This document shows, piece by piece, positions 1 through 40,724 of a stretch of 40,724 nucleotides of DNA. Origin of the DNA: Saprospiraceae bacterium. GTDB taxonomy: Bacteria; Bacteroidota; Bacteroidia; Chitinophagales; Saprospiraceae. The notes beneath the pieces were generated by a model. The model was not told where the DNA came from. It did no database searches and worked only from the letters and a program-made list of their open reading frames with translations. A program made the translations under genes and the position numbers. The stretch covers positions 1 through 40,724 of the forward strand of contig JABDKX010000122.1 of NCBI GenBank assembly GCA_013001975.1. Direction: 5' to 3'. Position 1 is the first letter of the stretch. Each line of letters starts with the position of its first letter.

Positions 1-1232
1 CCTATATAAAACTTCTCTTGTGATGGATGTGTTTCAATTTGATAAAACTGTATAATGTCATTGTCTTTAAAAAAGGCGTTGTTATCTTGGTTAATGTTAT
101 TCCACGATCCTTCATTTAAAAGATAAACGCCTTCTCGTCCAAAGTCATCAAATAGGTTTTCTGTAACCCCGCCAGAGGCAACATACACTCTGTCGTCTTT
201 AATGTCTATATCGGTTGCGTCAATATTAAAGGGTCCTTTAAATGATTCTTTTTGGCAACTTCCATTTTCATCCAGATATCGGATACTTTTCCACTCATCA
301 GCAAAAAATATTCTTCCTCTTTCATCAATAGTAACATCCAGCAAACGGTTCGTGCACGTATTAACTTCATTTATTAGCGATCCAAAGTTGTCGAAAAATA
401 AAAGCCGGCTTTTCGAACTGTTATCTTTTTGTCCTAAAATCCAGTCACCATCAGTTGCTTTTAAAAATATTGTTTTAAATGACGGATTCGTATTTTGATA
501 CACGAGATTAAATGTTTCGAAATCATCGCTTACATAAACTTCTGTATCGGTTGCAATATACATTTGGTTGTCGAGCACCAGTACTGCTTTTGCTTTATAG
601 TCTACCGGCAATCCTGTTACTGCCTTATCCCATGTACTGAAAGCGTTAGGAAACTGTGCGTTTTCATAATCTAAAATAAAAACACCATTGTCACCTACTA
701 TTGTTAAGTACTTTTCATTACCACTGACATCTGAAACCAACTGTCCTGCATCTAAGGTAAAACCAAAATCGTTCCCTTGTAAGTTGTATTGAATCAATCC
801 AAATCCTGTCGCCATATACAGCCATTCTTCGTTTTGGACAAACAGTTTATTGATTTTCCTATCTATAAAATTTGTGTTGTTTTTAATATCGAAAACTGGA
901 AAAACATTGTTTCCTTGGACAAGGTCAATGGTACTGTTTTCATATGCGATGATAAGTTGATCATTAAAATTGTCATATATAATTTCAGAAATACCCGTTT
1001 CTGTAAGCCCATCAATTTTTGATAAGAATTCGATACTCATCTCTTCTTTATCAATTGTAAAAATGGCTTCGTTGGTCGCGTAGATTATTTTCTCATCACT
1101 TTGTGTCACCCCACTTGCTTGGTTGTGTGGCAAATATGACGCCCACTGACCTATTTCAATGTCACTTTGAGAAAAAGCAACCTGAATTTGAATGAATAAA
1201 ACCAGTGAAAAAGTAAGCTTAAGTAATTTCAT
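1..1232 (-). CDS. porZ: PorZ-like type IX secretion propeller protein, 5' part (runs off left edge)
   Basis: An open frame of about 410 codons runs from an ATG at 1232 to the window edge without a stop; the C-terminal part lies outside. The protein starts with a signal peptide (MKLLKLTFSLVLFIQIQVAF) followed by IGQWASYLPHNQ and repeated propeller-type strands such as EAIFTIDKEEMSIEFLSKID. This is the beginning expected of PorZ and related two-component-regulator-propeller proteins. In Porphyromonas, PorZ belongs to the PorU/V/Q/Z attachment complex on the cell surface. An alternative in-frame ATG lies at 1250, but 1232 gives the cleaner signal peptide. It follows nadD by about 70 bases and probably shares its transcript. 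The assignment rests on the N-terminal propeller only; another two-component-regulator-type propeller protein remains possible. Confidence 0.75.
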   Translation of the reverse strand, partial: MKLLKLTFSLVLFIQIQVAFSQSDIEIGQWASYLPHNQASGVTQSDEKIIYATNEAIFTIDKEEMSIEFLSKIDGLTETGISEIIYDNFNDQLIIAYENSTIDLVQGNNVFPVFDIKNNTNFIDRKINKLFVQNEEWLYMATGFGLIQYNLQGNDFGFTLDAGQLVSDVSGNEKYLTIVGDNGVFILDYENAQFPNAFSTWDKAVTGLPVDYKAKAVLVLDNQMYIATDTEVYVSDDFETFNLVYQNTNPSFKTIFLKATDGDWILGQKDNSSKSRLLFFDNFGSLINEVNTCTNRLLDVTIDERGRIFFADEWKSIRYLDENGSCQKESFKGPFNIDATDIDIKDDRVYVASGGVTENLFDDFGREGVYLLNEGSWNNINQDNNAFFKDNDIIQFYQIETHPSQEKFYI

Positions 1233-1302
1233 TATTGGCAAATGTCTCATTTTTGCTCGGTAAATTGTTCGACGCCCTTCAATAAACGAATTCTTTCTCA
1301 AT

Positions 1303-1890
1303 TTATTGAATGTCTAATCTATTATAAATGGGATCCTCTAAAAGATATTCATATACCTTGTCAGGAACGAGATATTTGATAGACTTTTTTGACCTGATTT
1401 GGCTTCTTATAAATGACGCCGAAATATCTAATAATGGCGCTTCTTCTAGTATAATATTCTCATGACTTGCTATTTCCGGAAGATCGTAATTGGGTCTTCG
1501 ATAAACATAAATCGGATAGTTTTCCAAAAGTTTTTCGTAGTTTTTCCACTTATGAAAACTTGCCAAGTTATCGCCACCCATAATCAAACAAAACTGATGT
1601 TGAGGATACTTTTCTTCTAAATATACCATTGTATCAATTGTATAAGAAGGCTTAGGTAATTTAAATTCTATATCAGATGCTTTGATGTTTGTCAAATCTC
1701 CAATTGCCAAATTTAAAAGATGCAATCGATCATAATCTTTGGCTAACGTCTTCTTTTGTTTAAGTGGATTGTGAGGAGAAACGACCATCCATAGCTGATC
1801 CATATCGGTATTGTTAACCATATGGTTAGCTATGATCATATGCCCAACATGAACAGGATTAAAAGATCCGAAATAGAGACCGACTTTCAT
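1303..1890 (-). CDS. nadD: Nicotinate-nucleotide adenylyltransferase NadD
   Basis: The enzyme transfers AMP from ATP to nicotinate mononucleotide, giving deamido-NAD in the cytoplasmic NAD synthesis pathway. The 195-residue length is normal. The nucleotidyltransferase signature GSFNPVHVGH lies at residues 8-17, with the HxGH motif at 14-17. The C-terminal ISASFIR motif lies at 156-162. SPHNPLK, also typical of NadD, lies in between. The gene begins 12 bases after the end of dnaN and is followed by the porZ-like gene on the same strand, so dnaN-nadD-porZ is a likely transcription unit. Nothing looks damaged. Confidence 0.95.
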   Translation of the reverse strand: MKVGLYFGSFNPVHVGHMIIANHMVNNTDMDQLWMVVSPHNPLKQKKTLAKDYDRLHLLNLAIGDLTNIKASDIEFKLPKPSYTIDTMVYLEEKYPQHQFCLIMGGDNLASFHKWKNYEKLLENYPIYVYRRPNYDLPEIASHENIILEEAPLLDISASFIRSQIRSKKSIKYLVPDKVYEYLLEDPIYNRLDIQ

Positions 1891-1902
1891 TTGAAAGTTT
1901 AT

Positions 1903-3024
1903 TTAATGACTCATCATAACTGGCATCACCAACATCATCAGCTTTTCTTGCTCTTCTTCTTCAGAAGGTAAAAGAATACCTGCTTTATTAGAAGCTGACA
2001 ATTCTAAAATCACTTCTTCTGTGTCGATAACGCCCAACATTTCAACTAAAAATTTGGCGTTAAACCCAATTGTCATTGGATCTGCTTTATAGTTACAGCT
2101 GACTTGCTCTGTTGCTTCATTTGAAAAGTCTAAATCTTGTGCCGATACTGTCAAACTGTCTTCTGCTAAGTTAAGAACGACTTGATTCGTTGTCTTATTA
2201 GAGTAAATAACAATTCGCTTGAGTGAATTTTGTAAATCAGACCTGTTGACCGTTAGGACTTTGTCATTGTTTACTGGAATGACGGCATTGTAATCTGGAA
2301 ACTTAGCATCAATCAATCTGCTGATGACCAATGTGTCTCCCGCTTTGAAAAAGATGTTTTTATTGTTAAATGTAATCTCTGCCTTTTCTTCATCAGAAGA
2401 AGAGACGGCGTTTCTAAATACCGTTAAACCCTTCTTAGGAATGACTACCGACTCTGTTAACTCACTGCTTAATCCACCGATTGTGTACTTTACTAATTTA
2501 TGTGCATCAGTAGAAACGAAAATCACTTTGTTAAAATCTAATTGCATCAAGACGCCTGTCATTGACAACCTCAACTCATCTGTACTGGTTGCAAAAATGG
2601 TGTTGTTAATGGCTTTGACCAAAGAGTCGCATTCTAACGTGATTTCATTTGTGTTTTCTTCAGAAGGCGTTTCTGGAAAATCTTCTGCATTGTCTCCTGA
2701 CAATTTGTATTCTCCGTAAGCCGACTTTAATTTGACAACATTATTGTCCTTCCCCACTTTGAATTTGATTGGGTGATCGGGCAATGCTTTTAACGTGTCT
2801 AATAAAATTTTTGCAGGAACAGCGATTCTTCCATCTTCACTTCCCATCACGGTCAATGAAGAAATAATCGTCACTTCTAAATTGGTTGCAGAAATAGTTA
2901 AGTCGTTACCTGCCAACTCAAATAAATAATCTTCTAAAATGGGAATTACAGGATTTGAACTGATTGCTCCTGAAGCCATTTGAAGCTTTTTTAATAACTC
3001 ACTTGACGAAACCTCAAATATCAT
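1903..3024 (-). CDS. dnaN: DNA polymerase III beta sliding clamp
   Basis: This is the ring-shaped processivity clamp that holds the replicative polymerase on DNA and recruits repair and replication partners through a hydrophobic pocket. The 373 residues match the family. The N-terminus (MIFEVSSSELLKKLQMASGA) and the C-terminal stretch LMMLVMPVMMSH are characteristic; the MLVMPVM part contributes to the partner-binding pocket. Three clamp domains of similar length are expected across residues 1-120, 128-245 and 246-373. It is the first gene of a probable dnaN-nadD-porZ operon. A matching TAnnTTTG box and a perfect hairpin lie upstream (see separate entries). dnaA is not adjacent, so this is not the classical dnaA-dnaN locus. 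Confidence 0.97.
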   Translation of the reverse strand: MIFEVSSSELLKKLQMASGAISSNPVIPILEDYLFELAGNDLTISATNLEVTIISSLTVMGSEDGRIAVPAKILLDTLKALPDHPIKFKVGKDNNVVKLKSAYGEYKLSGDNAEDFPETPSEENTNEITLECDSLVKAINNTIFATSTDELRLSMTGVLMQLDFNKVIFVSTDAHKLVKYTIGGLSSELTESVVIPKKGLTVFRNAVSSSDEEKAEITFNNKNIFFKAGDTLVISRLIDAKFPDYNAVIPVNNDKVLTVNRSDLQNSLKRIVIYSNKTTNQVVLNLAEDSLTVSAQDLDFSNEATEQVSCNYKADPMTIGFNAKFLVEMLGVIDTEEVILELSASNKAGILLPSEEEEQEKLMMLVMPVMMSH

Positions 3025-3060
3025 TTATTCTTAATGTTTAGATTGCTAACAAAATTATAA

Positions 3061-3080
3061 TGAAGCGTTCACACGCTTCA
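3061..3080 (-). promoter_or_regulatory. Perfect hairpin in the dnaN leader
   Basis: TGAAGCG (3061-3067) and CGCTTCA (3074-3080) form a perfect 7-bp stem with a 6-base loop. It lies between the proposed dnaN promoter box and the dnaN start, so it would sit in the 5' untranslated leader. On the transcribed strand it is followed by TTATAATTTTG, a weak U-rich stretch. Attenuation or RNA stability are possible roles; neither can be shown from sequence. Confidence 0.4.
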
Positions 3081-3093
3081 AGCTTTAAAGATA

Positions 3094-3101
3094 CAAAGTT
3101 A
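3094..3101 (-). promoter_or_regulatory. Bacteroidota -7 box for dnaN
   Basis: Read on the minus strand the bases are TAACTTTG, a full match to the TAnnTTTG consensus. It lies 70 bases before the dnaN start codon. I see no convincing -33 TTG at the usual distance, so the support is one box plus position. Confidence 0.45.
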
Positions 3102-3295
3102 AACTAATTATAGCCGTTTTCTGTTTTTGTTATTAAGTTGTTTAAAACTTCAAATTGGCGATAAAAAACGCTTTTTGGCGTTCAAAACACTTGGTTTTAT
3201 TGACTTTATTCCATCTTTTAGCATTATTATAAATGAATCCTTCCCCTACACACGTTTTTTCACCTTTCTTCTTATGCATTTCCTGAGATATTAAC

Positions 3296-3303
3296 CACTT
3301 TTG
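3296..3303 (+). promoter_or_regulatory. Near-consensus -7 box before the M16-family gene
   Basis: CACTTTTG differs from TAnnTTTG only at the first base and ends 17 bases before the ATG at 3321. Between the dnaN and M16 starts (3025-3320) I otherwise see only small hairpins, including AACGC/GCGTT at 3167-3182. Confidence 0.3.
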
Positions 3304-3320
3304 CGCTATTAAGTAATCAG

Positions 3321-4592
3321 ATGATAGACAGACTTAAAGGACCATCAATAAATAATGATTTTGATCTTACCATCAGAAATCTAAAATCCGCTGTTTTGTC
3401 CAATGGAATAAAGGCCTATGAAGTCAATAATGGGACTCAAGATATCATCAAAATTGACCTGGTTTTCAGATCTGGTCGCGTAAATGAAACCAAAATCGCA
3501 GCTTCTAAAGCCGCCATCAACCTTCTCAGAGAGGGGTCATCTAATAAAAATTCACAAGAATTGGCCTACCTTTTCGATTATTACGGCTGTTCAATCAAGT
3601 TATCCGCGGGCATTGAATATTCATCAGTTTCCTTGGTTTGTTTGACGCGCTATTTTGATAAAGTTTGGCCAGAATGGTTAAACATGGTCATCGAGCCTGC
3701 CTATGCTCAAGAAGAAATTGATAAGTATAAAGATGTTTACAGCCAAAAACTTAAACATCAAATCTCTAAAAACGAAGTCATTTCATATCGCATTATCACA
3801 GAAAAACTGTTTGGCGAAAGTCATCCATATGGATACAATACGCAACCTGAACATATTTACAATTTGACCCGTGACGATATTACTGACTACTTCAAAAACA
3901 ATTGCAAATTAGACAACAGTTATCTGGTTTTGAGTGGATCTTACAATGAAAATATTCGTTCTGCCATTTTTGATGACCTAGGCAATATACATCATAAATC
4001 TTCACAAACAACCAATCCCTTTTTTAACCCTGAACCAATCCAAGGCACTTTCAAAATAAAAACACAAAACGATACTCAGACAAGCATCAAGGTGGGTTGC
4101 TTGATGGTTGATCGTCATCACCCAGATTATAATAAACTCAAATTTCTAAACACCATACTGGGAGGCTATTTCGGTTCGCGTCTGATGAAAAACATTCGTG
4201 AAGACAAAGGGTATACTTATGGTATTTACTCTTCTTTTGATGGCTGGCAAAAAGGCGGTTCGTTTTACATAGGTGCGGATGTTGGCAACACGTTTATTGA
4301 GCCAACACTAAAAGAAATCTATAAAGAAGTTAACATTCTGAAAAATGAACCTGTCACCAATCCTGAACTTGACATGGTTAAAAATTACATATTAGGTCAA
4401 TCGTTACATTTGATAGATGGCCCTTTTGCAACGGCCCAATTGGTCAAGTCACTTTATGCTACCAGTCAGTCTATTGATACTTTCGAAAGGAATGTCGCTC
4501 AAGTCAAGGCGATCACAAGTGATGATGTATTGGAGATTGCAAATAAGTATTTGCATCCTGAGAGGTTCGTGGAAGTTTTGGTGGGTGAGTGA
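3321..4592 (+). CDS. M16-family (pitrilysin-like) protein lacking the zinc motif
   Basis: The 423-residue protein has the fold signature of an M16 peptidase subunit. The C-terminal half holds IREDKGYTYGIYSSF near residues 292-305, which supplies the conserved Arg/Tyr of the family's second domain, preceded by LGGYFGSRLMKNI. The N-terminal HxxEH zinc site is missing: aligning EGS (71-73) with the usual KGT places K63-A-A-I66-N67 where HxxEH should be. It therefore resembles the non-catalytic partner that M16B enzymes pair with. No signal peptide is visible. No catalytic M16 partner lies next to it in this window; the downstream neighbour is a repeat block and then a convergent response regulator. 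It may pair with a subunit encoded elsewhere. Confidence 0.85.
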   Translation: MIDRLKGPSINNDFDLTIRNLKSAVLSNGIKAYEVNNGTQDIIKIDLVFRSGRVNETKIAASKAAINLLREGSSNKNSQELAYLFDYYGCSIKLSAGIEYSSVSLVCLTRYFDKVWPEWLNMVIEPAYAQEEIDKYKDVYSQKLKHQISKNEVISYRIITEKLFGESHPYGYNTQPEHIYNLTRDDITDYFKNNCKLDNSYLVLSGSYNENIRSAIFDDLGNIHHKSSQTTNPFFNPEPIQGTFKIKTQNDTQTSIKVGCLMVDRHHPDYNKLKFLNTILGGYFGSRLMKNIREDKGYTYGIYSSFDGWQKGGSFYIGADVGNTFIEPTLKEIYKEVNILKNEPVTNPELDMVKNYILGQSLHLIDGPFATAQLVKSLYATSQSIDTFERNVAQVKAITSDDVLEIANKYLHPERFVEVLVGE

Positions 4593-4611
4593 TGTGAAGT
4601 CCAACGGACCG

Positions 4612-4756
4612 AAGCCGAGAGGCTTTGACGAAACGAACAGCGAAGCGGATGGGTGGCCGTTAATGATGAATAATTATAAAATTGCCCTTGTTAGTAGTTG
4701 GCTCCGCCGACGGCATCTTTGTTCGCCCTGTTCATAGTTGGCTCTGCCGACGGCAT
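4612..4756. repeat. GC-rich intergenic repeat block with two 22-bp units
   Basis: Two copies of a 22-base unit, TAGTTGGCTCCGCCGACGGC plus AT, lie at 4695-4716 and 4735-4756, 40 bases apart and differing at one base. Each contains the short palindrome GCCGACGGC. Upstream a hairpin is formed by AAGCC (4612-4616) and GGCTT (4621-4625) around a GAGA loop. The block is much richer in G+C than the flanks and carries no gene of its own. It lies between convergent genes, a usual place for dispersed intergenic repeats. Copy number in the genome cannot be seen here. Confidence 0.55.
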
Positions 4757-4807
4757 TATAATTCAAAATCGAGCTAGAAGCCTCTTTTTAAATATCCTGC
4801 AACTTCC

Positions 4808-5458
4808 TCACACCAAGCCTTTTTTTAAAGCCATCGAAACGGCTGCCGCCACAGAATGAACCTGCAGTTTTGAGTATATGTTACTGACATGTTTGTTGAC
4901 CGTGGCATAACTGACAAAACACTTATCGGCTATCATTTTATAACTGTAACCTTCTACAAGGTATTTTAGAATTTCTTTTTCTCTCCTAGTAATCCCAAAA
5001 TCTTCATCTATAGGTTTGATGGCTGGTGTTGCCATTAAGGTCAACACTTTACGAGCCACAATTGGTGTCATAGGCGCACCGCCATTCATAACTTCTCGGA
5101 TGCCATCCAGTAATTTTAGGGGAGATTTTTGTTTTAAAATATAACCATCAGCCCCAGAACAAATAGCTTCTAGAATTTTGCTTTCGTCTTCAAAAATGGT
5201 AGACATAATAACTTTGACATTGGGCTTGTGTTTCTTGATTATTTTTAAACCCTCTATACCGTTTACATACGGCATATTAATATCCATTAATACAACATCA
5301 GCATGTTTGTTTTTAATAAATTCTTCAACCTTTCTACAATCAGCATAATGAGCTACACAAACCATATCTTCCATTGCATCAAGGAGCATTTTTAAACCTT
5401 CCCTTCTTGATGCGTTGTCTTCGAATATGGCAACTGATATCATTTTAGAATTTTCCAT
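4808..5458 (-). CDS. NarL/LuxR-family response regulator
   Basis: The 216-residue protein has a receiver domain (about residues 6-122) followed by a LuxR-type helix-turn-helix (about 148-212). Receiver residues are all present: acidic pair E13/D14, phospho-acceptor D59 in VVLMDINMP, S86/T87 and K109. The output domain shows ITRREKEILKYLVEGYSYKMIADKCFVS, with TVNKHVSNIYSKL as recognition helix. It should act as a phosphorylation-controlled transcription factor. It lies 47 bases downstream of the histidine kinase gene on the same strand and is its obvious partner. Met6 is a possible alternative start. The target genes are unknown. Confidence 0.93.
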   Translation of the reverse strand: MENSKMISVAIFEDNASRREGLKMLLDAMEDMVCVAHYADCRKVEEFIKNKHADVVLMDINMPYVNGIEGLKIIKKHKPNVKVIMSTIFEDESKILEAICSGADGYILKQKSPLKLLDGIREVMNGGAPMTPIVARKVLTLMATPAIKPIDEDFGITRREKEILKYLVEGYSYKMIADKCFVSYATVNKHVSNIYSKLQVHSVAAAVSMALKKGLV

Positions 5459-5505
5459 TAAGGTCGTATAAATATTGGTTAGAAAAAATTACTACATCCA
5501 ATGAT

Positions 5506-8500
5506 TTACCCATGTACATTTAAGTTACAAGTTAGGCTTATCGTTGTTCCTGCACCACTCTGAGAATTAATTTTTAGAACTCCGTCGAGTTCCTCTGCCC
5601 TTCTTTTCATATTCTTTATCCCATTTCCACCTAAAGAAAATTTTTCTATTTCGTCGTTACTCTTCATGCCTACGCCGTCATCTTCAATTATAAGTATTAT
5701 TTTTTTTGCCTTTTTCGAAAGGCTTATTGTTAATACTTTTCCTTTAGAATGTTTAATGGCATTATTTACGGCTTCCTTAAAAACTAAGTAAATGTTTCGC
5801 CTTTGGATCATGCTCAAGTCCGTTTTATGAATTGAGTCGTCATAGTCAATTTGTATTTTCCAAGCTGTAGCTTCCGTAAGTTCAGAGATATATGCCCGCA
5901 TTCGGTTTATTACATTAATTGCTTTATCATTTTCAGCGCTAATTGTCCAGACGATATCATTCATAGATTCAATAACATCTATGGTGCTGTCATTAATTTT
6001 ATTTAGCATCTTGGTTATAATTGGTCCGCCTTCTTTATTGTTTTGTTGAGCTACGGTTCCAAACAGCGCTATGCTGGAAAGCGTAGAACCTATTTCGTCA
6101 TGAAGGTCTTGAGAAATTCTATTACGTAATGACTGTATCCGCTCGTTTTGTTTAATCCGATAGTTGTAAAAATAATACAGTCCGTATAGAATTAATGTGA
6201 GACACAGCAGTCGAAACCACCATGTTTCCCACCAAGCAGAAAGAATAGTAAGCTTCATGGTCGCCCCTGCTTCATTCCAAACACCCTTGTGGTTACTTCC
6301 TTGTACTCTTAGTATATATTCGCCAGAATCTAGGTTTGTAAATGTGACCTCATTTAAATGCTTAAGATCTACCCATTCTTTGTCAAATCCTTCTAACTTA
6401 TATCTGAATCTATTGCCACTGGCTTTTGTCAGGTCTAAGCAAGCAAATTCAAAACTTATCATTCTAAAGAAATATGGCAGTTTTATTTCTTTTGTTTCAA
6501 GTAATGGTGCCTCCAGTCTAAACCCCTTGAAGTTCGCTTCAGGATTTCGTTCGTATTCAATCTTTTTGTTGTCAAGTTTAAGTGCTTGGATAACGACGTG
6601 TGAAGGATTTAAGTCCCGGTAAAAGTCTTCTGGGTTAAAATAAGTTAAACCCCCAACACCTCCGAAAAATAGGGTTCCATCTTTACTCTTTATAAAGGCA
6701 TCTGTGTTAAATTCAGTATGTTGCAACCCATCTTTCATGGAAAAGTTTCGAAAATTTGATGTTTTGGGATCAAATAATGACAAACCATTGTTTGTACTCA
6801 TCCAAAGATTTTGGCGGTCGTCTGCTAAGATACCGTATATAACATCATTGGGTAATGCGCTGTTGCTTTTTGTAATATGCGTATATGAATTGTTAGTAAC
6901 ATCAATTCTGTTCAATCCATTGGCTGTTCCAACCCAAAGAACCTTATCTGGGAAAATGGGATCAGTCAACGTGCAATATATTTGATTTGAAGAAAGTGAG
7001 TTTATATTATTGGGGTCATGGTAATGCTGGGTAAATTCTTTTTTCTTTTTATCAAATAAAAGAATCCCGTTGTTCCTTGATTTTAAACTTATAATATTTT
7101 CTGTGTGTTCGGAAACAGGCATATGAGACCTATATGTGACATTTGTTTGGAAGCTGTACCTTTCAATTTCTTTATTTGATATTATGTCTCGTTTAATCAA
7201 ATTTAATGTCAAAGAATCTCCATTTAAATTTTTATTTTTCTCATACCATAAAATCCAATTAAAACTTTTTTCACTGAAAATTTTATACCCATTAGCCTGA
7301 ATGTCCTTTATAACATCTGCTTTTAATTTTTCTTCAAGAATTTCTCCCTTTATATTTAACCTTACTTGAATCTCTGGATTTTTTAAATACACATTGTCTA
7401 ACTCAATGTTGCCTTTGTCATCTATTCGCACTCTACGGTGAGTGACGTACTCTTCTTTATTAAATAAATCTAAATTTATTTTGGAGGTTCGTTTGTGCTT
7501 TTTATAATCATATATGACAATTCCTTTCTCAACAAAAATCAATTTATCGTTTTTCGTTAAATGCAATTTTTGTACACTCGGTCCTAAATTATTATTCCCA
7601 TAATAATTAAACTTTTCAATGTCCATTGAATATTTATACAAACCGTAAGCAGTTGAAAAGATATAGATGTTTTGATCTTTGTCTTCATAAATACTAGATG
7701 CAGGTCTGATCGAAAACATATTAACATCAGACTTTTTTGAGTATCTAATGTCAGTAAATGTTGCCTTCTTTGGATCAAATCTGTGCAGACCATGTTTCCC
7801 AAAAAGTAGCCAAATGCGCCCTTTAGAATCGCACAAAAAGAATCGAGGATTTGCAAAGTTTTTTGGAAACTTCTTACTAGAAATACGATTACCTGTTTTT
7901 ATATCAATAATACTGTATTGATTTTCTTCCAATAGGTAAATAGCATCTTCATTTTTATCGTAAACAAGTGTGTGTGACCAAAAATCAATAGGTTTCGACG
8001 TTATAAATTTTCTTTTTACAAATTTTAAATTTGCGGTTTTGTTTCTATAGTTTAAGTTATAGACATGTAAGTCGTTTTTTTCTATCCACCACAGTTCATT
8101 ATTTTTCGTCCTTACTATTTGTTTTGCGGGAAGGTGTTTTAATCCTTTAAAATAATTCTGTATTGGTTGACAAACCTTTTGAGTATTTACAATTCTGGTT
8201 GAGTCTTTGGTATCATAAACAAAGTCGAAATCTATTATGCACCATTCCTTGTTGTAAGTCCAACCCAGATTACGATTTGAATCGAATTCACAATAAGCGT
8301 TGTCAGGAATATCTACTCTATGAAATGTTTCATCCTTTCTATTAAATATAAATTGGCCTTTTCCATTTGTACGAAGCCAAATATTATTATTGTGGTCGAG
8401 CAGTTCGGGTATTAAATAATTAGCAGGAGGTCCTAATGAATCTCCAGTAACAGGAAGATATTCTTTCACCTTATAGCCATCATATCTGTTTAGCCCCGCA

Positions 8501-8700
8501 GCCGTCCCAATCCACAAATAGCCATAATGGTCTTGAACAACATCTCTGATATTTCCTGCTGATAACCCTTGATTAGCATTAAACTCTTCAAAGTCAATAA
8601 TCACAGTATCTAACATTACCGTTTGTGGCAATAGCTCTTGTGCACAGCATTGAAATGCAGCAAATACCAAACAACACAAAATGTACTTATGCCTGTTCAT
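5506..8700 (-). CDS. Periplasmic-propeller sensor histidine kinase (HisKA_3 type)
   Basis: This 1064-residue protein begins with a signal peptide (MNRHKYILCCLVFAAFQCCA). A long periplasmic sensor of propeller repeats follows; GYLWIGTAAGLNRYDGY, KVLWVGTANGLNRID and NLWMSTNNGLSLFDPKT mark blades. A Y_Y_Y-type beta-sandwich (about 725-815) leads to one membrane segment near 822-846. The cytoplasmic part holds the H-box QDLHDEIGSTLSS with phospho-acceptor H867. Its ATPase domain has the N-box EAVNNAIKHSKG (near 977-988), the G1 box DDGVGM (about 1007-1012) and GGNGIKNMKRRAEE. All kinase residues expected of the family are present, so it should be active. The adjacent NarL-type regulator is the likely target. 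Members of this class in Bacteroidota often sense saccharides, but the ligand here is not inferable. A small inverted repeat (AATAGG/CCTATT) lies upstream at 8743-8759. Confidence 0.92.
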   Translation of the reverse strand: MNRHKYILCCLVFAAFQCCAQELLPQTVMLDTVIIDFEEFNANQGLSAGNIRDVVQDHYGYLWIGTAAGLNRYDGYKVKEYLPVTGDSLGPPANYLIPELLDHNNNIWLRTNGKGQFIFNRKDETFHRVDIPDNAYCEFDSNRNLGWTYNKEWCIIDFDFVYDTKDSTRIVNTQKVCQPIQNYFKGLKHLPAKQIVRTKNNELWWIEKNDLHVYNLNYRNKTANLKFVKRKFITSKPIDFWSHTLVYDKNEDAIYLLEENQYSIIDIKTGNRISSKKFPKNFANPRFFLCDSKGRIWLLFGKHGLHRFDPKKATFTDIRYSKKSDVNMFSIRPASSIYEDKDQNIYIFSTAYGLYKYSMDIEKFNYYGNNNLGPSVQKLHLTKNDKLIFVEKGIVIYDYKKHKRTSKINLDLFNKEEYVTHRRVRIDDKGNIELDNVYLKNPEIQVRLNIKGEILEEKLKADVIKDIQANGYKIFSEKSFNWILWYEKNKNLNGDSLTLNLIKRDIISNKEIERYSFQTNVTYRSHMPVSEHTENIISLKSRNNGILLFDKKKKEFTQHYHDPNNINSLSSNQIYCTLTDPIFPDKVLWVGTANGLNRIDVTNNSYTHITKSNSALPNDVIYGILADDRQNLWMSTNNGLSLFDPKTSNFRNFSMKDGLQHTEFNTDAFIKSKDGTLFFGGVGGLTYFNPEDFYRDLNPSHVVIQALKLDNKKIEYERNPEANFKGFRLEAPLLETKEIKLPYFFRMISFEFACLDLTKASGNRFRYKLEGFDKEWVDLKHLNEVTFTNLDSGEYILRVQGSNHKGVWNEAGATMKLTILSAWWETWWFRLLCLTLILYGLYYFYNYRIKQNERIQSLRNRISQDLHDEIGSTLSSIALFGTVAQQNNKEGGPIITKMLNKINDSTIDVIESMNDIVWTISAENDKAINVINRMRAYISELTEATAWKIQIDYDDSIHKTDLSMIQRRNIYLVFKEAVNNAIKHSKGKVLTISLSKKAKKIILIIEDDGVGMKSNDEIEKFSLGGNGIKNMKRRAEELDGVLKINSQSGAGTTISLTCNLNVHG

Positions 8701-8742
8701 ATAACTAAATGAGACATTAAAATTTCTAAGTTAATCAATCAC

Positions 8743-8759
8743 AATAGGAAAAACCTATT
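8743..8759. promoter_or_regulatory. Inverted repeat upstream of the sensor kinase
   Basis: AATAGG and CCTATT form a perfect 6-bp inverted repeat around AAAAA, about 45 bases before the kinase start. It could be an operator for autoregulation or simply a chance palindrome in AT-rich DNA. Confidence 0.2.
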
Positions 8760-8928
8760 AATTATAACAAAAGAAGTTTTAGTTGTCCGTTAATGCAAGG
8801 TCTATCTTTTACATCAAATAAAATATTATTGAATCTAATAATTAAATATCAAGTTCACTCCAACAAATTATTATTTATAGTAATGGTTATTAAACCATGC
8901 CCAAAGTAATTTAGCATTAAGAAATTAA

Positions 8929-9165
8929 TCTAAACCTCGACACAGCACAGAGTCAGGAAATATATTCTTAGGTTACCAAGCTGGTTATAATGAACCAGGA
9001 GATAACAAGTTATATATTGAAAACTCTAACAGCGCGACACCATTAATCTATGGAGAGTTTGATACGGACATACTTAAAATAAAGGGAGAACTTCAAGTGT
9101 CAACTGGAGATGTTTATATAGAAGATATAAACAATATGCAACTTGCCCTTAAGGCTTTTAAATAA
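8929..9165 (+). pseudogene. 3' remnant of a tail-fibre/adhesin-like surface protein gene
   Basis: From a stop at 8926 the frame is open to TAA at 9163-9165 and encodes about 78 residues with no start codon near the beginning. The text reads ESGNIFLGYQAGYNEPGDNK, then LYIENSNSATPLIYGEFDTD. This GYQAGYN...LYI.NS...PLIYG pattern is typical of the tail region of large Bacteroidota surface proteins that often carry an S74-type chaperone domain. Everything upstream is missing and the DNA before it (8760-8928) shows no coding signal. A good terminator follows at 9190-9226, as expected at the end of a real gene. I read it as the surviving 3' end of a deleted gene. Confidence 0.65.
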
Positions 9166-9189
9166 CCCCAATCTTTTACAATCAGATTT

Positions 9190-9226
9190 AAAGGCCAGGC
9201 TATAAATGTCTGGTCTTTAGTTTTTT
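9190..9226 (+). terminator. Rho-independent terminator after the gene remnant
   Basis: AAAGGCCAG (9190-9198) pairs with CTGGTCTTT (9210-9218), with one G-U pair, and a run of six T follows at 9221-9226. It lies 25 bases after the remnant's stop codon. Confidence 0.7.
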
Positions 9227-9301
9227 AATGATTTCGGCGTCGAATTAATACGAGCGGTGTATGTCCTCAATTTGGCTACTTTGTTAAATATGCAACCCTA
9301 T

Positions 9302-9336
9302 AAAAAAAGCCACAGTACTTAATACTGCAGCTTTTT
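9302..9336 (-). terminator. Terminator of tRNA-Cys
   Basis: The minus-strand hairpin is built from AAAAAGC (9304-9310) with GCTTTTT (9330-9336) and CAGTA (9313-9317) with TACTG (9323-9327), with a small internal mismatch. The A-run at 9302-9308 is the U-run of the tRNA transcript. It could work in both directions. Confidence 0.7.
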
Positions 9337-9340
9337 GTTG

Positions 9341-9411
9341 AGGTCGCGACCAGATTCGAACTGGTGTACAAGGTTTTGCAGACCTCTGCCTAACCGCTCG
9401 GCCACGCGACC
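9341..9411 (-). tRNA. tRNA-Cys (GCA anticodon)
   Basis: The 71-base gene folds into a full cloverleaf. The acceptor stem GGTCGCG/CGCGACC closes it, and the T arm shows CCAG-TTCGAAT-CTGG. The anticodon stem-loop GAGGT-CTGCAAA-ACCTT places GCA as the anticodon (plus-strand bases 9377-9379). The discriminator is U73, which is the identity base expected for tRNA-Cys. CCA is not encoded (the next bases read CAA). A terminator follows directly and a -7 box lies just upstream, so it appears to be transcribed alone. Confidence 0.95.
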
Positions 9412-9425
9412 AATTTTTCGGAAGG

Positions 9426-9433
9426 CAAATATA
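9426..9433 (-). promoter_or_regulatory. -7 box of tRNA-Cys
   Basis: On the minus strand the bases read TATATTTG, matching TAnnTTTG. It ends 14 bases before the tRNA 5' end, a sensible distance for a short leader. A -33 element is not evident. Confidence 0.5.
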
Positions 9434-9567
9434 AAGTAAAATTTATTCACTTTCATGGTTTTCTACTTCATGTCTTTAATTAGACACATATCTTCTGTGT
9501 TAGAAATTATAATGATAATTCGAGTTACTTATAAATCAGGTATTTATACATTTAATTACCTTTCTAT

Positions 9568-9575
9568 TAGATTTG
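9568..9575 (+). promoter_or_regulatory. -7 box before the acetyltransferase operon
   Basis: TAGATTTG matches TAnnTTTG and lies 39 bases before the ATG at 9615. Confidence 0.4.
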
Positions 9576-9614
9576 AAAGATTAAACTTCGAAAACTATAT
9601 ACAACACATTTATA

Positions 9615-10055
9615 ATGAACTCCTTTTTCATTTATAACGCTAAGAAAGAAGACTTATCATGGGTTAATTCCCAATATGCTTCCATCGGTTTCTTACCATC
9701 ATCGATAGAAAACGAAACGATCGATATTGCAGAATACAATGGACAAAAATGTGGACTGGGACGATTAATATATATAGATGACAACAATGTTGAGTTGAGT
9801 GGTATTTATGTTTTAGAAAATTATAGAAAGCAAGGGATTGCTCAAAATATCATTCGATTTTTACTTAAAGATTTTCAACAAACAAATAAAACCATTTGGT
9901 GTCTTCCTTTTAAATTCCTTACACCTTTTTACGAATCATTTGGGCTAGCACAAGTTAATGAAGTAACAACTATTCCTAAGTCAATCGCAAAAAAACGAGA
10001 TTGGTGTCATGAAAACTATGAAACTGAAGTTGTACTTTTATACAAACACATTTAA
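9615..10055 (+). CDS. GNAT-family N-acetyltransferase
   Basis: The 146-residue protein has the GNAT fold signature. Motif A reads LSGIYVLENYRKQGIAQNII near residues 61-80, with the acetyl-CoA pyrophosphate loop RKQGIA. A later segment FLTPFYESFGL corresponds to the family's motif B. It should transfer an acetyl group from acetyl-CoA to an amine; the substrate is not predictable. The following TfoX-like gene begins two bases after its stop, so the two are almost certainly cotranscribed. Confidence 0.85.
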   Translation: MNSFFIYNAKKEDLSWVNSQYASIGFLPSSIENETIDIAEYNGQKCGLGRLIYIDDNNVELSGIYVLENYRKQGIAQNIIRFLLKDFQQTNKTIWCLPFKFLTPFYESFGLAQVNEVTTIPKSIAKKRDWCHENYETEVVLLYKHI

Positions 10056-10057
10056 AG

Positions 10058-10390
10058 GTGAAAACGATTTACGATGAAAACTTAAAACGATACGACAGCA
10101 TCGCAGACCTCTGTCCTCGATTTGATCGAAAGGGAAAAACAATGCCTTATACTTCTGCGAACGGATATATGTTTTCTTTGCTTAACAAAGCTGGAGAGTT
10201 GGGTTTTCGATTTTCAAAAGAAGACCAAGAAGCCTTTGTAAAAAAGTACAATACAACCTTTTTTAAGTCTTACGGAGCTACGATGAAAGGGTATGTTTTG
10301 ATTCCGGAGAAAATGTTTGACAACAAGAAAAATCTTGCTAAGCTTTTAAATAAAAGTTACGACTATGTCATGTCTTTGGAGCCAAAGTAG
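10058..10390 (+). CDS. TfoX/Sxy N-terminal-domain-like protein
   Basis: This 110-residue protein starts with GTG two bases after the acetyltransferase stop; an internal ATG further on would remove conserved sequence. The C-terminal half, FKSYGATMKGYVLIPEKMFD followed by a helix ending in YDYVMSLEPK, matches the pattern of small TfoX N-domain proteins (MKG.V.IP, then AFA.SLPPK). The YTSANGYMFSLLNKAGELGFRFS segment fits the preceding beta strands. In Gammaproteobacteria TfoX controls competence, but the short single-domain versions elsewhere have no settled role. No DNA-binding domain is visible here. Confidence 0.65.
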   Translation: MKTIYDENLKRYDSIADLCPRFDRKGKTMPYTSANGYMFSLLNKAGELGFRFSKEDQEAFVKKYNTTFFKSYGATMKGYVLIPEKMFDNKKNLAKLLNKSYDYVMSLEPK

Positions 10391-10471
10391 GGGTAACGGT
10401 TATTGACTATTCTACTCTTAAATAGTATAAAGTGTTATTTTAGTATACCCCATTTTAACAAAACAAAACCT

Positions 10472-12121
10472 ATGTACCCTAAAAAAAACAAGCTCCCTTT
10501 CGATCCACAAAAAAGTGTTGATTGGTACGACCCTCGCCAATTAGCAAAAACAGGCATAAAGTTTTTAATCTCAACCACGCTTGGAAACTTTGCAGATAAA
10601 AGAGAAATGCAGGCTGCCCTTGATCGAGAAAATGAAAAGCTGCCATATGATTATTCCAACAAAAAAGAAAACTTATGGGTTGATTATATTTCTGACTTGG
10701 GAGATGGTTTTGATGCAACCTATACGATGGCTGTTGAACTTTCCAAACGAGAATTAAGCTTTGAAAACCACAAAACAACACAAGGGAAAATTCTAATCAT
10801 GGGTGGCGATCAAGTTTACCCAGCACCCGATAGGAAAGAATACGACAACAGACTGGCAGGTCCATATGAGACGGCAAACCCATTACGAAAGGGGAAGAAA
10901 AAAAACAGGCCACTTCTTTTTGCTATTCCTGGAAACCATGATTGGTACGATGGGTTAACCAACTTTTTAAAACGGTTTTGTCAAAAAAGACTTTTAGGAA
11001 ATTGGGTGACGGATCAACGCAGAAGCTATTTTGCATTAAAGCTTTCTTCAAAGGTGTGGTTGTTTGGAATCGATATTCAACTTAATTCGGATATTGATAT
11101 TCATCAAATAAACTATTTCAAAAATATCATGGCGTGTTATTTTGAAAGTGGTTGTAAGATAATACTTTGTACTGCTGAACCATCATGGGTTTATAAAACC
11201 TCATACAATAAGAAGCGTTATCAAAATCTAAAATACTTTGAAGGCATCATTTGTAAAAGCTCAAAAGATGCAGAAGTTGTCATTACTCTTGCGGGAGACC
11301 TACATCATTATGCTAGGTATGAAAGTCAAACAGGAACTCAAAAAATCACCGCTGGTGGTGGTGGGGCTTTTATGCACCCGACACATCACCTTCCCGATTC
11401 AATTTCAAAGCTTGGGGATTCAGAAGATGAAACCTTTAATCTAAAAACTTGCTTCCCTTCTCATAAAGAATCCAAAAGGCTTTTATTCCGAAACCTAATT
11501 TTTCCGTTATCTAGTTGGAAGCTATCGATTCTCTTTGGTGTCTTATATTTTGTTTTTGGTTCATCATTAAATATTCACTTTAATTCAAATGCTGCCAACA
11601 TCACTTTTTTTGATTACTTCATTAAGTCAATATTAAATCCGACATCTGTTATTATTATAACGCTTTTATTGTTTTCACTTTTCGTGTTTTCAGATACCAA
11701 TCCATATAATCATAAATTTAAGTCACCTCTTATCTACAAGTTATTTGGATGTTTTCACGGTCTTATTCAGGTTTCTGCTCTTTTGGTTTCTTATTGGTAT
11801 ATCCGCTCCGTTCCTTCTTATTCATTGATACTGATGTTTCTTTGTGGCTGCATTTTGGCGGGCTCTATTTTAGGTGTCTATCTGATTTTATCAAGCTTGA
11901 TTCTAAAAAATCATGACAACGAAGCCTACTCCTCACTAAGGTGGAAAGGGTATAAAAATTTTATCCGACTACATATTACTTCATCTGAAATAACAATATT
12001 TCCAATTGGTGTTAGAGATGTTCCTGAGTGGAATCTTACAAATGGATCAGAGCTGCCTTTTAAATCATCTTTTGATGTTAAGAGCTTTCTTATTGAAGAT
12101 CCGATTGTAATTAAAATATGA
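10472..12121 (+). CDS. Membrane-anchored calcineurin-like metallophosphoesterase
   Basis: I place the start at the ATG at 10472 (549 residues); an ATG-less extension upstream to 10403 adds 23 unlikely residues. The catalytic half shows SDLGDGFD (74-81), GGDQVYP (111-117), GNHDWYD (154-160) and, later, LAGDLHHYARY, together the metal-binding pattern of calcineurin-like phosphoesterases. The usual DxH of the first motif is replaced by DLGD. After about residue 345 come roughly four to five hydrophobic segments (LSILFGVLYFVFGSS, VIIITLLLFSLFVFS, FHGLIQVSALLVSYWYI, LILMFLCGCILAGSILGVYLI) and a soluble tail. No signal peptide is present, so the phosphoesterase domain is probably cytoplasmic. The substrate is unknown. 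The small membrane protein downstream may belong to the same transcript. Confidence 0.85.
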   Translation: MYPKKNKLPFDPQKSVDWYDPRQLAKTGIKFLISTTLGNFADKREMQAALDRENEKLPYDYSNKKENLWVDYISDLGDGFDATYTMAVELSKRELSFENHKTTQGKILIMGGDQVYPAPDRKEYDNRLAGPYETANPLRKGKKKNRPLLFAIPGNHDWYDGLTNFLKRFCQKRLLGNWVTDQRRSYFALKLSSKVWLFGIDIQLNSDIDIHQINYFKNIMACYFESGCKIILCTAEPSWVYKTSYNKKRYQNLKYFEGIICKSSKDAEVVITLAGDLHHYARYESQTGTQKITAGGGGAFMHPTHHLPDSISKLGDSEDETFNLKTCFPSHKESKRLLFRNLIFPLSSWKLSILFGVLYFVFGSSLNIHFNSNAANITFFDYFIKSILNPTSVIIITLLLFSLFVFSDTNPYNHKFKSPLIYKLFGCFHGLIQVSALLVSYWYIRSVPSYSLILMFLCGCILAGSILGVYLILSSLILKNHDNEAYSSLRWKGYKNFIRLHITSSEITIFPIGVRDVPEWNLTNGSELPFKSSFDVKSFLIEDPIVIKI

Positions 12122-12140
12122 GATAAATAGTTGTTGTATT

Positions 12141-12350
12141 ATGAAAAAGGTTTTAAGGTTTATTTCAATGGTGATCTTCTTAAGTAGTTTTATGTTTTTA
12201 GTCTTGTTTTTATGGAACTTTTCTAATGTAGAAATATATACTAAAAAAGACTTAACATTAGATTTGATTCAAGCATTTGCTACAGGCTTAACTATTGAGA
12301 CAGGAATTGCTTTGTTTAATAAAAGACAAAATGCTAAAAATAAAAATTAG
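12141..12350 (+). CDS. Small membrane protein, unrecognised
   Basis: This 69-residue frame starts 19 bases after the phosphoesterase stop on the same strand. It has a basic N-terminus and a strong membrane segment (VIFLSSFMFLVLFLWNF, about 12-28). A weaker hydrophobic helix (DLIQAFATGLTIETGIALF) and a basic tail follow. Topology and spacing look like a real small membrane protein, possibly a partner of the phosphoesterase, but no family is recognisable. Confidence 0.5.
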   Translation: MKKVLRFISMVIFLSSFMFLVLFLWNFSNVEIYTKKDLTLDLIQAFATGLTIETGIALFNKRQNAKNKN

Positions 12351-12390
12351 GAAGTCATGATAATATTACGGCGGTCCACAAAAAAGAAAG

Positions 12391-12551
12391 GAAATAGTAT
12401 TTCTCTTCGCCATCGAACTGTTAGTTGTACGGTGTTTCTATGCCGTTCGTTTCGTTCATCTGTTAATCGAGGTTTGTAACCTCGATGCAATATGCTCTTA
12501 TAGATAATATTTGCCCTCCGAAGTTTCAACCAAGGAGGGCTTTAAACTTCG
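12391..12551. repeat. REP-like cluster of palindromes
   Basis: The gene-free stretch 12351-12755 holds several perfect hairpins close together: GAAAT/ATTTC (12391-12403), ATCGAGGTT/AACCTCGAT (12466-12486, 9 bp, 3-base loop), GCCCTCC/GGAGGGC (12513-12540) and CGAAGTTT/AAACTTCG (12519-12551). The last two are overlapping and mutually exclusive. The bases GTTCGTTTCGT at 12445-12455 are the reverse complement of ACGAAACGAAC at 4628-4638 in the other intergenic repeat block. This suggests a dispersed palindromic element; a structured small RNA is the alternative. Confidence 0.45.
12513..12543 (+). terminator. Possible terminator of the phosphoesterase transcript
   Basis: GCCCTCC and GGAGGGC form a perfect 7-bp GC-rich stem with a 14-base loop, followed only by TTT. 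The short T-run makes it a weak candidate. Confidence 0.35.
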
Positions 12552-12595
12552 AAAAATAATAAAAAAGCCCCGACAAACTAATTTGCCGAGGCTTT
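12551..12595 (-). terminator. Terminator beyond the displaced tRNA-Phe 3' end
   Basis: AAAGCCCCGACAAA (12564-12577) pairs with TTTGCCGAGGCTTT (12582-12595) over 14 positions with two mismatches. The A-rich tract at 12551-12563 gives the U-run on the minus strand. Its position directly next to a copy of the tRNA-Phe 3' end suggests it was the original tRNA-Phe terminator. It would now end the beta-helix operon. Confidence 0.65.
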
Positions 12596-12609
12596 AGTGG
12601 TACCTCCAG
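12592..12609 (-). repeat. 18-bp copy of tRNA-Phe 3' end (candidate distal att site)
   Basis: CTTTAGTGGTACCTCCAG is identical to 19699-19716, which covers the last 12 bases of the intact tRNA-Phe gene plus 6 bases of trailer. Both copies have the same orientation and each is followed by a minus-strand terminator hairpin. The rest of the tRNA is absent here. This is the arrangement left when an element integrates at a tRNA 3' end and displaces the original end. Confidence 0.6.
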
Positions 12610-12755
12610 TACTTGAAGGTGTCTCTTTATGTTGTTGAATAACAACCGTTTATGTTCCCATTTATATTTGGGTGCAAAAAGTGGTACACCTAAAAATGCT
12701 AAAGATGTATCCAAGTCCTGTCTTTAAGTGAAAGTATCTACTACTTATGTTTTAT

Positions 12756-13796
12756 TTAATTCGAGCAATTGATAAGATTATAATCCGCTCCATTACAAAC
12801 TGAATCGAAATGGGTAATTGTATTGGATGCACATATTAAGGCTTGGATGTCTCCTGAACTTAGACTAGATCCTGGTATTTCTAATATGACAAGACCATTA
12901 TTCATATTAGTATTCAGAATATTATTATTTAATAAAATATTTCCATTTGCATCTAAGTCTGTACGTATATACAAGGAAGGTTCACCATCAGGACAATCAT
13001 TACCATCTTGTTCAAGTGTAATATTATTTATTTCATTTAAATTACAATTGCCCTTCATTTTTAAAGTTATGGCTCCAGGCGATTTAAAATGAGAGATGTT
13101 ATTAAAGACGTTGTGATTGCTATCCATCATAGCTATGGCACTTGGATCATCGTCACTAGCATCACAGTCATCTTTAGTGGCTACGTTTCTAAACTCCAAA
13201 TCATTAAACTCATTGTTATGTCCATTGATTATAATGCCATTATCTAAACCATCAAATTTAACCATGTCAACAATGGCACTATCGTCATTCCCGCCTGAAA
13301 TTTCAAGACCTGTTGATGTTTGGTTTAATAGTGAATCTGGTTTAAAGTTAGTTCTTATAGTCAAATTAGATATTTCACAGCCATTACAATCTTCCATTTC
13401 AATGGCAGTATTTCCTGGGCTGCTTAGAGGATCAATACCGATCAGTGAAGTGGCAAAATGTGTGCCGCTTATTTTGCCATTATCTGACAACACAAACGTA
13501 TTATTATCTTTAAGTTTAATAAAAACATCTGCCGGCAATTTTAATTCTTGATCAGTACCAATATTAATCTCATTACAATTCATATCACCCTCCTTAATTC
13601 TTAAAGAATAATCAAAATCACTTTGGTTTTGGTCTAAGAATTTTTTAATTATACAAACGGTGCCATATTGATCAAGCTTTTGCTGTAATTCGCTACAAGA
13701 AATTTCATTCACACCAGGACTTAAAAAAATATATTGACTATAACAAATGGACAAATGAAAAGTCATTATTACTATAAATAAAGATTTTACATACAT
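12756..13796 (-). CDS. Secreted right-handed beta-helix protein (346 aa)
   Basis: A signal peptide (MYVKSLFIVIMTFHLSICYS) is followed by a run of short, Asn/Asp-rich repeats such as GCEISNLTIRTN, GNDDSAIVDMVKFDGLDNG and HNNEFNDLEFRNV. These are typical of parallel beta-helix (NosD/pectate-lyase-like) folds. No catalytic residues of a known lyase class can be picked out, and no type IX sorting domain is visible at the C-terminus (NGADYNLINCSN). It begins 12 bases after the preceding beta-helix gene and is the last gene of a three-gene operon. The function could be polysaccharide binding, degradation or adhesion. Confidence 0.75.
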   Translation of the reverse strand: MYVKSLFIVIMTFHLSICYSQYIFLSPGVNEISCSELQQKLDQYGTVCIIKKFLDQNQSDFDYSLRIKEGDMNCNEINIGTDQELKLPADVFIKLKDNNTFVLSDNGKISGTHFATSLIGIDPLSSPGNTAIEMEDCNGCEISNLTIRTNFKPDSLLNQTSTGLEISGGNDDSAIVDMVKFDGLDNGIIINGHNNEFNDLEFRNVATKDDCDASDDDPSAIAMMDSNHNVFNNISHFKSPGAITLKMKGNCNLNEINNITLEQDGNDCPDGEPSLYIRTDLDANGNILLNNNILNTNMNNGLVILEIPGSSLSSGDIQALICASNTITHFDSVCNGADYNLINCSN

Positions 13797-13808
13797 AACA
13801 AAAGGATT

Positions 13809-15584
13809 TTAATTTTGGATGTTCACTTCGATGGCTTTATTATATTCATCAGGACAATTTGGTATTATAATACCATTACGATTATAATTATTCTTAAAAG
13901 GAACAAAAAGCGGATCTGTAGGTAGTTCACACAAGTTGAGAACATTATTTACACCTACTGCATTTGCCATCAGTACTGGACTTCCACGATGTGCTCTATG
14001 TTCTTCATATCTACATTCTTCACAGTCTTCATTTGGGTCAGCCCTATCCATGCATAAATCCTCATCATCTTCTCTTGATCTAAGCTCTAATACATGCTTA
14101 ACTTGTGCTACACCGTTAATAATATAATTAATATTTGAAAAGGAATTATAAGTCGGTTTTTTAAAAAACATGGTATGTCCAGCTGATTCTAGACATGTGG
14201 CTTTATCTAATGTAATTTGTTCAAGTTCTGTGTTATGAATAAAAGTCTTATTAAAGATACTTATTGTACTTGTACTTTTTAAGAACATATCTGCATTGTT
14301 TTTGTCCAATTGCTTATCATCAGCTTTAAAGTTGACATATTCAGGGTTTCTATTTTGGTCAACCAAATAGCCTTTTAATCCGAAATAATTTAATCGATTT
14401 ACATTTTCACTGTTTAAAAAAACAGCATTATCGTCTAATTTCAATGTAGGATTTTCACATGCATTAAATAATGCCATAAATAATGATACATCATGGCTTT
14501 GATCAATATTCAGCAAATTATCAAGGCTAGTGTTAAATGCTTCTTGATCTTCTGCTCCATCTAAACTCAATATAATTTCTTGGGTATCAAATTCCACTCT
14601 TTTGTTTGGATCCGAAACAGTTATCGGTTGATCCCCTAGCATCGTTCCTGAATATCTATCATCAATAGAATTATCTATCCTGATACCGTATGCATTGGAG
14701 CAATCATCAAAATTTAATCCAGAAAACGCATTATCCGCACAACCCGATACCCACAGACCGTAAGCTTTGATACTATTAAATCGAACATCACTTAATGATA
14801 TGGCATTGGACCATCCTCTTGCATGAAAACCTACTGCAAATCCAGTTATATCAATGTTATGAATTTTTACATAAAAATTCGTAGAATAATCCCGTTGAGT
14901 CATCAACGATTCAAATGGATTATCCATATGAATGGCTCGATCATCTCTAGCTGATGCATTTGGACCATAAGGTGTAACATCATTATTATCTAAAACGATG
15001 TCCTTAATTTGAATCGATCGCACATTTCTTGCACTTTCAGATTTTATTTTAATCAAGCCATCATTCATAGAAACCTGTGTGGTAATTTTTCCACCTTCGA
15101 TTCCACTGTTGTCATCAATAAATGTTATGGCTGCATTATGTCCACTACCTCTATAGTTTAACTCTGAATCACTCAATAATTTTAATATTTTATTACCTCC
15201 CACTTTAATACCATTTACAAACGTAAACTCACCATCGAAACAAATAGTATTATAATGTCTATAAGCTTTTAATAAGTGATTAACGTTGGTCACGGTATTG
15301 ATTCTTTTATATTGAATCTGATTATTTATAATTTTACGTTTTAATACCTTAACAGTACTGTAACATTCTCCATTTATATAACTGACAAATTCATCTAAAT
15401 TACCAATGACACGAGAATTTGTTGTTACTTCTATTGGGGTTGGAGGAGGAAAGGGATCTAACCATTCTTCAGAACTGATAAGTATATCACAATCACAGGA
15501 ATTTTCAACACTCACTTCATTATAGTTCTGTGCATCCAAAGACGTTAGAAAAAGACATGTTATAATTATAAAAATGATTTTCAT
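13809..15584 (-). CDS. Secreted beta-helix protein (591 aa)
   Basis: The signal peptide reads MKIIFIIITCLFLTSLDAQ. The body carries beta-helix-like repeats, for instance NVRSIQIKDIVLDNNDVT, YVKIHNIDITGFAVGFHARG and WSNAISLSDVRFNSIKAYG at about residues 185-275, and a second helix-like stretch after about 370. The C-terminus lacks a clear type IX sorting domain. It resembles the 346-residue protein downstream in style and probably in fold, so the two may be distant paralogues. It lies 19 bases after the small sorting-domain protein and 12 bases before the shorter beta-helix gene, making a tight operon. The enzyme class, if any, is not recognisable. Confidence 0.75.
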   Translation of the reverse strand: MKIIFIIITCLFLTSLDAQNYNEVSVENSCDCDILISSEEWLDPFPPPTPIEVTTNSRVIGNLDEFVSYINGECYSTVKVLKRKIINNQIQYKRINTVTNVNHLLKAYRHYNTICFDGEFTFVNGIKVGGNKILKLLSDSELNYRGSGHNAAITFIDDNSGIEGGKITTQVSMNDGLIKIKSESARNVRSIQIKDIVLDNNDVTPYGPNASARDDRAIHMDNPFESLMTQRDYSTNFYVKIHNIDITGFAVGFHARGWSNAISLSDVRFNSIKAYGLWVSGCADNAFSGLNFDDCSNAYGIRIDNSIDDRYSGTMLGDQPITVSDPNKRVEFDTQEIILSLDGAEDQEAFNTSLDNLLNIDQSHDVSLFMALFNACENPTLKLDDNAVFLNSENVNRLNYFGLKGYLVDQNRNPEYVNFKADDKQLDKNNADMFLKSTSTISIFNKTFIHNTELEQITLDKATCLESAGHTMFFKKPTYNSFSNINYIINGVAQVKHVLELRSREDDEDLCMDRADPNEDCEECRYEEHRAHRGSPVLMANAVGVNNVLNLCELPTDPLFVPFKNNYNRNGIIIPNCPDEYNKAIEVNIQN

Positions 15585-15603
15585 ATCTATAAAAGTATTT
15601 AGG

Positions 15604-16119
15604 TTATTGAACTATAAAATTTGAATGGAAAATTTTTGAATCTGCATTAATGCTTAGGAAATAAATACCCGGAGCCAGTTGAGCTGTATTTATTTTAACC
15701 TCTCTCTCTTTTTTAATGCTATTAAAAAGAACCTTACCTTGTACATCTTGAATAAAAATCTGACAAGAATTAAACGGATGTTTAACTGTCAACTCATCTT
15801 GTACTGGGTTTGGAAATAATATAATGTCTTCCTTCTTAGAGTCATCTCTAGCATAATATTCAATGGGTGGTGCACAATCTATTAAAGTTTCAAATAAAGT
15901 CCTTCGCTGACCATCACCCAAATCTTCGTAGCAAATCCAAGTGCCTGTTTTGACAAACACATCAATTTCATTTAATTCATAACTGATACCGTCAGGGTCT
16001 TCCCAATATCTTGGATATTCGATAGGTGAAGGTAAATCAGGACAATCATAGCATTGTGCAACTAATGACATGGTAATGGTCACAAAGAACACTGACAAAA
16101 GGATTTTAATCTTTTTCAT
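15604..16119 (-). CDS. Small secreted protein with type IX sorting domain
   Basis: I choose the ATG at 16119 (171 residues) because the signal peptide MKKIKILLSVFFVTITMSLV begins there; an upstream in-frame ATG at 16149 adds ten residues before it. After cleavage comes a short Cys-containing segment (CYDCPDLPSPIEYPRYWEDP) of about 70 residues. A type A sorting domain follows: ILFPNPVQDELTVKH, then IFIQDVQGKVL and LAPGIYFLSINADSKIFHSN. It should be exported by the type IX system and anchored or released at the surface. It is the first gene of the beta-helix operon and divergent from the 474-residue protein. The passenger has no recognisable family. Confidence 0.8.
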   Translation of the reverse strand: MKKIKILLSVFFVTITMSLVAQCYDCPDLPSPIEYPRYWEDPDGISYELNEIDVFVKTGTWICYEDLGDGQRRTLFETLIDCAPPIEYYARDDSKKEDIILFPNPVQDELTVKHPFNSCQIFIQDVQGKVLFNSIKKEREVKINTAQLAPGIYFLSINADSKIFHSNFIVQ

Positions 16120-16216
16120 AGAAAAGTTGTTCTGTATTTTAAAAGACAAGAAAGTCTGAAGATTTTCTAATATCTTTACTAATGTATAAAATTATATTTT
16201 ATAATTCAACACTTAT

Positions 16217-17641
16217 ATGAAGTTTAAATTTATCATTGTAGCTTTTTTCCTAACATCTAATTGTCTTTTACTTTCTGGACAAGATTTCTTGAAAAATCAT
16301 TTTTTAGATACATTTGATCCAATAGAATATCTCAATAAAGTAAATTACCTAAATCAACCAAGAAAGATTGTTAAAAACAATAACGATTTTAAAATTAGGT
16401 ATGATAGCATTCTTTTTAGTGATCAATCAAAAATTGATGTAAAAGTTTTCTATGAATTTGACAATGAAAAAAATCATGAAACAGAGTTTTATCACTATTT
16501 GCGAGATGACAAATTTGAACCAACAGCATTTTTCATTTTCAAATTTAATCAAGAAGACCTTTTGAGTGAGATTATATATGCTGACCCTTGGGATGGCGAC
16601 ACAAATGTGCCTGGCAATAACAAGATAAATTGGATAAGAAGAGCAGAATATGATGAAGACAACAAAGTCAAACTTTATTCCCGTTACCTCCTAACAGATG
16701 GGGGTGAAGAATTTTTAACCAGTCAGTATGATCATATCTATAATAAACGAGGCCATCTTTCCGAGTTGCATTACTACTCTTATAGAAATGGCGATTTGAA
16801 ATTATCTGATATTGTATACTACAATTATGAAAATGACTTACTAGTAGAAATTATCGATAAAATCAAATTGGAAGATGACTCTTGGGTAACAGAGGATAGC
16901 ATTGTGTATAAATATTATGCTGACGACAAATTAAAAACAAGAACAAGGTATTATGGTAAGGAAATAGGACGTAATGATAATTTTAACGTAGAACTAAAAT
17001 ATGAATATAATGATCTGGACCAGCTTGTTGGGGATCATGAATATAGAAACTCTGAAAAGGAGAACGGTGGCAAAAGCGTGATTATAAATAAAGCATACCA
17101 CACTTATGATAATTTAGGTAATCGGATTCTCACTGAACATTTTGATTCTACTAATCACAATGGCTTAATAATAACAAATGAGGAACTTTATACATATAAT
17201 CTGGATTATACTTCTGAAGAAACCCAATTGCCAAAACCAAATCCATTTTATTATAACGAAGATATTAATGAACGCTCATCAATCTATCCTATCAAATTAT
17301 ATGAACGCTATGCGTATGAGCAAGGATATGATCGTACTCTTGCTGACAAAGAAGAATACTTCTACTCAGACATCATGACTTCTAATCATTCAATTCCAGA
17401 GGAAGAACTAACGGTATCTGTATATCCTAATCCAACTGAGGATAATTTACAATTGGTATTTGATAATAAAATATCAGAATGTGATATTTCTATTATGGAT
17501 TTGAGTGGCACGCGAGTTATGGATGTTCGTGGTTTTCAATCAGGCGATTCCATTGGTGTTTCTAATTTACCGTCGGGGATTTACTTTTATCAAGTTAGGT
17601 CCGGTGATGGTGTTGGGAGTGGAAGGTTTTTAAAGTTTTAA
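16217..17641 (+). CDS. Secreted YD-like-repeat protein with type IX sorting domain (copy 1)
   Basis: The 474-residue protein starts with a signal peptide (MKFKFIIVAFFLTSNCLLLS). Its middle is a series of Tyr-rich strands such as YDHIYNKRGHLSELHYYSY, YKYYADDKLKTRTRYYG and LKYEYNDLDQLVGDHEYRN, resembling degenerate YD or beta-strand repeats. A C-terminal sorting domain begins near VSVYPNPTEDNLQ and ends GVGSGRFLKF. It is therefore a candidate surface or released cargo of the type IX system. A paralogue of nearly equal length follows at 18136-19554. The central part is almost identical at DNA level while the ends diverge. The role is unknown. Confidence 0.8.
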   Translation: MKFKFIIVAFFLTSNCLLLSGQDFLKNHFLDTFDPIEYLNKVNYLNQPRKIVKNNNDFKIRYDSILFSDQSKIDVKVFYEFDNEKNHETEFYHYLRDDKFEPTAFFIFKFNQEDLLSEIIYADPWDGDTNVPGNNKINWIRRAEYDEDNKVKLYSRYLLTDGGEEFLTSQYDHIYNKRGHLSELHYYSYRNGDLKLSDIVYYNYENDLLVEIIDKIKLEDDSWVTEDSIVYKYYADDKLKTRTRYYGKEIGRNDNFNVELKYEYNDLDQLVGDHEYRNSEKENGGKSVIINKAYHTYDNLGNRILTEHFDSTNHNGLIITNEELYTYNLDYTSEETQLPKPNPFYYNEDINERSSIYPIKLYERYAYEQGYDRTLADKEEYFYSDIMTSNHSIPEEELTVSVYPNPTEDNLQLVFDNKISECDISIMDLSGTRVMDVRGFQSGDSIGVSNLPSGIYFYQVRSGDGVGSGRFLKF

Positions 17642-17656
17642 ATTATATATTTTTCT

Positions 17657-17698
17657 GATACTTTTTCATCGAAAAAAAGTATCCAAAATTCTAGTCAG
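17657..17698 (+). repeat. AT-rich palindromic repeat, copy 1
   Basis: GATACTTTTT (17657-17666) and AAAAAGTATC (17674-17683) form a perfect 10-bp stem, followed by AAAATTCTAGTCA. A related copy lies at 17873-17916. It sits 16 bases after the copy-1 stop codon and could also act as a terminator. Confidence 0.5.
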
Positions 17699-17872
17699 TT
17701 GTAAGGTCGTTTTGCTCTTCTTCAAATCCTCAGCTTTTTATTTACTGCTTTCCGGCTTCTTCAAAGCCTAAATCATGACAGAGTGATCTTTTTAATAAAA
17801 AGTGATGTATGATAATGCATCAAACGAAGGAACAGCGGAAACTGATTTAAATATTTTTATTAACAATTTATT

Positions 17873-17917
17873 TGTTACTTTTTTCATTGAAAAAAAACTA
17901 ACGAAAAATTCTAGTCA
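17873..17917 (+). repeat. AT-rich palindromic repeat, copy 2
   Basis: This copy has the same order as copy 1: a stem of GTTACTTTTTT with AAAAAACTAAC (one mismatch), then AAAAATTCTAGTCA. The remainder of the 494-base gap between the two paralogues (17642-18135) has no convincing gene. Confidence 0.45.
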
Positions 17918-18135
17918 AATTTATGACCGCCCTCTGTGCCGCTCCCACCGCCCACTCAAATTTGACAGGCTCCACTTCTTTATAACTCCTAAATTAAAAT
18001 TTAGAGTTAAAATAATGTTCTTCAGCATGATTAATTTATCAATTAGGATTATCTATACTGGCTAACTGTTCCTTGGAATTTCGTATTTTAGATTTAATAA
18101 TAGTCTTTGTCGTTTTGTCAAATATTAAAACATTA

Positions 18136-19554
18136 ATGAAATTTTTATCTTTCATTTTAGTTTTTCACTTAATAATTAATTGCAATATCCTTTCTGGACA
18201 AGATATCTTGCAAGATCTTGATTTAGATAAATTTGATCCAATAGAATATCTAAATATTGTGAATAAACTTAATCAACCGAGAACAGTTATTAAAAACAAT
18301 AAAAATCATAAGATTAAAATTGATAGTGTCTATTATAGTATTAATTCTGGCATAGAAGGCAGAGAATATTATCAATTTAATATAGAAGAAAATATTGAAC
18401 TAGATTTTTATTATTTATATAAAGATGAGAAATTTGATCCTTGGACATATTTCATTTTTGATTATAATGAAAACAATCAATTAACAACAATTTCATATAC
18501 AAATCCTTGGGACGGTGACTTAAATATACCAGGCGATAATAAACTAAATTGGATCAGAAGAGCTGAATATAATAAAGACAACAAGGTTAAACTTTACTCT
18601 TTCTACGTTCCAACAGAAGATGGCAAAGAATTTTTATATAATCAGTATGATCATATCTATAATAAAAGAGGGCATCTTTCCGAATTGCTCTATTATTCTT
18701 ATGGCAATGGAAAGTTAAATTTAACTGACATTTACTATTATAATTATAAAGATGATTTACTTGTAGAAATCATAGACAAAATCAAATTGGTAGATGACTC
18801 TTGGGTAACAGAGGATAGCATAGTTTATAAATATTATGCTGATGATAAATTAAAAACAAGAACAAGGTATTATGGTAAGGAAATAGGCCGTAGTGATAAT
18901 TTTAACGTAGAACTAAAATATGAATATAATGATCTGGGTCAGCTTGTTGGGGATCATGAATATAGAAACTCTGAAAAGGAGAACGGTGGCAAAAGCGTAA
19001 TTATAAATAAGGCATACCACACTTATGATAATTTAGGTAATCGGATTCTCACTGAACATTTTGATTCTACTAATCACCATGGCTTAGTTATAACAAATGA
19101 GGAACTTTATACATATAATCTAGATTATGCATCTGAAGAAACCCAATTGCCAAAACCAAATCCTTTTTATTATAACGAAGATATTATTGAACGCTCACCA
19201 ATCTATCCTATCAAATTATATGAACGGTATGCATATGAACAAGGTTATGATCGAACTCTTGCTGACAAAGAAGAATACTTCTACTCAGACATTATGACTT
19301 CGACAAATACAGCTCCTGAACCAACGGTATCTGTATATCCTAATCCTGTAGGGGATAAGATTCAGTTAACTTTTGATAATAAGATCTCTGATTGTGAAAT
19401 TTTAATTATGGATTTGAATGGCGCGCGAGTTATGGATGTGCATGGTTTTCGATCTGGCAATTCTATTGATGTGTCTGTCTTGCCATCTGGTGTTTACTTT
19501 TATCAGTTGAGGTCTGGTGATGGTGTTGGGAGTGGGCGGTTTATTAAGTTGTAG
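18136..19554 (+). CDS. Secreted YD-like-repeat protein with type IX sorting domain (copy 2)
   Basis: I start at the ATG at 18136 (472 residues), where MKFLSFILVFHLIINCNILS forms a signal peptide parallel to copy 1; a TTG at 18073 would add 21 residues in front of it. The architecture matches copy 1: a diverged N-terminal third, Tyr-rich repeats (YDHIYNKRGHLSEL, YKYYADDKLKTRTRYYG), and a sorting domain from VSVYPNPVGDKIQL to GSGRFIKL. Bases about 18847-19302 are roughly 95% identical to 16928-17382. The N-terminal third is very AT-rich: only 8 of the 60 bases at 18361-18420 are G or C. Function is unknown; surface display or release is expected. Confidence 0.8.
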   Translation: MKFLSFILVFHLIINCNILSGQDILQDLDLDKFDPIEYLNIVNKLNQPRTVIKNNKNHKIKIDSVYYSINSGIEGREYYQFNIEENIELDFYYLYKDEKFDPWTYFIFDYNENNQLTTISYTNPWDGDLNIPGDNKLNWIRRAEYNKDNKVKLYSFYVPTEDGKEFLYNQYDHIYNKRGHLSELLYYSYGNGKLNLTDIYYYNYKDDLLVEIIDKIKLVDDSWVTEDSIVYKYYADDKLKTRTRYYGKEIGRSDNFNVELKYEYNDLGQLVGDHEYRNSEKENGGKSVIINKAYHTYDNLGNRILTEHFDSTNHHGLVITNEELYTYNLDYASEETQLPKPNPFYYNEDIIERSPIYPIKLYERYAYEQGYDRTLADKEEYFYSDIMTSTNTAPEPTVSVYPNPVGDKIQLTFDNKISDCEILIMDLNGARVMDVHGFRSGNSIDVSVLPSGVYFYQLRSGDGVGSGRFIKL

Positions 19555-19667
19555 GATTAATAAAATAATTTAATCTGATTAATCAAGACCTGATTCAATT
19601 TCTTCTAGGTTTATAATATCGATGGTTTTTGTTCATTATAAACTTTAATCAAAGGTATATATATAAA

Positions 19668-19701
19668 AAGAAGAGTAAGGAGATAAACTCCTTCTCTTCT
19701 T
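19668..19701 (-). terminator. Terminator of tRNA-Phe
   Basis: AAGAAGAG plus AAGGAG (19668-19682, one bulged T) pair with CTCCTT plus CTCTTCTT (19688-19701). The A-run at 19665-19669 supplies a minus-strand U-run. Its sequence is unrelated to the hairpin at the other 18-bp repeat, as expected if it came with an inserted element. Confidence 0.75.
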
Positions 19702-19704
19702 TAG

Positions 19705-19777
19705 TGGTACCTCCAGGAATCGAACCAGGGACACATGGATTTTCAGTCCATTGCTCTACCAACTGAGCTAAGGTACC
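19705..19777 (-). tRNA. tRNA-Phe (GAA anticodon)
   Basis: The 73-base gene has an acceptor stem GGTACCT/AGGTACC, D-loop AGTTGGTAGAGC, and T arm CCTGG-TTCGATT-CCTGG. The anticodon loop CTGAAAA gives anticodon GAA. The discriminator is A73 and CCA is not encoded (the next bases read CTA). It is intact. The last 12 bases of the gene plus 6 of trailer recur exactly at 12592-12609, suggesting it was used as an integration site. A possible -7 box (TAAATTTG on the minus strand, 19860-19867) lies about 83 bases upstream. Confidence 0.95.
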
Positions 19778-19949
19778 GTGAAATCGATTCAGTAAAGAGA
19801 ATCGCTTTCATAGTTGGTTTCCGTTATTTCTTATTATACACTTCCTTTTGAAGCGGCTGCAAATTTATATTCTTTTTTAATCTGAAAAAAGTTTAATACC
19901 TTATTTTTTTCAACTTTAGTATATTATCTTGTCTATAATATCTAAATCG

Positions 19950-19981
19950 TTGACTTTTAACAAGATAAACAATTATTTTCG
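19950..19981 (+). promoter_or_regulatory. Promoter of ogt (-33 TTGAC, -7 TATTTTCG)
   Basis: TTGAC at 19950-19954 and TATTTTCG at 19974-19981 are 19 bases apart, the expected spacing for a Bacteroidota promoter. The -7 box has one mismatch and ends seven bases before the ATG, so the message would have almost no leader. Confidence 0.45.
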
Positions 19982-19988
19982 TTAATCT

Positions 19989-20489
19989 ATGAGCATGCAA
20001 TCGCCTACATATTTTGATTTTATTTCTTCACCTATTGGCTTTTGGACTGTCGAAGCCAATGACAGTGCTATAACCGCCATAAAATATGATAAAAATAAAC
20101 CTCACATTCTCATAAATCCATCCTCAATAACAGATCGTGCCAAACAACAACTTATAGAATATTTTGATAATGAAAGAACAACTTTTGATTTGCCGTTAAA
20201 CACTTCAGAATACTCCTCTTTTTACAAAGCTGTTTGGAGTGCTGTCGAAGAAATTCCTTATGGTAAAACAAGTTCTTATTCTCAAGTTGCTCACCATATC
20301 AACAACCCTAAATCCGTTCGCGCAGTTGGAATGGCGAATGGTAAAAACCCTTTTCCGATAATCATCCCTTGTCATCGCGTTATAGGTAAAGATAATTCAC
20401 TAACGGGTTATGCATCTGGTATTAAAATAAAAAAGTGGTTGCTGGAACATGAAGGATCGATTCCTGTTCAAAAAATGCTTTTCGAATAA
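19989..20489 (+). CDS. ogt: Methylated-DNA--protein-cysteine methyltransferase
   Basis: This 166-residue suicide repair protein moves a methyl or alkyl group from O6-alkylguanine (and O4-alkylthymine) in DNA to its own cysteine. The active site PCHRVIG carries acceptor C128. The helix-turn-helix and arginine finger appear as TSSYSQVAHHINNPKSVRAVGMANGKNP, with R111 as the expected base-flipping arginine. The length fits Ogt without an AdaA/AdaB fusion. The start could be the ATG at 19989 or the one two codons later. It is convergent with the flippase-like gene, four bases apart. Confidence 0.95.
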   Translation: MSMQSPTYFDFISSPIGFWTVEANDSAITAIKYDKNKPHILINPSSITDRAKQQLIEYFDNERTTFDLPLNTSEYSSFYKAVWSAVEEIPYGKTSSYSQVAHHINNPKSVRAVGMANGKNPFPIIIPCHRVIGKDNSLTGYASGIKIKKWLLEHEGSIPVQKMLFE

Positions 20490-20493
20490 TCGA

Positions 20494-21585
20494 TTATTCC
20501 GTTTCTAGGTTTTCCTTTTTAATAGCTCTCTTGTGTTTAATAACTCTTGTTATCCAGTTTGGAATAATAATCGCACCGATGATAAGATAAGGATAGTAGG
20601 TAATGACACGCCAGAGTAATGCGCCCAATGAACCAAGTCCTGCAGAAATATAATCCGTAAAAAATCCTGAAAACATTAATTCCATAACGCCCGATCCTCC
20701 TGGTGTTGGACTAAATTGTGTGATCACATACATTGTCTGTGACCGTGCATAAATTAAAAATTGCTCCATCATATCGAAGTCCATTTCTACCAAGGCCAAA
20801 ATAATAAAGTTTACCGCTACAAATCTCATCACCCAAGCTCCGACTGTTGTTGCTATAGCCTTTAAGTGAAAACGCTTTGGCATTTTTCTTATCTCTTGAG
20901 ATGTCAGAACAACATCTTGACCCGTTTTTACTAATGTTCTTTTAAACCTTCTGATTAACGGTAATTTAGATAAACCAAATAAAATGTTTTTTATAATTCT
21001 AGGCCTAAACAATCCCCAAACCAAAATCGTAGCGTAAGCCAAAATAAATAACCATACAATCATATAAGTAATACCATATGGTTGCAACATACTTTCCATA
21101 TCTGGTCGGATCAATGGTGGTCCAAATATCATTAGCAGCAATACCATGGATACCAAAAAGAAAAAAGAGTCAATGATGACAGTGTACATCACAATAGAAA
21201 CCGCTTTGGCGGGCGAAATCTTTTCTTGTGATAGGAAAAAAACCGCAACAGCTGACCCTCCAATACTTGTAGGCGAAATTGCAGAAGCAAACTCCCAAAT
21301 GAAAACCAATTCTACTGCATGCCTGAATCTGAAAGCACCATTAGATAATACCATCAACCTGATCGCATAAAAAATATGCCTCAAAACATATATCATAACA
21401 GCACACCCAAGATAAAACCAAAGGCGGTTGTTCCACTTTATTTGACTGAATTCCTCAAGGTCAAATTGACGAAAAGCCATATAGATAATAACAGCTACCC
21501 CCAATAAAACAGGTAGAATGATCTTAGACAACTTCAGAGAGTCCAAGACTTTCACATCTTTATCTATAGCATTATTGTTGCTCAA
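20494..21585 (-). CDS. Flippase-like integral membrane protein (UPF0104 / LPG synthase TM type)
   Basis: The 363-residue protein is almost entirely membrane segments, about seven to eight of them, with the family marks GGSAVAVFFLSQE (about 99-111) and TQFSPTPGGSGVMELMFSGF (about 291-310). This is the membrane domain that MprF-type lysyl-phosphatidylglycerol synthases carry, but the cytoplasmic synthase domain is missing. Stand-alone members may move lipid-linked molecules across the inner membrane; the substrate is unknown. The C-terminus is basic (HKRAIKKE). No partner gene is adjacent. Confidence 0.85.
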   Translation of the reverse strand: MSNNNAIDKDVKVLDSLKLSKIILPVLLGVAVIIYMAFRQFDLEEFSQIKWNNRLWFYLGCAVMIYVLRHIFYAIRLMVLSNGAFRFRHAVELVFIWEFASAISPTSIGGSAVAVFFLSQEKISPAKAVSIVMYTVIIDSFFFLVSMVLLLMIFGPPLIRPDMESMLQPYGITYMIVWLFILAYATILVWGLFRPRIIKNILFGLSKLPLIRRFKRTLVKTGQDVVLTSQEIRKMPKRFHLKAIATTVGAWVMRFVAVNFIILALVEMDFDMMEQFLIYARSQTMYVITQFSPTPGGSGVMELMFSGFFTDYISAGLGSLGALLWRVITYYPYLIIGAIIIPNWITRVIKHKRAIKKENLETE

Positions 21586-21786
21586 TTAAACGAGTTAAGC
21601 TTTTGTGACCTAAAAAAGTGCATAATTACCAACTAATATTGGTATTTAATCTATTTATTAACCAATTCTTCAGGAATATGTTTTTTAGAACCATTAATTA
21701 TGCCAATAAAGAAATCTTTTTACAATTTGATGAGCATTAAAACCAAATAGTACCTAATTTCGTTTCTCTTTTAAAATAATACAATT

Positions 21787-22395
21787 ATGGAAACAAAGAC
21801 TGCAAGTCCAATCATGTTATATACGGAACAAACACCTAACCCTGAGTCATTAAAGTTTGTGACCAATAGGATGTTGTATCGTGGTACTGCCGATTTTAGA
21901 ACTGACGAACTGGCTAAGGAGTGGTCACCACTTGCTACAGCTTTATTTGAAATGCCTTTCGTTGAGGGTGTTTATATCTGTAATAATTTTGTTACCATCA
22001 CCAAAGGCATCAATTATAAATGGGAAGACATTATGCTTAATGCGAAGTCATTTATAAAGCAATATGTAGAAGAGGCTAAGCCAATTGTAAAGGAAGGTTA
22101 CCAAGAAGCATTGGCTGCTATCGAAGCTGAAAAAAGCGATACCGTTTATGAAGGTGAAGAAGCAGAAATCGTTCAAAAAATAAAAGAACTCATTGATAAA
22201 TATGTTAAGCCCGCTGTTGAAATGGATGGGGGTAACATCGAATTCAAATCTTACGATAAAGGAAAGGTGGGTGTAATTCTTCAAGGTTCTTGCAGTGGGT
22301 GTCCATCATCTACTGTTACTCTCAAGTCTGGAATTGAAGGAATGCTCAAAAGAATGATTCCTGAAGTAACTGAGGTTGTTGCTGAAATGGGTTAA
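21787..22395 (+). CDS. NifU-domain Fe-S cluster carrier (Nfu type)
   Basis: The 202-residue protein has an N-terminal Nfu domain (about 10-95, marked by YTEQTPNPESLKFVTN) and a C-terminal NifU domain (about 125-200). The cluster-binding cysteines are C169 and C172 in GSCSGCPSSTVTL. It should carry and deliver an assembled [4Fe-4S] cluster to client enzymes, for example the succinate dehydrogenase Fe-S subunit encoded in this window. The inositol-phosphatase gene starts three bases after its stop, so they are probably cotranscribed. A weak promoter-like TAATTTCG lies at 21755-21762. Confidence 0.92.
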   Translation: METKTASPIMLYTEQTPNPESLKFVTNRMLYRGTADFRTDELAKEWSPLATALFEMPFVEGVYICNNFVTITKGINYKWEDIMLNAKSFIKQYVEEAKPIVKEGYQEALAAIEAEKSDTVYEGEEAEIVQKIKELIDKYVKPAVEMDGGNIEFKSYDKGKVGVILQGSCSGCPSSTVTLKSGIEGMLKRMIPEVTEVVAEMG

Positions 22396-22398
22396 CCC

Positions 22399-23199
22399 AT
22401 GGCAACAAACTATCTTTTTGATCTCAAGTCTGAATTAATAAGTCTATGCCAAAAAACTGCTAATTTTATTCGGCAGGAAATGGATAAGGTTTCTCTTAGT
22501 GATGTAGAAGCCAAAGAACTCAACAGCTTGGTGAGCTATGTTGACAAGGAGGCTGAAAAAAGAATTGTTACAAAACTTAAAGCATTACTGCCCGAAGCTG
22601 GGTTTATTACTGAAGAAAACACCATTCATCAGGAAGAAAAAGATGTTGTCTGGATTGTTGACCCTTTGGATGGAACGACCAACTTTCTACATAGAATACC
22701 ACACTTCTCTATTTCAATTGCACTGAGAGAACAGGGTGAAATTACCCTTGGCATTGTTTTCGAAATTATGCACAACAAGGCATATACCGCAATAAAAGGA
22801 TTTGGCGCTTGGGAAGACGAAAAGACGATACGGGTCAAGCCAACGAAACAAATGGACCAGGCCATAGTCGTTACAGGATTTCCTTATTCGCGTAGTTTGG
22901 ATTTGGAAGCCAATTTGTCCATCCTTAAATATTGTATTCTTAATTGTCGCGGCGTTCGTAGATTAGGGTCTGCAGCATTGGATTTGGCTTACGTAGCATC
23001 AGGTAAAATAGATATCTATTACGAAAAAACACTCAATATTTGGGATGTTGCAGCAGGCGTTTTAATTGTAAATGAAGCCGGTGGGATTACATCCGCTTTT
23101 GATCAAAATAAAAGCAGCTTGGAAACTGGAGAAATCATCGCCGCCAACGCATCCTTGCATCCATTAATTGCGAAAGTCATTTCCGATAATCTCTCCTAA
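22399..23199 (+). CDS. Inositol monophosphatase family protein
   Basis: The 266 residues carry all motifs of the lithium-sensitive phosphatase family. Metal ligands are E72/E73 (TEEN), D88 and D91 in [12 protein letters not shown], and D216 in [36 protein letters not shown] lies just before. It removes phosphate from inositol phosphates or related sugar phosphates or nucleotides in the cytoplasm; the true substrate (inositol-1-P, histidinol-P or PAP) cannot be separated by sequence reading. It follows the NifU-domain gene by three bases. Confidence 0.93.
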
Positions 23200-23279
23200 A
23201 GCCTTGTTTATCGATAAGAAGGTATTCTGTCTCTATTTATAATCACTATATAAACGATAATACCTATTTTGGTGGCTGC

Positions 23280-24512
23280 ATGAACTTTACCGAAAATATT
23301 AAAATTGCTCTCCGCTCAATAAAGTCCAATTTTCTACGCGCTTTGCTGACTTTATTGATTATCGCTGTTGGTATTACATGTCTGGTAGGGATTTTAACCG
23401 CTATTGATACCATCTTATATTCTATGAGCGATAGTTTTACAAGAATGGGTGCCAATTCGTTTTATATAAGCCCAAGTCGGAGCACTAATGTCAATGGCAA
23501 GTTTATCAAGCGAGGAGATCCCATCAACTTCAGACAAGCGATGGATTTTAAAGAAAACTATGATTTTCCAGGCACTAAAGTTTCTGTCAATACTTTTTGT
23601 AAATGGAACTCTACCTTGAAATATGGCGAAGAAAAAACAAATCCTAATATCAGGTTAATAGGAATTGACGACAATTACCTATCTGCTTCTGCTTATGAAC
23701 TCGAAGTTGGGCGAAATTTCTCTCCTGTTGAAATTCAAAACGGCAGTCATCAGATTATTTTAGGGAACGAACTTGTAAAACTCCTTTTCGATAATAAAAT
23801 TGATAAGGCACTCAACAAAATAATCAGTGTTGGAAATACCAGATATAAGGTCATCGGTATCTTAAAAAGTAAAGGTTCAACAATGAATGCCTCTAATGAT
23901 AGACGTGCATTTATTCCACTTTTAAATGCGAAAAGATATTATGGTTATGCAGACAGAAATTATTCAATAATGGCCTCCCTTAACGATGCTACAAAAATGG
24001 AAGATGCTGTATCGCAAGCAATGGGAACAATGCGTAACATACGACGTCTGAAAGCTCGAGAGAGAAACGATTTTAGACTTCGAAAAAGCGATGGCATTCT
24101 ACAAACATTAAAAGAGTTAACATCAGAGTTGAGAATTGGAACAGTCGTTATTGCATTAATGACGCTCCTTGGTGCGGCTATTGGTCTTATGAACATAATG
24201 CTCGTATCCGTTACGGAACGAACAAGGGAAATAGGTGTTCGAAAAGCCTTGGGGGCTAGCCGAAGTAACATCCTGTTTCAGTTTCTGATCGAAGCCATAG
24301 TCATTACTATTTTAGGTGGTATTTTAGGCATAATCTTGGGCATTGGTCTTGGCGCCATCTTGGCTGTAGTTATCAAGGGCAGATTTGTAATTCCTTTTAA
24401 TTGGATGTCACTTGCTATTATTGTCTGTGTTGTTGTGGGTGTGATTTCTGGACTTTATCCCGCCATTAAAGCTTCTAGGCTTGATCCTATTGAAGCGCTT
24501 CGATACGAGTAG
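23280..24512 (+). CDS. MacB/FtsX-type ABC transporter permease
   Basis: The 410-residue protein has one N-terminal membrane segment (about 20-45, [21 protein letters not shown]). A periplasmic domain of about 225 residues follows (MacB_PCD type, with [21 protein letters not shown]). Three C-terminal membrane segments carry the FtsX signature [21 protein letters not shown] near 313-333. It should be one half of a MacB-like export or mechanotransmission complex. No ATP-binding subunit lies next to it here, so the ATPase must be encoded elsewhere. An imperfect -7-like TATTTTG lies about ten bases before the start. Confidence 0.92.
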
Positions 24513-24525
24513 TTCGTACCGTATT

Positions 24526-25671
24526 TTATATTTTTTCAATTGATGCACCTTTTCCTGGTTCCACCTCAATAATTTTCAATTTTATCCCAAACCTCTCTTC
24601 GTAATCCGACGTCAGTTTATTAAATCCACCTGAGTAACCACTCTTTACAAGTGCAATGACATTTCCTCCAAAGCCGCCACCCATCATGCGTGCTCCATAA
24701 ACATTGGCTTGGCGTTGTAGGTGCTCTGCTATAAAATCTAGTTCATTACAACTCACCTCAAGCCTTTCTTTTAAAGATCGATGTGAATCATTCATTAATA
24801 AACCGAGGGAGGAATACTCCTTTGCGTCAATAGCTTTGACACTTTGTTTCACTCTATCTATTTCACTTATTACATGAGAGATCCGATTAAAAAGCACGGT
24901 GCTTTCTTTCTCTAAAAATGCAATGTCGGTCAATGTGAGCTCTCTAAAGGAAACCTCTTTTCCTATACTTTTACAAACACATTTTAACGCCAAATCAACC
25001 TCTTCTCTGCGTTTATTATATTCTGAATCCACCAAAGAATGCTTGACGCCAGTATCAAACAATACAAACTTGTTTTCTTCTAATGACAGGTCTATAAATT
25101 GATGCGTCTCATTTTTACAGTCTAAGAAAATCGCTTTATCTTTTTTGCCAAACATAATAGCTGTTTGATCCATTTTTCCACCTCTTAAGCCAATGCCGTG
25201 TTCGGCCTCAGATGCCAGGTTTAAAATTTGTCTTTTTGATAATCTTAACCCAAGTAACTCATTCAATAGTAGTAAAAATCCACAGCATAATGCCGATGAA
25301 GAAGAAACACCACCACCAATAGGAATGTCACTTCCGAACGAAAGATCAAATCCTTGATTGAGCCCCTTTTTCTTTCCTAATAAATTTATTATTTGAAGAA
25401 AATATTTGCTCCAATTGGGCGCTTCTTTTTCGGATTCTAATTGAATCGTTTTAGAATAGTCAAATGCATGAAGGTAAACTAGAGAATCATTTCTTCTTTT
25501 TCCACAGAAATACATTGATTGTTTGATAGCAAACGGTAAAACCAACCCTTCGCAGTAGTCTACATGTTCCCCTATGATATTTGCACGACCCGGCGCTCTT
25601 ACCAAACATTCTGGTTCTCCAAATCTGGTTTTGAAATCCGCAACAACCTTCTTCTTTCTAGTAGGCGTCAT
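24526..25671 (-). CDS. galK: Galactokinase-family GHMP kinase (galactose or GalNAc)
   Basis: The 381-residue enzyme has the three GHMP kinase motifs. These are the galactokinase signature GRANIIGEHVDYCEG (28-42), the ATP-binding PIGGGVSSSSALCCGF (about 130-145) and the C-terminal MMGGGFGGNVIAL (about 330-342). It should phosphorylate a hexose at C1 as the first Leloir-type step. The signature reads GEHVDYC, whereas bacterial galactokinases usually read GEHTDYN; eukaryotic GALK2 (GalNAc kinase) has GEHIDYC. Its start overlaps the end of the GH109-type gene by 14 bases, implying translational coupling. Galactose remains the default substrate, with GalNAc a real alternative. Confidence 0.88.
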   Translation of the reverse strand: MTPTRKKKVVADFKTRFGEPECLVRAPGRANIIGEHVDYCEGLVLPFAIKQSMYFCGKRRNDSLVYLHAFDYSKTIQLESEKEAPNWSKYFLQIINLLGKKKGLNQGFDLSFGSDIPIGGGVSSSSALCCGFLLLLNELLGLRLSKRQILNLASEAEHGIGLRGGKMDQTAIMFGKKDKAIFLDCKNETHQFIDLSLEENKFVLFDTGVKHSLVDSEYNKRREEVDLALKCVCKSIGKEVSFRELTLTDIAFLEKESTVLFNRISHVISEIDRVKQSVKAIDAKEYSSLGLLMNDSHRSLKERLEVSCNELDFIAEHLQRQANVYGARMMGGGFGGNVIALVKSGYSGGFNKLTSDYEERFGIKLKIIEVEPGKGASIEKI

Positions 25672-27007
25672 TCAATGCAAATTTGGTTGTATTCTTCAGC
25701 CATTTTCCTCTTGTAAAATCAGGAAAAGGTTGTGGTTGACTTCCTGTCGCGATCGACTGTTCTGAAAGTGGTGTTATGGCTAGCCAGGTTGCCGCATCAT
25801 ACACATCAAATGGTGGTACCTCATTGTTTTTAGCATGCTCTAATAATGAATGAACCAAGAAGAAATCCATGCCTCCATGACCAGCACCAACAGCTTTTTG
25901 TTCCCAACGCTTCCATAGTGGGTGATCATACTTTTTTAAATATGCGTCCTGAGACTCCCATCGGTGAGACTCACTCAGCCCTTCAATATGAATGCTTTTG
26001 TTTACCGCCATCCAAAGCCCCTTCTCCCCTTGCACTCTAAACCCTAATGAATAAGGTCTCGGTAAATTGGTGTCGTGATGAAGGATGACTGTTTCTCCGT
26101 TGTTACAAACAATCGAAGTTGTCACTTTGTCTCCTAACTTAAATTTTAGTTTGGCATTGGGGTGACTTGATCCGCCTTTTGGATGGTCAACGATATAGTT
26201 GTGCAGCCCCCTGGCCTTAGATGCAACAGAAGTTAAATACAAGAATCGGTTTCCGCGATTAATGTTTATCATTTGTGCCACAGGACCAATGCCATGCGTT
26301 GGGTATAAATCACCATTTCTATGAACCGAATGTTGCGTCCGCCATTTTGCTTCACTGAACCCTTTTTCTCCAAATTCAACGCCTGAATTATAGGCCGTCT
26401 TACCATCATTAAATTTAACGCCTCTCAAGTCGTGTTGATACCCACATTCTAAATGAATAAGTTCTCCAAAAAGGTTTTGTCTTACCATGTTTAATATCGC
26501 CATAACGTCTCTGCGATAACAAACATTTTCAAGAAAAAACAGATGGCTTTCACTCTTCTCCTCAGCACGTATTAAGGCCCAACATTCTTCGATAGAAAAG
26601 CCGCCACAAACTTCCATTCCAGTATAAATGTTTCTCTCCAGACAAGCAATTGCCATTTCTGTGTGTAACATCCACGGACTTGAAATTATAACAACATCTG
26701 GTTTTTCTTTATCTAATAAATTTATGTAATCCTTTTGTCCGTTATCATAAACCATCGGTTGGGCATTTCCTGATTTAGAAAACATAGCTTTTGTTCTTTT
26801 TACCATTTCTTTATCAGGATCAGCTATAGCAATTACACGACAATCGCTGCGGTTCAATAATAAGCTTATATGAGATTGTCCTCGGAAACCAGAACCCAAA
26901 ATCGCAACAGAAAGCTTTGAATCTCTTCTTCCCTGTTTTTTCTTTTGAGCTAAAGTCAAACCAGCTCCTGCAACAGATGTGTTTTTAATAAAATCTCTTC
27001 GTTTCAT
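25658..27007 (-). CDS. GH109-type alpha-N-acetylgalactosaminidase-like oxidoreductase-fold protein
   Basis: The 449-residue protein starts with a twin-arginine-type signal (MKRRDFIKNTSVAGAGLTLA), so export of a folded, cofactor-loaded enzyme is likely. The NAD-binding Rossmann site is AILGSGFRGQSH (about 34-45), followed by VIAIADPD. Family marks of GH109 are ENVCYRRDVMAILNMVR, FGEKGFSEAKWRTQH, LYPTHGIGP, SHRW, GAGHGGMDFF and the C-terminal FALNDAY. GH109 enzymes use NAD in an oxidation/elimination mechanism to release alpha-GalNAc. The same wider Gfo/Idh/MocA family has other functions, but the match over the whole length is close. It overlaps the kinase gene downstream by 14 bases. Confidence 0.85.
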   Translation of the reverse strand: MKRRDFIKNTSVAGAGLTLAQKKKQGRRDSKLSVAILGSGFRGQSHISLLLNRSDCRVIAIADPDKEMVKRTKAMFSKSGNAQPMVYDNGQKDYINLLDKEKPDVVIISSPWMLHTEMAIACLERNIYTGMEVCGGFSIEECWALIRAEEKSESHLFFLENVCYRRDVMAILNMVRQNLFGELIHLECGYQHDLRGVKFNDGKTAYNSGVEFGEKGFSEAKWRTQHSVHRNGDLYPTHGIGPVAQMININRGNRFLYLTSVASKARGLHNYIVDHPKGGSSHPNAKLKFKLGDKVTTSIVCNNGETVILHHDTNLPRPYSLGFRVQGEKGLWMAVNKSIHIEGLSESHRWESQDAYLKKYDHPLWKRWEQKAVGAGHGGMDFFLVHSLLEHAKNNEVPPFDVYDAATWLAITPLSEQSIATGSQPQPFPDFTRGKWLKNTTKFALNDAY

Positions 27008-27062
27008 ATTGCTAAAGTTAAATTATCTTGCAAGAAATTAATAAATTGTTCTAATATAAAAC

Positions 27063-28175
27063 ATGAAAATATTAATCGCCCCTGACAAGTTTAAAGGTTC
27101 TCTTTCCGGCAGAGAAGTATGCCAAGCCATCCAACAAGGATTTGCCCGATATGATCCGACAATAAAAACGATCGCCCACCCTCTGGCTGATGGTGGAGAT
27201 GGTTCTCTCGAAGTGCTTTCAGAATATCTTTCTTTTGAAAAAGTTACTGTTGACACTTTAGATCCTCTTGGACGTCCCATTAAGGCTTCATACTTTACAA
27301 ATGAGAACACAGCATACGTTGAACTGCCATCTGCTTCTGGGTTGGTTCTGCTAAAGGATGAAGAAAGAAATCCGACGAACACATCAACGATTGGAACAGG
27401 TATTTTGATTAAGGACGCACTTAAAAAAGGATTTAATAAAATCTGTTTGTTTTTAGGTGGCAGCGCAACAAACGATGCAGGAATTGGTATTGCTCGTGCG
27501 TTAGGGTATTCCTTTATAAATAAAGAAAACAGTATAATAGATCCTATCGGTAAAAATCTATTGGAAATTGAAGATTATAAATTTAATGGTCCAAGATCTA
27601 CTCTTTCTGTTTCATTTACAATATTGTGTGATGTAAAAAATACAATGTACGGGCCTAACGGGGCTGCTTATACTTTTGCCAAACAAAAGGGAGCAAACAC
27701 TACAGAAGTTGAACACCTTGATGCCGGACTTCAGAAATTTGCTTCGGTTGTATTAAAGAAAACCCAGAAAGACATTTCCACTATTGTCGGTGGTGGTGCC
27801 GCAGGTGGCATAGCTGCTGGTCTATCTGGCCTTTTTAATTGTCAAATCAAATCAGGTATCCAAGAAATATTAACCTTGACAAACTTTGAAAATGTAGCAC
27901 GTGGTGTAGACATGATAATTTCTGGAGAAGGGAAGGTTGATCAAACAAGTTTAAACGGTAAGGTAATATCTGCTTTGTCTTCTTATACAAAAACACATGC
28001 TATCCCTTTACATTTGTTTGTTGGCCAATCTGACTTAATGCCCGAAGAAGGTTCTCCAATAAAAAGTATTCATGCAATTGCTTCCGTGGAAAAGGATATT
28101 AATAAGGCAATGAAAAACGGATATGGTATTTTAGAAAACTTGGCTTACGAATTTATCAAAAACATACATCAATAG
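27063..28175 (+). CDS. Glycerate kinase
   Basis: The 370-residue protein has the type-1 glycerate kinase layout. It begins KILIAPDKFKGSLSGREVCQ, followed by HPLADGGDGSLEVL (about 40-53), GLVLLKDEERNPTNTSTIG and LGGSATNDAGIGIARALG (about 137-154). The later GGGAAGGIAAGLSGLF and ISGEGKVDQTSLNGK complete the pattern. It phosphorylates glycerate, usually at C2, feeding it into glycolysis. It is divergent from the GH109 gene with only 55 bases between the two starts, so both promoters must fit or overlap there. It is convergent with the Nudix gene. Confidence 0.93.
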   Translation: MKILIAPDKFKGSLSGREVCQAIQQGFARYDPTIKTIAHPLADGGDGSLEVLSEYLSFEKVTVDTLDPLGRPIKASYFTNENTAYVELPSASGLVLLKDEERNPTNTSTIGTGILIKDALKKGFNKICLFLGGSATNDAGIGIARALGYSFINKENSIIDPIGKNLLEIEDYKFNGPRSTLSVSFTILCDVKNTMYGPNGAAYTFAKQKGANTTEVEHLDAGLQKFASVVLKKTQKDISTIVGGGAAGGIAAGLSGLFNCQIKSGIQEILTLTNFENVARGVDMIISGEGKVDQTSLNGKVISALSSYTKTHAIPLHLFVGQSDLMPEEGSPIKSIHAIASVEKDINKAMKNGYGILENLAYEFIKNIHQ

Positions 28176-28180
28176 CGTTC

Positions 28181-28603
28181 TTAACATTTATGATAAAACG
28201 TTTTGTCTAAGTAGCATTTAACGGCTAAGGTACTGGCTTCAAAATGTGGTTGAGGTAATTCTGTTGGTAGGCACCACTGCCAGCCCTCACATTTGTCCTT
28301 TTCCATAATTTGTGGTTCGCCTTCATAATCATTTGTATGTAAATTTATCGAAACTGCATGTACGCCTTCTTTTTGATAGGTTCCTAGGTTGTTACAAACA
28401 CTGAAGACTTTTGGAGAATTGATATCAATACCAGTTTCTTCTTTGACCTCTTTAATGGCAGCAGCTTCAAAACTTTCTCCTAACTCAAGGTGGCCTCCTG
28501 GAATTGAGTAATAAGGCGAATGGCTCCCCTTTCTTTTTCCGACCAGAATCTTTCCATCTTCATTTTCAATAATGACACCTACGCCAACCTTGGGTCTTTT
28601 CAT
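28181..28603 (-). CDS. Nudix hydrolase
   Basis: The 140-residue protein contains a Nudix box GGHLELGESFEAAAIKEVKE followed by ETGI (about residues 36-59). The usual REUxEE core reads KEVKEE, so the first arginine is a lysine; the metal-binding glutamates are present. The start (MKRPKVGVGVIIENEDGKIL) is typical of MutT/NUDT15-like enzymes, and PGGHLE gives the substrate loop. It should hydrolyse a nucleoside diphosphate derivative; the substrate is not predictable. Confidence 0.9.
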   Translation of the reverse strand: MKRPKVGVGVIIENEDGKILVGKRKGSHSPYYSIPGGHLELGESFEAAAIKEVKEETGIDINSPKVFSVCNNLGTYQKEGVHAVSINLHTNDYEGEPQIMEKDKCEGWQWCLPTELPQPHFEASTLAVKCYLDKTFYHKC

Positions 28604-28681
28604 CTTTTAAAAATTTTCATTTAAATATAATGTCTCAATTAAATCAAACAACTTAGGAAGCGTTTTAAAATAGTGTTGTTC

Positions 28682-29638
28682 TTAAATTTTAAATATTTCT
28701 TTATACTGACTCACATTAAACCCGTTTTCAATGACTGTTTTGTAAGCATCACTGGATTTATTAAGTAGTGGATTGGTATGGTTGAAGTGTATAAAGTGCA
28801 CCTTCTTTTTATCTTCTGGTTTCAATCCCTTCATTATTTGCATAGATTCAATAACAAAAGGATGTGGAATTAAACTGATATCCCTGTTGTTGATTTCAGC
28901 CGCATCATAAAAAGTGGCGTCTAAAAATGCGAAATCAACCACTTTTACCATCTGCACTATTTCTGTGTCCCATTTAGACCATTTATCAATATCTGGAATA
29001 AAAAGCACCTTTTTTTTCTCACCCTTGATCAAAAAGCCTACAGTTTCAGAATACTCGTCCCTGTGTGGAACCAACAGTGGCTCTATAGAAAGCTTCTTGC
29101 TTAAAACAACAGGCTTGTCGTTTTGCATTTCATTGAGAAGGATGTTCTTCTCGCTAACCAATTGGCTCCAGGGACCATTAGTTCTTAGAAAAGTATCCAT
29201 TTTTTCCATTACGTATGTTGCTACTCCGTTAGCACCAAGCGCTTCTTTTCCTAAGTACATCAGACCCGTGTAGTGTCCAATATGTGCATGTGTTATAAAA
29301 ATACCATCTGGCGTTTCTTTATGTTCAAATGGCGCAACACTGTTTAATGTTTTAATTTGCTCTGTAAAGTCAGGGGTTGCTTCAAGTATGTATGTCTTTT
29401 GTGTTTCTGAGTCTATCAAACCTAATGAAACAACCTTTCTTGTCTTATCTGGATTTTTAAATAAGTCTTCACAACATGTTTTCTTACATCCAATATGTGG
29501 GGATCCTCCATCTTGTGTCGTGCCTAATACAACGAGCGAAACACCATTGTTTTCAACTACCGTTTCTTTGGTTGGTTTTGGGGATTCATTACAAGAAATA
29601 ATTATAATTGTCAAAAAGAAGAAAAATATGTTGCGCAT
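28682..29638 (-). CDS. PqqB-like MBL-fold lipoprotein
   Basis: The 318-residue protein begins with a lipoprotein signal (FFFLTIIIISC, cysteine C16), so it is likely anchored in a membrane. The body matches PqqB-type metallo-beta-lactamase-fold proteins: VVLGTTQDGGSPHIGCKKTC at about 36-55 and ITHAHIGHYTGLMYLG at about 115-130, then FLDATFYD and FIHFNHTNP. The canonical HxHxDH site reads H117-A-H119-I-G-H122, with Gly in the Asp position, as seen in PqqB relatives. No other pqq genes are nearby, so PQQ synthesis is not implied. It is divergent from the BaiN-like gene. Confidence 0.85.
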   Translation of the reverse strand: MRNIFFFFLTIIIISCNESPKPTKETVVENNGVSLVVLGTTQDGGSPHIGCKKTCCEDLFKNPDKTRKVVSLGLIDSETQKTYILEATPDFTEQIKTLNSVAPFEHKETPDGIFITHAHIGHYTGLMYLGKEALGANGVATYVMEKMDTFLRTNGPWSQLVSEKNILLNEMQNDKPVVLSKKLSIEPLLVPHRDEYSETVGFLIKGEKKKVLFIPDIDKWSKWDTEIVQMVKVVDFAFLDATFYDAAEINNRDISLIPHPFVIESMQIMKGLKPEDKKKVHFIHFNHTNPLLNKSSDAYKTVIENGFNVSQYKEIFKI

Positions 29639-29746
29639 TATTTTTTTCCTAAAATTAGGAAATCAATTTAATTAAGTAGAATTATCGCAAATGAGTTTTA
29701 TCAATTCTAAATTCAGTAAAAAGAGATCGTTCTTCAAAAGAATCTT

Positions 29747-29754
29747 TACTTTTG
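29747..29754 (+). promoter_or_regulatory. -7 box directly before the BaiN-like gene
   Basis: TACTTTTG matches TAnnTTTG and ends only four bases before the ATG at 29759. If used, transcription would begin at or next to the start codon, giving a leaderless message. Confidence 0.5.
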
Positions 29755-29758
29755 AGTT

Positions 29759-30976
29759 ATGGATGTTGCTATAATTGGAGGAGGAGCTGGGGGTTTTTTT
29801 GCTGCTATTTGTGTGAAAGAAAACTACCCTAAAGCAAACGTCACAATTTTCGAAAAATCGAATAAGGTATTGTCTAAGGTTAAGGTCTCTGGAGGGGGTC
29901 GATGCAACGTTACCAATGCGACAACCTCAATCTCTGAACTTTGCAATGCTTACCCGAGGGGTTTAAAAAAACTAAAGAAAATCTTTCGCGAATTCAATAA
30001 CTTAGACACCATGGCTTGGTTTGAGTCTCGTGGGGTTAAATTAACCGTCCAAGAAGACAATCATGTGTTTCCGGTTACTCAAGACTCGCAAACCATCATC
30101 GATTGTTTTTTAAATGCTTGCAACAAGCTTGGAATAAAGGTCATTCTAAAAAAACCAGTCACGTCGATTATTCCAGACCAAAATAAATATAAACTTCAGT
30201 TTAAAAATGAAGCAGAATCACCAGAGTTGTTTCACAAAATAATTATAGCAACCGGTGGATCACCAAAAGGATCTGGTCTTGCTTGGCTAAAAGATTTGGG
30301 TCACAAAATAGAGCCTCCCGTTCCCTCACTTTTTACTTTCAACATGCCAAACGAAAACATCACAGAACTCATGGGTGTCGTTGTAGAAAAAACGATAGTT
30401 TCAATTCAAGGAACTAAGTTAAGGTCTCAAGGTCCATTATTAATTACTCATTGGGGAATGAGTGGTCCTGCCATCATCGTTTTATCTGCATTTGGTGCAA
30501 GGATTTTGAACGAATGTGATTACACATTTAAGGTCCAAGTTAATTGGGTAAACGAAGTAAATAACGAAACGGTAAAAGATGCCTTAAACGAGATTGTTAA
30601 AGCCAATAGCCAAAAACAATTATCAAATTACCGCCCTTATCAACTACCAGATAGGTTGTGGCAATATTTAATTTTAAAAAGCAGCTTGCCTCCAAGTAAG
30701 TTGTGGTCTGAATTAGGGAAAAAAGGAATAAATAAGTTGGTTACTTTACTTACAAATGACGTCTATGATGTCAAAGGAAAGACCACTTTCAAAGAAGAGT
30801 TTGTTACTTGTGGTGGCGTGAGTTTAGATTCTATAGATTTGACAACCATGCAAAGCACTGTGTGTAAGAACATTTATTTTACCGGCGAGGTTATAGATAT
30901 TGATGGCATTACAGGTGGGTTTAACTTTCAATCTGCTTGGACAACAGCATTTATTGCTGCACAGTTAAAAAACTAA
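29759..30976 (+). CDS. BaiN/HI0933-family FAD-dependent oxidoreductase
   Basis: The 405-residue flavoprotein opens with the dinucleotide-binding motif VAIIGGGAGGFFAAICVKE. Family marks follow: KVSGGGRCNVTNA (about 43-55), IIATGGSPKGSGLAWLKDLG, GPLLITHWGMSGPAII and, near the end, GEVIDIDGITGGFNFQSAW. This is the YhiN/HI0933 group. One member, BaiN, takes part in bile acid reduction, but most have no known substrate and no bile acid genes are visible here. It is followed 24 bases later by the PLP decarboxylase, so cotranscription is plausible. Confidence 0.92.
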   Translation: MDVAIIGGGAGGFFAAICVKENYPKANVTIFEKSNKVLSKVKVSGGGRCNVTNATTSISELCNAYPRGLKKLKKIFREFNNLDTMAWFESRGVKLTVQEDNHVFPVTQDSQTIIDCFLNACNKLGIKVILKKPVTSIIPDQNKYKLQFKNEAESPELFHKIIIATGGSPKGSGLAWLKDLGHKIEPPVPSLFTFNMPNENITELMGVVVEKTIVSIQGTKLRSQGPLLITHWGMSGPAIIVLSAFGARILNECDYTFKVQVNWVNEVNNETVKDALNEIVKANSQKQLSNYRPYQLPDRLWQYLILKSSLPPSKLWSELGKKGINKLVTLLTNDVYDVKGKTTFKEEFVTCGGVSLDSIDLTTMQSTVCKNIYFTGEVIDIDGITGGFNFQSAWTTAFIAAQLKN

Positions 30977-31000
30977 GTGCTTTTAACCTTTTAAATTTTA

Positions 31001-32407
31001 ATGGCAATGGAAAAGAACGATGTTCAAAAAAAATTGTTTAGCGAAATCAATAATAAAAAGCTTTTCCAACGTTCTCTGGGTAACAGCCTTGATTATGTTG
31101 AAGAGGTTTTTGAAAGAACTGTTTTTCCGAGCAAACAGGCTATTAGTAATCTTGATTCTTTCAATGAAGCCCTTCCTGATAATGGGTTGCCTGGCGAATC
31201 AATTATTGAAACTTTAAATAAATATGGCAGTCCTGCAACTGTTGCTCAGCTAGGAGGCCGTTATTTTGGTTTTGTAAATGGCAGCGCTGTTCCAGCAGGA
31301 ATAGCTGCTAAACTTATGGCAACATTTTGGGACCAAAACACTGCATTAAATATTATATCACCTATTTCTGGAAAATTAGAGGCTGTTGTGGAGCAGTGGC
31401 TGAATGAATTATTTGGTTTTGATAATAAATGTGTCTCTGGATTTGTAACAGGAACATCTGCTGCCAACTTTTGCGGAATCTCAGCAGCACGATACAGGAT
31501 TTTGTCAAATCTTGGCTGGGATGTTAACGAAAAGGGTTTAAGAAATGCTCCTGCAATTAGAATTGTTGCTGGTAAGCATGCACATTCTTCGGTCATAAAA
31601 GCTGTCAACATGAATGGTCTAGGTCAAGAGTGTATCGAGTGGGTTGACACAGATCTTCAAGGAAGAATAGAACATGAAAAAATGCCACCTTTGGACAACT
31701 CTTGTATCGTCTTGCTTCAAGCTGGAAATGTCAATAGCGGAGCCTTTGATAACTTTAATGCTGTATGTAAGGTGGCTAACGAAGCCGGTGCTTGGGTACA
31801 CATAGATGGCGCCTTTGGTTTGTGGGCCCAGTGTTCATCTACTCTAAAAAAATGGACTAACGGTATCCACTTAGCCGATTCCTGGGCGGTAGATGGTCAC
31901 AAAACTTTAAACACCCCTTATGACTGCGGAATAATAATTTGCAAACATCAAAATGCTCTGAGATCAGCTATGCACATGTCTGGTTCATATATCATGAAAA
32001 ACGAAACAAGGGACGGTATGTATCACACTGGAGATATGTCTCGTCGTTCACGCATTATTGAATTATGGGCAACAATTAAAAGTCTTGGCAAAAAAGGTAT
32101 TGATGAATTGGTTACAAACATGCATCTGCGGGCCCTTCAATTTGCAAGTTTACTTACTGAAGCAAATGGCTTTGAGGTTTTAAATGAAATAGACTTTAAT
32201 CAAATAATCGTTTGTTGTAAAACAGACGATTTAACAGAAAAGGTGATGAGGTTTATTCAGGATGATGGCACTTGTTGGGTTGGTCACTCTAAATGGAATA
32301 ACAAGCGCGTCATTCGAATCAGCATTTGTTCTTGGGCTACTACAAAAAATGATGTTGCGTTGTCGTTTCACGCCTTTAAGCGGGCCTTGCAAAAAGCCAC
32401 CACTTAG
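31001..32407 (+). CDS. PLP-dependent group II decarboxylase
   Basis: The 468-residue enzyme shows the fold-type I decarboxylase features. It has the catalytic-loop region ARYFG-like GGRYFGFVNG, the cofactor-stacking histidine in AGKHAHSSV (H195), the pyridine-binding aspartate D269 in WVHIDGAFG and the Schiff-base lysine K301 in WAVDGHKTLNTP. Substrates of this family are aromatic amino acids, glutamate, histidine, diaminobutyrate and others; sequence reading does not decide which. The start may be 31001 or the ATG two codons later. It follows the BaiN-like gene and overlaps the convergent VOC gene by four bases. Confidence 0.9.
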   Translation: MAMEKNDVQKKLFSEINNKKLFQRSLGNSLDYVEEVFERTVFPSKQAISNLDSFNEALPDNGLPGESIIETLNKYGSPATVAQLGGRYFGFVNGSAVPAGIAAKLMATFWDQNTALNIISPISGKLEAVVEQWLNELFGFDNKCVSGFVTGTSAANFCGISAARYRILSNLGWDVNEKGLRNAPAIRIVAGKHAHSSVIKAVNMNGLGQECIEWVDTDLQGRIEHEKMPPLDNSCIVLLQAGNVNSGAFDNFNAVCKVANEAGAWVHIDGAFGLWAQCSSTLKKWTNGIHLADSWAVDGHKTLNTPYDCGIIICKHQNALRSAMHMSGSYIMKNETRDGMYHTGDMSRRSRIIELWATIKSLGKKGIDELVTNMHLRALQFASLLTEANGFEVLNEIDFNQIIVCCKTDDLTEKVMRFIQDDGTCWVGHSKWNNKRVIRISICSWATTKNDVALSFHAFKRALQKATT

Positions 32408-33084
32408 TCGCTAAAAATAAAAAAGCCGTAACCCCCTGGGTCTCTTAATATAATATTGTCAACAATGCCTTCTTTATTAAAGGTGGTGATTTCCTCCGTA
32501 ATCTTGACATTGGCTTTCCTTACATTAGCAATAACTTCAATGTTGTTCTTTCCATTAAAGTAGGTCATTGATGGATTAAAGAATAGGTGTGGACAAGTGT
32601 TTGGTTGCATGAGGCTGATTGAAAACCCTGCCTTGTTAGTTAGAGCAACCCACCCTTGCTCTAGACCTCCCATACTAGGTTCAAAACCGATAATACCTAA
32701 TAGCTTAAAAGACTTTTCGAAATCCGGCGTTTCTAAACTAACACCAGCAAAGGTTCCTAATACAGAAGCAGGAGCGTTCTCAATATTAGGTTGTTCCTCT
32801 TCACTCTCAACCAATGTAATCGGCACACCTGTTGCATCATAAAAAACATGGTTGTTCTCTTTAGAAAAAACCTTTGTGATCGCTTTAATTTTATTTATTT
32901 CTGTATCCCATTTTTCTTTATAAATTTTGATGCCTGCTCTTGCAAACCTATCGTCATTTATACTTACTATAACCTTACTATCTGTTAATAAGGTTTGAGA
33001 ATCCTTCAGTTTGGTGAAGCCTAAGCTTTCATAAAATGCTAAACTATCATTTAGATTCGGAGTCGGTGTTTCTAATATTGTCAT
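32404..33084 (-). CDS. VOC (glyoxalase/dioxygenase fold) protein with two modules
   Basis: The 226 residues divide into two VOC modules. The first (about 1-95) starts LETPTPNLNDSLAFYESLGF; the second (about 108-226) has GVSLETPDFEKSFKLLGIIGFEP and ends ILRDPGGYGFFIFSD. Metal-binding residues of true glyoxalase I are not obvious, so it may be a binding or resistance-type protein rather than an enzyme. It overlaps the decarboxylase stop on the opposite strand by four bases. Confidence 0.8.
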   Translation of the reverse strand: MTILETPTPNLNDSLAFYESLGFTKLKDSQTLLTDSKVIVSINDDRFARAGIKIYKEKWDTEINKIKAITKVFSKENNHVFYDATGVPITLVESEEEQPNIENAPASVLGTFAGVSLETPDFEKSFKLLGIIGFEPSMGGLEQGWVALTNKAGFSISLMQPNTCPHLFFNPSMTYFNGKNNIEVIANVRKANVKITEEITTFNKEGIVDNIILRDPGGYGFFIFSD

Positions 33085-33121
33085 TTTTTACATTTTAATC
33101 TAAATGAAGATACTAAAATAA

Positions 33122-33148
33122 AAAAGCCTGTGCGATTCACACTGGCTT
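33122..33148 (-). terminator. Terminator of the dockerin-type gene
   Basis: AAGCC (33124-33128) pairs with GGCTT (33144-33148) and GTG with CAC inside, with a small internal loop. An A-rich tract at 33116-33125 gives the minus-strand U-run. It lies 41 bases after the stop codon. Confidence 0.6.
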
Positions 33149-33189
33149 CCAGACTATTTCAATGTTGTACTAAACCAATTAACTAGTTA

Positions 33190-34311
33190 TCAGTTTCCTG
33201 ATGCGCTGTTATTGACATCACCTGTTTTTATAGCAATGATGTCTAAGGATTGCAATGGAAACTCTGACTTTTTAAAGTCTAAATCTTTATCATTCAGGTC
33301 AGATATGTTAGGGTTTAAGGTGTTTTCATTTATAAATTTCCAAGCCGTATTGTTAGGAATGCTGGTAATTATATTTAAAATTAATTTTCGCATAATTAAG
33401 AGGTCAAGAGCAGACACACGACCGTCGTTATTAACGTCAGCAGCAATTAATTTACAAGAACTACCCAAAGGGGATATTCCTAATATGTGTCGCTGAGAAA
33501 TGACCATATCTAATGTTGAAACACCGTCAAGGTAATTGTCGTTTCCTCTTAAGCTCAATTTAAAACTGGAATCATTGGAGATGTCGTTGTTTGCCGCAAC
33601 ACAATTCATAAACTCTAAGAGACTTCCACTGCTTGGATCACACGCAGATAAGTCCACTGCAAAACCTGTCTCGTCTGTTGAAACGATAACGTCTATAACG
33701 GATACATCATTTCCATTACAATCTTTTACCGTTGTAACACCTAGTGCTGTATTCGTAATTTCATTGATTTTCAAGACCTGATTAAACATTGATGTTTTTG
33801 ATGTACACCAGTCCAAGGCGGTCCAACTTCTGACTATTTTATATGGTCCAGTCGGACTAGACTCGACAACTTGGTCTTCATAAGCAGTAAGAATTGTTGA
33901 ATTGCCATCTAAAAATTCTGCTGGCTCTGGGCCTCCAATATTTTCTGGCTTCAAATCGTCGGGCTCGCCAAATTCTAGTGTAATCGAAGGCTCTGGCCAA
34001 ATGACATCATCTAATGTTGGAAGCTCAATATGAATCGTTTGGGTACACGTATATACATTTCCTGTATTCGTTTCTTCGAGTTTGTAATTAATGTTTGCTT
34101 TACGATCAACACATGAGTTATCAACGATAGTAACTGTTTTGTCAAGTTCGTAGGGCCCAGAAAGGTTTATTGTTGGGCTACCATAGCTTGAATAACTTAA
34201 GTCCAGATCAAACAAGTGAACATTTACATCATCTGGGCATTTTATTTCTTGTGCAGATAAAGTAAAGCCAGCTATAATAAAACTAATAATTAAGGCGGTC
34301 GTTTTCATCAT
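33190..34311 (-). CDS. Secreted dockerin-type protein
   Basis: The 373-residue protein has a signal peptide (MMKTTALIISFIIAGFTLSA). The central part (about 20-190) resembles Saprospiraceae HYR/immunoglobulin-like surface domains, with paired cysteines. Two dockerin type I repeats follow: NDNYLDGVSTLDMVISQRHI (from 257) and DVNNDGRVSALDLLIMRKLI (from 292), both with calcium-ligand positions filled. The protein ends soon after in IAIKTGDVNNSASGN. Related proteins usually continue from GDVN into more domains and a type IX sorting domain, which is absent here. It may be a short form or a truncated gene. Binding to a cohesin-like partner is possible, but none is in the window. Confidence 0.8.
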   Translation of the reverse strand: MMKTTALIISFIIAGFTLSAQEIKCPDDVNVHLFDLDLSYSSYGSPTINLSGPYELDKTVTIVDNSCVDRKANINYKLEETNTGNVYTCTQTIHIELPTLDDVIWPEPSITLEFGEPDDLKPENIGGPEPAEFLDGNSTILTAYEDQVVESSPTGPYKIVRSWTALDWCTSKTSMFNQVLKINEITNTALGVTTVKDCNGNDVSVIDVIVSTDETGFAVDLSACDPSSGSLLEFMNCVAANNDISNDSSFKLSLRGNDNYLDGVSTLDMVISQRHILGISPLGSSCKLIAADVNNDGRVSALDLLIMRKLILNIITSIPNNTAWKFINENTLNPNISDLNDKDLDFKKSEFPLQSLDIIAIKTGDVNNSASGN

Positions 34312-34423
34312 TTTACGATTTTGAAAAGTATTATCTATCTCCCAAAACGAATGAGAGTTTGTTGCTTACCCACCTAAGACGCAACGAAAAATATGAACGT
34401 TGCACAGTTTTGAAATTTCCTGC

Positions 34424-35167
34424 TTATTTTTTTACAAAAACTGAAGAAAGATAGTGTCTGTTGAGTGCAGCAATATTTTCCACAGATATTTCTTTAGGAC
34501 ATTCAACACTACATGCGCCTACATTTGAGCATTTTCCAAACCCTTCTTTATCCATTTGCTTGACCATATCTTTTACTCTTCTGTTGTGCTCAACCTTACC
34601 TTGTGGTAACTGCTCTAAGTGATTCACTTTTGCAGATGTAAACAACATCGCTGAACCATTTGGGCATGCAGCGACACATGCACCACAACCAATGCAAGTT
34701 GCTGAATCAAATGCATCCGAGGCTTGATCTTTTTCTACAGGGATTGTGTTGCCATCCGGAGCTTGTCCTGTATTTACAGAAATATAACCCCCGGCTTGAA
34801 TAATTCTATCAAATGACGACCTATCCACAACCAAGTCTTTTATAACAGGAAAAGAATTGGCTCTGAAGGGCTCAATTGTAATGGTGTCACCTGATTTATA
34901 TGCACGCATATGAAGCTGACAAGTCGTCGTTCCCGTTTGTGGACCATGTGGTCTTCCATTTATAACCATGCTACAAGCACCACAAATACCTTCTCGACAA
35001 TCATGTTCAAAAGCGACTGGTTCTTTTTTTTCTGAAATTAATTTTTCATTTAAAACATCTAACATTTCCAAGAAAGACATATGCTCTTCTGCTTCAATAT
35101 TATGATGCTCAAATCGCCCTTGTGCATTTCCGTTTTTCTGTCTCCAAACTTTTAATGTCAACTGCAT
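34424..35167 (-). CDS. sdhB: Succinate dehydrogenase/fumarate reductase iron-sulfur subunit
   Basis: The 247-residue subunit passes electrons from the flavoprotein to the quinone site through three clusters. The [2Fe-2S] ligands are C57, C62, C65 and C83 (CREGICGAC and TTTCQLH). C158, C161 and C164 ([11 protein letters not shown]) with C223 bind the [4Fe-4S] cluster. C168, C213 and C219 bind the [3Fe-4S] cluster. All cysteines are present. It is the third gene of sdhC-sdhA-sdhB, 36 bases after sdhA. The composition fits the menaquinone-linked type of Bacteroidota, able to work in either direction. Confidence 0.96.
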
Positions 35168-35203
35168 AACTACATTTAATTTTTCTAAATTATAAAAGGA
35201 CTA

Positions 35204-37201
35204 TTATTTATAACTACGTGTTTTTAATTCTACATTCTCAAAAGTCAATTCCTCTTTGTGAACTTGTGGTTGCCCGCCTTCTTTCCATTCCCAAGCAGCA
35301 ACGTATGTATAATCTTCGTCATTTCTTTTGGCTTCCCCTTCTTCACTTCGATACTCTTCTCTAAAGTGTCCTCCACAAGATTCATTCCTATCCAATGCAT
35401 CTCTCATCATAACTTCACCCATTTCCAAAAAGTCCTCAACTCTGATTGCTTTTTCAAGTTCTGGGTTAAATTCATTTTGATCACCTGGAACAAATACGTC
35501 TTTATAAAATTCTTCTCTTAACTCCTGAATCAACTTTATCCCCTTTGTCAAACCTTCTGCGTTTCTTGACATACCACAATATTCCCACATTATTTTTCCT
35601 AGCTTCCTGTGAAAACTTTCTACGGACTGATTTCCATTAACGGACATCAACCTTTCGATTCTAGTTCTCGTGTCTTTTTCTGCAGCGTTAAATTCAGGAA
35701 GGTTGTTGTCAAATTTTGGCGTTCTAATTTCATTTGACAAGAACTGACCAATTGTATAAGGAATAACAAAATAACCATCGGCGAGTCCTTGCATTAGGGC
35801 AGATGCTCCCAAACGGTTAGCTCCATGATCGGAGAAGTTTGCTTCACCTAAAGCAAACAATCCTGGAATGTTCGTTTCTAAATTGTAATCTACCCAAATG
35901 CCACCCATTGTGTAGTGAACAGCGGGGTAAATTTTCATCGGTTGCTTGTATGGGTTTTCGCCTGTAATCTTTTCATACATTTGAAACAAGTTGCCATACT
36001 TTTGTGATACAACCTCTTCGCCTAGTTCTAAAATTTGGGATGACGTTGGGTTATCAATTCCTTTTGAATGAGCGGCCGCTTTGCCATATCGGTCGATTGC
36101 ATCTGCAAAATCTAAATATACCCCCAAGCCTGTTCTCACAACACCTTTGCCCTCGTCCGTAGCCGTTTTAGCGGCCCTTGATGCGACATCCCTTGGAACT
36201 AAGTTTCCAAAAGCAGGATATCTTCTTTCCAAGTAATAATCTCTATCTTCTTCAGGAATATCAAGTCCTGTCTTTTTTCCTTCTTGTATTGCCTTTGCGT
36301 CTTCCAGTTTCTTGGGTACCCAAACACGTCCATCGTTTCTGAGAGACTCAGACATCAACGTTAGTTTTGATTGATATTCACCAGAAACTGGAATACATGT
36401 TGGGTGTATCTGTGTAAAGCATGGGTTCGCCATCAAAGCGCCTTTCTTTACTGCTCTCCATGCAGCACTCACATTACAACCCATTGCATTGGTTGAAAGA
36501 TAAAATACATTGCCATATCCTCCTGTCGCTAAAACAACACAATGAGCAGCATGTTTTTCTAGTTCTCCCGTTAACAGATTCCTTGTGATGATACCCCTCG
36601 CTTTACCGTCTACTAAAACCAAGTCCAACATTTCGTGGCGGTTATACATCTTTACATTGCCTAAAGAAATTTGTCTCGATAATGCAGAATATGCTCCTAT
36701 TAATAATTGCTGACCTGTTTGTCCTCTTGCGTAAAATGTCCTAGACACTTGAACACCACCAAATGATCTGTTTGCAAGTAATCCTCCATATTCTCTAGCA
36801 AAGGGAACGCCTTGAGCAACAGCTTGGTCAATAATTTCCGTGCTGCATTCGGCAAGTCTGTGCACATTCGCTTCTCTTGATCTGTAATCACCGCCTTTTA
36901 TCGTATCGTAAAATAATCTGTAGACACTATCTCCATCATTTTGGTAATTCTTTGCTGCATTTATTCCACCTTGTGCAGCGATGCTGTGCGCTCTTCTAGG
37001 ACTATCATGAAATGTAAATGCCTTAACATTATATCCCAGTTCTCCCATCGTCGCAGCAGCAGAGGCGCCAGCTAAGCCCGTTCCTACAATAATAACTTCA
37101 AGTCTTCTCTTATTGTTAGGTGCCACCAGGTTCATCGACCCTCTGTATTTTGTCCACTTCTCGGCTAACGGCCCTTCAGGTACTTTTGAATCTAATTTCA
37201 T
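35204..37201 (-). CDS. sdhA: Succinate dehydrogenase/fumarate reductase flavoprotein subunit
   Basis: The 665-residue subunit oxidises succinate to fumarate (or the reverse) at a covalently bound FAD. The dinucleotide site is [20 protein letters not shown] (38-57). H72 in [13 protein letters not shown] is the FAD attachment histidine. Substrate and catalytic regions include [30 protein letters not shown] and [27 protein letters not shown] lies near the C-terminal part of the FAD domain. Length and order are normal. It lies between sdhC and sdhB with short gaps of 34 and 36 bases, so the three form one operon. Confidence 0.97.
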
Positions 37202-37235
37202 ATCTGATAATTTATCTTGCTTGAATTTATTCGGT

Positions 37236-37934
37236 TCAATAATTTGAGAGTTTTGCGAAATACATATATAGTGGGATCAATGCGTAAAGCAATGAAATGC
37301 CAACAGAAAATAAAATGCCTATAACATTTATCGCTGGCGTATATTTTGGGTGTTGTAACCCTAGTGTTGTAAATGCACTTTGGAATCCATGTATAAGGTG
37401 TAATGCCAAAGCAATAAGACCTACAATATAAATGACAACTATCCAAACATTTCCAAAAGCCATGCTCACCCTCTGGTAAATATCCTTTACTTGATAGTCT
37501 ATGTCTGGATAGGTTATTAAGTCTAAAGTGTCGGTAAACTTTACTTTATACCAAAAGTCTCCCATATGAACGCAAAGAAAAAATAAAATAAAGGTTCCTA
37601 ATAACGCCATGTTCTTTGATAACCAGTTGCCGTTTTCATACGTATTTACGGCATATTTTGATCCTTTCGCCTTTCTGTTGTCCAAAACAATAATAATACC
37701 TTGTATCGCATGTAATAGTATGCCCACATAAAGCCCAATGGAAATAAATTTAATAACGATGTTCGTAGACATGAAATGGGCATAAATATTAAATGCCTTT
37801 CCGCCATCTGGTATCAATAGCTGAAGGTTACCTAATAAGTGCACAATTAAAAAAGAAATAAGGAATAGCCCAGTAAGACTCATTACTAGCTTTTTTCCAA
37901 TACTCGATGATAGAAAGTCAATTATCCAACGCAT
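37236..37934 (-). CDS. sdhC: Succinate dehydrogenase cytochrome b subunit
   Basis: The 232-residue membrane anchor has five hydrophobic segments: about 14-38, 58-80, 108-127, 157-178 and 200-224. Histidines in or beside these segments ([37 protein letters not shown]) fit the two heme b groups of a single-subunit, menaquinone-type anchor. SdhD is not needed in this type and none is present. It is the first gene of the operon; a TAnnTTTG box lies 65 bases upstream. Confidence 0.95.
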
Positions 37935-37998
37935 CTGAAAATGTTTCGTTTTTCGCTGTTAAATCAGGAATAAATACTATCCTGTTGTTACTGCCAAA

Positions 37999-38006
37999 CA
38001 AAAATA
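37999..38006 (-). promoter_or_regulatory. -7 box of the sdhCAB operon
   Basis: On the minus strand the bases read TATTTTTG, matching TAnnTTTG, 65 bases before the sdhC start. No clear -33 element is visible. Confidence 0.45.
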
Positions 38007-38122
38007 AAGTTTCATCCTTATTCTTTGTGATATCCTCCGTATTTAGACTAAATCTAATTATTGAATAACAAACATTTTCACTTATTTTAATGCGAAACCT
38101 AGATTCTGACTAATTAATCAGG

Positions 38123-38130
38123 TATCTTTG
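38123..38130 (+). promoter_or_regulatory. -7 box before the 179-aa gene and rnr
   Basis: TATCTTTG is a full match to TAnnTTTG and ends seven bases before the ATG at 38138. The message would have almost no untranslated leader. This box probably serves both this gene and the overlapping rnr. Confidence 0.55.
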
Positions 38131-38137
38131 CACCGTA

Positions 38138-38677
38138 ATGAGTAATAAAGTATCTAAATCTCTAGAAAAACTCGTTAGTTTATTTCCAGAGATTGCCCCT
38201 CCAATAACAATTTCAGAAGAATCAGTAATTGCTTTTAGTTCCAAAAACAAACCAATTTCATTGGATTTAATGGATGAATATTTTTCTGTTTGGGACCAAA
38301 TCGATGAATTTACCGAAATGGTGCCATGTTTTCAGCTCAATATATCTGATGGCTATTACGCGCTTGTTTATTGGAAGGGATCACTTTTAACTTATGAATA
38401 CATATTAATTACTTTAGATAAAAACAATACATTAATATCTAAAAAGGTCATAGCTGGAACAATCAGCAATGGACAAACAATAAAAAAATCTGTAGCTACA
38501 ATCGATGAAGAATATTGTATCTACACAGCCGTTGGAGAGCAAGATGTTTCAATTAGAAACTACATTCCTACTAATAGCTCCGCTTTTAAATTCGAAATAG
38601 AACCTGATGGAACTATAAGCTCTTCACAAGAAGAAAATTATTTATGGGAAGAAGAAAACCAAAAAAGAAAAAATTAG
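38138..38677 (+). CDS. Unrecognised cytoplasmic protein overlapping rnr
   Basis: The 179-residue protein has no signal peptide, membrane segment or recognisable motif. It looks like a compact, mostly beta globular protein (YALVYWKGSLLTYEYILITL in the middle) with an acidic, charged C-terminal tail. Its last 34 bases overlap the start of rnr in another frame, so translation of rnr may depend on it. That link to RNase R is the only functional hint. It starts very close to a good -7 box. Confidence 0.8.
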   Translation: MSNKVSKSLEKLVSLFPEIAPPITISEESVIAFSSKNKPISLDLMDEYFSVWDQIDEFTEMVPCFQLNISDGYYALVYWKGSLLTYEYILITLDKNNTLISKKVIAGTISNGQTIKKSVATIDEEYCIYTAVGEQDVSIRNYIPTNSSAFKFEIEPDGTISSSQEENYLWEEENQKRKN

Positions 38678-40724
38678 GCACTGACCAACTCAAAAACTAC
38701 CTCTTAAAGTATTTTTTAAAGAATCCTAAAAAAAGAATGAATGCGTCTCAACTAAGCAAAAAGCTAAAGTTGAAAGTCAGTAAAGATGCTATTAACCACG
38801 CCCTCAGTAAACTGTTATCAAAAAATGTTTTACGTCAAGTTTCAGATCACAAGTTTGTTCTGGATAAAAATTATATTTCTAAAGAAAGAAAAGTAAAAGA
38901 ACCTAGTAAAAATCTAATCGGTCGCGTCGCTATGATAAAGTCTGGTGCTGCCTATATTATTGTGCCGAACAATGAAGAAGATATTTATGTCCCTGCTAAG
39001 TTTTTAGGAACTGCTCTAAATGGTGATGAAGTTGAAATCAGTATTTCAAAATACAAGGGCAGAAAACCAGAAGGAAAAGTTGTCTCTGTAGTCAAAAGAA
39101 ATACAACTCAAATAATGGGTAAAATTCTAACGTTTAGAAAGTATGGAATTGTCACTTCTAGCAGCAGAAAAAACCCTTTTGATGTTTTTGTAAACCCAAA
39201 AGATTTTAATGGTGCGAAAAAAGGAGATCGTGTGCTTATTGACATAACAGACTGGGGAAGCAACAAAGACCAAATGATTTGGGGTAAAGTCAAGAAGATC
39301 ATGAACGACCTCGATGATCATAACTGGACCATGGAAAACATCTTAGTTGAAAATGGCTTCTCGTCAGATTATCCAGACGAGGTTATGGAACAAGTAAAAA
39401 AGATATCGGATGAAATTTCTGAAGAAGAAATATCAAACAGAAGAGACTTCAGAGATGTTCTTACGTTTACGATCGATCCCGATACAGCGCAAGATTTTGA
39501 TGATGCCATTTCATATGAAGAATTAGAAAATGGTAATCTGGAAATAGGTGTTCATATTGCGGATGTTACGCATTATATGAAAGCCAATACACCTTTGGAT
39601 AAAGAAGCTTTTGCAAGGTCAACATCGGTTTACTTAGTAGATCGCTGTATCGCTATGCTTCCAGAAAAACTTTCAAACAACCTCTGTAGCCTTGTACCAA
39701 ATAAGGATCGCTTGGTCTTTAGTGCTGTTTTTGAATTTAACAAGAAACACAAGATGGTTAGAGAGTGGTTTGGTCGATCTATAATTCATTCAGACAAACG
39801 ATTTACTTATGATGAAGGCCAAAAATCTTTAGACAATAAAAACGGACTTTTCCATCGCGAATTAACTGCAATAAATAAAGTTGCCCACAGCTTACGAAAA
39901 GAAAAGTTTAAAAATGGCGCTATTGCATTTGAGTCCGATGAAATAAAATTCATCCTTGATGAGGACAATAGGCCGACAGGCGTTTTTGTCAAACAAAGAA
40001 AGGATGTACACATGCTTATTGAGGACTTTATGTTATTGGCAAACAAGCGTGTGGCAAAATTCGTGGCTACAAAAAATAAAGAAAATCCAATCCCTAACGT
40101 ATATAGAATACACGACGTACCTGATGTGGAACGTCTGGTTGAGTTAAAGTCTCTTATGGAGGAGTATGATGTTACCCTAGATTTGTCATCACCAGACAAA
40201 ATCGCGGAATCCTTTAATACGTTGTCAGAAAAATCCAAGACTGATGATAAGTATAAGCTCTTGATGGGCTTTGCGATCAGGACAATGGCTAAAGCAGTGT
40301 ATTCAACAGATAACATCGGTCACTATGGTTTGCACTTCGAACACTATACGCATTTTACATCTCCCATCAGGCGGTATTCAGACGTTCTGGTTCACAGAAT
40401 CTTAGCTCAAAACTTAAAGAAGGAAAAGAGAGAAGACAAAGCAAAGTTAGAGGCTAAATGTGTCCATATTTCTAAGCAAGAACGTCGGGCCATGGAAGCA
40501 GAAAGAGATTCCATTAAGTACAAACAAGTAGAATATATGTCTGATCATATTGGTGAAGAATATGTCGGCATTGTTTCTGGGATGATTGAAAAGGGAATCT
40601 TTGTTGAAGTCTCTGAAACGAAAGCAGAAGGATTAATTCCTTTCAACAATATGTCAGACAACTATGTGGTTGAACAGGGAAGGTACTTGGCAAGAAGCTT
40701 ACACTCAAAGAAAAAGCTTATGTT
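38644..40724 (+). CDS. rnr: Ribonuclease R, 3' end outside the window
   Basis: The frame opens with ATG at 38644 and runs to the window edge, about 693 residues. A basic N-terminus (MGRRKPKKKK) and winged-helix region (about 12-75) precede two cold-shock-type domains (about 90-220). The RNB catalytic domain follows: FTIDPDTAQDFDDAIS places catalytic acidic residues D278, D284, D286 and D287. HYTHFTSPIRRYSDVLVHR is another family mark. The S1 domain begins near EEYVGIVSGMIEKGIFVEV before the edge. The enzyme degrades structured RNA 3' to 5' in the cytoplasm. The start overlaps the preceding gene by 34 bases. VacB/RNase II-type members share these motifs, but the extended N-terminus supports RNase R. 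Confidence 0.95.
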   Translation, partial: MGRRKPKKKKLGTDQLKNYLLKYFLKNPKKRMNASQLSKKLKLKVSKDAINHALSKLLSKNVLRQVSDHKFVLDKNYISKERKVKEPSKNLIGRVAMIKSGAAYIIVPNNEEDIYVPAKFLGTALNGDEVEISISKYKGRKPEGKVVSVVKRNTTQIMGKILTFRKYGIVTSSSRKNPFDVFVNPKDFNGAKKGDRVLIDITDWGSNKDQMIWGKVKKIMNDLDDHNWTMENILVENGFSSDYPDEVMEQVKKISDEISEEEISNRRDFRDVLTFTIDPDTAQDFDDAISYEELENGNLEIGVHIADVTHYMKANTPLDKEAFARSTSVYLVDRCIAMLPEKLSNNLCSLVPNKDRLVFSAVFEFNKKHKMVREWFGRSIIHSDKRFTYDEGQKSLDNKNGLFHRELTAINKVAHSLRKEKFKNGAIAFESDEIKFILDEDNRPTGVFVKQRKDVHMLIEDFMLLANKRVAKFVATKNKENPIPNVYRIHDVPDVERLVELKSLMEEYDVTLDLSSPDKIAESFNTLSEKSKTDDKYKLLMGFAIRTMAKAVYSTDNIGHYGLHFEHYTHFTSPIRRYSDVLVHRILAQNLKKEKREDKAKLEAKCVHISKQERRAMEAERDSIKYKQVEYMSDHIGEEYVGIVSGMIEKGIFVEVSETKAEGLIPFNNMSDNYVVEQGRYLARSLHSKKKLM

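Follow-up and report, generated by a model that had tools for sequence, protein, structure and literature searches.

Gene content of the locus

The window, that is, the whole 40,724-nucleotide stretch of Saprospiraceae DNA that was analysed here, contains a block of five genes framed by two exact copies of an 18-mer, CTTTAGTGGTACCTCCAG, the right one of which forms the end of a tRNA-Phe gene (Table 1). The genes were taken from a list of open reading frames, signal peptides were judged by eye, and the names Small, Big and YD were coined in this analysis. Three of the genes lie on the minus and two on the plus strand, and their signal-like starts agree with an earlier, preliminary description of the locus, in which all five were taken to encode secreted proteins. 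A type IX sorting tail is present on three of the five products. The island amounts to a four-gene module in which one gene (YD) is duplicated, and only 144 and 145 bp lie between this module and the two 18-mers.

The absence of a recognisable integrase, also put forward in the preliminary description, is confirmed for the five products, among which neither an integrase nor any other mobility family was found in Pfam, NCBIfam or PHROGs; in addition, the open reading frames and Pfam gave no transposase within the island, and PADLOC gave no defence-system match for the five products at E <= 0.1. Two matches of Big that fall below the family cut-offs (YunG-like in Pfam, E 0.0028; YbaB in NCBIfam, E 0.013) were not used. 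The AT-richness described for parts of the island is likewise evident, with 8 G+C counted in 18361-18420, and the five genes have a GC of 0.302-0.331 and a GC3 of 0.215-0.257, both lower than in 24 other genes of the window (one-sided Mann-Whitney p = 0.0007 and 0.0004, respectively), at least five other open reading frames (3-1301, 1303-1890, 12141-12350, 38138-38677 and 38644-40722) lying outside this comparison.

The two YD genes differ by a dN of 0.153 and a dS of 0.543, values that suggest purifying selection on the pair. They are mosaic, with 95-97% DNA identity in codons 241-360 versus 62-78% in codons 1-200 and 401-472, a pattern suggestive of gene conversion. The earlier characterization of the island as decayed or externally mobilised therefore holds in part: it lacks an integrase, but its cargo, with full-length open reading frames and these dN and dS values, shows no visible decay. 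The structure model of Small, obtained from a three-sequence alignment, is a beta-helix (pLDDT 78.6), of which the general fold alone is usable, since the best PDB match, a PL6 alginate lyase (E 7e-4), is weak (TM-scores 0.35/0.19). The model of Big (pLDDT 51.4) is too poor for a fold call and gave no PDB match at E <= 0.001. As a guess from these models, the beta-helix pair may bind or cut polysaccharide, and the cargo as a whole could be one of secreted polysaccharide-active or adhesive proteins.

Table 1. Features of the tRNA-Phe island and its borders, in window coordinates
Feature	Position	Strand	Basis
Left terminator, read as the original tRNA-Phe terminator	12564..12595	minus	Alignment to relatives' terminators
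Displaced tRNA-Phe 3' end, left copy of the 18-mer	12592..12609	minus	Exact repeat; counts in window, assembly and genus
GTA before the core, versus TTC in the tRNA; also in displaced ends of G001, G003, G005 and G013	12610..12612	minus	
TGTACCAC / TGCACCCA, probably paired arm sites of an integrase (12-bp spacing; distances to the core 76 and 64 bp)	12669..12688	minus	
Small, secreted, 346 aa, modelled beta-helix	12756..13796	minus	ORF list, structure model
Big, secreted, 591 aa, N-terminal half probably beta-helix (poor model)	13809..15584	minus	
Small secreted protein with type IX sorting tail	15604..16119	minus	PF18962 E 7.6e-13, TIGR04183
YD-like secreted protein 1 (YD1), type IX sorting tail	16217..17641	plus	PF18962 E 2e-12
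YD-like secreted protein 2 (YD2), type IX sorting tail, 75% identical to YD1	18136..19554	plus	PF18962 E 2.4e-12
Terminator now behind tRNA-Phe, read as insert-borne	19667..19702	minus	Sequence; unlike left terminator
Right copy of the 18-mer: last 12 tRNA bases plus trailer	19699..19716	minus	Sequence, repeat search
Intact tRNA-Phe (gaa), integration target	19704..19777	minus	ARAGORN, anticodon-arm pattern

The repeat pair and the tRNA-Phe target

The preliminary description, in which the 18-mer pair was proposed to frame an inserted element, had named as evidence against itself an 18-mer common away from tRNA genes; no such copies were found, the two being the only matches in the window with up to three mismatches (0 in shuffled sequences) and the only ones in the 4.2-Mb assembly with up to two. 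The pair thus frames the five genes and occurs nowhere else in the assembly. ARAGORN bears out the reading of the right copy as the end of an intact minus-strand tRNA-Phe together with its trailer, the tRNA part comprising the final 12 bases through the discriminator (13 in the ARAGORN count), and an anticodon-arm pattern search found this tRNA-Phe alone in the assembly. The tRNA-Cys at 9340-9411 was rejected as an insertion site; no repeat of its 3' end is present in the window.

The tRNA-Phe 3' end was searched as the exact CTGGAGGYRCCAC in 14 genomes of the genus, G000 being the window's own; here, as in most comparisons, draft assemblies were used. The 19 sites comprise nine in tRNA-Phe, five displaced ends and five others, against two for the reversed pattern. 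The five other sites were dropped, four of them lying in an open frame and G006:C382 lying outside a frame without a visible terminator, and so were 12 near-matches inspected as displaced-end candidates. The 3' end occurs in the tRNA alone in six of the 14 genomes (G002, G004, G006, G008, G010 and G011), in the tRNA and a displaced copy in three (G000, G003 and G013) and as a displaced copy alone in two (G001 and G005); neither form was found in the remaining three (G007, G009 and G012), which are 53-82% complete. The core is preceded by GTA in all five displaced ends of the genus (G000, G001, G003, G005 and G013), in place of the TTC of the tRNA, and the search leading to this result did not require GTA. 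A separate search of 248 family genomes, which did require it, gave six sites in five genomes, four of them displaced ends (G000, G005, and the additional genomes G077 and G129); the sites G000:C219 and G086 were dropped, the first for its open frame and the second because no terminator was visible.

The left copy might alternatively be the stump of a second tRNA-Phe, left by a tandem duplication with later loss of the 5' part, in which case the genes between the copies would be ordinary chromosomal ones, and such an event would be expected to leave a tRNA 3' end followed by a good terminator. This origin is nevertheless highly improbable: the 58 bases before the core show no likeness to tRNA-Phe beyond that of shuffled sequence, either in the window or at six other displaced ends, the GTA found at all five displaced ends of the genus is not the TTC of a tRNA, and the interval from one end to the other in G077 is occupied exactly by an element with an integrase.

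Probable old and new terminators

Both terminators were identified by eye. The left one is best read as the old one because its alignment scores match the terminators of relatives and not the one now behind the tRNA. Its region scored 50 against the sequence after the displaced end of G013 (shuffle mean 16; 0 of 500 shuffles as high) and 36, 28 and 27 against the tRNA-Phe terminators of G004, G010 and G008, respectively (shuffle means 14-17; 0, 0 and 1 of 500 as high), and the terminator resembling it stands directly behind tRNA-Phe in these last three genomes. Against the present tRNA terminator of the window, the score was 15, which is the chance level (351 of 500 shuffles as high), and against the tRNA terminators of G013 and G002 it was 20 (92 of 500) and 13 (468 of 500). 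Both statements of the preliminary description, namely that the left terminator looks like the original one of tRNA-Phe and that the present one is unrelated to it, are thereby supported, the former by G004, G008, G010 and the far side of the G013 insert. The situation in G003 is peculiar, as nearly identical terminators follow its tRNA-Phe and its displaced end, together with a similar GTGCCGTAAGG/GTACCGTAAGG stretch (L038, L083); possibly, two strains are combined in this one draft genome. As they stand, these twin terminators do not fit the idea that each insert brings its own.

Variation downstream of tRNA-Phe in the genus

The gene next to tRNA-Phe in the window, which is taken here to be ogt-like, has a match in nine other genomes of the genus, with an adjacent tRNA-Phe detected by ARAGORN in eight of the nine and a contig end in G009; no match was found in four further genomes of the genus. 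The genes past the terminator are common to G004, G008 and G010, and to G002 in another arrangement. The variation of this junction among relatives that the preliminary description called for is therefore seen, some sites having a single tRNA end and others a different insert. The left-flank genes of the window are absent from the relatives examined, so the region has been rearranged, and the empty form of the exact junction was not seen among them. A metallophosphatase gene at 10403-12121 was dropped as a left-flank marker, with matches in two of the 14 genomes, the second of which (G008) is weak and partial. The genes downstream of tRNA-Phe in relatives do not match window positions 9412-12550, and the metallophosphatase has no full relative in the 13 other genomes; this stretch, on the left side of the island, may be variable as well.

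The insert-side genes at the displaced end of G005 look chromosomal, as far as we can judge. Past the displaced end of G001 (L081 5194-10591), toxin-like remnants were recognised by eye, and the contig end carries a relative of window 20494-21585, which in the window flanks the other side of the tRNA; this placement represents an unexplained rearrangement or an assembly error. Open reading frames that are presumably of the toxin-antitoxin type lie just past the displaced end in G005 (L082 5718-5975) and G001 (L081 5500-5672). In G006 (L039 4436-4720), a repeat with TTCCTGGAGG, in two copies 151 bp apart, is located behind tRNA-Phe at the contig edge.

Integrases and probable arm sites at tRNA-Phe

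G013, the nearest relative by the ogt-like protein (69%), encodes a 515-aa tyrosine integrase directly downstream of tRNA-Phe, the gene starting about 110 bp away; it is followed by a ParB-domain gene and the contig end, and the displaced end lies on a separate contig. The use of this integrase as a guide was abandoned, as it gave partial matches in four other genomes of the genus and in G013, at 37% identity or less and none near full length. In G077, which belongs to another genus, tRNA-Phe (137937-138010) and the displaced end (131460) are on the same contig, with cores 6,477 bp apart, and the element of about 6.5 kb between them has a 457-aa integrase with an arm-binding domain adjoining tRNA-Phe, followed by an unassigned gene and genes for an HTH protein, a DUF3987 protein (helicase in PHROGs) and a DUF6371 protein; no relaxase was found among the five proteins of this element that were scanned.

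Pairs of words 12 bp apart precede the core by 56-79 bp in G001, G003, G005, G077 and G129 (shuffle fractions 0 to 0.03), and the repeat on the displaced-end side of G013 has a spacing of 21 bp. In the window, the pair TGTACCAC/TGCACCCA matches the arm word of G077/G129 at 13/16 in a post hoc test (p = 0.00015) and is a probable pair of integrase arm sites, judging from the sequence. The arm word of the G001 type does not fit in the window (8/16, p = 0.90), no arm sites were found on the tRNA side of the window (9/16, p = 0.39), and the unguided repeat test picks a different, AT-rich pair.

The module in other genomes and a probable second insertion site

G001 carries counterparts of Small (32% identity), Big (29%), the sorting-tail protein (25%) and one YD protein (23%), with order and relative direction kept, in a module that adjoins the displaced tRNA-Phe end, and the same set of four is found in G010 (37, 37 and 37%, and 22% over 485 columns versus YD2). 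In G005, a YD relative with an inner stop lies beside what appears by eye to be the start of a Big gene. Big was matched in three of 60 relatives, its own genome counted, and at full length in three of 398 family genomes, all of this genus, with one short weak match each in G013 and G134. A scan of 84,980 genomes with the alignment pattern of Big led to two confirmed loci, which are the G010 and G001 contigs, although such a scan can miss relatives because it is based on two short peptide patterns. Pattern matches to Big and Small in viral contigs (57 and 44 stretches) yielded no confirmed relative.

G010 has no second copy of the tRNA-Phe end, and the neighbours of its module are genes assumed to be rpsT-like and mlaD-like. 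The module is framed there by a 35-bp direct repeat, 33 positions identical, that reproduces the terminal codons of the mlaD-like gene (alignment score 29 versus a maximum of 14 in 2,000 shuffles), with a period of 5,016 bp inside which the list of open reading frames shows the four module genes only. In 11 of the 13 other genomes of the genus, rpsT and an mlaD-like stretch are convergent, 11-813 bp apart, and the distance is within 120 bp in six (G000, G002, G003, G004, G008 and G012); no convergent arrangement was found in G007, and G013 has the two on the same strand. In G006 (L159 1766-2316), the gap between rpsT and the mlaD-like gene contains a degraded additional copy of the end of that gene (score 30, maximum 16 in 1,000 shuffles), and the mlaD-like gene end may therefore be a recurrent insertion point.

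The confinement of full-length Big to one genus, at 29-40% identity, is a pattern that fast-evolving inherited secreted proteins might also show, so that the module could have been inherited vertically and caught in rearrangements beside an unrelated tRNA-Phe insertion, the repeats then being uninformative on its arrival. The rearrangement among species of the region downstream of tRNA-Phe is compatible with such a history, and so is the direction of the module relative to the displaced end, which in G000 is opposite to that shared by G001 and G010. Vertical inheritance is nevertheless quite unlikely, as the module occupies the whole interval from one tRNA end to the other in G000 and the interval enclosed by a 35-bp repeat of another gene's end in G010, and Big is unmatched in 10 of the 13 other genomes of the genus (the short weak match in G013 appeared in one search). 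The opposite orientations in G000 and G001 may also reflect a late entry of the module, by transposition or other recombination, into an already decayed tRNA-Phe relic; no integrase is left in G000 or G010, and the edge of the G001 contig carries, adjacent to the module, a coding end that is presumably IS-like. The lack of a transposase in the window island and the mere 144 and 145 bp to the 18-mers argue against this entry route, which is somewhat unlikely.

Probable origin of the island

In summary, the region 12592-19716 is very likely what is left of an element that entered the 3' end of tRNA-Phe through a tyrosine recombinase. This interpretation is based on the restriction of the 18-mer to the two ends, the homology of the left terminator to those of relatives, the GTA at five of five displaced ends of the genus, the integrases beside tRNA-Phe in G013 and G077, the arm pair in the window, and the lower GC and GC3 of the island genes; the geometry inferred in the preliminary description, with the island inserted at the tRNA 3' end and the old end pushed to the far side, finds its support in the relatives and in these two integrases. 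The interpretation is weakened by the lack of an integrase and of tRNA-side arm sites in the window, the post hoc nature of the arm test, the absence of the empty form of this junction among relatives whose left flanks differ from that of the window, the draft state of most assemblies compared, the twin terminators of G003, the chromosomal-looking genes of G005 and the misplaced flank gene of G001.

The duplicated tRNA end, the displaced old terminator, the variable occupancy, the integrases of relatives and the module within a second gene-end repeat are features of the locus and its relatives; the events behind them would be the following. An element with the core GTA-CTGGAGGTACCAC would have recombined with the tRNA-Phe end, the insert supplying a new terminator for the tRNA, and the integrase and replication genes would later have been lost, or were never present, the integrase of another element being used. 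What would remain between the ends is the secreted-protein module, with one gene duplicated, presumably kept by selection. It is doubtful that the module is an integrase-less travelling unit, moved in trans and in either orientation by integrases of different target choice, which would place it precisely within repeats of the tRNA-Phe 3' end in one species and of the mlaD-like gene end in another; if it does move in this way, it would constitute a compact hitchhiking cassette of secreted proteins. The tRNA-Phe and the mlaD-like gene end emerge as insertion points for secreted-protein genes in Saprospiraceae, and the shrinkage of a small integrative element can be traced across loci that have a single tRNA end, an integrase-bearing insert or cargo alone.

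Comparison with known systems

The island is best read as behaving in the manner of a cis-mobilizable element (CIME) or of an additive genomic island, the module being able to occupy more than one integration site. CIMEs have lost their integration and transfer genes and kept attL and attR (PMC5704250). The island resembles them in being framed by a duplicated tRNA 3' end, in lacking an integrase and in having integrase-bearing relatives at the same site, and differs from them in that the core is present at both ends whereas probable arm sites occur at one end of the island, the left. Furthermore, the integrase-bearing relatives that were inspected revealed no transfer genes, the element of G013 being partly assembled, so that an ancestry in a conjugative or mobilizable element would be hypothetical.

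Additive flexible genomic islands, for which PMC10872708 gives the tRNA-Lys case of Methylophilaceae with repeats of the tRNA 3' end, share with this locus variable genes bounded by repeats of about the last 20 tRNA bases; here, in contrast, there is one cassette with two copies of the 18-mer and not a row of cassettes. Tycheposons (PMC10872708, PMC11389934) carry cargo at a tRNA gene and their own tyrosine recombinase; cargo at a tRNA gene is found here too, the recombinase being present in relatives of the island and absent from the window. The tRNA-Phe elements of G077 and G013 differ from the window, with its secreted cargo, in having an integrase by the tRNA, accompanied in G077 by HTH and helicase-like genes, and resemble it in the shared target, the core with GTA and, in G077, the arm pair at 12-bp spacing.
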